From positions 462,501 through 526,500 of the forward strand of contig NZ_AP023361.1 in the NCBI RefSeq assembly GCF_014191545.1: DNA of 64,000 bases, in the 5' to 3' direction. This DNA is from Terrihabitans soli. Its GTDB lineage: Bacteria > Pseudomonadota > Alphaproteobacteria > Rhizobiales > Methylopilaceae. Each line of letters opens with the position of its first letter. Position 1 is the stretch's first letter. Shown here in pieces: positions 1-64,000 of this stretch. Both the position numbers and the translations under genes were made by a program. The notes beneath the pieces were generated by a model that did no database searches, had not been told where the DNA came from, and saw nothing but the letters and a program-made list of their open reading frames with translations.

Positions 1-1597
<1,597 letters not shown>

Positions 1598-1675
1598 CGC
1601 TCTCATTTTCAATGTCCGTAATGACATCGGTCAGATCTCAAACAGATCTCTGCTTGCTTCGACTGTTCTTTGCCG

Positions 1676-1791
1676 GCCTGGTGGCTTGGCGAGGAGAAAA
1701 AACCCGTTCCCATCCCGAACACGGCCGTTAAGCTCCTCTGCGCCGATGGTACTTTGTCTCAAGGCACGGGAGAGTAGGTCACTGCCAGGCC
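1676..1791 (+). rRNA. 5S ribosomal RNA
   Basis: The terminal helix is formed by ggcctggtggc at the start and tcactgccaggcc at the end. The core contains the conserved cccgttcccatcccgaacac segment typical of alphaproteobacterial 5S rRNA. It lies about 80 bases downstream of the 23S gene in the same operon. The ends are set by the terminal stem and may be off by one or two bases. Confidence 0.95.
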
Positions 1792-1880
1792 TGCAAAGCA
1801 CAGTCGCTCACACGATTTCAGACACATACTTTTCTCAGGGCGCGCGCGTCAGCGCCTTCCGCACAAGAAACAAGAATTGA

Positions 1881-1957
<77 letters not shown>

Positions 1958-1962
1958 AACGC

Positions 1963-1990
1963 AAAAGCCGCCCTTTCGGGCGGCTTTTTT
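1963..1990 (+). terminator. Rho-independent terminator of the rRNA operon
   Basis: A GC-rich stem (aaaagccgccc pairing with gggcggctttttt) with a very short loop is followed directly by a run of six T. It sits five bases after the tRNA-fMet CCA end, where the rRNA operon transcript should stop. Confidence 0.9.
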
Positions 1991-2130
1991 GCGTTTGGAT
2001 GGGAGCTTTGGATTTGAACCTATTGAGGGGCCCATCGAGCGGCGACGCCGCGAAGATGGGACAGGGATGTCAAATCCTGTCATGCATCTCGACCGAGCTG
2101 GCCTCAAATCCTGTTCCCGCAACCAAACGC

Positions 2131-2156
2131 AAAAGCCGCCCTTTCCGGCGGCTTTT
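2131..2156 (+). terminator. Second copy of the rRNA operon terminator
   Basis: aaaagccgcc and ggcggctttt form a perfect stem around a short cttt-c loop inside the second copy of the 168-base repeat. It has only four T in a row after the stem, so it should be weaker than the first copy. Confidence 0.7.
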
Positions 2157-2328
2157 GCGTTTTGCTGGAAGCTTTGGATCTGAAATTCCGGCGTGAGCTC
2201 GGCTCGCGCCGATGGGACAAAGAAGCCAACTTCCACCCTAGGAATAACCACCGACACAGGCTTGTAAAACTACGGGAATCTCATAGCCTCGCGAGTCGAG
2301 GGGAACAACGGCTCAAAAGGAGCTCCAT

Positions 2329-2658
2329 ATGAAACTGAATTTCGGTTGGCTGATGGGTTGTGCAGTTGCGACGGTGGTCGTCGTGGCCGGCGCCGGGGAT
2401 GCGCTGGCGTGGCACAAGGGCTATCCGCACGATGGCGGCCACAACAAGTGGAAAAGCCAGGAATACAACAGCCACAACAAGTGGAAGAGCCAGCAGTACA
2501 ACAGCCACAACAAGTGGAAGAGCCAGGAATACAACGACTATCACGGCCCGAACAAAAGCCAGTACCAGAAGAAGAAATACTATCATCAGAAGTACGGCAG
2601 CTGGGGTTCGCATCCGCAGTGTATGCACCTCGGACCGTTCGGCATCTGCGAATATTGA
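2329..2658 (+). CDS. Secreted repeat protein, unknown function (109 aa)
   Basis: I do not recognise a family. The start codon follows a strong ribosome binding site (aaaggagctccat). Residues 1-27 look like a signal peptide ending in DALAWH. The mature part contains three 11-residue repeats of the form HNKWKSQ(E/Q)YN(S/D), then a Tyr/Lys/His-rich tail with two cysteines near the C terminus. It is strongly basic and rich in aromatic residues, so an extracellular or cell-wall role is plausible, but that is inference. A strong hairpin terminator lies 20 bases after the stop codon. The next gene seems to begin at or inside this 3' end. Confidence 0.75.
   Translation: MKLNFGWLMGCAVATVVVVAGAGDALAWHKGYPHDGGHNKWKSQEYNSHNKWKSQQYNSHNKWKSQEYNDYHGPNKSQYQKKKYYHQKYGSWGSHPQCMHLGPFGICEY
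2440..2538 (+). repeat. Three in-frame 33-bp tandem repeats
   Basis: The units at 2440-2472, 2473-2505 and 2506-2538 are nearly identical and start with cacaacaagtgg. They encode the 11-residue repeats of the secreted protein. Unit one differs from unit three by a single base in the middle (aaaagc against agagc) and one at the end, so the expansion is recent or kept uniform. Confidence 0.95.
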
Positions 2659-3686
2659 TCTCGTCGAGAGACATCGGAGGACGGGGCCTTGGCCCCGTCC
2701 TTTCTTTTTGTGCTGCAGCTTTCCTGCTGGTCGCGGCACCGTCGGCGTTTGCCCAGATGCAGCCGAAGATCACAACGAATGAAAGCTATATTCAGGAGAT
2801 CGGCGCCACAGGCCTCAAGATCGAAGAGCCACGCGCCGTTTTCGGGTACATACTGAAAGCGCTGCCGGACGAGGTGACGGTCTATCCGACCGAGAACTAC
2901 TATTATTTCTATTTCTTCCAGGACGGCGTTCGCTATACGGGCAATATCCGCCTCGCGATCGATCTGCGCGATCAGGGCCTCGTTGCCTTCAATTATTTCC
3001 GTGAAGCCACCCCCTGGCAGCAGGACGACAAAGATCACTACCGCGAGCTCGGCAAAAAGGACGGCGTTGCGATCCAGAAGGTCTCGGATCTCGTCTACAG
3101 AATTTCGGCGGATGGAGAATCCGTCACCTTCAAACTCAACGACCTGTCGAATGTGAAGCCGCCGGCACTGGCCGAGGGTGAGGTCTATCTCGGCCCGATT
3201 TTCGACGAATCCGGCATCCGCTTCTTTTTCGTTTTCGACGAGACGCGCAAACTGTTCCGCTACATTCTGGATGAGACGGTGCCTGTTGCCGACGAACTGA
3301 TGGAGGCGGACGAGCTGCCTCATGTTTCGCTCGGCCGCCGCACGGGTTTTGCGTTCTTCGACGATCCGGTCGTGCCGCGGAAAATCCTGGTCGGCGTCTA
3401 TGAAGGCAATGCGCGCATGAACACGGCGTTCGATGGGCCGTTTGATCAACTGCCCGACAATTTTCTGAAAGGCGATGAACTCCGCCGCGCCATTCTTCTC
3501 GCCGACCCCGATGCCGATCCGAACATGGACCGCCTCGGCAACCGGCCCGGCGGCCAGGAGCGCGAACTGATCGACCCGTATAAACGCTATGAAAACGTAT
3601 CGTCGCTGCGCGCGTTCGGCGCCTGCGCCGAAAATGCCAGCGCCGACTGGACCTATCGCTGCCTCGACGCGCTCTTCGAGCAGTAA
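2655..3686 (+). CDS. Exported protein of unknown function; start uncertain
   Basis: The frame is open well upstream, but no ATG stands where one is needed. A TTG at 2655, overlapping the previous stop codon, gives 343 residues with a convincing signal peptide (hydrophobic stretch LSFCAAAFLLVAAPSAFA, then Q). The first good ATG is at 2757 and would remove the whole signal. The mature protein is acidic, with many Tyr/Phe in its first 60 residues and two cysteines near the C terminus (FGACAENA, YRCLDAL). I recognise no domain. The intrinsic terminator at 2679-2709 lies inside the signal-peptide codons. Codon use matches the neighbours, so the coding region is real even though the start is in doubt. 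Confidence 0.6.
   Translation: MISSRDIGGRGLGPVLSFCAAAFLLVAAPSAFAQMQPKITTNESYIQEIGATGLKIEEPRAVFGYILKALPDEVTVYPTENYYYFYFFQDGVRYTGNIRLAIDLRDQGLVAFNYFREATPWQQDDKDHYRELGKKDGVAIQKVSDLVYRISADGESVTFKLNDLSNVKPPALAEGEVYLGPIFDESGIRFFFVFDETRKLFRYILDETVPVADELMEADELPHVSLGRRTGFAFFDDPVVPRKILVGVYEGNARMNTAFDGPFDQLPDNFLKGDELRRAILLADPDADPNMDRLGNRPGGQERELIDPYKRYENVSSLRAFGACAENASADWTYRCLDALFEQ
2679..2709 (+). terminator. Intrinsic terminator after the repeat protein
   Basis: A perfect 10-bp inverted repeat (ggacggggcc and ggccccgtcc, two bases between) is followed by tttcttttt. This is a textbook intrinsic terminator for the gene ending at 2658. It also overlaps the probable signal-peptide codons of the following reading frame. 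Confidence 0.85.
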
Positions 3687-4604
3687 TTATTCGACGATAT
3701 CGGCCGGCTGCACGCGCTCGCGCGTCAGAAGATAAAGCCCCGCGGCGATCACAACGCCGGCACCCGCAAGCGTCCAGACATCCGGCACATCAGAGAAGAC
3801 AAGCCAGCCGGTCAGCAGCATGAAGAGCAGCTCGACATAGACGAAGGGTGCGAGCACGGGCGCGGGGGCTCGCGCATGGGCGTGGATCAAAAGGAAATGG
3901 CCGAAGCCACCAAGCATGCCGGTCAGAATATGCAGCGACCAGATCAGGGCGTTGTCCGGCCAGTGCCAGACAAAAGGCATGATGGGCGCAAGCGCCAGTG
4001 CGCCGAAAAGGCTCGTCACGGCAATCGAGGTGCGCGCCGAGTCGTACGCCGTCACAAAGCGTGTCGCGATATTGTAGAAGGCCGCGCAGATCGCGTTCGC
4101 CAGCGCCAGGAGATAGGCGAAGTGGAACGCGCCGAAGCCGGGCTTTGTGACGAGAAGAACGCCGGTAAAGCCGATGATGATGACGATCAGATGCCGCCGG
4201 CTCACCCATTCGCCGAGGATCGGGCCGGAAAAGAACGCGACGAGCAGCGGCGTCAGAAAGGCGATGGCGACAGCCTGATCGAGCTGAATGAAGGCGATGG
4301 CCGAGAAATTGAAGACGGTCGTGCCGGCCAGAAGGATCGAACGCAGGATCTGCATTCCGGGCTTTTTGGTGCGCCAGACGCCCGGTGCGCTCCACGGATT
4401 GAAGATGATCGCCGCAAGACACGCGTGCACGACATAACGCAGCCAGGCGACCTGCAGCGGGTTCTCATGCGCCGAGAGATATTTCGCCGTCGTATCGAGA
4501 ACCGCAAACAGCGCCATGGCGGCGACCATCAGCGCGATGGCGATCAGGCGCAGCCGCCGCGCGGCGGCGGCATCGGCAGACAGGTGGTCGAGCGGCAGCG
4601 CCAC
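3687..4604 (-). CDS. DMT superfamily (EamA) transporter
   Basis: This is a 305-residue integral membrane protein with about ten hydrophobic segments arranged as two EamA halves, the usual size and layout of drug/metabolite exporters. The N-terminal half contains the typical AMALFAVLDTTAKYL segment and the second half the PAPVLAPFVYVELLF segment. The substrate cannot be read from the sequence. It follows an ABC ATPase gene on the same strand after 37 bases and may be co-transcribed with it. It converges on the upstream exported-protein gene, whose stop codon is directly adjacent. Confidence 0.85.
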   Translation of the reverse strand: MALPLDHLSADAAAARRLRLIAIALMVAAMALFAVLDTTAKYLSAHENPLQVAWLRYVVHACLAAIIFNPWSAPGVWRTKKPGMQILRSILLAGTTVFNFSAIAFIQLDQAVAIAFLTPLLVAFFSGPILGEWVSRRHLIVIIIGFTGVLLVTKPGFGAFHFAYLLALANAICAAFYNIATRFVTAYDSARTSIAVTSLFGALALAPIMPFVWHWPDNALIWSLHILTGMLGGFGHFLLIHAHARAPAPVLAPFVYVELLFMLLTGWLVFSDVPDVWTLAGAGVVIAAGLYLLTRERVQPADIVE

Positions 4605-4641
4605 TTTTTGTCCTCGGCGTAAATTTCGCGGGGAATTGGCG

Positions 4642-5418
4642 CTAGGAATGAACCTCTAGAGCTGCCTTGTCGAGGCGGCTTTCGTCGGTAGCGCGGCGCA
4701 AAGCCGAGGAAATGGCCTTGGCGTGGCCGGCATAACCGACCGAGGTGCGAAAGGCCTCGCTGCGGGGGAAAGGCTCGGAAATGGCCGTTTCCTCGGCCGT
4801 CCGGCCCGGCCGCGGGGTCATCACCACAACGCGCGAGGACAGATAGACCGCCTCGAAAATCGAATGGGTCACGAACACGACGGTCAGAAACAGGCGCTGC
4901 TTCAGGGCCAGAAGTTCATCGTTCAGCCGAAAGCGGGTGATTTCGTCGAGCGCGGCGAAAGGCTCGTCCATCAGCAGCAAAGTCGGCTGGGTGACGAGCG
5001 CCCGGGCGATGGCAACGCGCATTTTCATGCCGCCCGAAAGCTGATGAGGCTTGGCTTCGGCGAACTCGGTGAGCCCGACAAGCTCGAGCGCCTCCTCCAC
5101 CCGCAGGCGGGCATCGGCGCGCGATACGCCCCTGAGGCGCAGCGGCAGCCAGATATTGTTGAAGGCGGATGCCCAGGGCATCAGCGTCGGCTCCTGGAAG
5201 ACATAGCCGATCTCCGGCCGCCCTTTGGGCCATTCGACCTGGCCCTCGCTCGGCTCGTCGAGCCCGGCGATCAGCCTCAGAGCGGTCGATTTCCCGCAGC
5301 CGGACGGCCCGATCAGGGTGACGATATCGCCGCCGCCGATATCGAGGTCGAAGCGGTCCAGGGCCTGGACGCCGTTTTCGAAGGTTTTGGAGACGCCGTT
5401 CAGGCGGACCATGGTCAT
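4642..5418 (-). CDS. ABC transporter ATP-binding protein, SsuB/TauB/NrtD type, orphan
   Basis: This 258-residue ATPase has a Walker A motif GPSGCGKS at residues 37-44, a signature LSGGMKMRVAIARAL and a Walker B LLLMDEPFAALDE. The overall pattern is that of importers for nitrate, sulfonate or taurine. No permease or binding-protein gene lies next to it; the same-strand neighbour is a DMT exporter. Its partners must be elsewhere, or it is a relic. ATG codons at 5418 and 5412 are both possible starts, and neither has a clear ribosome binding site. Confidence 0.85.
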   Translation of the reverse strand: MTMVRLNGVSKTFENGVQALDRFDLDIGGGDIVTLIGPSGCGKSTALRLIAGLDEPSEGQVEWPKGRPEIGYVFQEPTLMPWASAFNNIWLPLRLRGVSRADARLRVEEALELVGLTEFAEAKPHQLSGGMKMRVAIARALVTQPTLLLMDEPFAALDEITRFRLNDELLALKQRLFLTVVFVTHSIFEAVYLSSRVVVMTPRPGRTAEETAISEPFPRSEAFRTSVGYAGHAKAISSALRRATDESRLDKAALEVHS

Positions 5419-5534
5419 GGGGCAGGCTCATAGCATGGCCACCCAGGGGCAACCATGCCCGCCCGCCTCGCGGGCAACCATCAAAGCAGGGCAAGCTTGT
5501 GCGTCGGGGCTTCCATCCCTAGCTTGCGGCCACG

Positions 5535-6191
5535 ATGACGACCCTGATCACCGGCTTCGGACCCTTTGACGGCGGCAGCAATGCCTCCGAGGCCCTTGTG
5601 CGCGCATTAACCAAACGCCGCATCGAGCTCGGCGAATATGCCCATGGCCGGGTCGAAACCCTGATCCTGCCGGTCGACACGGAGCTTGCCGGCACGCTGC
5701 TCGCCGAAGCGGTGGAGCGCTATCGCCCCTCGCATCTTTTGCTGACCGGGCAGGCGGCGGGCCGCAACAAACTCTCGCTGGAGCGCATCGCCACCAATAA
5801 GCGCGATTTCCGCACCCCCGATATCGCCGGCAAAGAAGTGCGCGATGCCTGTGTGCTCGACGGCACGCCCGAGCACTATGCCTCGAACTGGCCCGATCTC
5901 GACGGCGCTGTCGCGGCGATGAACGCCGCCGGCATTCCGGCCGAAGTGTCGGAGGATTGCGGCACGCATTTGTGCAATCAGGTTCTCTATCTCGCTTTGC
6001 ACGCGGCGACGACGGCGGGGCAGTCGCATGTTTCGACCTTTCTTCACCTGCCGCTTCTGCCGCAGCAGGTGATCGCAAGGGAGCCTGCTGCGCAGCGCTA
6101 TCCGAACTGTCCCTACATGCCGCTCGATATGACCATGCGCGGCGTTGAGATCGTGCTCCGGCATGCCGCGGCGCTTGGAGTTGCAGCATGA
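5535..6191 (+). CDS. pcp: Pyroglutamyl-peptidase I (peptidase C15)
   Basis: The enzyme removes N-terminal pyroglutamate from peptides in the cytoplasm. It has 218 residues, close to the usual 200-220. The N terminus ITGFGPFDG is diagnostic. The triad can be placed at Glu83 (in LSLERIATN), Cys147 (in CGTHLCNQV) and His171 (in STFLHLPLLPQQ). Its stop codon overlaps the ATG of the creatininase-family gene, which in turn overlaps a cupin gene, so the three form one translationally coupled operon. This suggests degradation of cyclic amides or lactams, though the shared substrate is not known. Confidence 0.9.
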   Translation: MTTLITGFGPFDGGSNASEALVRALTKRRIELGEYAHGRVETLILPVDTELAGTLLAEAVERYRPSHLLLTGQAAGRNKLSLERIATNKRDFRTPDIAGKEVRDACVLDGTPEHYASNWPDLDGAVAAMNAAGIPAEVSEDCGTHLCNQVLYLALHAATTAGQSHVSTFLHLPLLPQQVIAREPAAQRYPNCPYMPLDMTMRGVEIVLRHAAALGVAA

Positions 6192-6997
6192 GCTTTTCCG
6201 GACGCTTCTGGGCCGATCTGACCTGGCCGGAGATCGCAGACGCCGATACCTCGTCCTGGATCGCCGTTCTGCCGGTTGCCGCGATCGAGCAGCACGGTCC
6301 GCATCTGCCGCTGTCGACCGATCGCGACATCATGCAAGGCTATCTCGCGCGCATCATGGCGCAGGTTCCCGCTGAGATGCCGGTGAGTTTTCTCCCCGTT
6401 CAGAATGTCGGCCTGTCGCCCGAGCATCGCGATTTCCCCGGCACGCTGACTTTGTCGCCGGAGACGGCGCTCAGCGTCTGGACCGAACTCGGCGGCAGCG
6501 TTGCCCGCGCCGGCGTCAAGAAACTCGTTCTTCTCTCCTCGCATGGCGGCAATACCGGCCTTCTCGAAATCGTCGCGCGTGAACTGCGGGCGCGACATTC
6601 CATGCTCGCCGTCACCGCGAGCTTCTCGCGCCTCGGTTATCCGGACGGCTTGTTTTCGCGAGAGGAGATCGCGCACGGCATTCATGGCGGCGAGATCGAG
6701 ACGAGCCTCATGCTCGCCTTTGCGCCGCAGAAAGTGCGCCAGGACAGGCTCGACGAATTTCCCGCCGAGACCATCCGCATGGAACATGAATTCAAGCATT
6801 TGCGTGCCGCGCGCCCCGCCGGTTTCGGCTGGCTGACGCAGGATCTCAATCCGCAGGGCGCCATCGGCAATGCCAAGGCCGCGAATGCGATCAAGGGCGC
6901 GCAAGCCGCCGAACACGGCGTGCATGCCTTTGTCGAACTGCTGCAGGATATGACGTCGTTCCCGCTCGAGCGATTGCGGAGCGGTCCGCTCGGATGA
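6188..6997 (+). CDS. Creatininase family amidohydrolase
   Basis: The 269-residue protein carries the creatininase metal and active-site motifs: EQHGPHLPLSTD (Glu34, His36, Asp45), SSHGGNTG (His119) and HGIHGGEIETS (Glu169). Members hydrolyse cyclic amides such as creatinine, or act in MftE-like and formamide pathways, so the substrate is open. Coupling to a pyroglutamyl peptidase upstream (4-base ATGA overlap) and a DUF985 cupin downstream (again 4 bases) hints at a lactam or cyclic-imide substrate. That is an inference from context only. Confidence 0.87.
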   Translation: MSFSGRFWADLTWPEIADADTSSWIAVLPVAAIEQHGPHLPLSTDRDIMQGYLARIMAQVPAEMPVSFLPVQNVGLSPEHRDFPGTLTLSPETALSVWTELGGSVARAGVKKLVLLSSHGGNTGLLEIVARELRARHSMLAVTASFSRLGYPDGLFSREEIAHGIHGGEIETSLMLAFAPQKVRQDRLDEFPAETIRMEHEFKHLRAARPAGFGWLTQDLNPQGAIGNAKAANAIKGAQAAEHGVHAFVELLQDMTSFPLERLRSGPLG

Positions 6998-7416
6998 AGA
7001 CCGCGTCCGATGTCATTCGTCTTCTCGGCATGAAGCCGCATCCGGAAGGCGGACACTATGTCGAAACCTTCCGCGATCCGCGTGTTTCCGCCGGGCGCAA
7101 TGCTTCAACCGCTATCTATTTTCTTTTGCGCCGTGGCGAGCGTTCGCACTGGCACAAGGTCGATGCGGCGGAAGCCTGGCACTTCTACGCAGGCGATGCG
7201 CTGAAACTGCGCCTGTCGCGCTATGGGCAGGGCGTCGATGAGCGTGTGCTCGGGCCAAATCTTCTGACGGGCGAGCGCCCGCAGATCGTCGTGCCGGCGG
7301 GCGTGTGGCAATCGGCGGAAAGTCTTGGCAATTGGTCGCTGGTCGGCTGCACCGTTGCGCCGGGTTTCCGCTTCGAGGGATTCGAACTCGCGCCGAAAGG
7401 CTGGGAGCCGGCTTAA
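6994..7416 (+). CDS. DUF985 (cupin_5) family protein
   Basis: This is a 140-residue single-domain cupin. The N-terminal LGMKPHPEGGHYVETFRD, the central SHWHKVDAAEAWHFYAGD and the late IVVPAGVWQSA are the conserved blocks of the DUF985 family. The family includes structurally characterised proteins without a firm enzymatic role. The start codon overlaps the creatininase stop codon, so it is probably translated with that enzyme and could act as an epimerase or binding partner. The gene ends against an oppositely oriented lipase gene with a 4-base overlap of stop codons. Confidence 0.85.
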   Translation: MKTASDVIRLLGMKPHPEGGHYVETFRDPRVSAGRNASTAIYFLLRRGERSHWHKVDAAEAWHFYAGDALKLRLSRYGQGVDERVLGPNLLTGERPQIVVPAGVWQSAESLGNWSLVGCTVAPGFRFEGFELAPKGWEPA

Positions 7417-8717
7417 GAGCCGCGTCCGTCCCGCTGTGTTTGCGCATCGACGATAAAGAAGCGCTTCTCCGCAGGAATGTTCGTCCGCACCACCGACGAT
7501 GCCGGGCCGCTCTCTTTCTTCGCGGCCTTCTTTGCCGGCGCATCCGCGGCCATCGGCACACCGCAATCGGAGGGCGCGGCTTTTCCGGTGAAGCGGTCGG
7601 CGATCCACGCCGTCATCGGCTTTGCCGCCGCAGCGCCCGTTTCGAAATGCCCGCCCTTCACCGGCACAAGCGAGGTCGGCGTGCCGCGCGCGCACACGCG
7701 ATCGGCATAAGCCTGCGTGACGCTCGGCCGGACGATCGTATCGGCCGTACCCTGTGCGAGAAATACCGGAACGCCGGAGGGCATAGCGCCCGGCGAATTT
7801 TTCGCCATCAGGTTCTTCCACGGCGCCGTCGCGGTGACGTCGACACCGGGTTTCAAAAATCCTTCGCGCTCGAACGCCTGCTCGATAAACAGCAGCTTGA
7901 GAGTCTGGCCCGTGTCCATATTGCAGCCCGAAGCGATGTTCTTGACGACAAGGCCGAGATGCTTCGGCACGACGCCGTCTGTCGAGATGCCGTAAAGCTT
8001 CGACCAGGAGGCGAGGGCAAAGGTCGCAAAGACGCGGCCGACCGGATCGTCGGAACTCTCGCGGATCAGCGCGCCGAGATCGGTCGGCGGCGCGGACGCT
8101 GCGACGCCGCGCAGCTTCAGGTCGGGGGCATAGCGCGCCGCGAGCTGGCCGGCGAACAGGCTCGCATGGCCGCCCTGCGAATAGCCGGCAGCGACGAACT
8201 GATTGCTCGCTTTCGCATCCGGAAGCGCCCGCGCGGCGCGCGCCATATCGAGCACCGCATGGCCCTGATCGGCGCCGATGAGATAAGGATGCGTGCCGGG
8301 CGTGCCGAGGCCGGGATAATCCGTCGCCGCAACAACGAAGCCGCGGGCCAGCATGTCCTGCAGTCCGTACATGTTTTCATAGACGTTCGGGAACATCGAG
8401 CGCGCACAGCTGCGCGCAACGCCGCTTGTCGCCGGCGCCCATGAGACAACGGGGCGGCCGCCCGCGGGCGCCTCGGTCTTCGGCACGACGATGATGCCTG
8501 ACACGGCAACGGGCTTTCCATTGCCAGTGGTCGAACGGTAGAGAACTTTATATGCGGCAGATGCGCCGGGCGGGGCGGCAAAGGGCTCTGCGCGAATGAT
8601 CGAGCCCGGCTTTCCGGACACGGCGCCGGCGGCAGGCGTGTAGAAATCGCCGGCAAAAGCCGGCGCGGAGACGGAAAGGAAAAGCGCCGCACAGGCGGGC
8701 AGGAGTTTCATGCGCAT
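7413..8717 (-). CDS. Secreted lipase-type alpha/beta hydrolase
   Basis: The 434-residue precursor starts with a signal peptide (residues 1-22, ending PAFAGDFY). The nucleophile motif GYSQGGHAS places the catalytic serine near residue 180. The QGTADTIV segment and GGHFETG near the C terminus supply the likely Asp and His. This layout fits the secretory lipase (LIP) family found in fungi and in actino- and proteobacteria. The ATG at 8717 was preferred over an upstream TTG at 8726. The C terminus carries an Ala/Lys-rich tail. It is monocistronic on its strand. Confidence 0.82.
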   Translation of the reverse strand: MRMKLLPACAALFLSVSAPAFAGDFYTPAAGAVSGKPGSIIRAEPFAAPPGASAAYKVLYRSTTGNGKPVAVSGIIVVPKTEAPAGGRPVVSWAPATSGVARSCARSMFPNVYENMYGLQDMLARGFVVAATDYPGLGTPGTHPYLIGADQGHAVLDMARAARALPDAKASNQFVAAGYSQGGHASLFAGQLAARYAPDLKLRGVAASAPPTDLGALIRESSDDPVGRVFATFALASWSKLYGISTDGVVPKHLGLVVKNIASGCNMDTGQTLKLLFIEQAFEREGFLKPGVDVTATAPWKNLMAKNSPGAMPSGVPVFLAQGTADTIVRPSVTQAYADRVCARGTPTSLVPVKGGHFETGAAAAKPMTAWIADRFTGKAAPSDCGVPMAADAPAKKAAKKESGPASSVVRTNIPAEKRFFIVDAQTQRDGRGS

Positions 8718-8885
8718 TATACCCAAACGCGAAGAGCGTTATGTGGGTTGCGTCCCACTCTCCGCCAATGGTGCTTTAGTCGGCCCGCGTTTCTTCACTA
8801 TGTCCGGAAGGTTTCCGGAGTGATAAAAGCCGTGTTCCGGCTTATCCGGCATGGCCGGAATGGGGCGAAACTGAGGAGATTTCTT

Positions 8886-9008
8886 GTGAGCCGTGTCATC
8901 GTCGCTCTGTTTGTCGCCGTGCTCGCGCTCGTGGTTGCGATCTCGCTCTACACCAATCTCTCAAATACCGATCAGATCCCGCCGCCGCCGGCGGGCTCGG
9001 TGCAGTAG
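8886..9008 (+). CDS. Small single-pass membrane protein (40 aa)
   Basis: A GTG start follows the ribosome binding site gaggag with a 7-base gap. The product is a hydrophobic helix (VIVALFVAVLALVVAISLY) followed by a short polar tail ending in proline-rich QIPPPPAGSVQ. The frame stays open upstream to 8748, but the binding site marks the GTG. I do not recognise a family. Small membrane peptides of this form are common in alphaproteobacteria and are usually unannotated. Confidence 0.6.
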   Translation: MSRVIVALFVAVLALVVAISLYTNLSNTDQIPPPPAGSVQ

Positions 9009-9030
9009 GAGCGGGTCTTCAGGCCTTCGC

Positions 9031-10188
9031 TTATTTCTTGAGGCCCTGGAAAAGCCCGGCGATGAGATCGGATTGCGTGACAAGGCCGACGAGCTTGTTG
9101 TCCGCATCGACCACCGGCATGTGATGCAAGCCGCCGTCCGCCATCAGCGGCACAATGTCGGCGATCGGCGTTTCCGGCCGGACGCTCCTGACCTCCACCG
9201 TCATGATATCGGCGACGGTTCCCTGCGGCGCCTTTTCCATGCCGATGGCTTTGCGCAGACGATGGCCGTTGGAGATGCGCGGGCCGCTTGCACCCCACGC
9301 CGCTTTGTCGAGAAGATCGGTCTGGGTGACGATGCCGAGCACGGTTGCGTCTTCCGCCGTCACCGGCAGCGCCTTGATATGATGCGCGCGCAAAAGATCA
9401 TGCGCCTGCTTCAGCGTTGTCGAGGGCGCAACGCCGATGATATCGCGCGACATGATATCGTCGCAGGTGATCTCGCTTGAACGGCGGCGATAGGCTTTCA
9501 GCTCGGCCTCGCGTACAAGGCCCGCAATGTCTTCCGGGTTCACGTCGAAGAGCTGGTTATGCTCTTCGAGGACGGCGGTGAGATCGGCCTGGGTGAGGCC
9601 GACGCGTGCGGAGGGCGGCACATCGCCCGTCGCATGAACATTGGGCGCGGCCACCGGCTTGTGCGGATAACGGCGGCCGGTGAAGTTGTTGTAGATGAAA
9701 GCCGTCAGCAGCAGAAGAATCGTATTGACGCCGACAGGCCACAGCACAAAGCCGTAGCCCGCGGCATGCACGGCCGGGCCGCCGAGCACCGCCGTCAGCG
9801 CCACAGCGCCGCTTGGTGGATGGATGCATTTGCAGGCCATCATCAGCGCGATTGCAGCGCCCACAGCCACGGCCGAGGCGATGAACGGGTCCTCGATCCA
9901 CAGCGCCGCCGTGACGCCGGCGATCGATGCAATGAGATTGCCGCCGAGCACCGACCAGGGCTGGGCGAGAGGGCTTGCCGGAACGGCGAAGAGCAGCACC
10001 GAGGACGCGCCCATGGGCGCGATAAGGAGCGGCACCGCGGCGGACGAGCCGAGTGCATATTGGGTCACAAAGCCCGTCACCAGAATGCCGATCAGGGCGC
10101 CGATCGAGGCGCGCAGCCGTTCCGTGGCGTTGGCCGATCCGATTTTCGGAATAAGCGGCTTCAGAAAGGAGGGGTGATAGTCGGGCAT
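9031..10188 (-). CDS. HPP family membrane protein with two CBS domains
   Basis: The N-terminal half (residues about 20-170) is a four-helix HPP domain with the signature CKCIHPPSGAVALTAVLGG. The C-terminal part (about 240-380) holds two CBS motifs, each with a D(I/L)M segment (CDDIMSRDIIGV, VADIMTVEVRSV). CBS pairs bind adenine nucleotides, so the membrane part may be gated by energy state. Related HPP proteins of cyanobacteria and plants have been linked to nitrite transport in plastids, but the function here is not established. The 385-residue length is normal for this fusion. Confidence 0.88.
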   Translation of the reverse strand: MPDYHPSFLKPLIPKIGSANATERLRASIGALIGILVTGFVTQYALGSSAAVPLLIAPMGASSVLLFAVPASPLAQPWSVLGGNLIASIAGVTAALWIEDPFIASAVAVGAAIALMMACKCIHPPSGAVALTAVLGGPAVHAAGYGFVLWPVGVNTILLLLTAFIYNNFTGRRYPHKPVAAPNVHATGDVPPSARVGLTQADLTAVLEEHNQLFDVNPEDIAGLVREAELKAYRRRSSEITCDDIMSRDIIGVAPSTTLKQAHDLLRAHHIKALPVTAEDATVLGIVTQTDLLDKAAWGASGPRISNGHRLRKAIGMEKAPQGTVADIMTVEVRSVRPETPIADIVPLMADGGLHHMPVVDADNKLVGLVTQSDLIAGLFQGLKK

Positions 10189-10275
10189 TATTGGGACTCG
10201 ACGTTGGGGGCGATAGGTATAGTTCTGCCTGAGAATTAGGCAATCTTCTCGCGCCGATCGGGCGATAACGGCGGT

Positions 10276-11094
10276 CTATGGCGTCCCGTGACCGGAAAGC
10301 GCCTGGGCCGTGCCGCGGACGGCGTTGCGGAAGGCTTCGTCGAAATTCACGCCTTCTATGCCCCAGCGATAGACCGCCCCGTCATCCGAGGTCTGCCAGC
10401 GGGCGATCCAGCCGAGCATCCGGTCGCTGAACAGTATATGGCCGGCCAGGACCCGCTCTGCTCCGGCCTCCCGCATCAACGTCTCCAGTGCGGCCGGAAC
10501 GGGAGTTTTGAGGCCGTCTGCGGCCAGGCCGGACGCCTCGATCATGGCCCGGCTCGGCAGAATGAGGGGCAGGCCATAGCGGCGCGCGGACGCGATGAGG
10601 GCGGTGCGCTGCACCGAGCCCGGCTCGCCTTGATCTGTGAGGATGAAGTGGGACGGGCCGAGTTCGACGCCGATGAGAAAGAGGATCTTCGGCCGCTCAT
10701 CGCCCCAGGGCTTTTGCCCCAGCTCCGCGAGAGCGGCATCAATCCTTTCAGGTGCATAGTCGATGGTGATTTCGAACGGCCGGTCGCGCGTGCCCTGTTC
10801 GTCATGCTTGGGAATGCCCGCCATCAGGTCGCGATAGGAAAACGTATGCACGACAGCGGGATCGAATCCGGCGTCGAGTTTGGGGTCTGCCAGAAGCCGC
10901 GGATCGCCCGAAACCTTCACCATCACATCGCGATAGCCTTGCAGCAGCGCGGGATCGCGCGTCTCCGGACGCTCGCCGGTGACGAAGACCTGGGCGCGGT
11001 AAAGATCGACGACGGGTTCGGCCTGCGCGCCGCCTGAACAAACAGACGCCAGCACAAAAACCGCCGGAACGGCGGAGATCAAAAAGCGGCGCAT
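10276..11094 (-). CDS. DUF2066 domain-containing exported protein
   Basis: The 272-residue protein has a signal peptide ending in GGAQAEP. After it come the DUF2066 blocks, including VDLYRAQVFVTGE near the mature N terminus and a conserved RYGLPLILPSR segment. The family is widespread in proteobacteria and has no established biochemical function. A 49-residue membrane protein is encoded 53 bases upstream on the same strand, so the two may form an operon. Confidence 0.8.
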   Translation of the reverse strand: MRRFLISAVPAVFVLASVCSGGAQAEPVVDLYRAQVFVTGERPETRDPALLQGYRDVMVKVSGDPRLLADPKLDAGFDPAVVHTFSYRDLMAGIPKHDEQGTRDRPFEITIDYAPERIDAALAELGQKPWGDERPKILFLIGVELGPSHFILTDQGEPGSVQRTALIASARRYGLPLILPSRAMIEASGLAADGLKTPVPAALETLMREAGAERVLAGHILFSDRMLGWIARWQTSDDGAVYRWGIEGVNFDEAFRNAVRGTAQALSGHGTP

Positions 11095-11147
11095 GCCGGA
11101 AATCCTAAAACCCCAGCCCCGCCTTCGCGATCACAAACCCGTGCCGG

Positions 11148-11297
11148 CTATTTTGCCGGTGGGGCGTTCATGGCCTCGGCAACCGGTGCCTGACCCTGAT
11201 TGGGTCCGGCAGCGATCACGAACACGGCGATCTGCGCGATGAAGGCAAAAACAAGTGCAGCCCCAGCCATATACAGGCCGGTACGTTCCTTCGACAT
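11148..11297 (-). CDS. Small single-pass membrane protein (49 aa)
   Basis: An ATG at 11297 follows an agggaggg ribosome binding site. The product begins MSKERTGLYMAGAALVF and contains one transmembrane helix (to about residue 31), followed by an Ala/Pro-rich tail ending NAPPAK. It lies directly upstream of the DUF2066 gene on the same strand. No family is recognised. Confidence 0.65.
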   Translation of the reverse strand: MSKERTGLYMAGAALVFAFIAQIAVFVIAAGPNQGQAPVAEAMNAPPAK

Positions 11298-11570
11298 GAC
11301 ACCCTCCCTAAGCGGGCCACCGGAGAAACTCTCAAAACCCTCCGTTTTCCGGAGGCTATGTTTGTAGTGGCAGTCTGGTCGAGAACGCGGAGCTTGTCAC
11401 GGCGCTTGCGCGGCGCGTTTGAAGCGAAGCTCTATGCCGCTGATACGACTCAGGTTTTTCCCGTCTGGCCTGTGCGCAGCCGGGGCGGGCGCAAACACAA
11501 AGAACAACCGTGCATTAACTGAAAAAAAGAGGTTTCCCGCGACATTTCATTAGCTTCGGGGCGAACCAAA

Positions 11571-12992
11571 ATGCCGAAAAGAATCACGTCGAGTTCCAAA
11601 TCCATTTTCGTTTCTCTCGCGGTCATTGCCGCCATCGGCGCCTTTGCTGCGTTCGGTCTGCCGGATATCTCGCTCGGCGGAAGTCTCGTTTCGCTTGTCC
11701 TTCTCGTGCTTTGCGCCGGTTTGGGCTTTGCCGTTCTTCGCCTGCGAAGCCGCAATGCGCTGCTGACGGCGGCGCTCGATAACATGCCGCAAGGTCTTTG
11801 CATGTTCGACGCCTCGGCGCGTCTCGTCCTCTGCAATGCGAGCTTTATCGCGATGTACCGCCTCGATGCCGGAAGCGTTAAACCCGGCATGTCGCTGCGC
11901 GAGGTGCTCGACCTCCGCAAGCGCGCCGGCACCTTCTCCGGCGATCCGGAGAAGTTCGTCACCGACCGTTTGGCCGTGATTGCGCAGGGCAAGACGACGA
12001 GCGCCTCAAGCGATATGGAGGACGGCCGCATTATTGCCGCCGCCGATCACCTGATGACGGGTGGCGGCTGGGTCGACACCTTCGAAGACATAACGGCACG
12101 CCGCAAAGCCGCGCTTGCCGCTGGCGCCTCGCAGGATCAGCAGAAGCGCAAGGCCATCATCGAGGACATCATCAATGGCTTCCGCCGCGAGACGGAAGAG
12201 CTTTTGAACCGCACGACCGAGAGCGCCGATCAGATGCGCCAGATGGCGGGCTCGCTGCTCGAATCGTCCGGCGTGACCACCGATCGCGTGCAGAGCGCTG
12301 CCCGCATGTCGCGCGATGCCTCGATGAACGTCCAGTCAGTCGCCGCGGCCGCCGAGCAGATGTCGATCTCGATCGGCGAGATCAACCGCCGCCTTGCCCG
12401 CACCAACGAGATCGTCCGCGACACGGCAAGCGATGCACAGGGCACCAACACCCAGATCAGCAATCTTTCGCAGGTCTCGACCAAGATCACCGAGATTATT
12501 GAGGTCATTCACAAGATCGCCGAGCAGACGAACCTGCTGGCGCTCAACGCCACCATCGAGGCGGCGCGCGCCGGCGAAGCCGGCAAGGGCTTTGCGGTCG
12601 TGGCCAGCGAAGTGAAGTCGCTTGCTCTGCAGACCGCCAAGGCCACCGAAGAGATCGGCAACCAGATCAATGAGGTTCAGGCCTCGACAAATGTCGTCGT
12701 CACCGCGATGACCGGTGTCACCGGGCGTATGCAGGAAATCAACGACGACACGGCATCGGTCGCGGAATCGGTTTCCCAGCAGAACACGGCGACGAGCGAA
12801 ATCTCGCGCAATGTCGGCACCGTCGCCGAGGCCAGCCAGGCCATCTCCGATACGCTCGAGGACGTGACGCGCGTCGCCGACACGATGCAGTCATCGGCCC
12901 GCACCGTTCTCGATGCCTCGGAAGCCGTCACGACCCATGCGACGCAGCTGCGCAACGCGGTAAAGGAATTCCTCGACAAGGTCGCGGCGTAA
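11571..12992 (+). CDS. Methyl-accepting chemotaxis protein with PAS domain
   Basis: The 473-residue receptor has two hydrophobic segments at about residues 12-30 and 37-55. A PAS-like domain follows ([20 protein letters not shown], to about residue 165), and the C terminus is a cytoplasmic signalling domain with the hairpin tip [21 protein letters not shown]. There is no clear HAMP domain and almost no periplasmic loop, so it probably senses an intracellular or membrane signal through PAS rather than an external ligand. No che genes are nearby. A terminator follows. Confidence 0.9.
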
Positions 12993-13020
12993 AGCTCACC
13001 GCACGACACAGGACTTAAGG

Positions 13021-13048
13021 AAATGCCCGGCCTTTGGCCGGGCATTTT
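13021..13048 (+). terminator. Intrinsic terminator after the chemoreceptor gene
   Basis: aaatgcccggcc and ggccgggcatttt form a perfect 12-bp stem with a two- to four-base loop. It lies 29 bases after the chemoreceptor stop codon. Confidence 0.85.
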
Positions 13049-13077
13049 GCGTTTGCGGAGACGCTGCCGCGCCGGAT

Positions 13078-13247
13078 ACTGTCTGTACACGATTAACGAA
13101 TGGACGTTACCGGGAACAGATGCGGCACGAATCGCTGACGCGGCGATGTTCCTAATAAGTCCGCACCAGATATGGTTGGCGAGACCCTTCCGGAGCCCAA
13201 GAGAGGCGCTTGCGAAGGCGTTAAACGCCGCTCCAAACGTTAACGCG
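13078..13247 (+). repeat. Structured intergenic repeat, copy A
   Basis: This stretch aligns with copy B at 13547-13720 at roughly 70-75% identity over its first 100 bases. Shared blocks include ttaacgaatgg, gggaac, ggcacgaatc, ctgacgc, gatgttcc and taagtc. The bases 13113-13118 (ggaaca) pair with 13147-13152 (tgttcc), and 13121-13123 pair with 13143-13145. In copy B the same positions pair with different bases. The 3' end holds a second inverted repeat (gcgttaa with ttaacgc). It overlaps the stop codon of the 80-residue gene. It may be a small RNA or a mobile structured repeat. Confidence 0.65.
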
Positions 13248-13482
13248 CCTGCTGCTTCAGTCTCTCCAGAAGATCGTCGATCTCGGTGCCGCTATAGTTG
13301 GTGCTGTCGGTCATCACGAAGGCAGTCTTTCGCAGATGCGGGGCAAGGCTCTCTACAAAAACCAGCGTGTCGCGCAGGGTTTTGAAGGGCCGGACATTGC
13401 CCGGCCCGCCATGGATGTCACCGAACACCGGCTTGTCGGACCAGGAGACCGTGGCTTCCCGGTCGAAGTCGAAATAGCTCAT
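13240..13482 (-). CDS. Hypothetical protein (80 aa) between two structured repeats
   Basis: The start ATG follows ggaggaggaacgccc, a strong ribosome binding site. The product begins MSYFDFDREATVSWSD, is acidic and soluble, and ends LLERLKQQAR. I recognise no domain. A central FKTLRDTLVFVESLAPHLR segment looks helical. The gene is bracketed by two same-direction copies of a structured repeat, one overlapping its stop codon and the other starting about 65 bases upstream of its start. This suggests the gene and one repeat copy were duplicated or moved together. Confidence 0.65.
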   Translation of the reverse strand: MSYFDFDREATVSWSDKPVFGDIHGGPGNVRPFKTLRDTLVFVESLAPHLRKTAFVMTDSTNYSGTEIDDLLERLKQQAR

Positions 13483-13546
13483 GGGCGTTCCTCCTCCAGG
13501 GGAGTCTAGGGCGGGGCTTGCGCGGAGCAATGGGAAAAGCCGTTAT

Positions 13547-13720
13547 ATCGTACATACACGAGTTAACGAATGGGCCGGAGGGGGAACGGACCCGGCACGA
13601 ATCACTGACGCTGGGATGTTCCGCTTAAGTCTACACAAGATGTGGGTGGCCGCTGTCCGCGGACGCATATTCCTGCGCACGCGGACAGCCGAAAACGCCG
13701 CTCAAGTGTTAACACCCGGA
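13547..13720 (+). repeat. Structured intergenic repeat, copy B
   Basis: This is the second copy of the repeat at 13078-13247, in the same orientation. The stem 13583-13588 with 13617-13622 and the inner stem 13591-13593 with 13613-13615 match copy A position by position. A copy-specific long hairpin follows (gctgtccgcg at 13652-13661 with cgcggacagc at 13680-13689, enclosing cgca and tgcg). The copy ends in the palindrome gtgttaacac at 13706. It lies upstream of the 80-residue gene and beyond the 3' end of thiC. Confidence 0.65.
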
Positions 13721-13738
13721 GCAAGGCGGTGTGCCGTC

Positions 13739-15795
<2,057 letters not shown>

Positions 15796-15846
15796 TTTAC
15801 GAGGAAAAGTCTTTAAGCCTTACGGCCCGCCGGTCAAGTAAAACCG

Positions 15847-16269
15847 CTATATGCCGAAAATGTCCTTGTCGCCCGGCTGCAGGAACGGGTCGGAGATCGA
15901 CACGCTGTCGTCGCTTAGCTGATAAGGAAAAACCAACCGTCCGGAAAAGTCGCCGACGTGGTCGAAAGCGGCGGCAATCGCATCCGATGTGCCGCCGCCC
16001 GGTAATGTGGTGCGCACGTCATAGACCAGGATCGACGCAATGATCGCGCCGCTCTTTGCTTGGCTGCGATATCCATCTTTCAGCCATTTGATGATGTCGG
16101 CTGATTTCGGAGACGCATCTTCGGCGCAGGCTATTGCAGGCACGATTTCGCCGGTTGCCAGCATGGTCACTCCGAACGGAAAAAACTCTCCGTGCTCGCC
16201 GAGCCATTTCTCGGCGATGGGAATGACCACGCTCAACAGCTCTTCGAAATCGGCCTTCGGGTCGCGCAT
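15847..16269 (-). CDS. Hypothetical protein (140 aa)
   Basis: I do not recognise the family. It is an acidic, soluble-looking protein beginning MRDPKADFEELLSVVIPIAEKWL. A central segment (SGAIIASILVYDVRTTLPG) has alternating hydrophobic residues, suggesting beta strands. It lacks a signal peptide. It follows the gene for a four-helix membrane protein by 19 bases on the same strand, so they are probably co-transcribed. The ATG at 16269 is used; a TTG directly before it is an alternative. Confidence 0.7.
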   Translation of the reverse strand: MRDPKADFEELLSVVIPIAEKWLGEHGEFFPFGVTMLATGEIVPAIACAEDASPKSADIIKWLKDGYRSQAKSGAIIASILVYDVRTTLPGGGTSDAIAAAFDHVGDFSGRLVFPYQLSDDSVSISDPFLQPGDKDIFGI

Positions 16270-16288
16270 CAATCGTCTTCGTGTCGGA

Positions 16289-16696
16289 TCATTTGCCGAT
16301 CGGCGCGATGGCGGCGATATAGCCGTAATAGACGAAGATGCCGCCGATGATGAGAAGCACGGCCGCCATGACCGGCAGTGTCGCGGTCTTGGTAATGACG
16401 CGGGCGCCCTTCTTCGAAATCTCCTGCGTGAACAGAATCCGGAACGTGCCGATCAGAATGGCGAACCAGCCGAATGCGGTGATCAGCGAACGCCAGTCCA
16501 TCACCCACACATTATGCGTCAGCACAATCGCCAGACCCGTGACGAGCGGCAGCATGCCGGCGATAAAGACCAGCGGCCTCGATGACAGCAGCTGCTTGAC
16601 CAGGTCGCGGAAGCTGTCGACGTCTTTCAGGATAGCCGCCGCAATGACGAGCATGACCGGCCCGACAAGCTGCGCGATAAACAATGATACGCCCAT
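16289..16696 (-). CDS. Integral membrane protein, unknown function (135 aa)
   Basis: Four hydrophobic segments are visible at about residues 5-24, 40-62, 68-90 and 105-130, with a short basic loop (SKKGARVITKT) between the last two. Neither domain nor substrate is recognised. The size and topology resemble small DUF-type inner membrane proteins. It probably forms a two-gene operon with the 140-residue hypothetical protein downstream. Confidence 0.7.
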   Translation of the reverse strand: MGVSLFIAQLVGPVMLVIAAAILKDVDSFRDLVKQLLSSRPLVFIAGMLPLVTGLAIVLTHNVWVMDWRSLITAFGWFAILIGTFRILFTQEISKKGARVITKTATLPVMAAVLLIIGGIFVYYGYIAAIAPIGK

Positions 16697-16711
16697 GATT
16701 TTCCCCCCAAT

Positions 16712-16741
16712 ATCTTCCCCAGTGTTTCCGCCGGGGAAGAT
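16712..16741 (-). terminator. Hairpin downstream of the Bug-type binding-protein gene
   Basis: atcttcccc (16712-16720) pairs perfectly with ggggaagat (16733-16741) around a 12-base loop. On the minus strand it follows the stop codon of the binding-protein gene after 34 bases. The T-run is poor, so it may be a mRNA-end stabiliser or a weak terminator. Confidence 0.5.
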
Positions 16742-16775
16742 GTTCGGTCAGGCTGTCATAATCAATCGGCCCCGT

Positions 16776-17741
16776 TCAATCGGCTTTTGCGCCCGACTGT
16801 TTGACGATGGGCGCCCATTTGGCGAGTTCCGCGGCAGCAAATTTGCCGAGCTCTTCCGGCGTCGAGGCGACGACGGTCGCCGAGAATTCCGCCAGCTTCT
16901 CCTTCACCTTGGGGTCGTTGACGGCCTTGTTTGCCTCCTCATTGAGCTTCTTGATGGCTTCCGGCGGCGTACCGGCCGGGGCAAACAGCGCGTTCCAGGT
17001 ATAGGTCTCATAGCCGGGCAGAGCCTCGTTCAGCGCCGGCATATCGGGGAAAGTCGCCGCGCGCTGCGGTGAGGTCACGGCGATGCCTTTCAGCTTGCCG
17101 GAGCGGATATGCTGGGTGGAGGAGGGGAGATTGTCGAACATGATCGGCACCTGGCCGCCGATGACATCGACCAGCGCCGGGCCCGCGCCCTTATAGGGCA
17201 CATGCACGAGATCGACTCCCGCCATGGTCTTGAAGAGTTCGCCCGACAGATGCAGCGGCGAGCCATTACCTGATGATGCGTATGAGTATTTACCGGGATT
17301 GGCCTTGAGCAGCGCAATCAGTTCCTGCGCATTGTTTGCCGGCACGGACGGGTGGACGACAAGAACGTTTGGCACCGTGACCAGCAGCGAGATCGGCGCA
17401 AAATCCTTGATCGGGTCATACGGCATGTTGGGATAAACGGCCGGATTCAGCGCGTGGGTCGCGACCGTCGCCATCAGGATTGTGTAGCCGTCGGGGGTCG
17501 CTTTCGCGACGGCGGCGGCGCCGAGATTGCCGCCTGCCCCGCCTTTGTTCTCAACGACGACCTGCTGGCCGAGGCCTTCCGACATCTTCTCGGCAATCAG
17601 GCGCCCGACGAGATCGGTCGAGCCGCCGGCGGCGAAGGGGATCACAAGGGTAATAGGGCGGTCGGGGAAACTCTGGGCCGAGGCCGGGGCGGCAAGGCCG
17701 AGGGAAACGAGGCAGGCGAGTACAGTGGCGGACAGGCGCAT
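16776..17741 (-). CDS. Tripartite tricarboxylate transporter (Bug/TctC) binding protein
   Basis: This periplasmic solute-binding protein has 321 residues, with a signal peptide ending PASAQSFPDRPITLVIPF. The PFAAGGSTD motif, the NKGGAGGNLGA segment and the GYTILMATVATHALNP region are hallmarks of the Bug family, which binds carboxylates and other small organic acids. No TctA or TctB membrane genes are near, which is common for Bug proteins. The ATG at 17741 follows ggaggaaatg; the longer reading frame upstream is not supported. The zinc operon diverges from it. Confidence 0.9.
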   Translation of the reverse strand: MRLSATVLACLVSLGLAAPASAQSFPDRPITLVIPFAAGGSTDLVGRLIAEKMSEGLGQQVVVENKGGAGGNLGAAAVAKATPDGYTILMATVATHALNPAVYPNMPYDPIKDFAPISLLVTVPNVLVVHPSVPANNAQELIALLKANPGKYSYASSGNGSPLHLSGELFKTMAGVDLVHVPYKGAGPALVDVIGGQVPIMFDNLPSSTQHIRSGKLKGIAVTSPQRAATFPDMPALNEALPGYETYTWNALFAPAGTPPEAIKKLNEEANKAVNDPKVKEKLAEFSATVVASTPEELGKFAAAELAKWAPIVKQSGAKAD

Positions 17742-17857
17742 CTGGTCATTTCCTCCATGAGAATTCGGGTGCTGGCGGCTCTTGGGGCCGCTCTGACGCC
17801 CCTCAACGTGCCAGAGAGGCGCTGTGTTGCAAGGAAGAATGGACATCCGCCCCGGGC

Positions 17858-17890
17858 TTGTGTCGTCCGAAGTGTTATATTATAACATTC
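17858..17890 (+). promoter_or_regulatory. Zur-box promoter of the zinc operon
   Basis: A perfect 15-base palindrome (tgttata-t-tataaca, 17873-17887) flanked by gaag and ttc matches the Zur box of alphaproteobacteria. A candidate -35 ttgtgt (17858-17863) and -10 tataac (17881-17886) are spaced by 17 bases, so the repressor site covers the core promoter. The predicted transcript start falls within a few bases of the ATG at 17896. The genes downstream encode zinc uptake, which supports the assignment. Confidence 0.85.
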
Positions 17891-17895
17891 AGGCC

Positions 17896-18051
17896 ATGGC
17901 GTCCCATACCCACCATCATCACCCACGGCCGGCTCGCGGCCCGAGCGGGCCCGGTTTTTCGCTCCTTCTGCTGTCGGCAGGGCAGCGCGTCCTTGGCGCG
18001 CTCATTCTTCTCGCGCTCCTGTGGGGCGGCGTGTTCTGGGCGCTCGCCTGA
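17896..18051 (+). CDS. His-rich small membrane protein of the zinc operon (51 aa)
   Basis: The product starts MASHTHHHHPRPARG, giving five histidines in the first eight residues, and then has a membrane segment (about 26-50) near the C terminus. It is the first frame after the Zur-box promoter, and its stop codon overlaps the znuC start (TGATG). Position and histidines suggest a role in zinc handling at the membrane. There is no ribosome binding site before the ATG, but the promoter position would give a leaderless message starting at or near it. I know of no described family. Confidence 0.6.
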   Translation: MASHTHHHHPRPARGPSGPGFSLLLLSAGQRVLGALILLALLWGGVFWALA

Positions 18052-18791
18052 TGCCGGCCGCGATCCGTTTCGACGATGTGACGCTCGGCTATGACCGGCA
18101 TCCCGCGGTGCACCATCTGACCGGGGAGATCGAGGAGGGCAGTCTCACCGCGCTTGTCGGCCCGAACGGCGGCGGGAAATCGACGCTGCTAAAAGCCGTC
18201 ATGGGCACGCTCACGCCGCTGTCCGGCACGATCACGCTCGCGTCCGAGCCGCACGAGATCGCCTATCTGCCGCAGGCGGTGGAGATCGATACCGGCTTTC
18301 CGATTTCGGTCTTCGATCTCGTCTCCACGGGGCTGTGGAAGCGCACGGGCCTTTTCGGCGGCATCGGTCCGGCGGACCGCAAACGCATTTCCGGGGCTCT
18401 GGAGACGGTCGGCCTCAACGGTTTCGAACTCCGCCAGATCGGCGCGCTGTCGGGCGGGCAGATGCAGCGGACTTTGTTCGCGCGCGTTCTGCTGCAGGAT
18501 GCGAAACTCGTTCTGCTCGATGAGCCGTTCACCGCCATCGACGAAGCAACGGTGCGCGATCTCGTCCGCATCGTCGCGCACTGGCAGTCCGAAGGCCGCA
18601 CCGTCGTCACCGTACTGCACGATCTCGATCTGGCGCGCACCTACTTCCCGCAGTCGATCCTTCTTGCGCGCGAATGCGTCGGCTGGGGCGAGACGAAGAA
18701 AGTTCTGACGCCCGATAATTTCCATCGCGCCAAGCGCCTCAGCCAGGCGCCCGATCCGAACGCGCAACTCTGCGCGCGCGAGGTAGCGTGA
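18051..18791 (+). CDS. znuC: Zinc ABC transporter ATP-binding protein
   Basis: This is the ATPase of a cluster A-1 metal importer, 246 residues. It has Walker A GPNGGGKST near residue 36, signature LSGGQMQRTLFARVL and Walker B LVLLDEPFTAIDE. It is placed as zinc-specific by the Zur box upstream and the His-rich binding protein downstream. It overlaps the permease start by one base (TGATG), as is typical for such operons. The ATG at 18051 was chosen because it overlaps the preceding small gene and starts a normal N terminus. Confidence 0.9.
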   Translation: MPAAIRFDDVTLGYDRHPAVHHLTGEIEEGSLTALVGPNGGGKSTLLKAVMGTLTPLSGTITLASEPHEIAYLPQAVEIDTGFPISVFDLVSTGLWKRTGLFGGIGPADRKRISGALETVGLNGFELRQIGALSGGQMQRTLFARVLLQDAKLVLLDEPFTAIDEATVRDLVRIVAHWQSEGRTVVTVLHDLDLARTYFPQSILLARECVGWGETKKVLTPDNFHRAKRLSQAPDPNAQLCAREVA

Positions 18792-19657
18792 TGTATGAAT
18801 TTCTGATCGCGCCTTTCGCCGATTTCGATTTCATGAAGCGCGCGCTGATCGGCAGTTTCGCGCTGGCGCTCGGCGCGGGGCCTGTCGGCGTCTTTCTCAT
18901 GCTGCGCCGTCTCAGCCTCACCGGCGATGCTATGGCGCATGCCATTCTTCCGGGCGCCGGCGTCGGCTATCTCGTCGCCGGGCTTTCGCTTCCGGCGATG
19001 ACGATCGGCGGGCTTGTCGCGGGCGTCACCGTCGCGGTGCTGTCGGGTCTCGTCGCGCGTTTCACCGCGCTGAAGGAAGATGCCTCGCTCGCCGCGTTTT
19101 ATCTTCTGTCGCTGGCGCTCGGCGTCATGCTGGTCTCGCTGCGCGGCTCGAATGTCGATCTTCTGCATGTTCTGTTCGGCACGGTGCTGGCGCTCGACAA
19201 TGCGACGCTCATTCTGATTTCCGGCATCACCAGCCTCACGCTCGTTTCGCTCGCGCTGTTCTTCCGGCCGCTTGTGCTTGAATGCATGGACCCGGGCTAT
19301 CTGCGTTCGGTCTCATCGGCCGGTGCGCCGGTGCATTTTCTGTTTCTGGCACTCGTCGTGATGAATCTCGTCGGCGGCTTTCATGCGCTCGGCACGCTGC
19401 TCGCCGTCGGTCTCATGATGCTGCCCGCCGCCGGCGCGCGTCTGTGGACGCAGGATCTGACGCGGCTTCTGATCGTCTCCGTCATCGCCGGCATGGCGTC
19501 GGGCTATCTCGGCCTTCTCGCCTCCTATCATTTCGAAGTGCCGGCAGGTCCGTCGATCATTCTTGCCGCCGGCCTTTTCTATCTCGCCTCGCTTGCCTTC
19601 GGCCGCGAAGGCGGTTTCATCCGCCGGCTCGTGCCGGCCCGTCATCTCGAAGCTTAA
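18791..19657 (+). CDS. znuB: Zinc ABC transporter permease
   Basis: The 288-residue membrane protein has about eight hydrophobic segments and belongs to the ABC-3 metal permease family. The segment LSLTGDAMAHAILPGAGVGY is the conserved block of this family, and SGLVARFTALKEDASLAAFY follows the pattern of the cytoplasmic coupling loop. It is translationally coupled to the ATPase gene and followed 13 bases later by the binding protein gene. A GTG at 18788 is an alternative start. Confidence 0.9.
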   Translation: MYEFLIAPFADFDFMKRALIGSFALALGAGPVGVFLMLRRLSLTGDAMAHAILPGAGVGYLVAGLSLPAMTIGGLVAGVTVAVLSGLVARFTALKEDASLAAFYLLSLALGVMLVSLRGSNVDLLHVLFGTVLALDNATLILISGITSLTLVSLALFFRPLVLECMDPGYLRSVSSAGAPVHFLFLALVVMNLVGGFHALGTLLAVGLMMLPAAGARLWTQDLTRLLIVSVIAGMASGYLGLLASYHFEVPAGPSIILAAGLFYLASLAFGREGGFIRRLVPARHLEA

Positions 19658-19670
19658 GGAGAAGCCGCAA

Positions 19671-20633
19671 ATGGTGTCTCGCCGTCTGTTTCTGTCCTCG
19701 CTCGCCGCGCTGGGTGTCGTCTTCTCGTCCGGTGCGAATGCACAGGAGAAAGTGCCTGTCGTCGCGAGCTTTTCGATCCTCGGCGATTTCGTTCAGAACA
19801 TCGGCGGCGAACGCGTTGCCGTGACAACGCTTGTCGGCGCCGACGGCGATGCGCATGTCTATGCGCCCAAACCCTCCGATGCGAAGGCTGTGGCGGAAGC
19901 CAAACTCGTCTTCATCAACGGCATCGGCTTTGAAGGCTGGATGGAGCGTCTCGTCGAGAGCTCCGGCTCGAAGGCCGAGATCGTTACCGCCTCGAACGGC
20001 ATCGCCACCATCGCCTTCGGCGGCGAAGCAGAACACGACGATCATGGGGGCGGGCACACCCATGAGCACGGCGAGAAGGAAGCTCATGACGATCACGATC
20101 ACGGCGAACTCGATCCGCATGCCTGGCAGTCGGTCGCGAACGCCATGGCCTATGTTGGAAATATCCGCGATGCGCTGATCAAGGCCGATCCGGCGGGCAA
20201 GGCCGATTACGAGGCCAATGCCGCGTCCTATCTCGCAAAGCTCGATGCGCTCGATGCGGAAGTCCGCACGACGATTGCCGCTCTCCCGGCCGACGGGCGC
20301 ACCATCATCACTTCGCACGATGCCTTCGGCTATTTCGCCAAGGCTTACGGGATCGAGGTCGTCGCGCCGCAGGGCGTCTCGACCGAGGCCGAGCCCACGG
20401 CCAAACAGGTCGCGTCGCTCATCCGCCAGATCAGGGCGGAAAAAGTCCGGGCGATCTTTGTCGAAAACATCACCGACCCCCGGATGATCAAGCGCATCGC
20501 CGAGGAAAGCGGCGCGAAGATCGGCGGGGCGCTCTACTCCGACGCGCTGTCGCAAAAGGACGGGCCTGCCGGGACTTACATTGATATGGTCCGGCACAAT
20601 ATAAGGACCCTGAGCGCGGGCCTGTCGAGCTAG
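19671..20633 (+). CDS. znuA: Zinc ABC transporter periplasmic binding protein
   Basis: This is a cluster A-1 metal-binding lipoprotein/periplasmic protein of 320 residues, with a signal peptide ending GANAQEKVPVVASFS. It has the His-rich acidic loop typical of ZnuA and AztC proteins (HDDHGGGHTHEHGEKEAH). The likely zinc ligands are DPHAWQS in the middle and SHDAFGYFAKAYG in the second lobe. The ATG at 19671 follows aaggagaagccgcaa. It is the last gene of the Zur-controlled operon. A zinc GTPase gene begins 36 bases downstream and may be read through. Confidence 0.92.
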   Translation: MVSRRLFLSSLAALGVVFSSGANAQEKVPVVASFSILGDFVQNIGGERVAVTTLVGADGDAHVYAPKPSDAKAVAEAKLVFINGIGFEGWMERLVESSGSKAEIVTASNGIATIAFGGEAEHDDHGGGHTHEHGEKEAHDDHDHGELDPHAWQSVANAMAYVGNIRDALIKADPAGKADYEANAASYLAKLDALDAEVRTTIAALPADGRTIITSHDAFGYFAKAYGIEVVAPQGVSTEAEPTAKQVASLIRQIRAEKVRAIFVENITDPRMIKRIAEESGAKIGGALYSDALSQKDGPAGTYIDMVRHNIRTLSAGLSS

Positions 20634-20668
20634 GCCCGAATCTCCGCGAAGGCGCCTAAAGGTTTCAA

Positions 20669-21763
20669 ATGTCTGACAAAATTCCTGTTACCGTGCTCAC
20701 CGGCTATCTCGGCGCGGGCAAGACCACGCTTCTCAACCGCATCCTCTCGGAGCAGCACGGCAAGCGCTACGCCGTCATCGTCAACGAATTCGGCGAGATC
20801 GGCATCGACAACGAACTCGTCGTCGGCGCGGACGAAGAAGTGTTCGAGATGAACAATGGCTGCATCTGCTGCACGGTGCGCGGCGATCTCATCCGCATCA
20901 TCGAAGGGCTGATGAAGCGCAAGGGCAAGTTCGATGCGATCATTGTCGAAACCACAGGTCTCGCCGATCCGGCGCCCGTCGCGCAGACCTTCTTCGTCGA
21001 TGAGGAAGTGCAGGACAATGCGCGCCTCGATGCGGTGGTCACCGTCGCCGACGCCAAATGGCTGACCGACCGTCTGAAGGATGCGCCGGAAGCAAAAAAC
21101 CAGATTGCCTTTGCCGATGTCATCCTGCTCAACAAGACCGATCTTGTGACGCCTGCCGAGGTCGAAGAGGTCGAAGCGCGCATTCGCGGCATCAATCCGT
21201 ATGCACGCGTCATCCGCACGGTGAAAAGCCAGGTGCCGCTGAGCGAAGTGCTCGACCGCGGCGCGTTCGATCTCGAGCGCATTCTCGAGCTCGAACCGGC
21301 CTTCCTTGAAACCGGCGACGGGCATGATCATCACGGTCATGACCATGGGCACGATCACCACGAGCATGGACCGGACTGCGGATGCGGTCACGATCATCAC
21401 GACCATGATCACGATCATGGCCATTTGCATGCCCATGGCGGGGGCGGCCTGAAGCATTATCACGACGAGCATATGCAGTCGGTCGCGCTCACCGTGTCCG
21501 GCGATGTCGATCCGGAGAAATTCATTCCCTGGGTGCAGGATCTCGCGCAGTCGGACGGCCAGAATTTCCTGCGCTGGAAAGGCATCCTGTCGTTCAAGGA
21601 TGAGCCGCGCCGCTATGTCTTTCAGGGCGTGCACATGATCCTCGACGGCGATCTGCAGCGCGAATGGAAGCCGGGCGAAAAGCGCGATTCCAAGCTCGTT
21701 TTTATCGGCAAGGATCTCGACAAGGCCAAATTGCAGGCCGGGTTTGAGGCGACCGCGGCCTGA
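20669..21763 (+). CDS. COG0523 (CobW/ZNG1-type) GTP-binding zinc metallochaperone
   Basis: The 364-residue G3E GTPase has a Walker [10 protein letters not shown] at residues 12-20, the metal motif GCICC at about residue 64 and a base-recognition NKTD near 155. A long His-rich stretch (from about residue 220, with [19 protein letters not shown]) precedes the C-terminal CobW domain. Such proteins hand zinc to client enzymes under zinc starvation. Its position 36 bases after znuA suggests it shares the Zur regulon. A cobalamin role cannot be excluded from motifs alone but is less likely here. Confidence 0.9.
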
Positions 21764-21820
21764 CAGGCCCGGCTGAACGGAGGAGGTGACGCCGCCTCCT
21801 CCGCACGCTAAACCCCCAGA

Positions 21821-22837
21821 ATGTCTTCTCCCGGTTCCACCGATACCTCGCTCGCCGATTACATGCGCCCGGTACTTGCCGGCTCGCATGTGACCGCGAC
21901 CGCCTTTCTCGACACGACGGCGGTGTTTGCGCTTGGCGACGGCACGGTCATTCTCGCCAATGGCGAGACGACCTCGCGTCTCAACGCCCATGACGGCGCG
22001 TCCATTCTTGTGGCGGTTGCGGACGGCAAACACCTCGTCACCGGCGGCGATGACGGTCGCGTCATGCGCATCAACTCCACCGGCAAGATCGAGGAAATCG
22101 GCAAGGCGCCGTCGGGCGCCTGGATCGATGCTGTGGCGGTCGGTCCCGATGGCGCAGTTGCCTGGTCGGCCGGCAAGAAAGCGCATGTCCGCGACGGCAA
22201 GGGCGCACTTTTTACGCTCGATCTGCCGTCGAGCGGGCGCGGCCTGTGCTTTGCGCCGAAAGGCTTTCAGCTCTACATCGCCCGCTATAATGGCGTCACG
22301 CTCTGGTTCCCGCGCACGCAGGGCACGCCGAAAGAAGTGGCGTGGAAGGGCTCGCATCTCGACGTCACGGCATCCGCGGACGGGCGTTTCGTTGTGTCCA
22401 CCATGCAGGAAAACGAGATGCACGGCTGGCGCCTCGCCGATAACGGCAATATGCGCATGTCCGGCTATCCGTCGAAGGTGCGTTCGATGTCGTGGTCGCA
22501 TGACGGCAAATGGCTGGCGAGCTCAGGCGCCGATGCCGCCATTGTCTGGCCGTTCATGACGCGCGACGGCCCGATGGGCAAACCGCCGCTCGAACTCGGC
22601 ATCCGTCCCTCGCGCGTCGAGCGTGTTGCCTTTCATCCGAAAGCTCCCGTGCTCGCCGTCGGCTACAAAGACGGCTGCATCTGGTTCATCCGTATGGACG
22701 ATGAAAGCATTCTGCAGGCCCGCTCGGCCGGCGAAGGCGGTCCGGTGACGGCGCTCGCCTGGAGCGGTGACGGATCGATGCTGTCCTTCGGCAGCGAAGA
22801 GGGATCTGCGGGCGTTCTGCCACTGCCCAAGGTCTAG
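21821..22837 (+). CDS. WD40-repeat protein, zinc-operon neighbour
   Basis: The 338-residue protein consists of degenerate WD40-type repeats, visible as repeated (S/A)xDG(R/K) turns followed by hydrophobic strands (LVTGGDDGRVMRI, SWSHDGKWLASSGADAAIVW, AWSGDGSMLSFGSEEG). No signal peptide is present, so it acts in the cytoplasm as a seven-bladed propeller. It follows the COG0523 GTPase by 57 bases. I recall WD40 proteins beside such GTPases in other alphaproteobacteria; a role as a client or scaffold is inference. Confidence 0.8.
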   Translation: MSSPGSTDTSLADYMRPVLAGSHVTATAFLDTTAVFALGDGTVILANGETTSRLNAHDGASILVAVADGKHLVTGGDDGRVMRINSTGKIEEIGKAPSGAWIDAVAVGPDGAVAWSAGKKAHVRDGKGALFTLDLPSSGRGLCFAPKGFQLYIARYNGVTLWFPRTQGTPKEVAWKGSHLDVTASADGRFVVSTMQENEMHGWRLADNGNMRMSGYPSKVRSMSWSHDGKWLASSGADAAIVWPFMTRDGPMGKPPLELGIRPSRVERVAFHPKAPVLAVGYKDGCIWFIRMDDESILQARSAGEGGPVTALAWSGDGSMLSFGSEEGSAGVLPLPKV

Positions 22838-22841
22838 CGCC

Positions 22842-23405
22842 GTGCGTGTGGAAACCGCACTGGAAACCGCATCGCTCATCCTTCGCCCTTGGCGGCTTGA
22901 TGATCTCGCCCCGCTTGTTGAGGGCCTGAACGACATCAGGGTCGCGCAATGGCTGGCCTTTGTCCGGCATCCCTATCTCGAATCGGACGGCCTCAAATGG
23001 ATCGAGCATTGCCGGCAGCTTTCGGCCGGTGAAGATCCGCGTCATTACGAATTTGCGATCGAGCTTAAAACAGATGGCGCGGTCATCGGCGGCGTCAGCC
23101 TCAACAATATCGATCGGGAGCAGGGCTGCGCCGGCGGCGGCATCTGGATCAACGCCGCCTATCATCGCCGCGGCTATGGACGCGAAGCTTTCGGCGAGCG
23201 CATCCGCTTTGCCTTCGACGCGTTGAATCTGCGCGAACTTCGCAACGGCTATTTTGCCGGCAATGAGCCGTCCTGGGATTTGCAGAAGCGGTTTGGCTAT
23301 ACACTCACCGGCGAGGAACCGCGCCGGCGCCAATGCGCAGCCGACGGATCGTGGAAGGATGAGATCCTGACACGTTTGCGCAAAGAGGATTGGGTAAAAG
23401 CCTAG
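22842..23405 (+). CDS. GNAT family N-acetyltransferase (RimJ/RimL type)
   Basis: The 187-residue enzyme has the N-terminal segment LILRPWRLDDLAPLVEGLND and the acetyl-CoA binding region IWINAAYHRRGYGREAFGE. This places it in the RimJ/RimL subgroup that acetylates N termini or small amines. A GTG start at 22842 lies five bases after the WD40 stop codon, so it is probably co-transcribed. A second GTG at 22848 is also possible. The stop codon overlaps that of the convergent receiver-domain gene. Confidence 0.82.
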   Translation: MRVETALETASLILRPWRLDDLAPLVEGLNDIRVAQWLAFVRHPYLESDGLKWIEHCRQLSAGEDPRHYEFAIELKTDGAVIGGVSLNNIDREQGCAGGGIWINAAYHRRGYGREAFGERIRFAFDALNLRELRNGYFAGNEPSWDLQKRFGYTLTGEEPRRRQCAADGSWKDEILTRLRKEDWVKA

Positions 23406-23776
23406 CCGTTCAGGACGTTCTGAATGGCTTCGCCGATCGATTCCGGGCTGAACGGCTTCTGGATCACCGGCCGGTTCTGATGCGGCGCTTCAAGCGCCTG
23501 CTCGCCATAGCCCGACACGAACAGGAACGGGATACCGCGCTCGGCGAGAATATCGGCGACCGGGAAAGAGCGCTTGCCGGCCAGATTGACGTCGAGCAGC
23601 GCAATATCGATCGCGGCCTCTCTGGCGCGCGCCAGCGCATCCTCGAGACGCGCGGCGGTACCGACAAGAATGCAGCCGAAATCCATCAGGATGTCTTCCA
23701 TCAGCATGGAGACGAGCGTCTCGTCTTCCACGAGAAGGACGCGGCGGCCTTCGAGGGGCATATCCGGATTGCTCAA
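23402..23776 (-). CDS. Single-domain response regulator receiver protein
   Basis: The protein consists only of a CheY-like receiver: acidic pocket VLLVEDETLVS, phospho-acceptor Asp in DIALLDVNLAGK, Thr/Ser position in PFLFVSGYG and the invariant Lys in VIQKPFSPE. There is no output domain, so it works as a phosphorelay intermediate or by protein contact. No kinase gene is adjacent. A TTG at 23776 follows a gaggt site; GTG at 23794 and ATG at 23761 are other candidates, so the N terminus is uncertain by up to 11 residues. Confidence 0.85.
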   Translation of the reverse strand: MSNPDMPLEGRRVLLVEDETLVSMLMEDILMDFGCILVGTAARLEDALARAREAAIDIALLDVNLAGKRSFPVADILAERGIPFLFVSGYGEQALEAPHQNRPVIQKPFSPESIGEAIQNVLNG

Positions 23777-23982
23777 AGAACTAAGACCTCTCACCGTCCG
23801 AATGTGCAGACTACCGCATGAACGGGGACTGAACCGAAGCTTACACCCGCCGGAAGGTTCTCGCCCGCCGCAAGGTACGAAATCCTCTACATCATCTCCA
23901 AGATTTTGGCCAAATCCGCTGGCATTGCGGGGCTGGACGGAGACAGGCGATCGGTGCAGGTTCCGCGCGCCAAAGGAATATA

Positions 23983-24576
23983 ATGCACTTAAAGCCCGTT
24001 CTCTCTGCTTTTGCCGTGCTGCTTTTCGTCTCCGCCGCCACGGCCGAGCCGATGCACTTTCGCGTGAGCGAGATCGGCTGCCCGAAAGCCTGTACCAAAG
24101 TGCTCCTCGGCGAAGGCGAGATTGCCTTTACGACCGCAGGCGCGTTCCGGTCGGTGCGGCGCAAGACCGGCGCGCTTCCCGTCCTTTTGCATTCACGCGG
24201 CGGCGATCTTCCGGGCGGGCTCAATCTCGGTCTGGCTTTCCGCAAAACCCGGAGCTCGGTTGCTGTTGCTCCGGGCGGCGACTGCTTTTCGGCCTGCGCC
24301 TTTGCACTGTTCGGCGGCACGGAGCGCAAGGTGCATCGCGGCGGACAACTCGGTGTCCATCAGGTGATCTTCGCCGAGGACGGCAGCGATCCTCAGGGCC
24401 GCCCCACCTTCAGTGAAAAGCACAGCGCGGCGATCATCGGACATCTGATCCGCTATGCGCGGCAGATGGGCGTCAGCCCCGATGTCGTCGAAATCGCGCT
24501 CGCAACGCCCTATGACGAAAACACGATCTTCAGCTCACGCGAGCTGAAGCGGTACGGTATCGTCACGAGCGATTGA
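23983..24576 (+). CDS. Periplasmic ClpP-like protein (COG3904 type)
   Basis: The 197-residue precursor has a signal peptide (residues 1-21, ATAEP). The middle region follows the pattern of predicted periplasmic ClpP/crotonase-fold proteins: LHSRGGDLPGGLNLGLAFR, then GGDCFSACAFALFGG with a possible nucleophile serine, and LGVHQ with a possible catalytic histidine. Four cysteines, two near the N terminus (GCPKACT) and two beside the serine, could form disulfides. Whether it cleaves peptides is unknown. It converges with the homospermidine synthase gene with no bases between stop codons. Confidence 0.75.
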   Translation: MHLKPVLSAFAVLLFVSAATAEPMHFRVSEIGCPKACTKVLLGEGEIAFTTAGAFRSVRRKTGALPVLLHSRGGDLPGGLNLGLAFRKTRSSVAVAPGGDCFSACAFALFGGTERKVHRGGQLGVHQVIFAEDGSDPQGRPTFSEKHSAAIIGHLIRYARQMGVSPDVVEIALATPYDENTIFSSRELKRYGIVTSD

Positions 24577-26007
24577 TCAGCCGACGAAGAAGTTCTTGAA
24601 CTGCCAGGGATCGCTCTCGTCGATGTCTTCCGGGAAGAGGCCGGGCCGGTTCTCGAGTGGCGTCCAGTCGGTGTAATAGCCGTTCACCGGGCCGAGATAG
24701 GGAAACTGGATTTCAAGGCAGCGCTTGAAGTCCATTTCCTCGGCTTCGACAATGCCTTCGTTCGGATTTTCCAGAGCCCAGACCATTCCGGCGAGAATGG
24801 CCGAGGTCACCTGAAGTCCTGTCGCGTTCTGATAGGGCGCGAGGCGGCGCGTCTCTTCCAGAGACAGCTGCGAGCCATACCAGTAGGCGCCCTTGCCGTG
24901 TCCGTACAGAAGAACGCCGAGCTCGTCGATGCCGTCGACAAGCTCGTCTTCGTCGAGGACGTGCAGCTTGTCCTGATGCTTGCCCGCCGCGCCGAACAGC
25001 TCGTGCCAGGACAGTATCGCATCGTCCGCCGGGTGATAAGCGTAGTGGCAGGTCGGCCGATAGACGGCGCGCCCGTCCTCATGGACGGTGAAATAATCCG
25101 AGATCGAAATCGACTCATTGTGCGTGACGAGGAAGCCGTATTGCGCGCCAAGCGTCGGGCACCAGGTACGGACCTTGGTCGCGGCGCCCGGCTGCATCAG
25201 ATAGATCGCCGGCGCATTTGCGGCGGGATGCGTCTCAGCATTCGCAGGCTTCCATTTTTCATGCGTGCCCCAGCCGAGTTCGGAAGGCTGCAGCCCTTCG
25301 GAGATAAAGCCTTCTACCGACCAGGTGTTGAGGAAGACGTTCGGCGGCTTCGGATCGACGGTGCGCTGCGTATCGCGTTCGGCGATATGCACGCCCTTGA
25401 CGCCGATCTGCCTGAGCAGCGCCGCCCATTCCTCGCGCGTTTCCGGATCGGGAACGTTGAGGTTCATGTCGCGGGCAATGTTCAGCGCCGCTTGTTTGAC
25501 GAAGAAAGACACCATGCCGGGGTTGGCGCCGCAGCAGGAGACGGCGGTCGGCCCGCCGGGATTTTTCTTCTTCGCGGCGAGAGTGATTTCGCGCAGCGCA
25601 TAGTTCGAGCGCTCGGACGGGCCTTTCTTCTTGTCGAAGTAGAAGCCGAGCCAAGGCTCGTTCACGGTGTCGATGTAAAGGCAGCCGAGTTCGCGGCAGA
25701 GCTCCATGATGTCGACGGAGCCGGTATCGACCGAAAGGTTGACGCAGAAGCCCTGGCCTTTGCCTTTGGTCAGAAGCGGCGTCAGAAGCTCGCGGTAGTT
25801 CTCTTTGGTGACGTGCTTCTGGATGAGGTCGAGACCATGCGCATCGAGGATGTGCTTGTTATGATCGGACGGATCGATCACCGACATGCGGGATTTGTCG
25901 TATTTGAAATGGCGTTCGATCATCGGCAGCGTGCCGCGCCCGATCGAGCCGAAGCCGATCATCACGATGGGTCCGGTAATTTCTCCGTAGATCGGCCAAT
26001 CCGCCAT
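24577..26007 (-). CDS. hss: Homospermidine synthase
   Basis: The enzyme makes sym-homospermidine from putrescine with NAD as cofactor in catalytic amounts. The 476-residue length matches bacterial homospermidine synthases. The N terminus carries the nucleotide-binding motif VMIGFGSIGRGTLPMI, and the GLQVTSAILAGMVWALENP region is conserved. The ATG at 26007 follows gaggaaagac. An ornithine decarboxylase gene about 2 kb away supplies putrescine. A 28-bp palindrome lies between this gene and the divergent marR gene, so hss may be controlled by that regulator. Confidence 0.95.
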   Translation of the reverse strand: MADWPIYGEITGPIVMIGFGSIGRGTLPMIERHFKYDKSRMSVIDPSDHNKHILDAHGLDLIQKHVTKENYRELLTPLLTKGKGQGFCVNLSVDTGSVDIMELCRELGCLYIDTVNEPWLGFYFDKKKGPSERSNYALREITLAAKKKNPGGPTAVSCCGANPGMVSFFVKQAALNIARDMNLNVPDPETREEWAALLRQIGVKGVHIAERDTQRTVDPKPPNVFLNTWSVEGFISEGLQPSELGWGTHEKWKPANAETHPAANAPAIYLMQPGAATKVRTWCPTLGAQYGFLVTHNESISISDYFTVHEDGRAVYRPTCHYAYHPADDAILSWHELFGAAGKHQDKLHVLDEDELVDGIDELGVLLYGHGKGAYWYGSQLSLEETRRLAPYQNATGLQVTSAILAGMVWALENPNEGIVEAEEMDFKRCLEIQFPYLGPVNGYYTDWTPLENRPGLFPEDIDESDPWQFKNFFVG

Positions 26008-26133
26008 GTCTTTCCTCATACATCCCAGGCCAAAACGACTGCCGCGCATAGAGCCGGGCAGGCACCCATAAATCAAGGCATTATCTCTGCGCCGGTTCCG
26101 GTGACGGATTCAAAACAACCGTCTTGCCAAATT

Positions 26134-26161
26134 GTATCACCAGTTATATAACTGGTGATAC
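26134..26161. promoter_or_regulatory. Perfect 28-bp palindrome, probable MarR operator
   Basis: gtatcaccagttat is followed directly by its exact reverse complement, giving 14-bp half sites. It lies 14 bases before the GTG start of the marR gene and 126 bases before the start of hss on the other strand. MarR proteins bind palindromes of this kind in their own promoters, so autoregulation, and possibly control of hss, is likely. Confidence 0.85.
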
Positions 26162-26175
26162 GTAGGGAGACCGCT

Positions 26176-26676
26176 GTGCCGGAAGACATTGTCCGCAGCT
26201 TCGGCTTTCTGACGCTCGGCACGCGCATGAAGCGCATCGGCGAGCGGCTGCAGGCGGGGACCCAGGAATTGCTCGATGAGCTGAATGTCGGCTTTGTGCC
26301 GAGCCAGTATCCTTTTTTGGCCGCTATCGACCGTCTCGGCCCGCTGACGATCGGCGAACTTTCCGAAGCGGTCGGCGTCACGCAGCCCGCGACGACGAAA
26401 AGCGTCGGCCTTATCGCCAGGCTCGGCTTTATGCGCGTGGCGTCTTCGGATGCGGACCAGCGGCGCAAGATCGTCAGCCTGACCGAGAAGGGCCAGAAGC
26501 TCGTCGATACCGCCAAGAAAGATGTGTGGCCGCAGATCGAGCGCGCGGTGGCCGATCTCTGCGCTTCGCTCGACGGGCCGCTGCTCGAACAGCTGGCCGC
26601 CATCGAGGACGGGCTTTCGGAAAAGCCGCTGGCGCGCCGCATCGCGCGTCCTCCGAAAAAGGCAGGCGCGCGATGA
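26176..26676 (+). CDS. MarR family transcriptional regulator
   Basis: The 166-residue protein has the winged-helix core of the MarR family. The recognition part reads LTIGELSEAVGVTQPATTKSV, and the wing contains the typical DADQRRKIVSLTEKG. The GTG at 26176 is used because the upstream alternative at 26155 lies inside the operator. The stop codon overlaps the start of an acetyltransferase gene (4 bases), so the two are coupled. The ligand is unknown; phenolics, polyamines or acyl compounds would each fit the neighbourhood. Confidence 0.88.
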   Translation: MPEDIVRSFGFLTLGTRMKRIGERLQAGTQELLDELNVGFVPSQYPFLAAIDRLGPLTIGELSEAVGVTQPATTKSVGLIARLGFMRVASSDADQRRKIVSLTEKGQKLVDTAKKDVWPQIERAVADLCASLDGPLLEQLAAIEDGLSEKPLARRIARPPKKAGAR

Positions 26677-27356
26677 GCCATATTCTCGACCGCCCGGTCT
26701 GGACGGCGCTCGGCTCAAGCCATGCCGATTTTGCCGAGAGCAATGGTCTGGCGCGGCGCTATCCGGTCTCGGTCATTCCCTTTGCGTCGGTGGGTGACGA
26801 TGAGCCCGAAAGCTATGCCGCTCTGGCGCAGCTCACCCAGCCCGGCGACACATGTTTCATTGTTCAGGCCGCGCATCTTCCCGTAGCTTTGCCGCGCGAA
26901 CTGACCGCGAGTTTCGATGCGCCGGTAACGCAGATGATCGCGGACCGGTTGATGCCGGAGATCGACGATCCGCGCATTCGGCCGCTGACCGAGGACGATG
27001 CGGCGGAGATGTTCGCGCTGGCCGATCTCACAAAGCCCGGCCCTTTCACCCACAGAGCCCAGGCGCTGGGCACGTTTTATGGCGTGAAGGAAAAGGGGCG
27101 GCTCATCGCGATGGCGGGCGTGCGCTTCCGCCATCCCGGCCTTCACGAAGTCTCGGGTGTCTGCACGCATCCGGATGTGCGCGGGCAGGGGCTCGGACGG
27201 CTGATGATGGAATTCATGTGCGGGAAGATCTATGCGGCAGGCGATCGGCCTTTCCTGCACACCTTCTCGGACAATGCGCGGGCCATCGCGCTGTACGAAA
27301 AGCTCGGCTTCAAAGTGAGAAGCCCGATGCACGTCACGGCGTTCCGCCGCACATGA
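26673..27356 (+). CDS. GNAT N-acetyltransferase, FR47-like
   Basis: The 227-residue protein has a non-catalytic N-terminal half and a C-terminal GNAT domain. The acetyl-CoA site is VSGVCTHPDVRGQGLGRLMM, followed by FLHTFSDNARAIALYEKLGF. This layout is typical of FR47-like acyltransferases. It is translationally coupled to the MarR gene, so its substrate may be the compound sensed by MarR, possibly as a detoxification step. That link is inferred from operon structure. Confidence 0.82.
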   Translation: MSHILDRPVWTALGSSHADFAESNGLARRYPVSVIPFASVGDDEPESYAALAQLTQPGDTCFIVQAAHLPVALPRELTASFDAPVTQMIADRLMPEIDDPRIRPLTEDDAAEMFALADLTKPGPFTHRAQALGTFYGVKEKGRLIAMAGVRFRHPGLHEVSGVCTHPDVRGQGLGRLMMEFMCGKIYAAGDRPFLHTFSDNARAIALYEKLGFKVRSPMHVTAFRRT

Positions 27357-27386
27357 CCGGGCTTCTCCAACTCGTCTTTTAAAGCG

Positions 27387-27929
27387 TCAGGCCGCAACGC
27401 GGAGCGGCAGAGCCTCGGCAGCAGCCGGAACCTGAACCAGCGCGCCGGTCGCCTTCAGCACGCCGCTCGCGCCGGAAAGCGCGCCGGGCACGAGTTCGCG
27501 CGCAAGAAAGCGCGAACGCTCATAAGGCCCTGGCATGCGCAGTTTCGCGGTCGCATCCGTCGAGAAGCCGAAGCGCGCGTAGTAGGGCGCATCGCCGACA
27601 AGAAGGATCGCGCCATGGCCGAGCTCTTCGGCGCGAGCGATGGCGGCACGCATCAGACGGCCGCCGATGCCTGCGGACTGACGGTCCGGCGCAACAGCGA
27701 GCGGGCCGAGCAGAAGCGCATCGCGGCCGCCGGCCGAGACATTCCACAGGCGCACCGTGCCGACCACATCGCCGTCTTCCTCGGCGATCAAAGCGAGGCC
27801 GTCCGCCGGCAGGCGGTTCTCGCGCAGGCGCGCCGAGGTCTTCTTGAAACGCGCCTCTCCCATCGCCGCGTCGAGGAGGTCCTCGCGGGCGTCGATATCG
27901 GAAAGAAATTCGCTGCGTACTTCGATCAT
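27387..27929 (-). CDS. GNAT N-acetyltransferase, YhbS-like
   Basis: This 180-residue enzyme has the acetyl-CoA motif LLLGPLAVAPDRQSAGIGGR and the downstream GHGAILLVGDAPYYARFGF that is characteristic of the YhbS group. The substrate is not known. The ATG at 27929 starts a normal N terminus (MIEVRSEFLSDID); the longer frame upstream runs through the terminator region of the decarboxylase gene and is rejected. Confidence 0.82.
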   Translation of the reverse strand: MIEVRSEFLSDIDAREDLLDAAMGEARFKKTSARLRENRLPADGLALIAEEDGDVVGTVRLWNVSAGGRDALLLGPLAVAPDRQSAGIGGRLMRAAIARAEELGHGAILLVGDAPYYARFGFSTDATAKLRMPGPYERSRFLARELVPGALSGASGVLKATGALVQVPAAAEALPLRVAA

Positions 27930-27992
27930 GGCCGGGCCCTCTCTGGGCGCAGCCCTCGCACTCTTTCGAGCCGTCCGGGTATTTTGGAACAC

Positions 27993-28013
27993 CCGCCCGG
28001 CGGTGCCGGGCGG
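27993..28013 (-). terminator. Hairpin after ornithine decarboxylase
   Basis: ccgcccggc and gccgggcgg form a perfect nine-bp stem with a three-base loop, seven bases after the decarboxylase stop codon. Only a weak T-rich stretch follows on the minus strand. Confidence 0.6.
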
Positions 28014-28020
28014 AACGAGA

Positions 28021-29154
28021 TCAGATGCACACCGTGTGCAGCGGCGGGAAGCCGTTAAAGGCGCATGACGAGTACGTCGTCGTGTACGCACCCGTGGCCT
28101 CGATCAGCACGCGGTCGCCGATTTCGAGCGAGACGGGAAGGAAATAGGGGTCCTTCTCGTACATCACATCGGCCGAGTCGCAGGTCGGGCCTGCGAGCAC
28201 GCACGGCGCCAGTTCCGCGCCGTCGCGCGGCGTCTTGATCGGATAGCGGATCGCCTCGTCCATCGTCTCGGCGAGACCGCCGAACTTGCCGATGTCGAGA
28301 TAGACCCAGCGGGTCTCGTCCGCCGCGTTCGACTTCTTCGAGATCAGAACGACTTCCGATTCGATGATGCCGGCATTGCCGACCATGCCGCGGCCCGGTT
28401 CGATGATCGTTTCCGGAATGCGGTTGCCGAAATGCTTGCGCAGCGCGTTGAAGATCGCCGTGCCATAGCTCTCGACGCCCGGAATCTTCTTCAGATAACG
28501 GGTCGGGAAGCCGCCGCCGAGATTGACCATGGACAGCGTGATGCCGCGCTCGGCGAGCGTGCGGAAGATCATCGCGGCCGAGGCCAGCGCGCCGTTCCAC
28601 ATTTTCGGATCGCGCTGCTGCGAACCGACATGGAAGGAAACGCCGTAAGCCGTGAGGCCGAGGCGATGCGCATGCTCGAGCACGTCGACGGCCATTTCCG
28701 GCACGCAGCCGAACTTGCGCGACAGCGGCCATTCGGCGCCGGCGCCATCGCACAGGATGCGGGCGAAGACGCGCGCGCCGGGGGCGGCACGGGCGATCTT
28801 TTCGACTTCCTCGATGCAGTCCACCGCATAGAGGTCGATGCCGAGCGCGCGCGCGGCCGCGATGTCGCGTTCCTTCTTGATCGTGTTGCCGAAGGAGATG
28901 CGGTCGGGCGTCGCGCCGGCGTCGAGCGCAAGCTTGATCTCGACAACCGAGGCCGTGTCGAAGCACGAGCCGAGATCGGCGAGGAGCTTCAGCACTTTCG
29001 GCTCCGGGTTCGCCTTGACGGCGTAGAAGACGCGGGTGTCCGGCAGCGCCTTGGAGAAGGCACGGTAATTGTCGCGGACGACGTCGAGATCGACAACAAG
29101 GCGCGGCCCTTCGTGAGGGTGGGCGGCCATGTAGTTGAGAATGCGCTCGGTCAT
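28021..29154 (-). CDS. Type III PLP-dependent ornithine (lysine) decarboxylase
   Basis: The 377-residue enzyme is an alanine-racemase-fold decarboxylase that turns ornithine into putrescine. PLP binds the lysine in VFYAVKANPEP. Other conserved sites are GGGFPTRYL, EPGRGMVGNAG and the catalytic cysteine in GPTCDSADVM. The size fits alphaproteobacterial ornithine decarboxylases, some of which also use lysine. Its product feeds the homospermidine synthase encoded nearby. A structured leader of about 450 bases precedes it, as is known for this gene in alphaproteobacteria. Confidence 0.93.
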   Translation of the reverse strand: MTERILNYMAAHPHEGPRLVVDLDVVRDNYRAFSKALPDTRVFYAVKANPEPKVLKLLADLGSCFDTASVVEIKLALDAGATPDRISFGNTIKKERDIAAARALGIDLYAVDCIEEVEKIARAAPGARVFARILCDGAGAEWPLSRKFGCVPEMAVDVLEHAHRLGLTAYGVSFHVGSQQRDPKMWNGALASAAMIFRTLAERGITLSMVNLGGGFPTRYLKKIPGVESYGTAIFNALRKHFGNRIPETIIEPGRGMVGNAGIIESEVVLISKKSNAADETRWVYLDIGKFGGLAETMDEAIRYPIKTPRDGAELAPCVLAGPTCDSADVMYEKDPYFLPVSLEIGDRVLIEATGAYTTTYSSCAFNGFPPLHTVCI

Positions 29155-29610
29155 CGGGATTCCCCCAGTAAATACGCGTTGGCTCTTGCGTTGAGGACGC
29201 CCGTTTCGGAAACGCGGTGGAAGCGCTCCGACGTATCGTCTTCAACACTGCCGGTTCAGATGAACCGGCGGCTCTTGTCGCGCCGATAGCTGGAATCTCT
29301 CCGTGGCAGCCAAGCTGCTTCGGGTTTGAGTCCGGCCAACGTTTGGAAGGGAATTCCCGTCCGCACGCCCGGCAAGGAAGTAGTCTGCCTCTTCAGCAGA
29401 GACCGGGTTTGGACCAACCGGTCTTCGACTAAAAAAGCCCTCTACGTCGTTGCTTTAAGCTGCGTCCGCCGGCAGAGCGCCGACTTAAACCCGGTTTTTA
29501 GTCCGGTTACCGGTCTGCCCAGACGGGGCTTCCGTCTAGACCGGCACGCAGCCACAGGCACGTGCGAAATTGGGCAAGCGGGAGATAAGTGAAACGTCCC
29601 GCCGGTGCAA
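29155..29610 (-). promoter_or_regulatory. Long structured leader, candidate speF RNA motif
   Basis: About 450 bases without a protein gene precede the decarboxylase start. The region is full of inverted repeats, for example gccggttc with gaaccggc at 29250-29269, agacgg with ccgtct at 29521-29537, and the ccggt with accgg block near 29508. A possible -10 (ttatat on the minus strand) lies near 29620. The speF motif is an established structured RNA upstream of ornithine decarboxylase in alphaproteobacteria, and position and length agree. I could not check the consensus itself. Confidence 0.6.
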
Positions 29611-29639
29611 GATATAATTTGCGATTATTTAGAGATCGT

Positions 29640-29660
29640 TGACAGCGTGTTGCGCTGTCA
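29640..29660 (-). terminator. Hairpin after the 74-aa membrane protein
   Basis: tgacagcg and cgctgtca form a perfect eight-bp stem around five bases, and the stem overlaps the stop codon of the gene on this strand. An AT-rich stretch follows, without a clean T-run. Confidence 0.5.
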
Positions 29661-29882
29661 CTCCACGATCGGTTCGACGCGGTTCGCCGAGCGCCAGAAT
29701 TGCGCCACGAAGTAGAGCGCGAGCACGGCTCCCGCAGCCTCCAGAACCCATGCGCCGATCTCGCCAAGGCCGAACATGCCGGCCAGCGCCCAGCCGCCGG
29801 CAACGCCCGCGACGAGGAGTTCGACGCCGACGAGGATGGTCGCGGAGAGGACGGTGAGCGCGTTTTTGCCGTTCAGGGCCAT
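29658..29882 (-). CDS. Small membrane protein (74 aa)
   Basis: Two hydrophobic helices are visible (residues 10-36 and 43-62), with a short polar N terminus and the tail WRSANRVEPIVE. A ribosome binding site (aaggaag) lies before the ATG. The family is not recognised. The gene lies between the decarboxylase leader and the divergent gamma-glutamyltransferase gene. Confidence 0.65.
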   Translation of the reverse strand: MALNGKNALTVLSATILVGVELLVAGVAGGWALAGMFGLGEIGAWVLEAAGAVLALYFVAQFWRSANRVEPIVE

Positions 29883-29953
29883 GGGTCTTCCTTTGCGGCG
29901 CGGAACCTAGCGGGATTGGGGCCGTGAGGAAAGCCCGGCTATAAGACAGGCCC

Positions 29954-31534
29954 ATGAGCCTTAACGCACACTCCGATAAGGGCGTCGTCGCCGCCCCGCA
30001 CAGCCTTGCCGCCGAAACGGGCCGGGCGATCCTCGAGGAGGGCGGCACCGCCATCGAGGCGGCCATCGCCATGGGCGCGACCATCGCCGTCACCTATCCG
30101 CATATGTCGGGCCTTGGCGGAGACGGCTTTTTTCTGATTCGGGAGCCTAACGGGCGGGTCGGCTATATCGAGGCCTGCGGTCCCGCCGGGAGCGGGGCGA
30201 GCCTTGCCGCCTACCGGAAGCTCGGTCTCGACGCCGTTCCGGCGCGTGGGCCGCTCGGAGCCGCGACCGTTGCCGGCGTTACCGCGGGCTGGAAGCTGGC
30301 GCGCGAGGCGGGCCGCGGCCGCCTGCCGCTCGACGTCCTGTTCTCCGACGCCATCCGCCATGCCCGCGAGGGCTTCAAGGTCTCGACGGGGCAAGGCCAG
30401 AATCAGCCCAAGCTTCAGGCCGAGCTTTTCAAGGCACCGGGCTTTGCCGGCCAGTACCTGAAAGAGGGGAAGCTTTACGGCGAAGGCGAGGTGCTGCGGC
30501 AGGAGAAGATCGCGGCAACCTTCGAGCAGCTCGCCCATGCCGGGCTCGACGATTTCTACCGCGGCGATATCGGCCGCGAGATCGCAGCCGATCTCGAAGC
30601 CATCAGATCGCCGGTCACTCGCGAGGATCTTCAGCGTTACGAGGCGCGGCTGCGCGAGCCGCTGAAGCTCTCTTTGAAATCCGCGACCGTCTGGAATTCG
30701 CCGCCGCCGACACAGGGGCTCGCTTCGCTTCTCATTCTCGGCATCGCCGAAAAGCTTGATCTGGGCCGGCCGGAAAGCGTCGAATTCGTCCACGGCCTTG
30801 TCGAAGCGACGAAGCGCGCTTTCCTCGTCCGCGACCGGGCAATTACCGATCCGGCTTTCATGGAAAGCGATCCGAAAGAGTATCTGACCCCTGAATGGCT
30901 GATGGCCGAGGCCGCCAAGGTAAAGAAGGACCGCGCACTGCCCTGGCCGGCGCCGCCGGGCGAAGGCGACACCGTGTGGATGGGTGCCATCGACCGCGAG
31001 GGCCGCGCCGTCTCCTATATTCAGAGTCTGTATTGGGAGTGGGGCTCGGGCTGCGTCCTGCCGAAGACGGGCATCATCTGGCAGAACCGCGGCTGCGGCT
31101 TTTCGCTCGACGAGCGGTCGTCAAATCCGCTGCAGCCGGGGCGGCTGCCTTTCCACACACTGAATCCGCCCATTGCCGTCATGAAGGATGGGCGCGTGAT
31201 CTCCTATGGTTCAATGGGCGGCGATGGCCAGCCGCAGACACAAGCCGCCGTCTTTGTGCGCTATCTGATGGGCAAGACCGTCGAAGAGGCTGTGGACCTG
31301 CCGCGCTGGCGGCTCGGCAAAAGCTGGGGCGCCAATGACACGACGCTGAAGATCGAGCCGCGTTTCGACGGCGCGGTGATCGAAAAGCTTGGCAAGCTTG
31401 GCCATGAGGTCGAAGTGCTGGACAAGCCCTATTCCAGCGAGACCGGCCATGCCGGGCTGATCGTGCGTCATCCGGACGGAAAGATCGAAGGCGTACATGA
31501 CAGGCGCGCCGATGGCGGCGCTTTGGGCCTGTAA
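29954..31534 (+). CDS. ggt: Gamma-glutamyltransferase family protein
   Basis: The 526-residue protein is a member of the Ntn-hydrolase gamma-glutamyltransferase family. The N-terminal block SLAAETGRAILEEGGTAIEAAIA and the glycine-rich YPHMSGLGGDGF are conserved. The self-cleavage and nucleophile threonine is probably in GEGDTVWMGAIDREG, near residue 340. No signal peptide is present, so it is probably cytoplasmic and closer to the acylase/hydrolase branch than to the periplasmic glutathione enzyme. The substrate is therefore open. It precedes phnM by 39 bases. Confidence 0.87.
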   Translation: MSLNAHSDKGVVAAPHSLAAETGRAILEEGGTAIEAAIAMGATIAVTYPHMSGLGGDGFFLIREPNGRVGYIEACGPAGSGASLAAYRKLGLDAVPARGPLGAATVAGVTAGWKLAREAGRGRLPLDVLFSDAIRHAREGFKVSTGQGQNQPKLQAELFKAPGFAGQYLKEGKLYGEGEVLRQEKIAATFEQLAHAGLDDFYRGDIGREIAADLEAIRSPVTREDLQRYEARLREPLKLSLKSATVWNSPPPTQGLASLLILGIAEKLDLGRPESVEFVHGLVEATKRAFLVRDRAITDPAFMESDPKEYLTPEWLMAEAAKVKKDRALPWPAPPGEGDTVWMGAIDREGRAVSYIQSLYWEWGSGCVLPKTGIIWQNRGCGFSLDERSSNPLQPGRLPFHTLNPPIAVMKDGRVISYGSMGGDGQPQTQAAVFVRYLMGKTVEEAVDLPRWRLGKSWGANDTTLKIEPRFDGAVIEKLGKLGHEVEVLDKPYSSETGHAGLIVRHPDGKIEGVHDRRADGGALGL

Positions 31535-31573
31535 GTCTCTCTGCTAAGACCCCCCAAGATTTTTTGGCGCAAT

Positions 31574-32710
31574 ATGACAATCACTTTGACCAATGCGCAG
31601 CTTGTGACCGAAGACGGCATCGTCTCCGGCACGCTGACCTATGACCAGAACGGCATTGCCGATGTGCAGCCGGGCGCAAGCCAGGTGCGCGGCGCCGAAG
31701 ATGCCGAAGGCGATTTTGTCGTGCCCGGCCTTATCGAGTGCCACACCGACAATCTCGAGCGCCATCTCGTGCCGCGGCCCGGCGTCATCTGGCCGAATTC
31801 GCTGGCCGGCGCGCTGGCGCATGATGCGCAGATCATCGCTTCGGGCATCACGACGGTCTACGACGCGATGTGCATCGGCGGCTTCGACGATGAGAAGGAT
31901 TACCGGCCGAAGATTCTCGGCTCCATGCTGGCTGCGGTCGAGGAAGGCAATCAGCACAAACTCTTCCGCGCCGAGCATCGCGTGCATCTGCGCTGCGAGA
32001 CGACCGATCCGAAAATGATGTCCTATCTCGAGCGTCATCCGGGCACACGCTCGGCCTCGCTTGCGAGCCTCATGGATCACACGCCCGGCCAGCGGCAATG
32101 GCGCGATCTCAATCACTATCGCCAGTTCATCAAAGGCGAGGGACGTACCGACGCCGAGATCGAAGAGATGATCGCCGCCGATATGGAGCGCAGCGCGCCG
32201 ATCGTCGCTGACAATTTCCTCAAAGCGGTGGAGTTCTGCAAAGAACGCGGCATTGCGATTGCAAGCCATGACGACACGACCATCGAGCATGTCGACGATG
32301 CGGTGAAGGCCGGATGCACGATCTCGGAATTTCCGACGACGGTCGAAGCCGCCGAAGCCGCGCACAAAGCCGGCATGAAGACGGTCGGCGGTGCGCCCAA
32401 TGTCGTGCGCGGCGGCTCGCATTCGGGCGGCGTGTCGATGATTGAACTCGCCCAGGCCGGGCTGCTCGACGTGCTGTCGTCCGATTACGTGCCTGCAAGC
32501 CTGTTGCAGGCCGCGAACAAACTCGGCGCCGGCATCATGCCGCTGCACGAAGCCTTCGGCCTCGTCACCTGGCGCGCGGCGGACATGCTCGGCCTTGCCG
32601 ATCGCGGCCGTCTGAAAAAGGGATTGCGCGCCGACTTCGTGCGATTCCGCATATCCAATGGAACGCCGATCGTGCGCGCGGTGACGGTGCGCGGCATGCG
32701 GGTTTTCTGA
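31574..32710 (+). CDS. phnM: PhnM, ribosyl-methylphosphonate triphosphate diphosphohydrolase
   Basis: PhnM removes pyrophosphate from ribose methylphosphonate triphosphate in the C-P lyase pathway. The 378-residue length fits. Amidohydrolase-type metal sites are seen in LIECHTDNLERH and IASHDDTTIEHV, and the segment ISEFPTTVEAAEAA is typical of PhnM. The remaining phn genes (phnGHIJK and others) are absent from the window, so this is either a displaced part of the pathway or has another use. A DUF1045 gene follows after two bases, as in phosphonate operons. Confidence 0.9.
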   Translation: MTITLTNAQLVTEDGIVSGTLTYDQNGIADVQPGASQVRGAEDAEGDFVVPGLIECHTDNLERHLVPRPGVIWPNSLAGALAHDAQIIASGITTVYDAMCIGGFDDEKDYRPKILGSMLAAVEEGNQHKLFRAEHRVHLRCETTDPKMMSYLERHPGTRSASLASLMDHTPGQRQWRDLNHYRQFIKGEGRTDAEIEEMIAADMERSAPIVADNFLKAVEFCKERGIAIASHDDTTIEHVDDAVKAGCTISEFPTTVEAAEAAHKAGMKTVGGAPNVVRGGSHSGGVSMIELAQAGLLDVLSSDYVPASLLQAANKLGAGIMPLHEAFGLVTWRAADMLGLADRGRLKKGLRADFVRFRISNGTPIVRAVTVRGMRVF

Positions 32711-32712
32711 TC

Positions 32713-33414
32713 ATGGCGCGCTACGCGATCTATTATGCGCCCGAGCGCGCCAGCCTTCTCTGGCGGTTCGGCTCGTCTGTGCTCGGCGCAGATCCGGAGA
32801 GCGGCCAGACGGTGCCGCAGATCGTGCCGGACGGATTTTTGCCCGACGACTGGCAGAGCTTTACCGCATCGCCGCGCCGCTACGGATTTCACGCGACGCT
32901 GAAAGCGCCGTTCGAACTTGCGCCGGGCAAGACGGAACAGGATTTGTTCGCGGCGTTCCGCGCTTTTGCCGGACGGCAGATCGCCTTCTCCGCCCCGGCG
33001 CTCGAGCCGGTGCTGTACGGCGATTACGTCACGCTGCAGGAAAAGACGCCTGATCCGCGCCTGCAGGCGCTCGCGGGTTTGTGCGTGCGCGAGTTCGATG
33101 CCTTCCGCGCGCCCTTGTCGGACAAGGACCGCGCCCGCCGCAAGCCGCAGGGCCTGAGCGCGCGGGAACGCGAGCATCTCGAAAACTGGGGCTATCCTTA
33201 CGTGTTCGAGGATTTCGTCTTTCACATGACCTTGGCCGGCCCTTTGCCGGAAAACCGCGGCCAGGATGCCTCGACCGCGCTCAGTGCGGCCTATGACAAG
33301 GCCGTGAAGGACGAGGATTTTTCCGTCCGTTCGCTGTCGATCTTTGTGGAGCCCGGCCCGGGCGAGCCGTTCAAGCTGGCGCTCAGGGCGCCTTTCGTCG
33401 CAAAAGCCTCCTGA
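32713..33414 (+). CDS. DUF1045 phosphonate-operon protein
   Basis: The 233-residue protein starts MARYAIYYAPERASLLWRFG, the typical start of this family. It contains the two histidine motifs YGFHATLKAPFEL and FVFHMTLAGPL (HxT), as in 2H phosphodiesterases. Family members occur in phosphonate operons and are expected to act on cyclic ribose phosphates. It starts two bases after phnM and overlaps the next gene by one codon frame shift (TGATG). Confidence 0.88.
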   Translation: MARYAIYYAPERASLLWRFGSSVLGADPESGQTVPQIVPDGFLPDDWQSFTASPRRYGFHATLKAPFELAPGKTEQDLFAAFRAFAGRQIAFSAPALEPVLYGDYVTLQEKTPDPRLQALAGLCVREFDAFRAPLSDKDRARRKPQGLSAREREHLENWGYPYVFEDFVFHMTLAGPLPENRGQDASTALSAAYDKAVKDEDFSVRSLSIFVEPGPGEPFKLALRAPFVAKAS

Positions 33415-35144
33415 TGCCTTGTTTCAGCCGCACTGGCCCGATGAGTAACGGCGCGATGTCGCGCCGGCTTCTGGCTTTTCTTGCTCTGTTTGCGAGCCTC
33501 TTCTCCGCCCTCCCGGCGGCGGCGCATCCGCATGTCTTCGTGACGGTCAAAAGCACCATCGTCTATGAGAAGGGCGTGCCGAAAGCGGTGCGCCACAATT
33601 GGCGCTTCGACGACATGTTCTCCGCCTTTGCGGTGCAGGGGCTCGACACGGACTCGGACGGGCAGCTTTCGCGCGCCGAATTGCAGGCGCTGGCGGAAGT
33701 GAACGTCACTTCGCTCAAGGAATTCGACTACTTCACCTTCGGCACCGCCGGCAGCGGCGATCTCGCCTTCGCGAAGCCGGTCGATTACTGGCTCGAACAT
33801 GATGGCACGGCGCTGACGCTGCATTTCACTTTGCCGGTCCGGTCCGCAAAGCCGTCCGACACGGTGCGCGTCGAAATCTACGATCCGTCCTATTTCGTCG
33901 CCTTCGCGCTCGCCGAACAAAATCCCGTCGCGCTTGAAGGCGCGCCGGAGGGCTGCCGCGCCGATGCCGAAGCCTCGGACGATGCGTCGTCCGAAAAGCT
34001 GTCGGAAGACTTCTTCTCCAATCTCGATCCGCAGCAGGGCTGGGGCAAACAGTTCGCCAATGCTTTCGTCGTGCGCTGCGGTGAAGCCGCGACCGCCTTC
34101 GCCACTTCGCAGCAGCAGAAAGCCGAAACGGCGCAGGCGGAAGCTGCCGCCGCGCCCGAGAAGGCGGCCTCGCGCGTCGAGACGGCGCTGAAGATCACCG
34201 AGGCGCAGCCGCTCGGCGACATGCCGGAGCAGAAGGTCAAGACGCAGGACAACAAAGCGCTCGGCGCATTCGGTGTCGTTGCGCCGGAAGCGAGCGCGGT
34301 GAATGCCTCAAGCGGCGTGTTCGGCTGGATCGCCGCGCAGCAGGCCAAATTCTACAAAGCGATGTCGGATGCCTTGACCGCGTCGAAGGACGACGGCTCG
34401 GCCTTTCTTCTTCTCGCTTCGCTCGCTTTTTCCTACGGCGTCTTCCATGCGGCAGGCCCCGGCCACGGCAAAGCGGTGATCTCGTCTTATCTGCTCGCGA
34501 CCGGCGAAACCTTGCGGCGCGGCATTGCGATTTCCTTTGCCGCGTCGCTGGCGCAGGCCGTCACCGCGATCCTCGTCGTCGGCATCTTCGCCATCATTCT
34601 CGGCGTCACGAGCCAGGTCATGGGCGTTGCCGCCTGGTGGCTGGAAGCTGCGAGCTATGCGCTGATCGTTCTTCTCGGCGTCGGCATCATGTTCCGCCGC
34701 AGCCTCATCCCGCTGCGTGGCTCATCGAAAGGCCATGTGCATGACGAGGCTTGCGATCACAGCCACGGGCCGAAGCTCGAGGATCTCGACGGCGAATTCG
34801 GCTGGCGCCGTGCCGCCGCGGCCGTGCTCGCGGTCGGTCTTCGTCCGTGCACGGGCGCGCTGCTTATTCTGGTGTTTGCGCTGGCGCAGGGCCTGATCTG
34901 GACGGGGATTGCCGCGACGTTTGCGATGGCGCTCGGCACGGCGTTCACGGTCGCGACCATCGCGACGCTCGCCGTCACCATGAAACAGCTTGCGGTGAAA
35001 CTCGCCGCAGGCTCCTCGACGACGCGCACGCGCCGCGCGCTGCGCCTGATCGAGATCACCGCCGGCTTTGCGGTGCTGGCCTTCGGGCTGATCCTGCTCG
35101 GCGGATTGCTGCAGGCCGGCGTTCCGGCCGCGGCTGCTGGCTAA
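33414..35144 (+). CDS. DUF1007-NicO fusion, nickel/cobalt efflux-type transporter
   Basis: The 576-residue protein joins two modules. Residues 1-35 form a signal, and DUF1007 follows (AHPHVFVTV; RHNWRFDDMFSAF), containing an EF-hand-like loop DTDSDGQLSRAEL. After an Ala/Glu-rich linker, the C-terminal half is a NicO/RcnA-type transporter with about six helices, the motif GPGHGKAVISSYL, a His-containing loop (HVHDEACDHSHG) and GLRPCTGALLIL. It probably exports nickel or cobalt. The ATG at 33414 overlaps the previous stop codon; ATG at 33456 would give a tighter signal peptide. Confidence 0.87.
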   Translation: MPCFSRTGPMSNGAMSRRLLAFLALFASLFSALPAAAHPHVFVTVKSTIVYEKGVPKAVRHNWRFDDMFSAFAVQGLDTDSDGQLSRAELQALAEVNVTSLKEFDYFTFGTAGSGDLAFAKPVDYWLEHDGTALTLHFTLPVRSAKPSDTVRVEIYDPSYFVAFALAEQNPVALEGAPEGCRADAEASDDASSEKLSEDFFSNLDPQQGWGKQFANAFVVRCGEAATAFATSQQQKAETAQAEAAAAPEKAASRVETALKITEAQPLGDMPEQKVKTQDNKALGAFGVVAPEASAVNASSGVFGWIAAQQAKFYKAMSDALTASKDDGSAFLLLASLAFSYGVFHAAGPGHGKAVISSYLLATGETLRRGIAISFAASLAQAVTAILVVGIFAIILGVTSQVMGVAAWWLEAASYALIVLLGVGIMFRRSLIPLRGSSKGHVHDEACDHSHGPKLEDLDGEFGWRRAAAAVLAVGLRPCTGALLILVFALAQGLIWTGIAATFAMALGTAFTVATIATLAVTMKQLAVKLAAGSSTTRTRRALRLIEITAGFAVLAFGLILLGGLLQAGVPAAAAG

Positions 35145-35170
35145 CTCAAACCGGCTGTTGCCGGTTTGAG
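35145..35170. terminator. Hairpin between convergent genes
   Basis: ctcaaaccggc and gccggtttgag form a perfect 11-bp stem with a four-base loop directly after the NicO stop codon. It can fold from both strands, and mntH converges from the other side. There is no T-run on either side. Confidence 0.55.
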
Positions 35171-35204
35171 CCCTCGATGTCGGAAGCCGGGTCGACCCGA
35201 TTTC

Positions 35205-36569
35205 TTACGCCGCGGTGATAAAGTCGATAATCAATTTCACGTTCAGCGAAATGATGATCACCGCGGTGATGGTGGCCAGTGCCGTCACCCAGCGCGGCGC
35301 CACAAGCGCGCCCATCTTCTTTTTGCTCGCGGTGAACATCACCAGCGGCACGATGGCGAAGGGCAGCTGCAGCGAGAGAATGACCTGTGAGAGGATGAGC
35401 AGCGCGCCCGTGCCGCTGTCGCCGTAGAAGATGGTCACGCCCGCCGCCGGAACGATGGCGATGGCGCGCGTCACAAGACGGCGCAGCCAGGGCGGCAGGC
35501 GGATATTGAGAAAGCCTTCCATCACGGCCTGACCGGCAAGCGTTGCCGTCACCGTCGAATTCAGGCCGCAGCACAAAAGCGCGATGGCAAACAGCGACGG
35601 CGCAATGGCCGAGCCGAGCAGCGGCGCAAGCAGCTCGTGCGCGCGGCCGAGTTCGGCGACATCGGTATTGCCGGTCTTGTTGAAGCCCGCGGCGGCAAGG
35701 ATCAGGATCGAGGCGTTGATCGTCAGCGCGAACATCAGCGCAATCGTCGAGTCCCAGCTCGCAAGCTTGATCGCGGTACGCTTTTCCTCGACCGAGGGGC
35801 CGATCTTGCGCGTCTGCACAATGGCCGAGTGCAGATAGAGGTTATGCGGCATCACCGTCGCGCCGATAATGCCGAGCGCGAGATAGAGCATTTGCGGATT
35901 GGTGACGACATCGGTCGTCGGCGCAAAGCCGCGGATGACTTCGGCCCAGACCGGATCGGCCATGAAGATCTGCACGGCAAAGCACGCGGCGATGACGGCG
36001 AGCAGAGCGACGATCAGGGCTTCGATCCAGCGGAAACCGAGGCGCTGCAGCATGAGAATAAGGAAGACGTCGAGCGCGGTGATGACGACGCCGATCTCGA
36101 GCGGAATGCCGAAGAGAAGATTGAGGCCGATGGCCGTGCCGATGACTTCGGCAATGTCGGTCGCAACGATGGCGGCTTCGGCGAGAATCCACAAAGCGAA
36201 AGCAACAGGCCGCGGGAAGGCGTCGCGGCAGGCCTGGGCGAGGTCGCGGCGCGAGGCGATGCCGAGCCGCGCGCACAGCGCCTGCAGGAGGATCGCCATC
36301 ATGTTGGAGAGCAGCGCAACGGTCAGAAGCGCGTAGCCGAACTGCGCGCCGCCGGCGAGCGAGGTCGCCCAATTGCCGGGGTCCATATAGCCGACGGCGA
36401 CGAGATAGCCGGGGCCGAGAAAGGCGGCGAAGCGCCGGAAGCCGGGCTTCTTCGGAACATCGACGCTGGAATTGACCTCGGCGAGGGACGGATCGCCCTG
36501 CGAGGTGCGCCAGCCGGAGAATTTCTGATCGAAGGGAGATGCCCCGGAAGATGTCGCGTGTTCTTGCAT
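35205..36569 (-). CDS. mntH: Nramp-type manganese/iron transporter MntH
   Basis: The 454-residue proton-coupled divalent metal importer has the two ligand motifs of the family: [10 protein letters not shown] in helix 1 and [14 protein letters not shown] in helix 6. About eleven hydrophobic segments are present. The ATG at 36569 begins MQEHATSSG, and the longer frame would translate through a probable regulator site. A Fur/Mur-like box lies against the start codon, so expression should respond to manganese or iron. The hemH gene is divergent from it. Confidence 0.93.
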
Positions 36570-36592
36570 ATGAAACTGATAATCATTCGCAA
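36570..36592 (-). promoter_or_regulatory. Fur/Mur-like box at mntH
   Basis: The stretch gaaactgataatcattcgca resembles the Fur-type consensus (gataatcatt core) and the Mur boxes that rhizobia use at mntH. It lies within 25 bases upstream of the ATG and covers the place of the ribosome binding site. No other ribosome binding site is obvious, so the message may be nearly leaderless. Confidence 0.6.
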
Positions 36593-36679
36593 CTAGAAAG
36601 TAAACCCCCTTTGGAGTCCTTCTACAATTTGAGCTCTGGGCAGATAGCGCCCGGGGGCGAACGGCTCTAAAACGCCGCC

Positions 36680-37732
36680 ATGGCCAAACCGGCTCGCCCC
36701 TCAATTCCGTCCGAGAGACCCAAGGACCACCCGCCCATCAAATCGGGCCGGACCGGCGTCCTTCTGGTCAATCTCGGCACACCCGACGGCACCTCCTATT
36801 GGCCGATGCGCGCCTATCTGAAGGAGTTTCTGTCGGACACGCGGGTGATCGATACGCCGCGCTGGAAATGGTGGCCGATTCTCAATCTCATCATTCTCTC
36901 CAAACGGCCGCAGGCGAAGGGCCGCGATTACGAGACGATCTGGAACACGGAACGCGATGAGGGTCCGCTGAAGACGATCACGCGCGGGCAGGCGGAAAAG
37001 CTTTCCGAGCGTCTTGCCGATCTCGGCGAGGATATCGTCGTCGATTGGGCGATGCGCTATGGCAATCCGTCCATCGCCTCGCGTATTGACGCGCTGCAGG
37101 AGCAAGGCTGCGAGCGCCTTCTCATCGTGCCGATGTATCCCCAATACGCAGCGGCAACGACCGCGACCGTCGGCGACAAGGTGTTCGACAAGCTGAAGAC
37201 CATGCGCTGGCAGCCTTCGCTGCGCATCGCGCCGCCCTGGCACGACGATCCCGTCTATATCAATGCGCTGGCGTCATCGATGACGGCGCATCTCGACAAG
37301 CTCGACTGGAAGCCGGATGTGATCCTTGCGAGCTTCCACGGCATTCCGCAGCGCTATTTCGATCTCGGCGATCCTTATTACTGCCATTGCTCGAAGACGG
37401 CGCGGCTTCTGCGCGAAACGCTGGGGCTTCCGGACGACAAGCTCCGCCTGACCTTTCAGTCGCTGTTCGGCCCGGAAGAATGGATCAAGCCCTACACGGA
37501 CAGAACGGTCGAAGCTCTGGCGAAAAGCGGCGTGAAGAACCTTGCCATCGTCAATCCCGGCTTCACCGCCGATTGCCTTGAGACCATTGAAGAGATCGGC
37601 GTCGAAAACCGCGACATCTTCAAGAACAATGGCGGCGTCAATTTCAGCGCCATTCCGTGCCTCAACGATTCAGATCCCGGCATGGATGTGATCGAAACGG
37701 TGACGCGCCGCGAATTGATGGGCTGGGTCTAG
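36680..37732 (+). CDS. hemH: Ferrochelatase
   Basis: HemH inserts ferrous iron into protoporphyrin IX at the last step of haem synthesis. The protein has 350 residues, as is usual. The N-terminal [12 protein letters not shown] and the active-site segment [20 protein letters not shown] with its catalytic histidine are conserved, and [16 protein letters not shown] is near the C terminus. It is divergent from mntH with 110 bases between, so the iron/manganese regulator may act on both. A terminator follows. Confidence 0.96.
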
Positions 37733-37738
37733 GGCGCT

Positions 37739-37773
37739 GCCTCGGCGCACGGTCTCCGAGGCAACGCCTTTTT
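37739..37773 (+). terminator. Intrinsic terminator after hemH
   Basis: gcctcgg and ccgaggc pair around a 10-base loop, followed by aacgccttttt. The hairpin starts seven bases after the hemH stop codon. Confidence 0.75.
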
Positions 37774-37774
37774 G

Positions 37775-38089
37775 CTACCGCGCAGCTCCTGCGTGGCTGA
37801 GTAACTGCCGGTCGCCGCGGCAACCGATAATCCAGACAAGCATCTTCTTATCGTGGGCGAGCGCGAGCTTTGCGAGGTCGACCGATTGCTGGAAATTCGG
37901 AAAAGACCTGTTGAGGTGATAGAAGCTCGATCCGCAGCGCCCGCGGCGATCGAGTTCGATGACGAAATCCGGGTTGTTTCCCGGGTCTGCGTAAAGCGCC
38001 TGCACCCGGCCCATCTCGAAGTTCTGCGCCAGCGCTGGATTTGCGATCGCCATCAGGGCGCCAGCGGACATCCATATGAGTTTGTTCAT
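37775..38089 (-). CDS. Small exported protein, unknown (104 aa)
   Basis: The signal peptide is MNKLIWMSAGALMAIANPALAQ. The mature part contains FVIELDRRGRCGSSFYHL with one cysteine, and WIIGCRGD with a second, so one disulfide is possible. No family is recognised. The ATG at 38089 follows cggagggagcg; the longer upstream frame is not supported. It is convergent with hemH. Confidence 0.7.
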   Translation of the reverse strand: MNKLIWMSAGALMAIANPALAQNFEMGRVQALYADPGNNPDFVIELDRRGRCGSSFYHLNRSFPNFQQSVDLAKLALAHDKKMLVWIIGCRGDRQLLSHAGAAR

Positions 38090-38152
38090 CGCTCCCTCCG
38101 TTAGCTTGCACGGAGAGAATGCCACAGACGCAGTTTTGCGGAAGAGAAGTTG

Positions 38153-39268
38153 TCAGCCGCGATAAAGGCGGCTCATCCATGTGCGCAGAATGCGCCGTGC
38201 GCCGCGCGCGCCGTAGACGAATTTCAGCGCAAGTTTTGCTTTGATCGTCGCGGCGTAATCGAATTCGCCCGGCACCTGCAGCTTGATGCCTTCTTTGCCC
38301 ATCAGTCCGGATTTGAATTGCGCAAGGCCCGGCTCGCTCGCCGAGGTGCCGAGATCGTACCAGGCGGCCTCGCCGCGGATGCGCTCCAGAACTTCCCATT
38401 GCAGTTTGTAGCCGGCGCGGACCGGCAAAGCCTTCTCGCCCGTCGCGCCGTAAAGATAATAGGCGGTGTCGCCGAGAACGCCGTAGACGATGCCGGCCAC
38501 GGCCTCGCCGTCATGATGCGCCATCAGGCATTTCGGCTTCAGATCTTCCGGCAGGGATTCGGCAAGCTCAGGCACGACATCGACCGGCCGGAACAAAAGA
38601 ACCTGCTTGCGCTCGCTCATGCTCTGATAGAGCGCTTCGAAGGCGGCGTAATCGCCGGGATCGAGCTCGACCACGTCGACGCCGGCTTTTTCCGCTTTGC
38701 GGAGATTGGCGCGCCAGGTCTGGGCAAGGCTCGCCAGCTGCGCCTCGGCCGAAAGCGAAGCGTTGCAGATAAAATGATCGCCGCCCTGCGTCATGCGTCG
38801 GGCTTTCAGGCCGAGATCGGCCAGCGCATCGCTTTCCAGCGAGGTGAAGACGGGATGGGCGCGCGGAATAAGCGTCAGCGCTATGCCCGCATTCTTCGCA
38901 TGGCGGCACAGCGCGGTGACAAGGCGCATATAGCGGCCGAGATCGACGGGCTTGCCGATCGGGCGCCAGACGGGTCCGACTTTGCAGAAGCCGACGCCGC
39001 CGAGAACCGGAACATTGACGCGGCCATAGCACATGCCGCCGAGCACTTCGCCCTGCTCGACGACGACGACGCAGACCGTGTTCTCGACGCCGAAGGTCTT
39101 GGCGGTAAACAGAGAGCTCTGCTCGTAGTTCACGTCCTCGAACAGATCGAGGAGCGCGTTCCAGTCGGCATGGCTGACAATGTTGATCTCTTGCTCGCGC
39201 TCGAGCAAATGCTGAGACCAGGGGCGCGGCTCAAGGCGTGCCGAAACAAGCGTAGCGCTTTGCGACAT
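38153..39268 (-). CDS. FemAB/GNAT-type acyltransferase (acetyltransferase_6)
   Basis: The 371-residue protein shows the double-GNAT layout of BioF2-like or FemAB-like enzymes. The middle SLAQTWRANLRKAEKAGVDV and the late YYLYGATGEKALPVRAGYKLQWEV, YDLGTSASEPGLAQFKSG segments are diagnostic. These enzymes add amino acids or acyl groups to cell-envelope polymers. The next gene (acyltransferase) lies two bases away on the same strand, and a polysaccharide flippase diverges, so a role in surface polymer synthesis is likely. Confidence 0.83.
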   Translation of the reverse strand: MSQSATLVSARLEPRPWSQHLLEREQEINIVSHADWNALLDLFEDVNYEQSSLFTAKTFGVENTVCVVVVEQGEVLGGMCYGRVNVPVLGGVGFCKVGPVWRPIGKPVDLGRYMRLVTALCRHAKNAGIALTLIPRAHPVFTSLESDALADLGLKARRMTQGGDHFICNASLSAEAQLASLAQTWRANLRKAEKAGVDVVELDPGDYAAFEALYQSMSERKQVLLFRPVDVVPELAESLPEDLKPKCLMAHHDGEAVAGIVYGVLGDTAYYLYGATGEKALPVRAGYKLQWEVLERIRGEAAWYDLGTSASEPGLAQFKSGLMGKEGIKLQVPGEFDYAATIKAKLALKFVYGARGARRILRTWMSRLYRG

Positions 39269-39270
39269 GG

Positions 39271-40230
39271 TCAGCTCCCCTCCGCTGGACCAAAAATCTC
39301 GGCTCGTGCGAACTGCGCCGGGAAAGCGAGAACATGCGGTTTCAAGAATTCGGCGAGGGCTGAGAGCGCTCGCGCGTCATCCTCATCGCATGAGCTGTCT
39401 TTCGGAAGCGTCAATGGCCGGCCGATGGCGGTCGTAAACACGCCGTCGGCATTGCGGGTCGTAACCACGGGCAGAATGGCGGCTCCCGTCTGGTGCGCGA
39501 GGGCCATCGGGCGCGTTGCAAGGCTGAGGCGGCCGGCGAGAAACGGCGTATGAGCAAGGCGTCTGGCTTCCGTGCCCATGGTGATCGAAACGATTTCGTT
39601 GGCGGCAAGCCGTCGTGCGAGTTCAGCCAGTGCCTCGGCCACTTGCCCGTCCTCGATGACGACGCGGCTTGCCAGAAAGCGTTGTTCGATCCGCGTGCGG
39701 ATCGGGTTCAGGAATGCTTTTCCGAAACGCGTGCGTGAAAAGCCGTGAAAGCTGCGGCTGAGATGATGGGTGCGGAAGCCTTCGCGGAACAGCGAGAGTT
39801 TGGTCTCGGTGCGGCTATGGGCGGTCGCGACGACCCAGAGCAGGGCCCCGCGGCCGGATGCGAGCGCCTTGGAAAGATGCTCGATCCCGGTCAGGCGGGT
39901 TTCGGGCAGGGCGCAGAGCGGGCTGTGCAGGGCAAAAAGGTTAAGACGCTCAAGCTGAAATTCGCTCTGTGCGGCGATGAAGAATTCCCGCGTATCGGCA
40001 AGGCCGAAGGGCGCGGCATAGGCCTCGGCTGCCTTTTGTGCGGAGCCCGCGCGTAGGCTGGCGACAATGCTGGCGATCAGGCGGCTGAGGCGCTGTTTCG
40101 CGCCAGCGGGCGTCAGCCAGGCAAGCGGCATCAGCACGGGAAGAGAAGCGGCGAACAGAAGATCGTTCCTGGAAATCAGGCGGTCGGCGGCATCCTGTGC
40201 AGACGCGGCACGAACCATCGTCGAAGCCAT
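39271..40230 (-). CDS. LpxL/HtrB-like acyltransferase
   Basis: The 319-residue protein resembles lysophospholipid acyltransferases of the lipid A late-acylation group, with a conserved R(E)GF motif region (LFREGFRTHHLSR), an amphipathic N terminus and the late segment TGAAILPVVTTRN. The usual HxxxxD is not clear: VATAHSRTETK gives only H and E in the expected place, so activity is uncertain. The ATG at 40230 follows ggggggaaatcgcg. It is the upstream partner of the FemAB-like gene and lies divergent from the flippase. Confidence 0.75.
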   Translation of the reverse strand: MASTMVRAASAQDAADRLISRNDLLFAASLPVLMPLAWLTPAGAKQRLSRLIASIVASLRAGSAQKAAEAYAAPFGLADTREFFIAAQSEFQLERLNLFALHSPLCALPETRLTGIEHLSKALASGRGALLWVVATAHSRTETKLSLFREGFRTHHLSRSFHGFSRTRFGKAFLNPIRTRIEQRFLASRVVIEDGQVAEALAELARRLAANEIVSITMGTEARRLAHTPFLAGRLSLATRPMALAHQTGAAILPVVTTRNADGVFTTAIGRPLTLPKDSSCDEDDARALSALAEFLKPHVLAFPAQFARAEIFGPAEGS

Positions 40231-40401
40231 CGCGATTTCCCCCCAGCGGACGGCAATTATAAGGTGTGACCCTTTTCGAGAAGGTTGAACGATTTGCTTA
40301 AAAAGCCGGTAATTCCATAAGCCGTCGCAACCCTCGCTTAAACTCTGTGGTTTACAGATGCCTCTCAAATACCTGGTTTTTGCCGGGATGGAGCGGCCGC
40401 G

Positions 40402-41718
40402 TTGCGTATCTGGTCAAAGCTGACATCGACATCGGCGATCCTGTCGGCGATCCGCGTCGGCGGATCGGGCATTGCCTTCGTCACCCAGATCCTGCTTGCG
40501 CGCGTCTTGTCGCCGTCCGATCTCGGCGTCTTCTTCTTCGTGACCAGCATGGCGACGATCGCAAGTCTCGTTGTCGGTCACGGTTATCCCAGCCTCCTGA
40601 CGCGCTTCATCTCGCGCTACACCGAACGCAATCGCCCCGGCTATCTGTCGGCCTTCCTGCGCACCGCGCAGCGCGAGACGCTGAAATGGTCGGTCGTCGG
40701 CGCGACTTTGTTTGCGGCCGTCAGCTGGTTCTGGCCCGGCATCGATCAGGATACGCGGCTTGCTCTGATCTTCGGCGCCCTGACCATCATTCCGATGGGT
40801 ATGCACCGCATTCTCGGCTATCTCGCGATCACCTATCGCCGCTTCATCCTCGGCTATCTGCCGGGCTTCATCATCCGGCCGGCGCTCTTCGCCGCGGTGC
40901 TGCTCGCGCTCTATGCGCTGGGAGACGGCATGTCGGTCTGGACGGTCACGGCCATTCAGTGGGGCACCTGGGTCGCCATGCTGTTTGCAACGCTCTACAT
41001 CGTGCGCCACATCTATCTCGGCCCGTCAGAGCCGGTCTATGACCGCCGCCTCACCAATCGCTGGCGCCGCGAGGCGTGGCCGCTCGTCATTGTCGCAAGC
41101 TTCACCGGCCTTCTGTCGGAACTCGCCGTCGTTTGCGTCGCGCCGTTCATGCCGATGTCCGATGTCGCGGCGTTCGGCATCTGCGTGAAGCTCGCTTTCC
41201 TCGTCGGCTTCATCGTCCAGGCCGCGCATCAGGTCATTCTGCCGGACATGGGCGAAGCCATCGTCCGCCGCGAAAGCCATGCGCTGCGTGCGCGCATTCT
41301 CGGCGCCAGCCTATTGCCGATCGGTCTCACGGTCGCGGGCGTCCTGTTCTCGATGTTCTTCGGCGGCTGGTTCCTGAAACTGTTCGGCGCCGAATTCAGC
41401 AATGCCAAGGACACGCTGACCATCCTGATGCTGGCGCAGTTCGTGCGCGCGGTCGCGGGGCCAAGTTCGCTGCTTCTGACGCTGAAGGGAGCGCAAGCGA
41501 CATCCGCCTGGATCTGCGCGCTGTCGGGCATTGTACTGCTGGTGTCGAATGCCGTGTTTGCGACGCTGTGGGGCGCCGAAGGCGGCGCCGTCGCGGTTCT
41601 GATCACCACGGTCGTCTGGCTGCTGGCGACAGCGATTGCGCTCTACCGTCTCGACGGCGCGCGCGCCGACATTGCGGGTCTTCTCCACCGCGGCCATGCC
41701 GCAGCGCCTGCCGAATAA
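40402..41718 (+). CDS. Wzx-type oligosaccharide flippase (MATE/MOP)
   Basis: This is a 438-residue membrane protein with about twelve helices. The start segment LLARVLSPSDLGVFFFVTSMATIA is typical of polysaccharide flippases of the MOP superfamily. It would move lipid-linked sugar units across the inner membrane. The TTG start at 40402 is the only candidate that keeps the first helix intact. The envelope acyltransferases are divergent upstream, but no glycosyltransferase lies nearby. Confidence 0.85.
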   Translation: MRIWSKLTSTSAILSAIRVGGSGIAFVTQILLARVLSPSDLGVFFFVTSMATIASLVVGHGYPSLLTRFISRYTERNRPGYLSAFLRTAQRETLKWSVVGATLFAAVSWFWPGIDQDTRLALIFGALTIIPMGMHRILGYLAITYRRFILGYLPGFIIRPALFAAVLLALYALGDGMSVWTVTAIQWGTWVAMLFATLYIVRHIYLGPSEPVYDRRLTNRWRREAWPLVIVASFTGLLSELAVVCVAPFMPMSDVAAFGICVKLAFLVGFIVQAAHQVILPDMGEAIVRRESHALRARILGASLLPIGLTVAGVLFSMFFGGWFLKLFGAEFSNAKDTLTILMLAQFVRAVAGPSSLLLTLKGAQATSAWICALSGIVLLVSNAVFATLWGAEGGAVAVLITTVVWLLATAIALYRLDGARADIAGLLHRGHAAAPAE

Positions 41719-41721
41719 TCT

Positions 41722-44700
41722 CTAAAGGTTCATCAGGTCCGGATCGCCGCCTTGTGCGGCGATATTGATGCTCGTTGCGCGCTCGACGGCATAACGCGTC
41801 AGCGCCAGCGGCCCGCCGGCTTTCGGTCCCGTACCGGACAGGCCTTCGCCGCCGAAAGGCTGCACGCCGACAACGGCGCCGATCATCGAGCGGTTCACAT
41901 AGAAATTCCCCGCCGGAACGAGCCGCGCCACATCCTCGGCAAATCCGTCGATCCGCGAATGCACGCCGAGCGTCAATCCGAAACGCTGCGCGGCGAGTTT
42001 GGCGGCAACCTCTTCAAGTCTGTCGGTGCGGTAGCGCACGACATGCAGGATCGGCCCGAAGACCTCGCGCGTCAGAAAATCGGGCGACGGGATTTCCGCA
42101 AGCACGGGCGGAAAGAAACTGCCGCCCTCCGGCGCCGCCAGCCGATGCAAAATCTTCGCGTCGCGCGCAAGCCGCGCCATATGCTCCTCCAGCAAGGCGC
42201 GTGCATCCATGTCGATCACCGGGCCGACATCGGTTGCGGGGTCTGAGGGGTCGCCGATGACGAGAGCATCCATCGCGCCTTTCAGTCCGTGAATCAGCGC
42301 ATCGGCGGTGTCTTCCGGCAGGAAGAGAAGACGCAAGGCGGAGCAGCGCTGGCCGGCCGAACCGAACGCCGAGAGGATCACATCGTCGATCACCTGTTCG
42401 CGCAGCGCGGTCGTGTCGACGAACATGCCGTTTAAACCGCCCGTCTCGGCGATGAAGGGAATGATCGGTCCCTCACGCGCCGCCAGCGCGCGGTTGATTG
42501 CCCAGGCCGTGTCCGTGCCGCCGGTAAACGCGACGCCGTCAATGCCGGGATCTGCCGTCAGCGCCGCGCCGATCTTTGAGCCGGAGCCCATTACAAGATG
42601 CAGAAGATCGGGATCGAGTCCCGCGCGGTGATAGAGCTTGACCGCTTCATAAGCGATGAGCGGCGTCTGTTCGGCGGGCTTCGCGATGACCGCATTTCCG
42701 GCGGCAAGCGCGGCGGCGATCTGGCCGGTGAAGATCGCCAACGGAAAATTCCACGGCGAGATGCAGGCGAAGACGCCGCGGCCGTGCAGCGATAAAAGAT
42801 TTCGTTCGCCGGCAGGGCCCGGCAGCGTGCGCGGCACGAAATCGTTTTCGGCGATGCGCGCATAATAACGGCAGAAATCCGCCGCCTCGCGCACTTCCGA
42901 AATCCCGTCGGCAAAGGTCTTGCCGCCTTCGCGCGCAAGGATCGCGATAAAGCGTTCGCGCTCGGTCTCAAGCGCATCGGCCATTTTGCGCAAAATCTTG
43001 GCGCGCACCGGGCCGCTGATGCGGTCCCACTCCGGCTGCGCGGCGCGGGCGCGCGCAATGGCGCGCGACATGTCGGCAGGAGAAGCATCGCTCACCAAAC
43101 CGATCTCGGCGCCGTCTGCGGGCGCACGCGCGGCGCGCCTGTTTTCGCCGCGCAACGTTTCCCCGCCGATGAGCGGCGCAGCTGCAAGTGGTTTCAGCCC
43201 CGCGACTGCTTTGCGCAGGTTTTCGCGCACCTCGCCAATCGTGAGATCAAGGCCGGACGAGTTCTTGCGCTCGTCTCCGAACAGAAGCGGCGGCGGCGGG
43301 ATTTTCGGATGACGGCCCGGATTTGCCTCGATGTCCTCGATGGGATCGGTGACCACGGCTTCCACGGCGACATGCTCATCCAGAAAGGTATGGACGAAGC
43401 TGGTATTCGCGCCGTTCTCGAGAAGCCGACGCACGAGATAGGGCAGAAGCTCCTCATGCCCGCCGACCGGCGCATAGGTGCGAACGGTCAGTGACGGATC
43501 GAGGCCTTTGGCCGCGGCATAAAGTTCACGGCCCATGCCGTGCAGGCGCTGATATTCGACTTTCACGCCGACGCGGCTTGCCATGAGGCGGATGGCGGCG
43601 AGCGTGTGCGCATTGTGCGTCGCAAATTGCGGATAGAGCTGCGGCGCCGCGCGGATGAGCTTTTCGGCGGAAACGAGAAAACAGAGGTCCGTCGCCTGCT
43701 TGGTCGAGAAGACGGGATAGTCCGGGCGTCCTGCGATCTGCGCGCGCTTGATTTCGGTGTCCCAATAGGCGCCCTTCACAAGGCGCACCATCAGCCGCCG
43801 CCCGCTGTCGCGCGAAAGGTTCGCAACCGCATCGATTACGTCGGGCGCTCGCTTCTGATAGGCCTGCACGGCGAGGCCGAGGCCGCGCCAATCGCCGAGC
43901 CCTTTCTCGCGCGCCAGCCGGTCGAGAATCTCGAGCGAGATTGTGAGACGATCTGCTTCCTCGGCATCGAGGGTGAGATTGATGTCGTGTTCGGCCGCAG
44001 TGAGCGCCAGCCGCCTCAGCCGCGGATAAAGTCCGTCCCAGACGGGCGAAGGTTTGCGTCCGGCCTGCACGGCGTCATAGCGCGGCGACAGCGCCGACAG
44101 CTTCACCGAGACGCCGTGCCCGTCCTCGGGCCCGTCGCCCTTTGATGCCGCGCCGATCTTGTCGATGGCCGCGGCGTAAGATGCTGCATAACGCTCGGCG
44201 TCCTCTTCGGTGCGCGCCCCTTCGCCCAGCATGTCGAAAGAGCAGAGAAGGTTCTCGCTATCGGCGCGCTTCAGCGCTTCTTCGATGGTGCGGCCGAGCA
44301 CAAACTGCTCGCTCATGATGCGGATCGCGCGGCCGATGGCGGTGCGGATCACCGGTTCCGAAATCCGCCCGGCGATGCGGCGCAGAAAGGAAGGGAGGTC
44401 GCGCTTCGCTTCGTCGTCGACATCGACCAGGCTGCCGGTCAGCATCAGGCCCCAGGTCGAGGCGCTGACAAAGAGATTGTCCGAGCGGCCGAGATGGCTC
44501 GCCCAATCGGCGGAAGCCACCTTTTCGGCAATCAGCCTGTCGCGCGTGTCTTCGTCGGGTGTTCTGAGGAGAGCCTCGGCGAGGCACATCAGAACGAGGC
44601 CCTCGCGGGTCGCGAGGCTGAATTCCTGCAGGAAGCTCTCGACCATGCCGCCCTTTCCCTGATTGCGGGCAAGGCGGACAAGGGCTGCGGCATCGCCCTT

Positions 44701-44805
44701 GATGCGGGCGCGTTCGGGAACGGTGAGGGGCGCGTCGAGAAGCAGTGTGCGCACCGCTTCGGGTTCGCTCCGGTATTTCCCGGAATCGAGTTTATGCCAA
44801 TCCAT
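41722..44805 (-). CDS. putA: Bifunctional proline dehydrogenase/P5C dehydrogenase PutA
   Basis: The 1027-residue enzyme oxidises proline to glutamate in two steps. The N-terminal half is the FAD-dependent proline dehydrogenase barrel (LVKGAYWDTEIKRAQ; YQRLHGMGREL). The C-terminal half is the aldehyde dehydrogenase, with the catalytic Cys in SAGQRCSALR and Glu in ETGGLNGMF. No ribbon-helix-helix domain is present at the N terminus, so this is the short, non-DNA-binding PutA form and needs a separate regulator. It is convergent with the flippase gene. Confidence 0.96.
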   Translation of the reverse strand: MDWHKLDSGKYRSEPEAVRTLLLDAPLTVPERARIKGDAAALVRLARNQGKGGMVESFLQEFSLATREGLVLMCLAEALLRTPDEDTRDRLIAEKVASADWASHLGRSDNLFVSASTWGLMLTGSLVDVDDEAKRDLPSFLRRIAGRISEPVIRTAIGRAIRIMSEQFVLGRTIEEALKRADSENLLCSFDMLGEGARTEEDAERYAASYAAAIDKIGAASKGDGPEDGHGVSVKLSALSPRYDAVQAGRKPSPVWDGLYPRLRRLALTAAEHDINLTLDAEEADRLTISLEILDRLAREKGLGDWRGLGLAVQAYQKRAPDVIDAVANLSRDSGRRLMVRLVKGAYWDTEIKRAQIAGRPDYPVFSTKQATDLCFLVSAEKLIRAAPQLYPQFATHNAHTLAAIRLMASRVGVKVEYQRLHGMGRELYAAAKGLDPSLTVRTYAPVGGHEELLPYLVRRLLENGANTSFVHTFLDEHVAVEAVVTDPIEDIEANPGRHPKIPPPPLLFGDERKNSSGLDLTIGEVRENLRKAVAGLKPLAAAPLIGGETLRGENRRAARAPADGAEIGLVSDASPADMSRAIARARAAQPEWDRISGPVRAKILRKMADALETERERFIAILAREGGKTFADGISEVREAADFCRYYARIAENDFVPRTLPGPAGERNLLSLHGRGVFACISPWNFPLAIFTGQIAAALAAGNAVIAKPAEQTPLIAYEAVKLYHRAGLDPDLLHLVMGSGSKIGAALTADPGIDGVAFTGGTDTAWAINRALAAREGPIIPFIAETGGLNGMFVDTTALREQVIDDVILSAFGSAGQRCSALRLLFLPEDTADALIHGLKGAMDALVIGDPSDPATDVGPVIDMDARALLEEHMARLARDAKILHRLAAPEGGSFFPPVLAEIPSPDFLTREVFGPILHVVRYRTDRLEEVAAKLAAQRFGLTLGVHSRIDGFAEDVARLVPAGNFYVNRSMIGAVVGVQPFGGEGLSGTGPKAGGPLALTRYAVERATSINIAAQGGDPDLMNL

Positions 44806-44932
44806 CGGGGCCGAGTTTACGCGCCGGGGCGGCGGTTTAAAGTCGATAGTTTTTCTCTATGGTACGATTTGCCGATTTTGAATTGATCCCGGCGGGAGAG
44901 GGCAGAGAGATGCCCTCCTCACGGAGGTATCC

Positions 44933-45703
44933 ATGCGCAAGTTCCTGTCCCGCTTCATTGCGCCGTTCCTGGCGCTCGCCCTCGTTGCGGTTCCCGCTTC
45001 GGCTCAAGACGTCACGGTGTTTGCCGCGGCCAGCCTGAAAAACGCGCTCGACGATGCCGCCGGTCAGTGGACCGCCGAAACCGGCAAAAAGGCCGTCATT
45101 TCCTATGCGGCGAGCTCGGCTCTGGCCAAGCAGATCACCGAAGGCGCCCCGGCCGATATCTTCATCTCCGCCGACCTTGCCTGGATGGACCATGTCGAAA
45201 AGGCAGGCCTCGTTGCGGACGGCACGCGCAAGAGCCTTCTCGGCAACTCCATCGTCCTCATTGCGCCAAAGGATTCGAAGGTGAGTGTGAAGCTTGTCCC
45301 CGGCGTTGATCTCGCCGCGGCGCTCGGCGCCGACGGCAAGCTTGCCATGGCCGATGTCGCGGCGGTGCCCGCCGGTAAATACGGCAAAGCGGCGCTGGAA
45401 AAGCTCGGCGCCTGGGCCGGCGTTGAAGGCAAGGTTGCGCAGGCCGAAAACGTTCGCGCAGCACTGGCGCTCGTCTCGCGCGGCGAAGCCCCGCTCGGCA
45501 TCGTCTACAAGACCGACGCCGCGGCAGATAGCTCGGTGAAGATCGTCGATACCTTCCCGAAGGACTCGCACCCCGAGATCGTCTATCCGGTGGCACAGAT
45601 CAAGACGTCGAAATCGCCGGATGCGGCGGCCTTCCTTAACTATCTGCGCTCGCCGAAGGCCGTTGCCGCTTTCGAAAAGCAGGGCTTCACGCTACTCGAC
45701 TGA
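44933..45703 (+). CDS. modA: Molybdate ABC transporter binding protein
   Basis: ModA is the periplasmic molybdate receptor. It has 256 residues with a signal peptide ending PASAQDVTVFAAASLKNALD. The ligand region SYAASSALAKQITEGAPADIF and the late GIVYKTDA are conserved. A hairpin (gagggca with tgccctc) lies upstream, and its downstream stem partly covers the cggaggt ribosome binding site, which may affect translation. The modB gene begins three bases after the stop codon. Confidence 0.94.
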   Translation: MRKFLSRFIAPFLALALVAVPASAQDVTVFAAASLKNALDDAAGQWTAETGKKAVISYAASSALAKQITEGAPADIFISADLAWMDHVEKAGLVADGTRKSLLGNSIVLIAPKDSKVSVKLVPGVDLAAALGADGKLAMADVAAVPAGKYGKAALEKLGAWAGVEGKVAQAENVRAALALVSRGEAPLGIVYKTDAAADSSVKIVDTFPKDSHPEIVYPVAQIKTSKSPDAAAFLNYLRSPKAVAAFEKQGFTLLD

Positions 45704-45706
45704 GTG

Positions 45707-46411
45707 ATGTTCGATTGGTTCCGGCTTGAGCCGGCCGAGGTCGCGGCGCTTCAGCTCAGTCTGAAGGTCGCGGCCACGGCAACCCTGTTCAGCCTGCCGC
45801 TGGGTATTGCGGTGGCGTATCTTCTGGCGCGCGGCCGCTTCTGGGGCCGTTCGCTGCTGAACGCGCTCGTCCATCTGCCGCTTGTCCTTCCGCCGGTCGT
45901 CACCGGCTATCTTCTCCTGCTGAGCTTCGGCAAGCGTGGGCCGGTGGGTGCATTCCTCTACGATTGGTTCGGCTTCTCCTTCTCCTTCCGCTGGACGGGC
46001 GCGGCGCTCGCTGCGGGCGTCATGGCGTTTCCGTTGATGGTGCGCGCGATACGTCTCTCCATCGAGGCCGTCGACAGAAGGCTCGAAGATGCGGCGGGAA
46101 CGCTTGGCGCAAACCCTCTTGTTGTTTTCTTCACCGTCACGCTGCCGCTGTCGGTGCCCGGCATTCTTGCCGGTTCGGTGCTGGCTTTCGCCAAAGCCAT
46201 CGGCGAGTTCGGCGCGACGATCACCTTCGTCTCGAACATCCCCGGCGAAACGCAGACGCTGCCGAGCGCGATCTACACCTTTACGCAAGTGCCCGGCGGC
46301 GATGCCGGCGCGCTGCGCCTGGTGCTGATCGCGATTGCTGTTTCGGTCGTGGCATTGCTCGTGTCCGAATATTTCGCCCGCAAGGTCGATCGCAGATTGG
46401 ATCTCCAATGA
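45707..46411 (+). CDS. modB: Molybdate ABC transporter permease
   Basis: The 234-residue permease has five hydrophobic segments and the conserved EAA-loop IEAVDRRLEDAAGTLGANPL, followed by FAKAIGEFGATITFVSNIPGE, typical of ModB. The ATG at 45707 comes three bases after modA. Its stop codon overlaps the modC start (ATGA), giving a coupled modABC operon. Confidence 0.94.
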   Translation: MFDWFRLEPAEVAALQLSLKVAATATLFSLPLGIAVAYLLARGRFWGRSLLNALVHLPLVLPPVVTGYLLLLSFGKRGPVGAFLYDWFGFSFSFRWTGAALAAGVMAFPLMVRAIRLSIEAVDRRLEDAAGTLGANPLVVFFTVTLPLSVPGILAGSVLAFAKAIGEFGATITFVSNIPGETQTLPSAIYTFTQVPGGDAGALRLVLIAIAVSVVALLVSEYFARKVDRRLDLQ

Positions 46412-47040
46412 TCGAGATCGATCTCAGCCATCGGCTCGACGCCTTCCGTCTCGATGTGAAGTTTTCGAGCACCGCGCAGGTCACGGCGCTGTCCGGGCCT
46501 TCCGGCGCCGGCAAGACGACGATCCTCAATGCTATTGCCGGTCTTATCCGGCCCGAACGCGGGCGCATCTCGGTGTCGGGCCGCGTATTGACGGATATTG
46601 CGAGCGGGCGTGTGGTGCCGCGCCACAAGCGCCGCATCGGCTATGTGTTCCAGGACGCGCGGCTCTTCCCGCATATGAGCGTGCTGTCGAACCTGACCTA
46701 TGGACGGCGGCGCGCCGGAGCATCGACGCCCGTCGAGCCCGTGGTCGAACTGCTGGGCCTCGGCGATCTTCTGAAGCGCAAGCCGCGCAATCTGTCCGGC
46801 GGCGAAGCGCAGCGCGTCGCCATCGGCCGCGCGCTGCTCGCCGATCCCGCGCTGCTTCTCCTCGATGAGCCTTTGTCCTCGATCGACGAGGCGCGCCGCG
46901 CGGAGATTTTGCCCTTCCTGAAAAAGCTGCCGGAGAGCGCCGGCGTGCCGATCCTTTATGTCAGCCATTCGACCGATGAGATCGCAAAGCTTGCGGGCGC
47001 CGTCATTCACATCGAGGCGGGCAAGGTCGTGACGAAATAA
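46408..47040 (+). CDS. modC: Molybdate ABC transporter ATPase, short form
   Basis: The 210-residue ATPase has Walker A GPSGAGKTT, signature LSGGEAQRVAIGRAL and Walker B LLLLDEPLSSIDE. Typical ModC proteins reach about 350 residues and carry a C-terminal molybdate-binding (MOP/TOBE) domain. This one ends directly after the ATPase domain (HIEAGKVVTK), so it lacks the usual feedback site. The stop codon is clean and followed by a repeat-rich intergenic region, so truncation through later insertion is possible. Confidence 0.93.
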   Translation: MIEIDLSHRLDAFRLDVKFSSTAQVTALSGPSGAGKTTILNAIAGLIRPERGRISVSGRVLTDIASGRVVPRHKRRIGYVFQDARLFPHMSVLSNLTYGRRRAGASTPVEPVVELLGLGDLLKRKPRNLSGGEAQRVAIGRALLADPALLLLDEPLSSIDEARRAEILPFLKKLPESAGVPILYVSHSTDEIAKLAGAVIHIEAGKVVTK

Positions 47041-47050
47041 AAACGTTATC

Positions 47051-47206
47051 TCCTCTCCCGTTCACGGGAGAGGACGACTCGAAAGCCGAGAGGCTTTCGA
47101 GCGAGGTGAGGGGAAAGCCAAAAAATAAAAAGGGCGAGAGCTGTTCGCCCTCACCCCGGTTGCCTGCCGGCAACTCGACCCTCTCCCGCTTCGCAGGAGA
47201 GGGGAC
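47051..47206. repeat. Cluster of palindromic intergenic repeats (REP-like)
   Basis: Four stem-loops lie between the convergent modC and hsp20 genes: cctctcccg/cgggagagg (47052), ctcgaaagcc/ggctttcgag (47080), gggcga/tcgccc (47131), and ctctcc around 47182 with ggagag at its other end. Such dense, ctctcccg-type repeats are common between genes in Hyphomicrobiales. They probably also end transcription from both sides. Confidence 0.75.
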
Positions 47207-47210
47207 AAGT

Positions 47211-47672
47211 TCAGGCGGCCTTGTTTTCGATCACCTTGGACGAGGATCCATTGGTCGAGATCGCGATGGTGCGGGGCTTTTTGGCCTCCGGCACTTCGCG
47301 CACGAGATCGATATGGAGCAGGCCGTTTTCGAGGCTCGCACCGCGAACCTGGACGTAATCGGCAAGCTGGAACCGGCGCTCGAAGGCGCGGGCGGCAATG
47401 CCCTGATGCAGGACTTCGCCCTTCGACTGGCCGGACTGCTTGTCGCCCTTCACGGTCAGGGCATTTTCCTTCACTTCGATATTGAGGTCGCTCTCGCCAA
47501 AGCCGGCGACGGCAATCGAAATGCGGTAGTCGTTCTCGCCGGTGCGCTCGATATTATAGGGCGGATAGCCCGGCGCCTGGCCGGCTTCCGGCGTGAACTG
47601 GTCGAGCAGCGAGAACAGGCGGTCGAAACCGACGGTCGACCGGTAGAGAAGGGTCGGATCAAAAGCACGCAT
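47211..47672 (-). CDS. Hsp20-type small heat-shock protein
   Basis: The 153-residue chaperone has an alpha-crystallin domain (YRISIAVAGFGESDLNIEVKE to LENGLLHIDLV) with a short N-terminal arm and the C-terminal tail RTIAIST (I-x-I type). It belongs to the IbpA-like group of rhizobia, which keep several copies. The 5' leader contains hairpins and a ROSE-like end, so translation should rise with heat. Confidence 0.94.
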   Translation of the reverse strand: MRAFDPTLLYRSTVGFDRLFSLLDQFTPEAGQAPGYPPYNIERTGENDYRISIAVAGFGESDLNIEVKENALTVKGDKQSGQSKGEVLHQGIAARAFERRFQLADYVQVRGASLENGLLHIDLVREVPEAKKPRTIAISTNGSSSKVIENKAA

Positions 47673-47795
47673 ATGTCACATCCTCCTTGAAGCGATGCGG
47701 TATGAGGGCCCGCCGGAATGGCCGGGCCGATTTTCCCATTGCACAGCCCGTCAGGGCCTGTGCATGTCGGATGTGGTAAGCCCGAATCGGGCGTT
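47673..47795 (-). promoter_or_regulatory. ROSE-like RNA thermometer candidate
   Basis: Read on the minus strand, the leader contains stem tgcacag/ctgtgca, then ggcccg/cgggcc, and ends in atcgcttcaaggaggat just before the start codon. The last segment resembles the ROSE core, in which a t(t/c)gct strand pairs with the aggagga ribosome binding site. ROSE elements are established leaders of rhizobial small heat-shock genes. The fold itself was not computed. Confidence 0.6.
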
Positions 47796-47812
47796 CAAGA
47801 CCCTTTTTGCCT

Positions 47813-48769
47813 ATGCCGGTTCCCTTCGTTTCGATCCCTGAAAATCCCTGTCCCGCCAATGCCGAAGGCTTCGATCTGAAGACCTCGGATGGTGTTGTTC
47901 TGCGGGTCGGGCGCTTCAAGGCGCCCTCCGACCGGCCCTTCAAGGGCACGGTCTGCCTGTTTCAGGGGCGCGGCGAATTCATCGAAAAATATTTCGAGGT
48001 CATCGGCGAGCTGAACGAACGCGGCTTCACCGTCGCGGCGCTCGACTGGCGCGGGCAGGGCGGCTCGCAGCGCCGTCTCAAAAATGCCAAGCGCGGCCAT
48101 GTCCGCCATTTCGACGATTTCCAGACCGACATCCTCGCCTTCATGGAGGATTTCGTCCGGCCGGAATGTCATCCGCCGTTTTTCGGCCTCGCCCATTCCA
48201 TGGGCGGGCCGATCCTGCTCGAAGCAACGCGCCGGCGCGCCACCTGGTGGGACCGGCTTGTACTGACAGCGCCGATGATCGGCCTGCCCGGCATGGCCGC
48301 CGATCCTTTGACGCGCCGTCTTGCGGTTCTTCTCGTCTGGCTCGGCATGGGCACGTTCTTCGTGCCGGGCGGCACGGCGCGCGATTACGCCGAGCGCGGC
48401 TTCGACAACAATCTTCTGACGTCCGATCCGAAGCGCCATGCGCGGCTCGTCGCGCTGTGCAAGGCCGCCGATCATCTCACCATCGGCTCGCCCACCATCG
48501 GCTGGCTGCGCGCCGCCCATCGCGCCATGGAGCTTCTGGAAGATCCCGAACGCGTCTCGCAGATCCGGACGCCGACTTTGTTTTTCGCCGCCAGCGAAGA
48601 CAAGATCGTCGCCAACCGGCCGATGGAATTGCTCGCCCATCAGATGCGCACGGCGGAAGTGATTACGCTGCCGACGGCGCGGCATGAGCTGCTGATGGAA
48701 CGCGACGCCATCCGCAAAGCCTTCTGGACGGCCTTCGACGCGTTTATTCCCGGCAGTCCGACGTTCTAG
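47813..48769 (+). CDS. Alpha/beta hydrolase, lysophospholipase type
   Basis: The 318-residue protein has the monoacylglycerol-lipase/lysophospholipase layout: oxyanion region LFQGRGEFIEKY, DWRGQGGSQR, nucleophile serine in GLAHSMGGPIL (residue about 128), Asp in AASEDKIV and His in PTARHELLME. No signal peptide is visible, so it is cytoplasmic or membrane-bound. A TTG at 47807 could extend it by two residues. The hsp20 promoter region lies directly upstream. Confidence 0.85.
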   Translation: MPVPFVSIPENPCPANAEGFDLKTSDGVVLRVGRFKAPSDRPFKGTVCLFQGRGEFIEKYFEVIGELNERGFTVAALDWRGQGGSQRRLKNAKRGHVRHFDDFQTDILAFMEDFVRPECHPPFFGLAHSMGGPILLEATRRRATWWDRLVLTAPMIGLPGMAADPLTRRLAVLLVWLGMGTFFVPGGTARDYAERGFDNNLLTSDPKRHARLVALCKAADHLTIGSPTIGWLRAAHRAMELLEDPERVSQIRTPTLFFAASEDKIVANRPMELLAHQMRTAEVITLPTARHELLMERDAIRKAFWTAFDAFIPGSPTF

Positions 48770-48773
48770 GCGT

Positions 48774-49559
48774 TCAGGCTTTCGCCGCCAGCAGCTCGAG
48801 CGCGGCGGCATGGACTCTACGGTCCCCGGCGGCGATGACGCGGCCGCCTTTGTGCGCGGGCCCGCCTTCCCAATCGGTAATGATACCGCCCGCGCCTTCG
48901 ACGATCGGGATCAGCGCGACGATATCGTAGGGCTTCAATTCGCTTTCGACGATGATGTCGATCTGTCCGGCCGCCAGCATGCAATAGGCATAGCAATCGC
49001 CGCCATAGCGCGTATGGCGCGTCGCGGCTTCCATCGCCTCGAACGCCGCCAGATCCTTGCCCTGGAAAATGCGCGGCGAGGTCGAGGACATGATGGCGTC
49101 TTCGAGCTTTGTGCAGGAGCGGACGCGAAGCTTGCGGTCGCCGAGCGGGCCGCGATAGCGCGCCGCGCCGCCATCGCCGAGAAAGCGCTCTTTGGTGAAA
49201 GGCTGGCTCATCACGCCATAGACCGGCGCGCCGTTCTTCATCAGGCCGATCAGCGTGCCCCAGGTCGGCAGGCCGGTAATGAAGCCGCGCGTGCCGTCGA
49301 TCGGGTCGAGCACCCAGACATAATCGGCGTCTTCGCTCTCATTGCCGAATTCCTCGCCGACAATGCCGTGCGAGGGAAAGGTCGCCTTGATCAGCTGGCG
49401 CATCGCCGCTTCCCCGGCATGGTCGGCCGCGGTGACGGGGTCGAAGCTTTTGCCGCCTTTGTTTTCGACGCCGATGGTCGTGCGGAAAAACGGCATGACG
49501 GCTTCGCCGGCCACGGTCGCGAGACGGTCCACGAAGGCTTCGAAATCGACTGCGGTCAT
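48774..49559 (-). CDS. hisN: Inositol-monophosphatase family histidinol-phosphatase
   Basis: The 261-residue phosphatase shows the metal sites of the family: IVGEEFGNES (first Glu), WVLDPIDGTRGFITG, and the C-terminal GGDCYAYCMLAAGQID. The phrasing DPIDGTRGFI and the GGDCYAY block fit the HisN-type histidinol-phosphatase of alphaproteobacteria better than SuhB. It would make histidinol from histidinol phosphate. The ATG at 49559 lies 10 bases after the amidohydrolase gene, so they form an operon. Confidence 0.85.
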   Translation of the reverse strand: MTAVDFEAFVDRLATVAGEAVMPFFRTTIGVENKGGKSFDPVTAADHAGEAAMRQLIKATFPSHGIVGEEFGNESEDADYVWVLDPIDGTRGFITGLPTWGTLIGLMKNGAPVYGVMSQPFTKERFLGDGGAARYRGPLGDRKLRVRSCTKLEDAIMSSTSPRIFQGKDLAAFEAMEAATRHTRYGGDCYAYCMLAAGQIDIIVESELKPYDIVALIPIVEGAGGIITDWEGGPAHKGGRVIAAGDRRVHAAALELLAAKA

Positions 49560-49569
49560 ATGGAAAAAA

Positions 49570-50460
49570 TCATTCCGCGGCGGCGCGACGGATTTGCAGT
49601 TCGCTCTGCGCGAACAGAACGAGCTGCTGGGCAAACGCGCCGAGCTTGCCGCAGAGGACGGCAAAGCCCGCGGTGCGTTCGTGGCTCTTCTCGTCCATAT
49701 AGAGCGCGCGGTTGATCTCGATCTGCAGCGCATGAATGCCGGCAACGGGCGCGCCGTAATGCTCGGTGATATAGCCGCCGGCATAAGGCCTGTTGCGCGC
49801 GACGGTGAAGCCGAGGCCGCGCAGCGTCACTTCGGCAAGATCGGTGATGCCGGCGCTGCAGGATGTGCCGTAGCGGTCGCCGAGCACGATATCGGCGCGC
49901 TGGCGCTCTTCGCGCGCAAGGCCGGTCGAGGGCATGGAATGGCAATCGATGAGGACGGCCGCGCCGAACTGGTCGCGCACGCGGGCGAGCAGATCTTCCA
50001 GCGTCGCATGATAGGGCTTGTAGAGCGTCTCGATGCGGCGGATCGCTTCTTCGACGGGCAGGCGCCGGTCGTAGATTTCCTGCGCATCGCCGACGACGCG
50101 GGCGATCGTGCCGAGCCCGCCGGCAACCCTCAGCGAGCGCGTATTCGCATAGGCCGGAAGCCGGCCCTCGAACATGCGCGGGTCGAGCTCATAGGGCTCG
50201 CGGTTCACATCGAGAAAGGCGCGCGGGAAATGGGCGCGCATCAAGGGCGCGCCGTGATCGACCGCGGCAAGGAAGAGTTCGTCGACGAAGGCGTCTTCGG
50301 AGCGCCGCAGAGCCAAAGCGTCAAGGCGGACGGAGGCGAGGAAGGCGGCCTGGTAGCGGGCGCCCGAATGCGGCGAATTGAACACAACCGGCGCGGTGAT
50401 GCGCTCGGGTGCGACAATCTCGAATTCGGGGTGCGGCTCGGCGCCGGGTTCGGCCGTCAT
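49570..50460 (-). CDS. N-formylglutamate amidohydrolase family protein
   Basis: The 296-residue protein carries the family blocks VVFNSPHSGARY, FPRAFLDVNREPYELD, LIDCHSMPS and ALQIEINRALYMDE, with the metal-binding His and Asp residues intact. The family hydrolyses N-formylglutamate in histidine degradation, but many members act on other N-acyl amino acids. Its divergent placement upstream of cpdR is, as I recall, conserved in related bacteria. It is co-transcribed with the hisN-like gene. Confidence 0.88.
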   Translation of the reverse strand: MTAEPGAEPHPEFEIVAPERITAPVVFNSPHSGARYQAAFLASVRLDALALRRSEDAFVDELFLAAVDHGAPLMRAHFPRAFLDVNREPYELDPRMFEGRLPAYANTRSLRVAGGLGTIARVVGDAQEIYDRRLPVEEAIRRIETLYKPYHATLEDLLARVRDQFGAAVLIDCHSMPSTGLAREERQRADIVLGDRYGTSCSAGITDLAEVTLRGLGFTVARNRPYAGGYITEHYGAPVAGIHALQIEINRALYMDEKSHERTAGFAVLCGKLGAFAQQLVLFAQSELQIRRAAAE

Positions 50461-50501
50461 GGAGAAGGGGACGCTCTCTTAATTCGTTTCCTCGGACCGA
50501 A

Positions 50502-50601
50502 AAACACCCGGCCCAGGGAGATGGTGCCGTGCGTCGGGGGTTATGTCCACCCGCCGTTCACTCGTCCGGCCCGCTTAAGTGCCGATGTGAACCGGGTGTT
50601 T
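50502..50601. other. Ten-bp inverted repeat spanning the cpdR upstream region
   Basis: aaacacccgg at 50502-50511 and its exact complement ccgggtgttt at 50592-50601 enclose 80 bases between the divergent amidohydrolase and cpdR genes. The downstream arm ends 52 bases before the cpdR start. It might form a leader stem or reflect two half sites of a regulator. Confidence 0.4.
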
Positions 50602-50653
50602 ACGGTCAGCCCCGCTTATGGGAAGAAAGAGGGGCTCGCGGGCGATATTTTCC

Positions 50654-51022
50654 ATGACCGACATCACCAAGATCATTCTGGCCGAAGACGACAACGACAT
50701 GCGCCGCTTCCTTGTGAAGGCGCTGGAGAATGCCGGTTACGAGGTCGTTTCCTTCGATAACGGCCTGTCGGCCTATCATCGCCTCCGGGAAGAGCCCTTC
50801 GAGCTCCTCCTGACGGACATTGTGATGCCGGAAATGGACGGGATCGAGCTGGCCCGCAGGGCCGCCGAGCTCGATCCGGACATCAAGATCATGTTCATCA
50901 CGGGTTTTGCGGCGGTGGCCCTCAAGCCCGATGCCGGAACCCCCAAGGACGCCAAGGTGCTGTCCAAGCCCTTCCATCTGCGCGACCTCGTCAACGAGGT
51001 CCAGAAGATGCTGGCGGCGTAA
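50654..51022 (+). CDS. cpdR: CpdR-type single-domain response regulator
   Basis: This 122-residue receiver resembles CpdR, which in its unphosphorylated state directs ClpXP to degrade cell-cycle proteins. The acidic pocket LAEDDNDMRRF, phosphoacceptor Asp55 in LLTDIVMPEMDG, the ITGFAAVALK segment and the invariant Lys in VLSKPFHLRDL are intact. The C terminus ends in two alanines, which in CpdR matter for its own degradation. The ATG at 50654 gives the normal N terminus MTDITKIILAEDD. A tRNA gene follows downstream. Confidence 0.9.
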   Translation: MTDITKIILAEDDNDMRRFLVKALENAGYEVVSFDNGLSAYHRLREEPFELLLTDIVMPEMDGIELARRAAELDPDIKIMFITGFAAVALKPDAGTPKDAKVLSKPFHLRDLVNEVQKMLAA

Positions 51023-51095
51023 AAAGAGGCTGTTTTCGCGCCTTGCGGCCCGCGGCCCGAGCCGGTATATCCGGCGCCTCCGCTTTATGGAAAAT

Positions 51096-51170
51096 GGGCG
51101 ATTAGCTCAGCGGGAGAGCACTTCCTTGACATGGAAGGGGTCACAGGTTCAATCCCTGTATCGCCCACCA
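51096..51170 (+). tRNA. tRNA-Val (GAC)
   Basis: A 75-base cloverleaf with acceptor stem gggcgat/atcgccc and an encoded CCA end. The anticodon stem cttcc/ggaag encloses the loop ttgacat (anticodon GAC). The T arm is cacaggttcaatccctgt. No integrase or repeat marks an insertion at its 3' end. Confidence 0.96.
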
Positions 51171-51311
51171 TTTTCCAGTGCCTTACGAGGCAGTTGCCGC
51201 CAAAGGGCGATCTGCCATCTTGACCGTTCCCGCAGGGTTTTCTAACTCGACGCCACAGCGAATTGACACGGGCACCGCGCGCGGCAAGCCCGCGATCTGA
51301 AGGGGTAAGGA

Positions 51312-51650
51312 ATGAACATGGCCGTATTGAAAAAAACGCCCGCTATCGACTTCCTCGACAAGCTCGGTGGCCTGATCAAATCGGGCAGCTACAAGGAGGC
51401 TTCGCAGGCTTACAAGGATTTCGAAAAGGCCAATCCGACGGCCGATTTCATGATCCTCGAAGCCGTGCCGTTCCGCGTCCAGAACCAGATCATCAAAACG
51501 GTCGGCTCGCCGACGGCGTTTTCGATCTACTCGCTGCGCCATCCGACCTGGACGACCGAGATCGTCGAAGCGTTCGAGGATCCGGCGAAGTTCGATGCTT
51601 ATGTCAAAAAGCTCGAAGCCGATGTGCGCGCCTCGCAGCCGAAGAAGTAA
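51312..51650 (+). CDS. Hypothetical protein (112 aa)
   Basis: The protein begins MNMAVLKKTPAIDFLDKLGG and is predicted to be mostly helical and soluble, with a lysine-rich C terminus. A ribosome binding site (aggggtaagga) supports the ATG. No domain is recognised. Its 3' side ends in a large branched terminator structure. Confidence 0.7.
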   Translation: MNMAVLKKTPAIDFLDKLGGLIKSGSYKEASQAYKDFEKANPTADFMILEAVPFRVQNQIIKTVGSPTAFSIYSLRHPTWTTEIVEAFEDPAKFDAYVKKLEADVRASQPKK

Positions 51651-51676
51651 GGTCCGGCAGCAGCTGAGAATTTGAG

Positions 51677-51781
51677 AAAAGCCGGGCAGCCCAGTCGGGC
51701 AGCCAAGCCGAGTGTTCCCGGGCTTGGCCCGCTCGATAGGCTGAACCCCGGCAACAGCCGGGTTCAGCGCCCGGCTTTTTT
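51677..51781 (+). terminator. Branched stem-loop terminator, possibly an RNA element
   Basis: The outer stem aaaagccgggc (51677-51687) pairs with gcccggctttttt (51769-51781) and is followed by T. Two inner hairpins sit inside it: gccaagcc with ggcttggc, and ctgaacccc-ggc with gccgggttcag. The whole is about 105 bases, far more complex than a simple terminator, and lies 27 bases after the preceding stop codon. Confidence 0.65.
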
Positions 51782-51916
51782 GCGTTCGCGAATACGTGAA
51801 ATCCCCAAGCTCTTCGGTTAATGACACGCCACAATCGCGTGTCATGATGGCTGCAATGGAACGGAGCGCGCACGGCGCCCTCAAACGTTCCGCACCAATG
51901 ACAGACGGAGGAGTTC

Positions 51917-52111
51917 ATGTCGTCCAAGACGGAGCTTCTGAAAGAGGCGCGGCGATGCGCCTATGAAGCCTCGCGCGGGGTCAGTCCCGGCATGTTCCGG
52001 GGATTGTCGAAATTCTACGGTTCGCTCGCCGAGAGCGAACCGCAGAGCGAGGCGCGGCGCGAACCCGCGCACCGGCGCAAAAAATCTCCCGAGAAGGAAC
52101 TCGGGAGATAG
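51917..52111 (+). CDS. Small basic protein, unknown (64 aa)
   Basis: A strong ribosome binding site (ggaggag) precedes the ATG. The product begins MSSKTELLKEARRCAYEASRG and ends in a basic Lys/Arg-rich tail. No signal or membrane segment is present. A perfect hairpin (atctcccgag with ctcgggagat) covers its last codons and probably ends transcription. Confidence 0.6.
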   Translation: MSSKTELLKEARRCAYEASRGVSPGMFRGLSKFYGSLAESEPQSEARREPAHRRKKSPEKELGR

Positions 52112-52144
52112 ACATCTCGTCAGGGAAATTCGGCCGGAAGCCGC

Positions 52145-52408
52145 TTAGTCGAAAATCTTGATCAGAGCGTCGAGAACCGGCGAGGTCGTGCGCGTTGCCG
52201 ATGAGGCGCGGTATTCGGTCCAGCGCGGCGCGCCTTCGATCACGAGGACGCCGTTCTGCATGTATTCGCGGCCCTGATGTCCGCCGGTATCGGTGAACTG
52301 GGCGCGGTGCTCGGTGCGGGTTTCGGTTTCGGTCGATGCATCGTGCGCGGTGGCGATGAACGTTGTCGCCGCCAGAAGTGCCGTCCCGATGATGAAGCTG
52401 CGGACCAT
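52145..52408 (-). CDS. Small exported protein, unknown (87 aa)
   Basis: The signal peptide MVRSFIIGTALLAATTFIATAH is followed by an acidic, Thr/Glu-rich segment and a C-terminal part with ALIKIFD. No family is recognised. The ATG at 52408 follows ggaggagttgag; a GTG directly before it is an alternative. A CtrA-type site lies 23 bases upstream. Confidence 0.7.
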   Translation of the reverse strand: MVRSFIIGTALLAATTFIATAHDASTETETRTEHRAQFTDTGGHQGREYMQNGVLVIEGAPRWTEYRASSATRTTSPVLDALIKIFD

Positions 52409-52430
52409 CACTCAACTCCTCCAAACCTTG

Positions 52431-52445
52431 TTAACGTATTGTTAA
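52431..52445 (-). promoter_or_regulatory. CtrA-type binding site (TTAA-N7-TTAA)
   Basis: ttaa at 52431-52434 and ttaa at 52442-52445 are separated by exactly seven bases (cgtattg), and each is followed by c. This is the full CtrA consensus of alphaproteobacteria. It lies in front of the small exported protein gene. CpdR, encoded nearby, acts on CtrA turnover in Caulobacter. Confidence 0.55.
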
Positions 52446-52536
52446 CGCACGGGATGGGGGTGGAGCGAGTCCTTTCGCCGGTTAGGGTTTATCCGGTGCC
52501 GGGTGGGTTGCCCCCACCCGGCGGTCCTGAAAGCCT

Positions 52537-52821
52537 TTATTCCACGATCTGAATGATCCTGCGGCTCGACGGTTCGACGATGACCCTGCGGTCGTTCACC
52601 ACCGCATAGCGGTAGGTCGTCACTTCCGGCACGGTGTAGAATTCAACATCGGCCGGCAGCACCGTGCCGACCGCGATCGGGCCGTCATAGGTGACCGAGC
52701 GGCCTTCCCGGACGATGTATTCCCGCTCCCGCGGGCCGATCTGGATATCGAGCAGCTGGGCAAAGGCGGGCGTTGTGAAGGTGGCGGCCGCCAGTGCCGC
52801 TCCGAGCATGAGCTTCTTCAT
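52537..52821 (-). CDS. Small exported DUF1236-like protein (94 aa)
   Basis: The signal peptide is MKKLMLGAALAAATFTTPAFAQ. The mature part, with VGTVLPADVEFYTVPE and YRYAVVNDRRVIVEPSSRRIIQIVE, fits the DUF1236 family of short periplasmic proteins in Hyphomicrobiales, whose function is unknown. The start follows an agggagacgc site. Confidence 0.8.
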   Translation of the reverse strand: MKKLMLGAALAAATFTTPAFAQLLDIQIGPREREYIVREGRSVTYDGPIAVGTVLPADVEFYTVPEVTTYRYAVVNDRRVIVEPSSRRIIQIVE

Positions 52822-52925
52822 AAGCGTCTCCCTGTGTCTCCGGGCCCCAAAGCCGAACGGGCGGGAGAGACGGGAGTTCCGGGTGAAGTTGCAGTGCGCC
52901 GTCGCTGCGGCTATCCGCCCTTTAC

Positions 52926-53213
52926 CTATTGAATCAGCTTGATCCAGTCGGGGCCGGGGAAGGGCGGGCGCTCGTCCAGCTCGATGCGGGCGGGGCCGCG
53001 CGCGCCGTTCATATAGATGAAGCGGTCGGGCGGCGCGGGCGTGATCCGCGCGTAATAGGTCACGGGTGCGCCATAGGCGCGGCCGGTGTCCGTATAATAG
53101 CGCCGGATTTCGTAATCGCGCGTCGCGTCCTGCTGCACCGGCGCGCCATAGTCGGCGGCCAGCGCGCTGACGCTGATTGTCGACAAAAGAATACCAACGA
53201 GAAATGTTCTCAT
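52926..53213 (-). CDS. Small exported protein, unknown (95 aa)
   Basis: Signal peptide to about residue 20 (VSALAADYGA). The mature part is aromatic and rich in Arg and Tyr (IRRYYTDTGRAYGAPVTYYARI), followed by FIYMNGARGPARIELDERPPFPGPDWI. No family is recognised. The ATG at 53213 follows gggagtgagcaa. Its place among other small exported proteins suggests an envelope function. Confidence 0.68.
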   Translation of the reverse strand: MRTFLVGILLSTISVSALAADYGAPVQQDATRDYEIRRYYTDTGRAYGAPVTYYARITPAPPDRFIYMNGARGPARIELDERPPFPGPDWIKLIQ

Positions 53214-53343
53214 TTGCTCACTCCCGCTACGCAACACCGGCGGAGAGCTTACGGTTCCCCCTGTAATAAAACGAAAATTCTCGATGTGAATTATCTAATC
53301 TTCCGTTAGTGAATGTTAATTGTGGCTTTTGGATTGTCGGTAC

Positions 53344-53535
53344 ATGGTGCGTTTTATGGAAGCCGATACCGACATCAACGAAGCCGAGCGCATGGCGCTC
53401 ATCATCGGTGAACTCGCCGACAGGGCTCGTGCGGCCGGCTTCCCGGTGATCGCCCATCTGCTCGATATGGCGCAGATGGAGGCACGCGATAACGCCATCC
53501 GCGAAATGGACGCGGCGCTCCCCAGCCTGAATTAG
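53344..53535 (+). CDS. Small acidic protein, unknown (63 aa)
   Basis: The product starts MVRFMEADTDINEAERMALI and is helical, with no signal or membrane segment. An ATG at 53356 is an alternative. Ribosome binding is weak for both. Codon use fits the genome. No family is recognised. Confidence 0.55.
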   Translation: MVRFMEADTDINEAERMALIIGELADRARAAGFPVIAHLLDMAQMEARDNAIREMDAALPSLN

Positions 53536-53541
53536 CCCCGG

Positions 53542-53757
53542 TCAGTCCGGCGCATAGCGGCAATAGGGCTTGCTCGACGCCTTGCGGTGCACGCAGCGCT
53601 TTTCCGGCTTCTGCCACTTCTTCCAGGCCGGCGTCGTGTCGGTCCGCGCGTTCGGCTGCGTGTTCGGCTGTGCGCCATAGGCGATCTGGGCCGGCGCACC
53701 CGTCGGCAGCCCGGCGCCGGCAAGAGCGATCAGCGCCCCGAGAACAATCACGCGCAT
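53542..53757 (-). CDS. Small exported protein, unknown (71 aa)
   Basis: The signal peptide ends at about APAQIAYG. The mature part has an Asn/Thr/Pro-rich stretch and then two cysteines in RCVHRKASSKPYCRYAP. The ATG at 53757 follows gggggagatatc. No family is recognised. It converges with the acidic 63-residue gene upstream on the other strand. Confidence 0.65.
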   Translation of the reverse strand: MRVIVLGALIALAGAGLPTGAPAQIAYGAQPNTQPNARTDTTPAWKKWQKPEKRCVHRKASSKPYCRYAPD

Positions 53758-53852
53758 GATATCTCCCCCGAACACCCCAACGCGCCGACCCTAAGCCACG
53801 GCGCGCGATCGGCAAAGCCGCCAGCCGGCGGCGGGATAGCACCGCCGCATCC

Positions 53853-54728
53853 TCAGTTCAGCGGCATCCGCTCTGCCGGAACGCACCAGCCCGTCCGGCA
53901 AGGCGTGCGCCAGTCGCCGGATGTGGCCGGTTCTTCCGGCGGCGAGCTTGGCAGCGGCGTCCCGTTGTAGACGTGCCAGCCGATCAGCAGGATGACCACG
54001 ACTGCAGGCAGCGCGTAAACCGCGCCGCGCCTCATCTGTCCCCGGCGATGCGCACGGGTGTCTTCATCCTTGCTCTGCACCACGCGCACGCCGCGCCCCT
54101 CGGCATAGCCGATGAAATGCTCAAAGCCCGGAAAGTGTGCAGACAGTTCGTGCCGCCGGAAGCCGCTATAGAAGATGACCGGGGATGTGAAATCGCGAAG
54201 ATTGATCTCGGTCACATCGCTCCACGGAACCCGGGTCTTGCGCCCGAGTGCTTTGGTGAAGGCGACACCGTCTTCCGAAAATTCGATCCGGGTATGCGCC
54301 ATGCGGTGAGCGATGGCGGCGCAGCCGATGCTGAAAATGGCCCATGGCACAAACTGGAGAAGCGCCGCATCGCGCGTTGCGGGGCGTGGGCCGAAGCTCA
54401 TCCACGAAACACTGTCGCCGGAGAGATAAGCGAAGAGAGAAACGGCGTGCCAGAGCGCCGGCATCGCAATGACACCGGCGAGGATGGCCAGAAGCAGCAT
54501 TTTGTCGGTGACGTGCGGATAGGTCCAGGTGATGCGGAGCGGCTGGGCCGGGGGCGGAAACAGCAATCCGTACCAGACATAGCGGATAAGCAGCGGCGGG
54601 AGCGCGACAAGAGCGATCACGGCGGCAAAGCCGACGGCCGTTCTCATGTTCGGAGCGCTGAGAATCTCCAGATGGCCCCACATGTTCGATAAAACCGCCG
54701 AATAAGGTTCGTCTGTTTTCGCGTGCAA
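53853..54728 (-). CDS. Membrane protein with PH-like cytoplasmic part (291 aa)
   Basis: Three hydrophobic segments lie in the N-terminal 150 residues (RTAVGFAAVIALVALPPLLI; MLLLAILAGVIAMPALWHAVS; LLQFVPWAIFSIGCAAIAHR). A soluble region then reads TRIEFSEDGVAFTKALGRKTRVPWSDVTEI, which resembles bacterial PH-like domains. A last helix (VVVILLIGWHVY) ends the protein. Function unknown. ATG at 54728 or at 54683 could start it. Confidence 0.7.
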   Translation of the reverse strand: MHAKTDEPYSAVLSNMWGHLEILSAPNMRTAVGFAAVIALVALPPLLIRYVWYGLLFPPPAQPLRITWTYPHVTDKMLLLAILAGVIAMPALWHAVSLFAYLSGDSVSWMSFGPRPATRDAALLQFVPWAIFSIGCAAIAHRMAHTRIEFSEDGVAFTKALGRKTRVPWSDVTEINLRDFTSPVIFYSGFRRHELSAHFPGFEHFIGYAEGRGVRVVQSKDEDTRAHRRGQMRRGAVYALPAVVVILLIGWHVYNGTPLPSSPPEEPATSGDWRTPCRTGWCVPAERMPLN

Positions 54729-54772
54729 AGTAGAGATATGCTACCGGAGAGTGAAGTGCCGGGGGAATTGAA

Positions 54773-55282
54773 ATGGCTTTTGAGCGCGGGGTTCTGGCTG
54801 CCGTATTCCTGATGGCGGCCCTGCCCGCCGCATACGCGGTGGGACCGAAAGGGCATGTTGCAACGATTATGTTCGAGACGGATTCGGAGACAAACAACGC
54901 TCCTTTGTACGCGCATCCAAGCTTCGACTGTACCTCGAAGAAAAAGATCATCGACAAGTTCAACCGCATCGAGTTCTGGGCAAAGAACAAGCGCGAGTTT
55001 TCCATGACGAAGGAGGTTCCGGCCAATGCGCCCTTCACCTTCTCCATCTACGGGCGAACCCATGTGAGGTGGGATGCGGGGATGCGGGAGGTGTTCACGG
55101 TCTGTGAGCCGATCCTGTCTTTCACGCCGCAAGCCGGCGCGACCTATCTGGCACGCCATTCCATGAACCTTCGAGGCGATTGCGCGCTCGCTTTGTTCCG
55201 GCGCAATGGAGCGGCTCTGACGCCCGAGCCGGCTTCGCGGCTTGTGTGCCCCGTGCTGAACGGCACGCCGGTGTCTCAGTAA
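54773..55282 (+). CDS. Exported protein, unknown (169 aa)
   Basis: The signal peptide ends AAYAVGPKG. Four cysteines are seen in the mature part (SFDCTSKK, VCEPIL, GDCALAL, LVCPVLNG), so two disulfides are likely. No family is recognised. It diverges from the preceding membrane protein gene with 44 bases between. The SRAP gene starts 47 bases later on the same strand and may be co-transcribed. Confidence 0.7.
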   Translation: MAFERGVLAAVFLMAALPAAYAVGPKGHVATIMFETDSETNNAPLYAHPSFDCTSKKKIIDKFNRIEFWAKNKREFSMTKEVPANAPFTFSIYGRTHVRWDAGMREVFTVCEPILSFTPQAGATYLARHSMNLRGDCALALFRRNGAALTPEPASRLVCPVLNGTPVSQ

Positions 55283-55329
55283 CAGCGACGAGCCTTGCGG
55301 CGGCCACCCAAAACCCCGAAACAGGCCAA

Positions 55330-56031
55330 ATGCCAGGACGCCTCGCGCAAGGATTTGAGCCCGAAGAACTCCTGCGCCTCTTCAACGCCCGCGCCGGCGA
55401 TCTTGAGGGCGCTGGGCCGCGCTGGAATTCGGCGCCGACCCACAGATTGATGGCGGTGCGCAAGGATCCGCAGTCGGGAGAAAACGCGCTCGATCTTTTG
55501 CGCTGGGGGCTCGTGCCGCATTTCGCCAAAGACATGAAGGGCGGCGCAAGCCTCATCAATGCGCGCAGCGAAACGGTCTCATCTACCGCGCCCTTTCGTG
55601 ACGCCTGGGCAAAAAAGCGCCGCTGCCTCATCCCGCTCAAAGGTTATTACGAATGGCGCGGCGAGAAGGGCGCAAAACAGCCGCTGGCGATTGCGCTCGC
55701 ATCGAAAGAGCCGATGGCGCTCGCCGGCCTCTGGGAAAACTGGAAAGACAAGGAAAGCGGCTTATGGCTGCGCACCTTCACGCTCCTGACCTGTGAGCCG
55801 AATTCCGCCATCGCGGAATTTCATCACCGCATGCCGGTGATCGTACTGGCGGAACATCAAACGGGCTGGCTTGCGGGCGAGGATGCGGCCGGTCTCCTCA
55901 AACCCATCGCCTCGAAGCTTCTCGACATCCGGCCTGTCGGTACAGCGGTCAATAAGGTAGGGAATGAGGGGGAAGAACTATGGAATCGGATAAGCCAGTC
56001 CACGTCGATTTTTGGCCGGGAAACCATCTAA
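55330..56031 (+). CDS. SRAP (YedK/HMCES-like) protein lacking catalytic Cys2
   Basis: SRAP proteins trap abasic sites in DNA by a covalent link from Cys2. This 233-residue copy keeps the fold motifs: NARSET (Asn77, Arg79), GYYEW (Glu108) and FHHRMPVI (His166). The N terminus, however, reads MPGRLAQ instead of MCGRF, so the crosslinking cysteine is a proline. The last codons also differ: after VGNEGEELWN the frame runs into the protease gene and stops at 56031, 52 bases inside it. A second, diverged copy of the gene's 3' end lies 1.06 kb downstream. Activity is therefore doubtful. Confidence 0.82.
   Translation: MPGRLAQGFEPEELLRLFNARAGDLEGAGPRWNSAPTHRLMAVRKDPQSGENALDLLRWGLVPHFAKDMKGGASLINARSETVSSTAPFRDAWAKKRRCLIPLKGYYEWRGEKGAKQPLAIALASKEPMALAGLWENWKDKESGLWLRTFTLLTCEPNSAIAEFHHRMPVIVLAEHQTGWLAGEDAAGLLKPIASKLLDIRPVGTAVNKVGNEGEELWNRISQSTSIFGRETI
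55894..55976 (+). repeat. Direct repeat copy 1 (SRAP 3' end)
   Basis: These 83 bases, coding for LLKPIASKLLDIRPVGTAV and following residues of the SRAP protein, recur at 56956-57038 with about 80-85% identity. Shared blocks include cccatcgcctcg, cggcctgtcggtac and aaggtaggga. The copy also contains the ribosome binding site of the protease gene. Confidence 0.9.
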
Positions 56032-56933
56032 GCTATACGACAACGAAGATTGATATTTTCAGAAACGAGATCTTGCTTAGCTCAGCTACCGGATTTGTGA
56101 TGAGATATGGCCAGACTTATGCGCTGGTCACTAACTGGCATGTTCTAAGCGGTATCAATCCAGCAAATGGTTCTTGTTTGTCGCCGACAGGCGCTATCCC
56201 AGCCCAGATACGATGCCATGTCACGATCTCACAACAAGTGACGGTCGGTGCAACATCGGGCGAGCAGTTGTTCTTCAAGCCTATCATTATCGATCTGTAC
56301 GAAGGCGAAATGCCGGTCTGGCTAGAAAATCGTGAACATTTTCCCGAGAACGACTATGCGGCAATAGACTTGGGTGCAATCGTTCCTGAACTTGCCGATC
56401 CACGAGTTTCGCTGAGGTCCATACGATCAGGCGTAGTTACCTTAAAGAAGGGCAGGAAACCCCCGGCAGGAGACGTGGCAGTTGCCCCAGACGACTTCCA
56501 AAGTTTCTACCCGCCGGTGGGAAAGGAAGTGTTCGTTCTTGGATACCCAAAAGGCATAACTAGCACGGGCGTTTTCCCGATCTGGAAGCGCGCTTCGATC
56601 GCGTCTGAGCCGCAAGCCCCGACCAATCTTCGCGGCCGTGAGAGCCATGACGTTTTTTACATCGACGCAACAACGAAGCATGGAATGTCCGGATCGCCAG
56701 TGATTTGTTTAGCGAAGCCAGGCGATCTGTTCGTGACGATGGACGGCGTCCAGGTCGAGACAGAGAAAGAACAAGAACTGATAGTGGGTGTCTACGCGGG
56801 TCGGGAAGGGGTTACTCAAGAAGAGTATGAGTTGTCGCTAGGACGCGTCTGGAAAATTGGAGCGATCGAAGAGATGATTCGAAAAGGGCAACGTGCGTCA
56901 GGGATTGCTTACCCGAAGATAAAACCGCTTTAG
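55980..56933 (+). CDS. Trypsin-like serine protease, accessory region
   Basis: The 317-residue protein has the chymotrypsin-fold triad: His54 in YALVTNWHVLSG, Asp125 in ENDYAAIDLG and Ser237 in KHGMSGSPVI. There is no signal peptide or membrane segment, so it is cytoplasmic. Trypsin-like proteases of this kind are effectors or activators in several bacterial defence systems. The start ATG follows gggggaagaact, which lies within the SRAP 3' end. The codons are AT-richer than in the neighbouring genes, which points to horizontal transfer. A TIR-domain operon converges on it, with only the second SRAP fragment between. Confidence 0.8.
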   Translation: MESDKPVHVDFWPGNHLSYTTTKIDIFRNEILLSSATGFVMRYGQTYALVTNWHVLSGINPANGSCLSPTGAIPAQIRCHVTISQQVTVGATSGEQLFFKPIIIDLYEGEMPVWLENREHFPENDYAAIDLGAIVPELADPRVSLRSIRSGVVTLKKGRKPPAGDVAVAPDDFQSFYPPVGKEVFVLGYPKGITSTGVFPIWKRASIASEPQAPTNLRGRESHDVFYIDATTKHGMSGSPVICLAKPGDLFVTMDGVQVETEKEQELIVGVYAGREGVTQEEYELSLGRVWKIGAIEEMIRKGQRASGIAYPKIKPL

Positions 56934-56955
56934 CCTCAGACAATTACGTTCCGAT

Positions 56956-57038
56956 TCCCTGAACCCCATCGCCTCGGAGTTCCTCGACATTCGGCCTGTC
57001 GGTACGGCGGTCACCAAGGTAGGGAGCGAGGGGAGGGG
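56956..57038 (+). repeat. Direct repeat copy 2 (SRAP 3' end remnant)
   Basis: This is the second copy of the 83-base SRAP 3' segment, without the rest of the gene. It still reads LNPIASEFLDIRPVGTAVTK in the SRAP frame, but there is no start for it. Its differences from copy 1 include both silent and replacement changes, so it is not a fresh duplication. It lies between the convergent ends of the protease gene and the 174-residue gene. Confidence 0.88.
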
Positions 57039-57043
57039 CTGGC

Positions 57044-57568
57044 CTAGGTCGGCTCAGCTTGAGCCCTATGAACGAAAATCGGGCGTGCGCCATTATGAGA
57101 CCGGCTTTCAACGTTGTCCCAAATTTTCCAATCATAGATAGGAGCGCAGTTTTTGCCGAAGGAGTTGTCGACTAGGGCAAGGGTACTCAAGTTGAACTCT
57201 ACGCTGGGTGCTCCCCACCGATCTGCTGAAGGCTCGAAGGCTATTCGCAGTCCTTCGGGAGAAACGAGTAAAGTTCCTGAAGGAAAGTCTGATCGGGAAA
57301 GGTAGGTGCGGGTGTCATCTATTTCAGGCTCAATGACCCAATCCAATCCAAATGAAATGTAAAATTCGTCTGGCTGGTTCGAAATTAAAACTGCTGAGAA
57401 GCTTCCGTCTTTTAATGGAAATCGGAAATACCCCAACGTGAGCTCGGTGCTCGTTGGGGCACTCAAAACTAGGCCGAATGTCGGAATGGATCTGATCCGG
57501 CGACTGATCAATTCTCCTGGCTTTAACGTCGAGGCGGCTTTGACTTGAATTGAGCTCAGAAATTTCAA
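57044..57568 (-). CDS. Hypothetical protein (174 aa), TIR operon
   Basis: The TTG start at 57568 lies three bases after the zinc-ribbon stop codon. The protein begins MKFLSSIQVKAASTLKPGEL. Alternating hydrophobic segments (FGLVLSAPTSTELTLGYFRF; SAVLISNQPDEFYISFGLDW) suggest a beta-sandwich. No signal peptide, membrane segment or known domain is visible. The codons are AT-rich, as in the rest of the cassette. A frame at 57330-57575 that overlaps it is judged to be a shadow. Confidence 0.65.
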   Translation of the reverse strand: MKFLSSIQVKAASTLKPGELISRRIRSIPTFGLVLSAPTSTELTLGYFRFPLKDGSFSAVLISNQPDEFYISFGLDWVIEPEIDDTRTYLSRSDFPSGTLLVSPEGLRIAFEPSADRWGAPSVEFNLSTLALVDNSFGKNCAPIYDWKIWDNVESRSHNGARPIFVHRAQAEPT

Positions 57569-57571
57569 AGT

Positions 57572-57739
57572 TCACCCCCAGCCTGGACGGAAATCTCGGC
57601 GTTCACATTTGGGGCACGAGATGGGCGAGCCGGGTGGATCGTCGCGTTGTTCGCGCTCGCGAATTTCTTCCTTCGTAAGTACCTCTTCTTCCCACTCGTT
57701 TCCGCAATTGTTGCAGTGGAATTTTCTTTTCTCAGTCAA
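57572..57739 (-). CDS. Small zinc-ribbon protein (55 aa), TIR operon
   Basis: The product begins MTEKRKFHCNNCGNEWEEEV and ends PISCPKCERRDFRPGWG. Two CxxC pairs, separated by about 30 residues, form a zinc ribbon, with an acidic helical insert (LTKEEIREREQRDD). The TTG start lies inside the last codons of the TIR gene (overlap ttgactga), which implies coupled translation. It might be an adaptor that binds nucleic acid or protein. A longer open frame upstream would overlap most of the TIR C-terminal part and is not used. Confidence 0.65.
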   Translation of the reverse strand: MTEKRKFHCNNCGNEWEEEVLTKEEIREREQRDDPPGSPISCPKCERRDFRPGWG

Positions 57740-58661
57740 GTTCCACCCCCGCGCGGCGCAGAAAGTCAGTCCAAAGATAGTCTGCAACCTGTTGTCCAGA
57801 CATTCTTCCGTTTCCGTGATCTGTGGACATATATCCCGTGAGATACATCTGGTATTCGTCCGCATTGACGGAATACGATCCATGGTAGGAATTCTTAGAT
57901 TCCGCGTGTGCACTGTGAACGACAATGATCTCTCCGCGGTTTCCTTTCGAATTGTGAACCGTGATATGGCTTTCGCCATTCCGTTTTCCGCGGTTGACGA
58001 GCGTGCATGTAAAGGCTGTCGCGGACATTTCTTCGAACCGCGCTTTTAATAGTTCGATGGTATTTACTTCATCAGTGGATCTCTTGAAGAAATTCCGGAT
58101 TGTTTCGAACGCTTGATCCCGAAATTCAGATTTATCAATGACGTCGAAGTCTCTTTGTATTTTCACGCGAAGTTGTGAAGGCGTTGCGGCCAAAGGGGTG
58201 GCCGCCTTTTTGTCCGGCGCCTTCGAACTTGAAAGTGCATTGCGAACCTCACTGACGACATCCAGCCAAGCGAGATTCTCGTTGGTCCAAAGAGCTATAG
58301 GATTCCCATCTTTAGGAACGGCTTTGAACTTCGCTAACGGAGATGTCTGCCAATCGCACGGTTCAAGAATTATAGGTACAAGAAGCATGCTGCCGTCGCC
58401 GGCGCGCTCCAGTGCACGTTCCATCTCGCGTTCGTAGCAGTACTTTGATGCCAGATAATCAGGGCTAACCAGCGCAATAAATACATCGCATTTCTCCAGT
58501 GCGGTGGAGATGGCGCTATCCAGATTGGAGCCAGCAGTGATTTCCTTGTCGTGCCACGTGGATAAGATGCCGTCGCGCTTCAACATCGATAGATGCTTAT
58601 GCAAACGAGCGAGAGCCTTCTCATCACGGTGCGAGTATGAAATGAAGGCCTCTGCGGGCAT
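57732..58661 (-). CDS. TIR-domain protein with C-terminal unknown domain
   Basis: Residues 1-135 form a TIR domain of the bacterial TIR_2 type: EAFISYSHRDEKALARLHK at the start, and FIALVSPDYLASKYCYEREM with the likely catalytic Glu79. Such domains cleave NAD or make cyclic ADP-ribose signals in antiphage defence. Residues about 160-309 form a second domain of unknown fold (FRDQAFETIRNFFKRS; FTCTLVNRGKRNGESHITVH; YSVNADEYQMYLTGYM), perhaps the sensor. A gggatcaa site precedes the ATG. It is first in a three-gene operon. The AT-rich codons mark recent acquisition. Confidence 0.85.
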   Translation of the reverse strand: MPAEAFISYSHRDEKALARLHKHLSMLKRDGILSTWHDKEITAGSNLDSAISTALEKCDVFIALVSPDYLASKYCYEREMERALERAGDGSMLLVPIILEPCDWQTSPLAKFKAVPKDGNPIALWTNENLAWLDVVSEVRNALSSSKAPDKKAATPLAATPSQLRVKIQRDFDVIDKSEFRDQAFETIRNFFKRSTDEVNTIELLKARFEEMSATAFTCTLVNRGKRNGESHITVHNSKGNRGEIIVVHSAHAESKNSYHGSYSVNADEYQMYLTGYMSTDHGNGRMSGQQVADYLWTDFLRRAGVELD

Positions 58662-59079
58662 TTGATCCCTTTTTGTTCTTGCGTATAATTAGTTGTGGCG
58701 GTTGCAGGGCGCAATGTCTTTTTGATGCGCTTCACCGTTTTCCAATTCTGTCTTCGCAGCGCTCACCCCTTGTGTTTCAAAACCGTTCCAGTTAAACCCC
58801 TTCTAAATAAATAGGACAGCCTTGCTGTCCATTTGTTTCCCGGCGCATCTGCTCTAGGCTGTTTCCCTCTTGGGAACCGGACGGGAGAGGTGTCGCCTCT
58901 TTGGCGTTGGTGCGATGGGGATCGCACGAAGCGCAGCCGCGGACGGGGTGGAATGCTCCGGTTTTTCAAGGCTTGCGCAGTTTTTGCAGGGTTCCGGACG
59001 GACGCTCGAACTATGTCCCGGCCGGTCGATTGGGGTAATGCAGGCAATTGAGCCTGTTGGGATTTCGGGAACTGAGGCC
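58662..59079. other. Intergenic region before gltB, with one hairpin
   Basis: No protein gene was found in these 418 bases. The part up to about 58810 is AT-richer, like the TIR cassette, and should hold its promoter on the minus strand. ggacagc/gctgtcc at 58814-58830 forms a hairpin with atttgttt after it, which may act as a terminator. The remaining 250 bases, including an open frame in phase with gltB from 58870, presumably hold the gltB promoter and leader. I see no integrase or repeat that marks the right end of the cassette. Confidence 0.5.
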
Positions 59080-63773
<4,694 letters not shown>

Positions 63774-63777
<4 letters not shown>

Positions 63778-64000
63778 AAATTCTCGGCGACACGAATTCA
63801 GGAAATTGCCTGAAAGTTCTCTACACGGCCGACCATCTCGGTCTGCCCTATGAGTTCGTGCCCGTCGATATCGCAAAGGGGGAAAGCCGCACGCCGGCTT
63901 TTCTCGCAAAGAGTTTGATGGGGCAGGTGCCCGTGGTCGAATTCGACGACGGGCGGTGTCTTGCGCAGTCGAATGCGATCATCCGGTATCTGGCGAGCGA
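63774..64000 (+). CDS. Glutathione S-transferase, N-terminal part (cut by window end)
   Basis: The GTG start overlaps the gltB stop codon (GTGA). The first residues [17 protein letters not shown] show the thioredoxin-like GST N-terminal fold, with the active-site Ser/Asn region, and [11 protein letters not shown] and [12 protein letters not shown] are the conserved glutathione-binding blocks (cis-Pro and SNAI). The C-terminal helical domain lies beyond the window. It is probably translated with gltB. Confidence 0.87.

Follow-up and report, generated by a model that had tools for sequence, protein, structure and literature searches.

A conserved hairpin-forming element with an invariant CcrM site beside Suv3-like helicase genes of Alphaproteobacteria, with two further copies in Terrihabitans soli

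The window, a 64,000-nt stretch of DNA from Terrihabitans soli, contains two copies (A and B) of a 91-nt element, with an open reading frame (ORF) of 80 residues between them. A strong GC hairpin followed by T residues at 13022-13050, directly after a chemotaxis gene, is likely an intrinsic terminator separating that gene from copy A. Elsewhere the window holds a TPP riboswitch ahead of thiC (15686-15802, minus strand), an Rfam ar45 sRNA (29433-29575, minus strand), and a local drop in G+C to 0.543, against about 0.62 around it, at 56001-60000. The parts of the two copies are listed here, with scores from covariance models R1 and R2 (described below).

13089-13179, plus strand: copy A, conserved 91-nt element (R1 91.1 bits, R2 81.9 bits)
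13559-13649, plus strand: copy B, conserved 91-nt element (R1 88.7 bits, R2 80.5 bits)
13093-13096, no strand: TTAA of copy A, 35 nt before CGAATC (positional profile; kept in most relatives)
13563-13566, no strand: TTAA of copy B, inside GTTAACG (positional profile)
13101-13163, plus strand: hairpin of copy A (outer arms 13101-13105/13159-13163, inner arms 13113-13118/13147-13152)
13571-13633, plus strand: hairpin of copy B (outer arms 13571-13575/13629-13633, with G-T pairs; inner arms 13583-13588/13617-13622)
13128-13134, minus strand: invariant CGAATCR of copy A, reading YGATTCG on the minus strand, a CcrM site in extended GcrA context (motif: PMC7987155)
13598-13604, minus strand: invariant CGAATCR of copy B, reading YGATTCG on the minus strand
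13166-13175, no strand: tail palindrome CNANATNTNG of copy A, here CCAGATATGG (conserved columns, copy alignment)
13636-13645, no strand: tail palindrome CNANATNTNG of copy B, here CAAGATGTGG (conserved columns, copy alignment)
13652-13689, plus strand: copy-specific hairpin after copy B, GCTGTCCGCG/CGCGGACAGC (not kept in relatives)
13239-13244, no strand: 3' GTTAAC of copy A, read from the sequence; holds the stop codon of the 80-residue ORF
13708-13713, no strand: 3' GTTAAC of copy B, read from the sequence
13240-13482, minus strand: ORF of 80 residues between copies A and B (no Pfam match; no relative in the genome contigs searched)

An earlier note on this DNA had described two related structured repeats around an 80-residue gene, and both the copies and the ORF are where it placed them. 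With copy A as query, blastn against the whole genome gave a single other match, copy B (78% over 95 bp, E 6.5e-15); the two copies are paralogues. The stem that the note reported as shared, corresponding to the inner arms listed above, was confirmed, and every base change that it listed between A and B is correct. It had overlooked the outer helix, TGGAC/GTCCG in A (13101-13105/13159-13163), which is part of the structure. Each copy is a nested hairpin composed of an outer helix, the inner helix GGAAC(A/G)/TGTTCC, and the apical segment GCACGAATC(G/A)CTGA. The three inner pairs that the note had stressed do change together, but across many relatives they are the worst-kept part of the structure (43-62% of cells paired), while the two main helices hold. 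The copy-specific hairpin that it proposed after each copy was strong in B (z -4.15) and weak in A (z -0.98).

Further copies were found, in part by a covariance-model search of this genome and its relatives such as the note had proposed. By blastn, three congeners carry copies: in G001 two copies stand in tandem, 230 bp from each other, and G002 and G003 hold separate ones. Eight copies from the genus were aligned (alignment A2) to build covariance model R1, which uncovered one more site in all four species of the genus. In this genome the third site (292,029-292,118) is flanked by a DUF3108 gene and by the gene for a Suv3-like helicase (Pfam DEXQc_Suv3, E 2.5e-26), and it contains two hairpins in tandem. 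R1 matched 125 of the 249 genomes of the order, spread over 62 of its 112 genera, and many of these matches were pairs in tandem, spaced by 220-270 bp. A refined model, R2, was prepared from 75 copies and matched 24 of the 240 genomes in a sample of the class; these matches reach about 15 families outside the order, with one copy per genome there. Other genomes hold one to five copies, and this one holds the tandem A/B pair and the third site. In Hyphomicrobiales the element is often repeated two to five times, and tandem copies are often ~200-270 bp apart. The element was confirmed in Sinorhizobium meliloti, Rhizobium sp. NLR16a (three tandem copies), and Shinella, and was not detected at the helicase loci of Paracoccus, Pseudorhodobacter, Sphingomonas, or Indioceanicola. 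Among the loci read, the largest array was five tandem copies in one locus (L109 1043-2139, from G121).

No Rfam family matched the element at either gathering or permissive thresholds, consistent with the earlier note, which did not recognise the family. A collection-wide DNA pattern search returned one match, in a Clostridiales MAG, which is probably due to chance. To look for a multi-copy REP or MITE expansion, 861 kb (the window together with a 797-kb sample of this genome) was searched with high sensitivity, and only the known copies were returned.

At nearly all loci examined, the element adjoins the start of the same Suv3-like helicase gene, and it lies on the strand opposite to the helicase in 91 of 91 copies from helicase-bearing loci. 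The distance between the conserved TTAA and the helicase start codon is usually 45-130 nt; in a few helicase loci the element is 500-930 nt from the helicase. The gene on the far side varies by lineage and includes DUF3108, acyl-CoA dehydrogenase, pyruvate carboxylase, and, in Sinorhizobium meliloti, phbB. Because the element adjoins the helicase start at nearly all of these loci, its home is the helicase promoter region, and the window copies are secondary and away from the helicase. The arrangement around an 80-residue gene, by which the repeats had been introduced, is incidental, the conserved home site being on the promoter side of the Suv3-like helicase gene, at a distance of 183 kb.

Some secondary copies reproduce the home geometry. 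On the minus strand, copy B is ~80 nt upstream of the start of the 80-residue ORF (TTAA 81 nt from the start) and stands to this ORF as the home copies stand to the helicase. The same geometry was found between a secondary copy in G001 and an MFS gene (~74 nt) and, as read from the sequence, between the extra G002 copy and a 6-phosphogluconate-dehydrogenase-like gene. However, of the genus's nine secondary copies, five, including A, lack a nearby gene start in the expected direction, so that duplication need not bring function. The tandem copies of G001 are spaced by 230 bp (L010:3733-4053) and those of the window by 470 bp, and the difference of 240 bp is close to the ORF length of 243 bp. 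It is as if the ORF had been inserted between two tandem copies.

The anatomy of the element was derived from 106 copies. Relative to CGAATC at position 0, TTAA lies at -35, GAACGAA at -25, and GGAAC(R)AA at -15, while GTTCC (~20-24), TTYGTTC (28-34), and then the palindrome CNANATNTNG lie downstream. CGAATC was invariant (106/106) and was followed by R in 103 of the 106 copies; the helicase strand thus reads YGATTCG, the extended CcrM/GcrA motif, within the core GTCAGYGATTCGG. CGAATC sits at the apex of the consensus hairpin, although single-sequence folds leave only about half of its bases unpaired. In the positional profile no position upstream of -35 was conserved, and no clear -35/-10 promoter was readable on either strand.

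The paired changes between A and B had been taken as the signature of a selected structure, and the wider set of copies upholds this. Pair counts on the covariance-model alignment, which itself leans towards structure, gave a covariation score of 0.306, compared with 0.205 +/- 0.010 in shuffles (0 of 500), and the signal collapsed once the partner was slid. As a measure independent of structural alignment, 71 non-redundant copies were folded and compared with column-shuffled sets within GC bins, giving z -5.2 for the element strand and -6.1 for the helicase strand. Block shuffles gave z -3.1 and -4.4, respectively. With one copy per locus, the values were z -4.1 on both strands at <65% identity, and -5.2 and -5.5 at <60% identity. 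Support was weaker in a narrower test, in which single helix arms were exchanged between copies (z -1.7 for the outer and -2.5 for the inner helix). Pairing of the left inner with the right outer arm received no support, and an unguided mutual-information scan of the columns yielded mainly noise. As the copies' own folds beat column-shuffled folds, these data, together with the covariation, support the maintenance of the hairpin-forming symmetry by selection, most fold comparisons falling at z -4 to -6.

Whether the selected form is RNA, as the note had allowed, was addressed by comparing the strands. Neither was favoured for stability (31 vs 40 copies, p 0.23), and G-U pairs were equally frequent on the element (86/706) and helicase (88/693) strands. 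By contrast, a small control set of 11 tRNAs from the same sequences had the asymmetry that RNA should show: G-U pairs numbered 27/265 on one strand and 10/249 on the other, and the sense strand was the more stable in 10 of 11. Since neither strand of the element is preferred whereas the tRNA controls show asymmetry, the constraint appears to act at the DNA level rather than on RNA.

These comparisons bear directly on two RNA-based alternatives. The first is a small noncoding RNA (sRNA) transcribed divergently from the helicase, whose conserved apical loop CCGAATCRCTGAC would pair with targets or bind a protein and whose tandem copies would be sibling sRNAs. The selected hairpin, invariant loop, constant orientation, tandem repetition with a period of ~200-270 bp, and lack of coding potential (several copies contain stops or frame breaks) would all suit such an RNA. 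We nevertheless consider it unlikely, as stability and G-U use show no strand preference where the 11 tRNAs do, nothing upstream of -35 is conserved as a candidate sRNA promoter, and neither an Rfam match nor a conserved terminator was seen. The second places the hairpin in the 5' leader of the helicase mRNA, for example as an autoregulatory site for the helicase or for RNases. The position upstream of the helicase start and a helicase strand that folds at least as stably as the other (z -6.1) agree with a leader. Equal G-U content on both strands, the families in which 500-930 nt intervene, and extra copies away from any matching gene make it improbable.

We give similarly little credence to a mobile intergenic repeat of the CIR or MITE kind, devoid of host function and present at the helicase as a mere ancient insertion. 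Dispersed copies within the genus do occupy non-orthologous sites, some abutting TAA stop codons, and the description of CIRs in PMC2229807 is similar. A neutral insertion would not be expected to keep one site, one orientation, and an invariant core in many families, and the copy number is low. Beyond the palindromic GTTAAC at both ends there are no terminal inverted repeats, and the 5' TTAA is not a target duplication, because it is conserved at the ancestral helicase site too; the element thus lacks the terminal repeats and target-site duplication of a MITE.

Three further readings were rejected or proved weak. Of the eight genus copies, two contain stops in the shared frame (GTxxARIxD..MF) and two others a frame break, which speaks against coding. 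A chromosome origin is disfavoured: DnaA boxes occur in only 7 of 67 stretches, and both hemE (53 kb) and the GC-skew switch are at other places. An LexA/SOS box (GAACN7GAAC or GTTCN7GTTC) is not conserved: within the order it is intact in 25/65 of the left arms and 8/65 of the right arms, and neither the genus nor the copies outside the order have an intact right arm. A DnaA-box-like TGTGGATAA/TGTGGAAAA was observed ~+98 from CGAATC at the third site of the genus (L024-L027), with a similar offset at L118 and L119, from two genomes of another order; it is absent at most other loci.

GAATC is the target of CcrM, the cell-cycle methylation enzyme. Both CcrM (best solved match 6pbd CcrMI, E 2e-151) and GcrA are encoded in this genome. 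GANTC is sparse across this genome (1.5/kb), and around the elements it occurred 335 times compared with 152 expected from dinucleotide shuffles. In the class sample, GcrA was encoded in 24 of 24 element-positive genomes compared with 146 of 240 overall (P 2.9e-6, ignoring phylogeny), and CcrM in 23 of 24 compared with 169 of 240 (P 0.0017, likewise ignoring phylogeny). Genomes with GcrA and CcrM but without a detected element were common. The YGATTCG context (YGAKTCG/TGATTCG) has been reported for GcrA-activated promoters in Caulobacter, while that study reported GcrA to lack such a motif preference in Brevundimonas (PMC7987155). As in such promoters, YGATTCG lies upstream of the helicase start. 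In another genus of the same family (g2), GANTC-packed palindromes (e.g. GAACGAATC...GATTCGTTC) were seen near GTTAAC at three loci (L035, L037, and L040, each at ~1500), two of them downstream of a pheT-like gene; these are possibly a second, related family of CcrM-site elements.

We favour, at about even odds (a probability near 0.5), a promoter-proximal DNA module of the Suv3-like helicase gene that is methylated by CcrM, probably read by GcrA, and regulatory. This reading draws on the conservation, position, and orientation of the element, its invariant CcrM site, the selected hairpin symmetry, and the fact that genomes with the element tend to encode CcrM and GcrA. It predicts from sequence that the site is methylated in vivo, that GcrA binds there, and that transcription is affected. 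On the helicase strand, the module comprises the palindrome CNANATNTNG, a hairpin-capable inverted repeat of GAACRAA/TTYGTTC half-sites with GTCAGYGATTCGG at its centre, which holds a CcrM-methylatable GATTC in extended YGATTCG context, and GTTAAC 45-130 nt ahead of the helicase start codon. CcrM would methylate the central GATTC late in the cell cycle, and replication would leave it hemimethylated. GcrA, or another protein on the flanking GAACRAA repeats, would then read this state and set transcription of the adjacent gene. Probably, GcrA would act jointly with a protein bound to the repeated GAACRAA half-sites in controlling the helicase gene. Within this genus the module was duplicated to other sites as well; copy B may now serve the 80-residue ORF, and copy A may be idle.

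More tentatively, the element could be an ancient cis-element of many alphaproteobacterial families that makes expression of the Suv3-like RNA helicase follow the CcrM methylation state of the chromosome. It would combine a methylation-readable DNA hairpin with a flanking operator of four half-sites, at times in tandem arrays, and would occasionally be copied before new genes to place them under the same control. CcrM and GcrA regulons are reported to be rewired quickly, even among close relatives. Against this background, it would be unusual for a CcrM-type site to stay at one gene in many families with its exact 7-bp context, its surroundings, its position, and its orientation unchanged. If the proposal is correct, an epigenetic cell-cycle circuit would be tied to RNA turnover via the Suv3-like helicase. 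Sinorhizobium meliloti, a laboratory model, carries the element, making the idea directly testable.

The element shares features with several known systems. Like the alphaproteobacterial LexA/SOS box GAACN7GAAC, its arms carry GAAC/GTTC half-sites with an 11-bp period, and some copies are identical to the box. It resembles alphaproteobacterial sRNAs in Rfam (e.g. ar45) in being intergenic, structured, and conserved in Hyphomicrobiales, but differs in having no covariance-model match and no strand preference of folding. With GcrA/CcrM promoters of the mipZ and ftsZ type it shares a methylatable GATTC in YGATTCG upstream of a gene, in genomes encoding GcrA and CcrM. Unlike any such promoter known to us, its site lies inside a conserved hairpin flanked by GAACRAA half-sites; promoter boxes could not be assigned here.

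The CcrM-associated intergenic repeats (CIRs) of Caulobacter (Chen and Shapiro 2003) are abundant dispersed repeats with up to 21 copies. A later account describes them as ~110 bp long, with a pair of inverted-repeat arms joined by a linker, a GANTC located in a terminal loop, and function unknown (PMC2229807). By that description, the element is likewise intergenic, ~100 bp long, and an inverted repeat with GANTC in the terminal loop of one arm, followed by a linker and at times by a second arm, in CcrM-carrying Alphaproteobacteria. Of the two-arm layout, the first arm and linker are conserved in the element; the second arm is not conserved, forming strongly in B and weakly in A. Unlike the many dispersed CIRs, the element has one to five copies and is anchored at one gene in a fixed orientation. 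Because copy number and anchoring differ, and the comparison is by description rather than by sequence, we note the resemblance to CIRs without filing the element among them; it may offer a lead on the role of these repeats.
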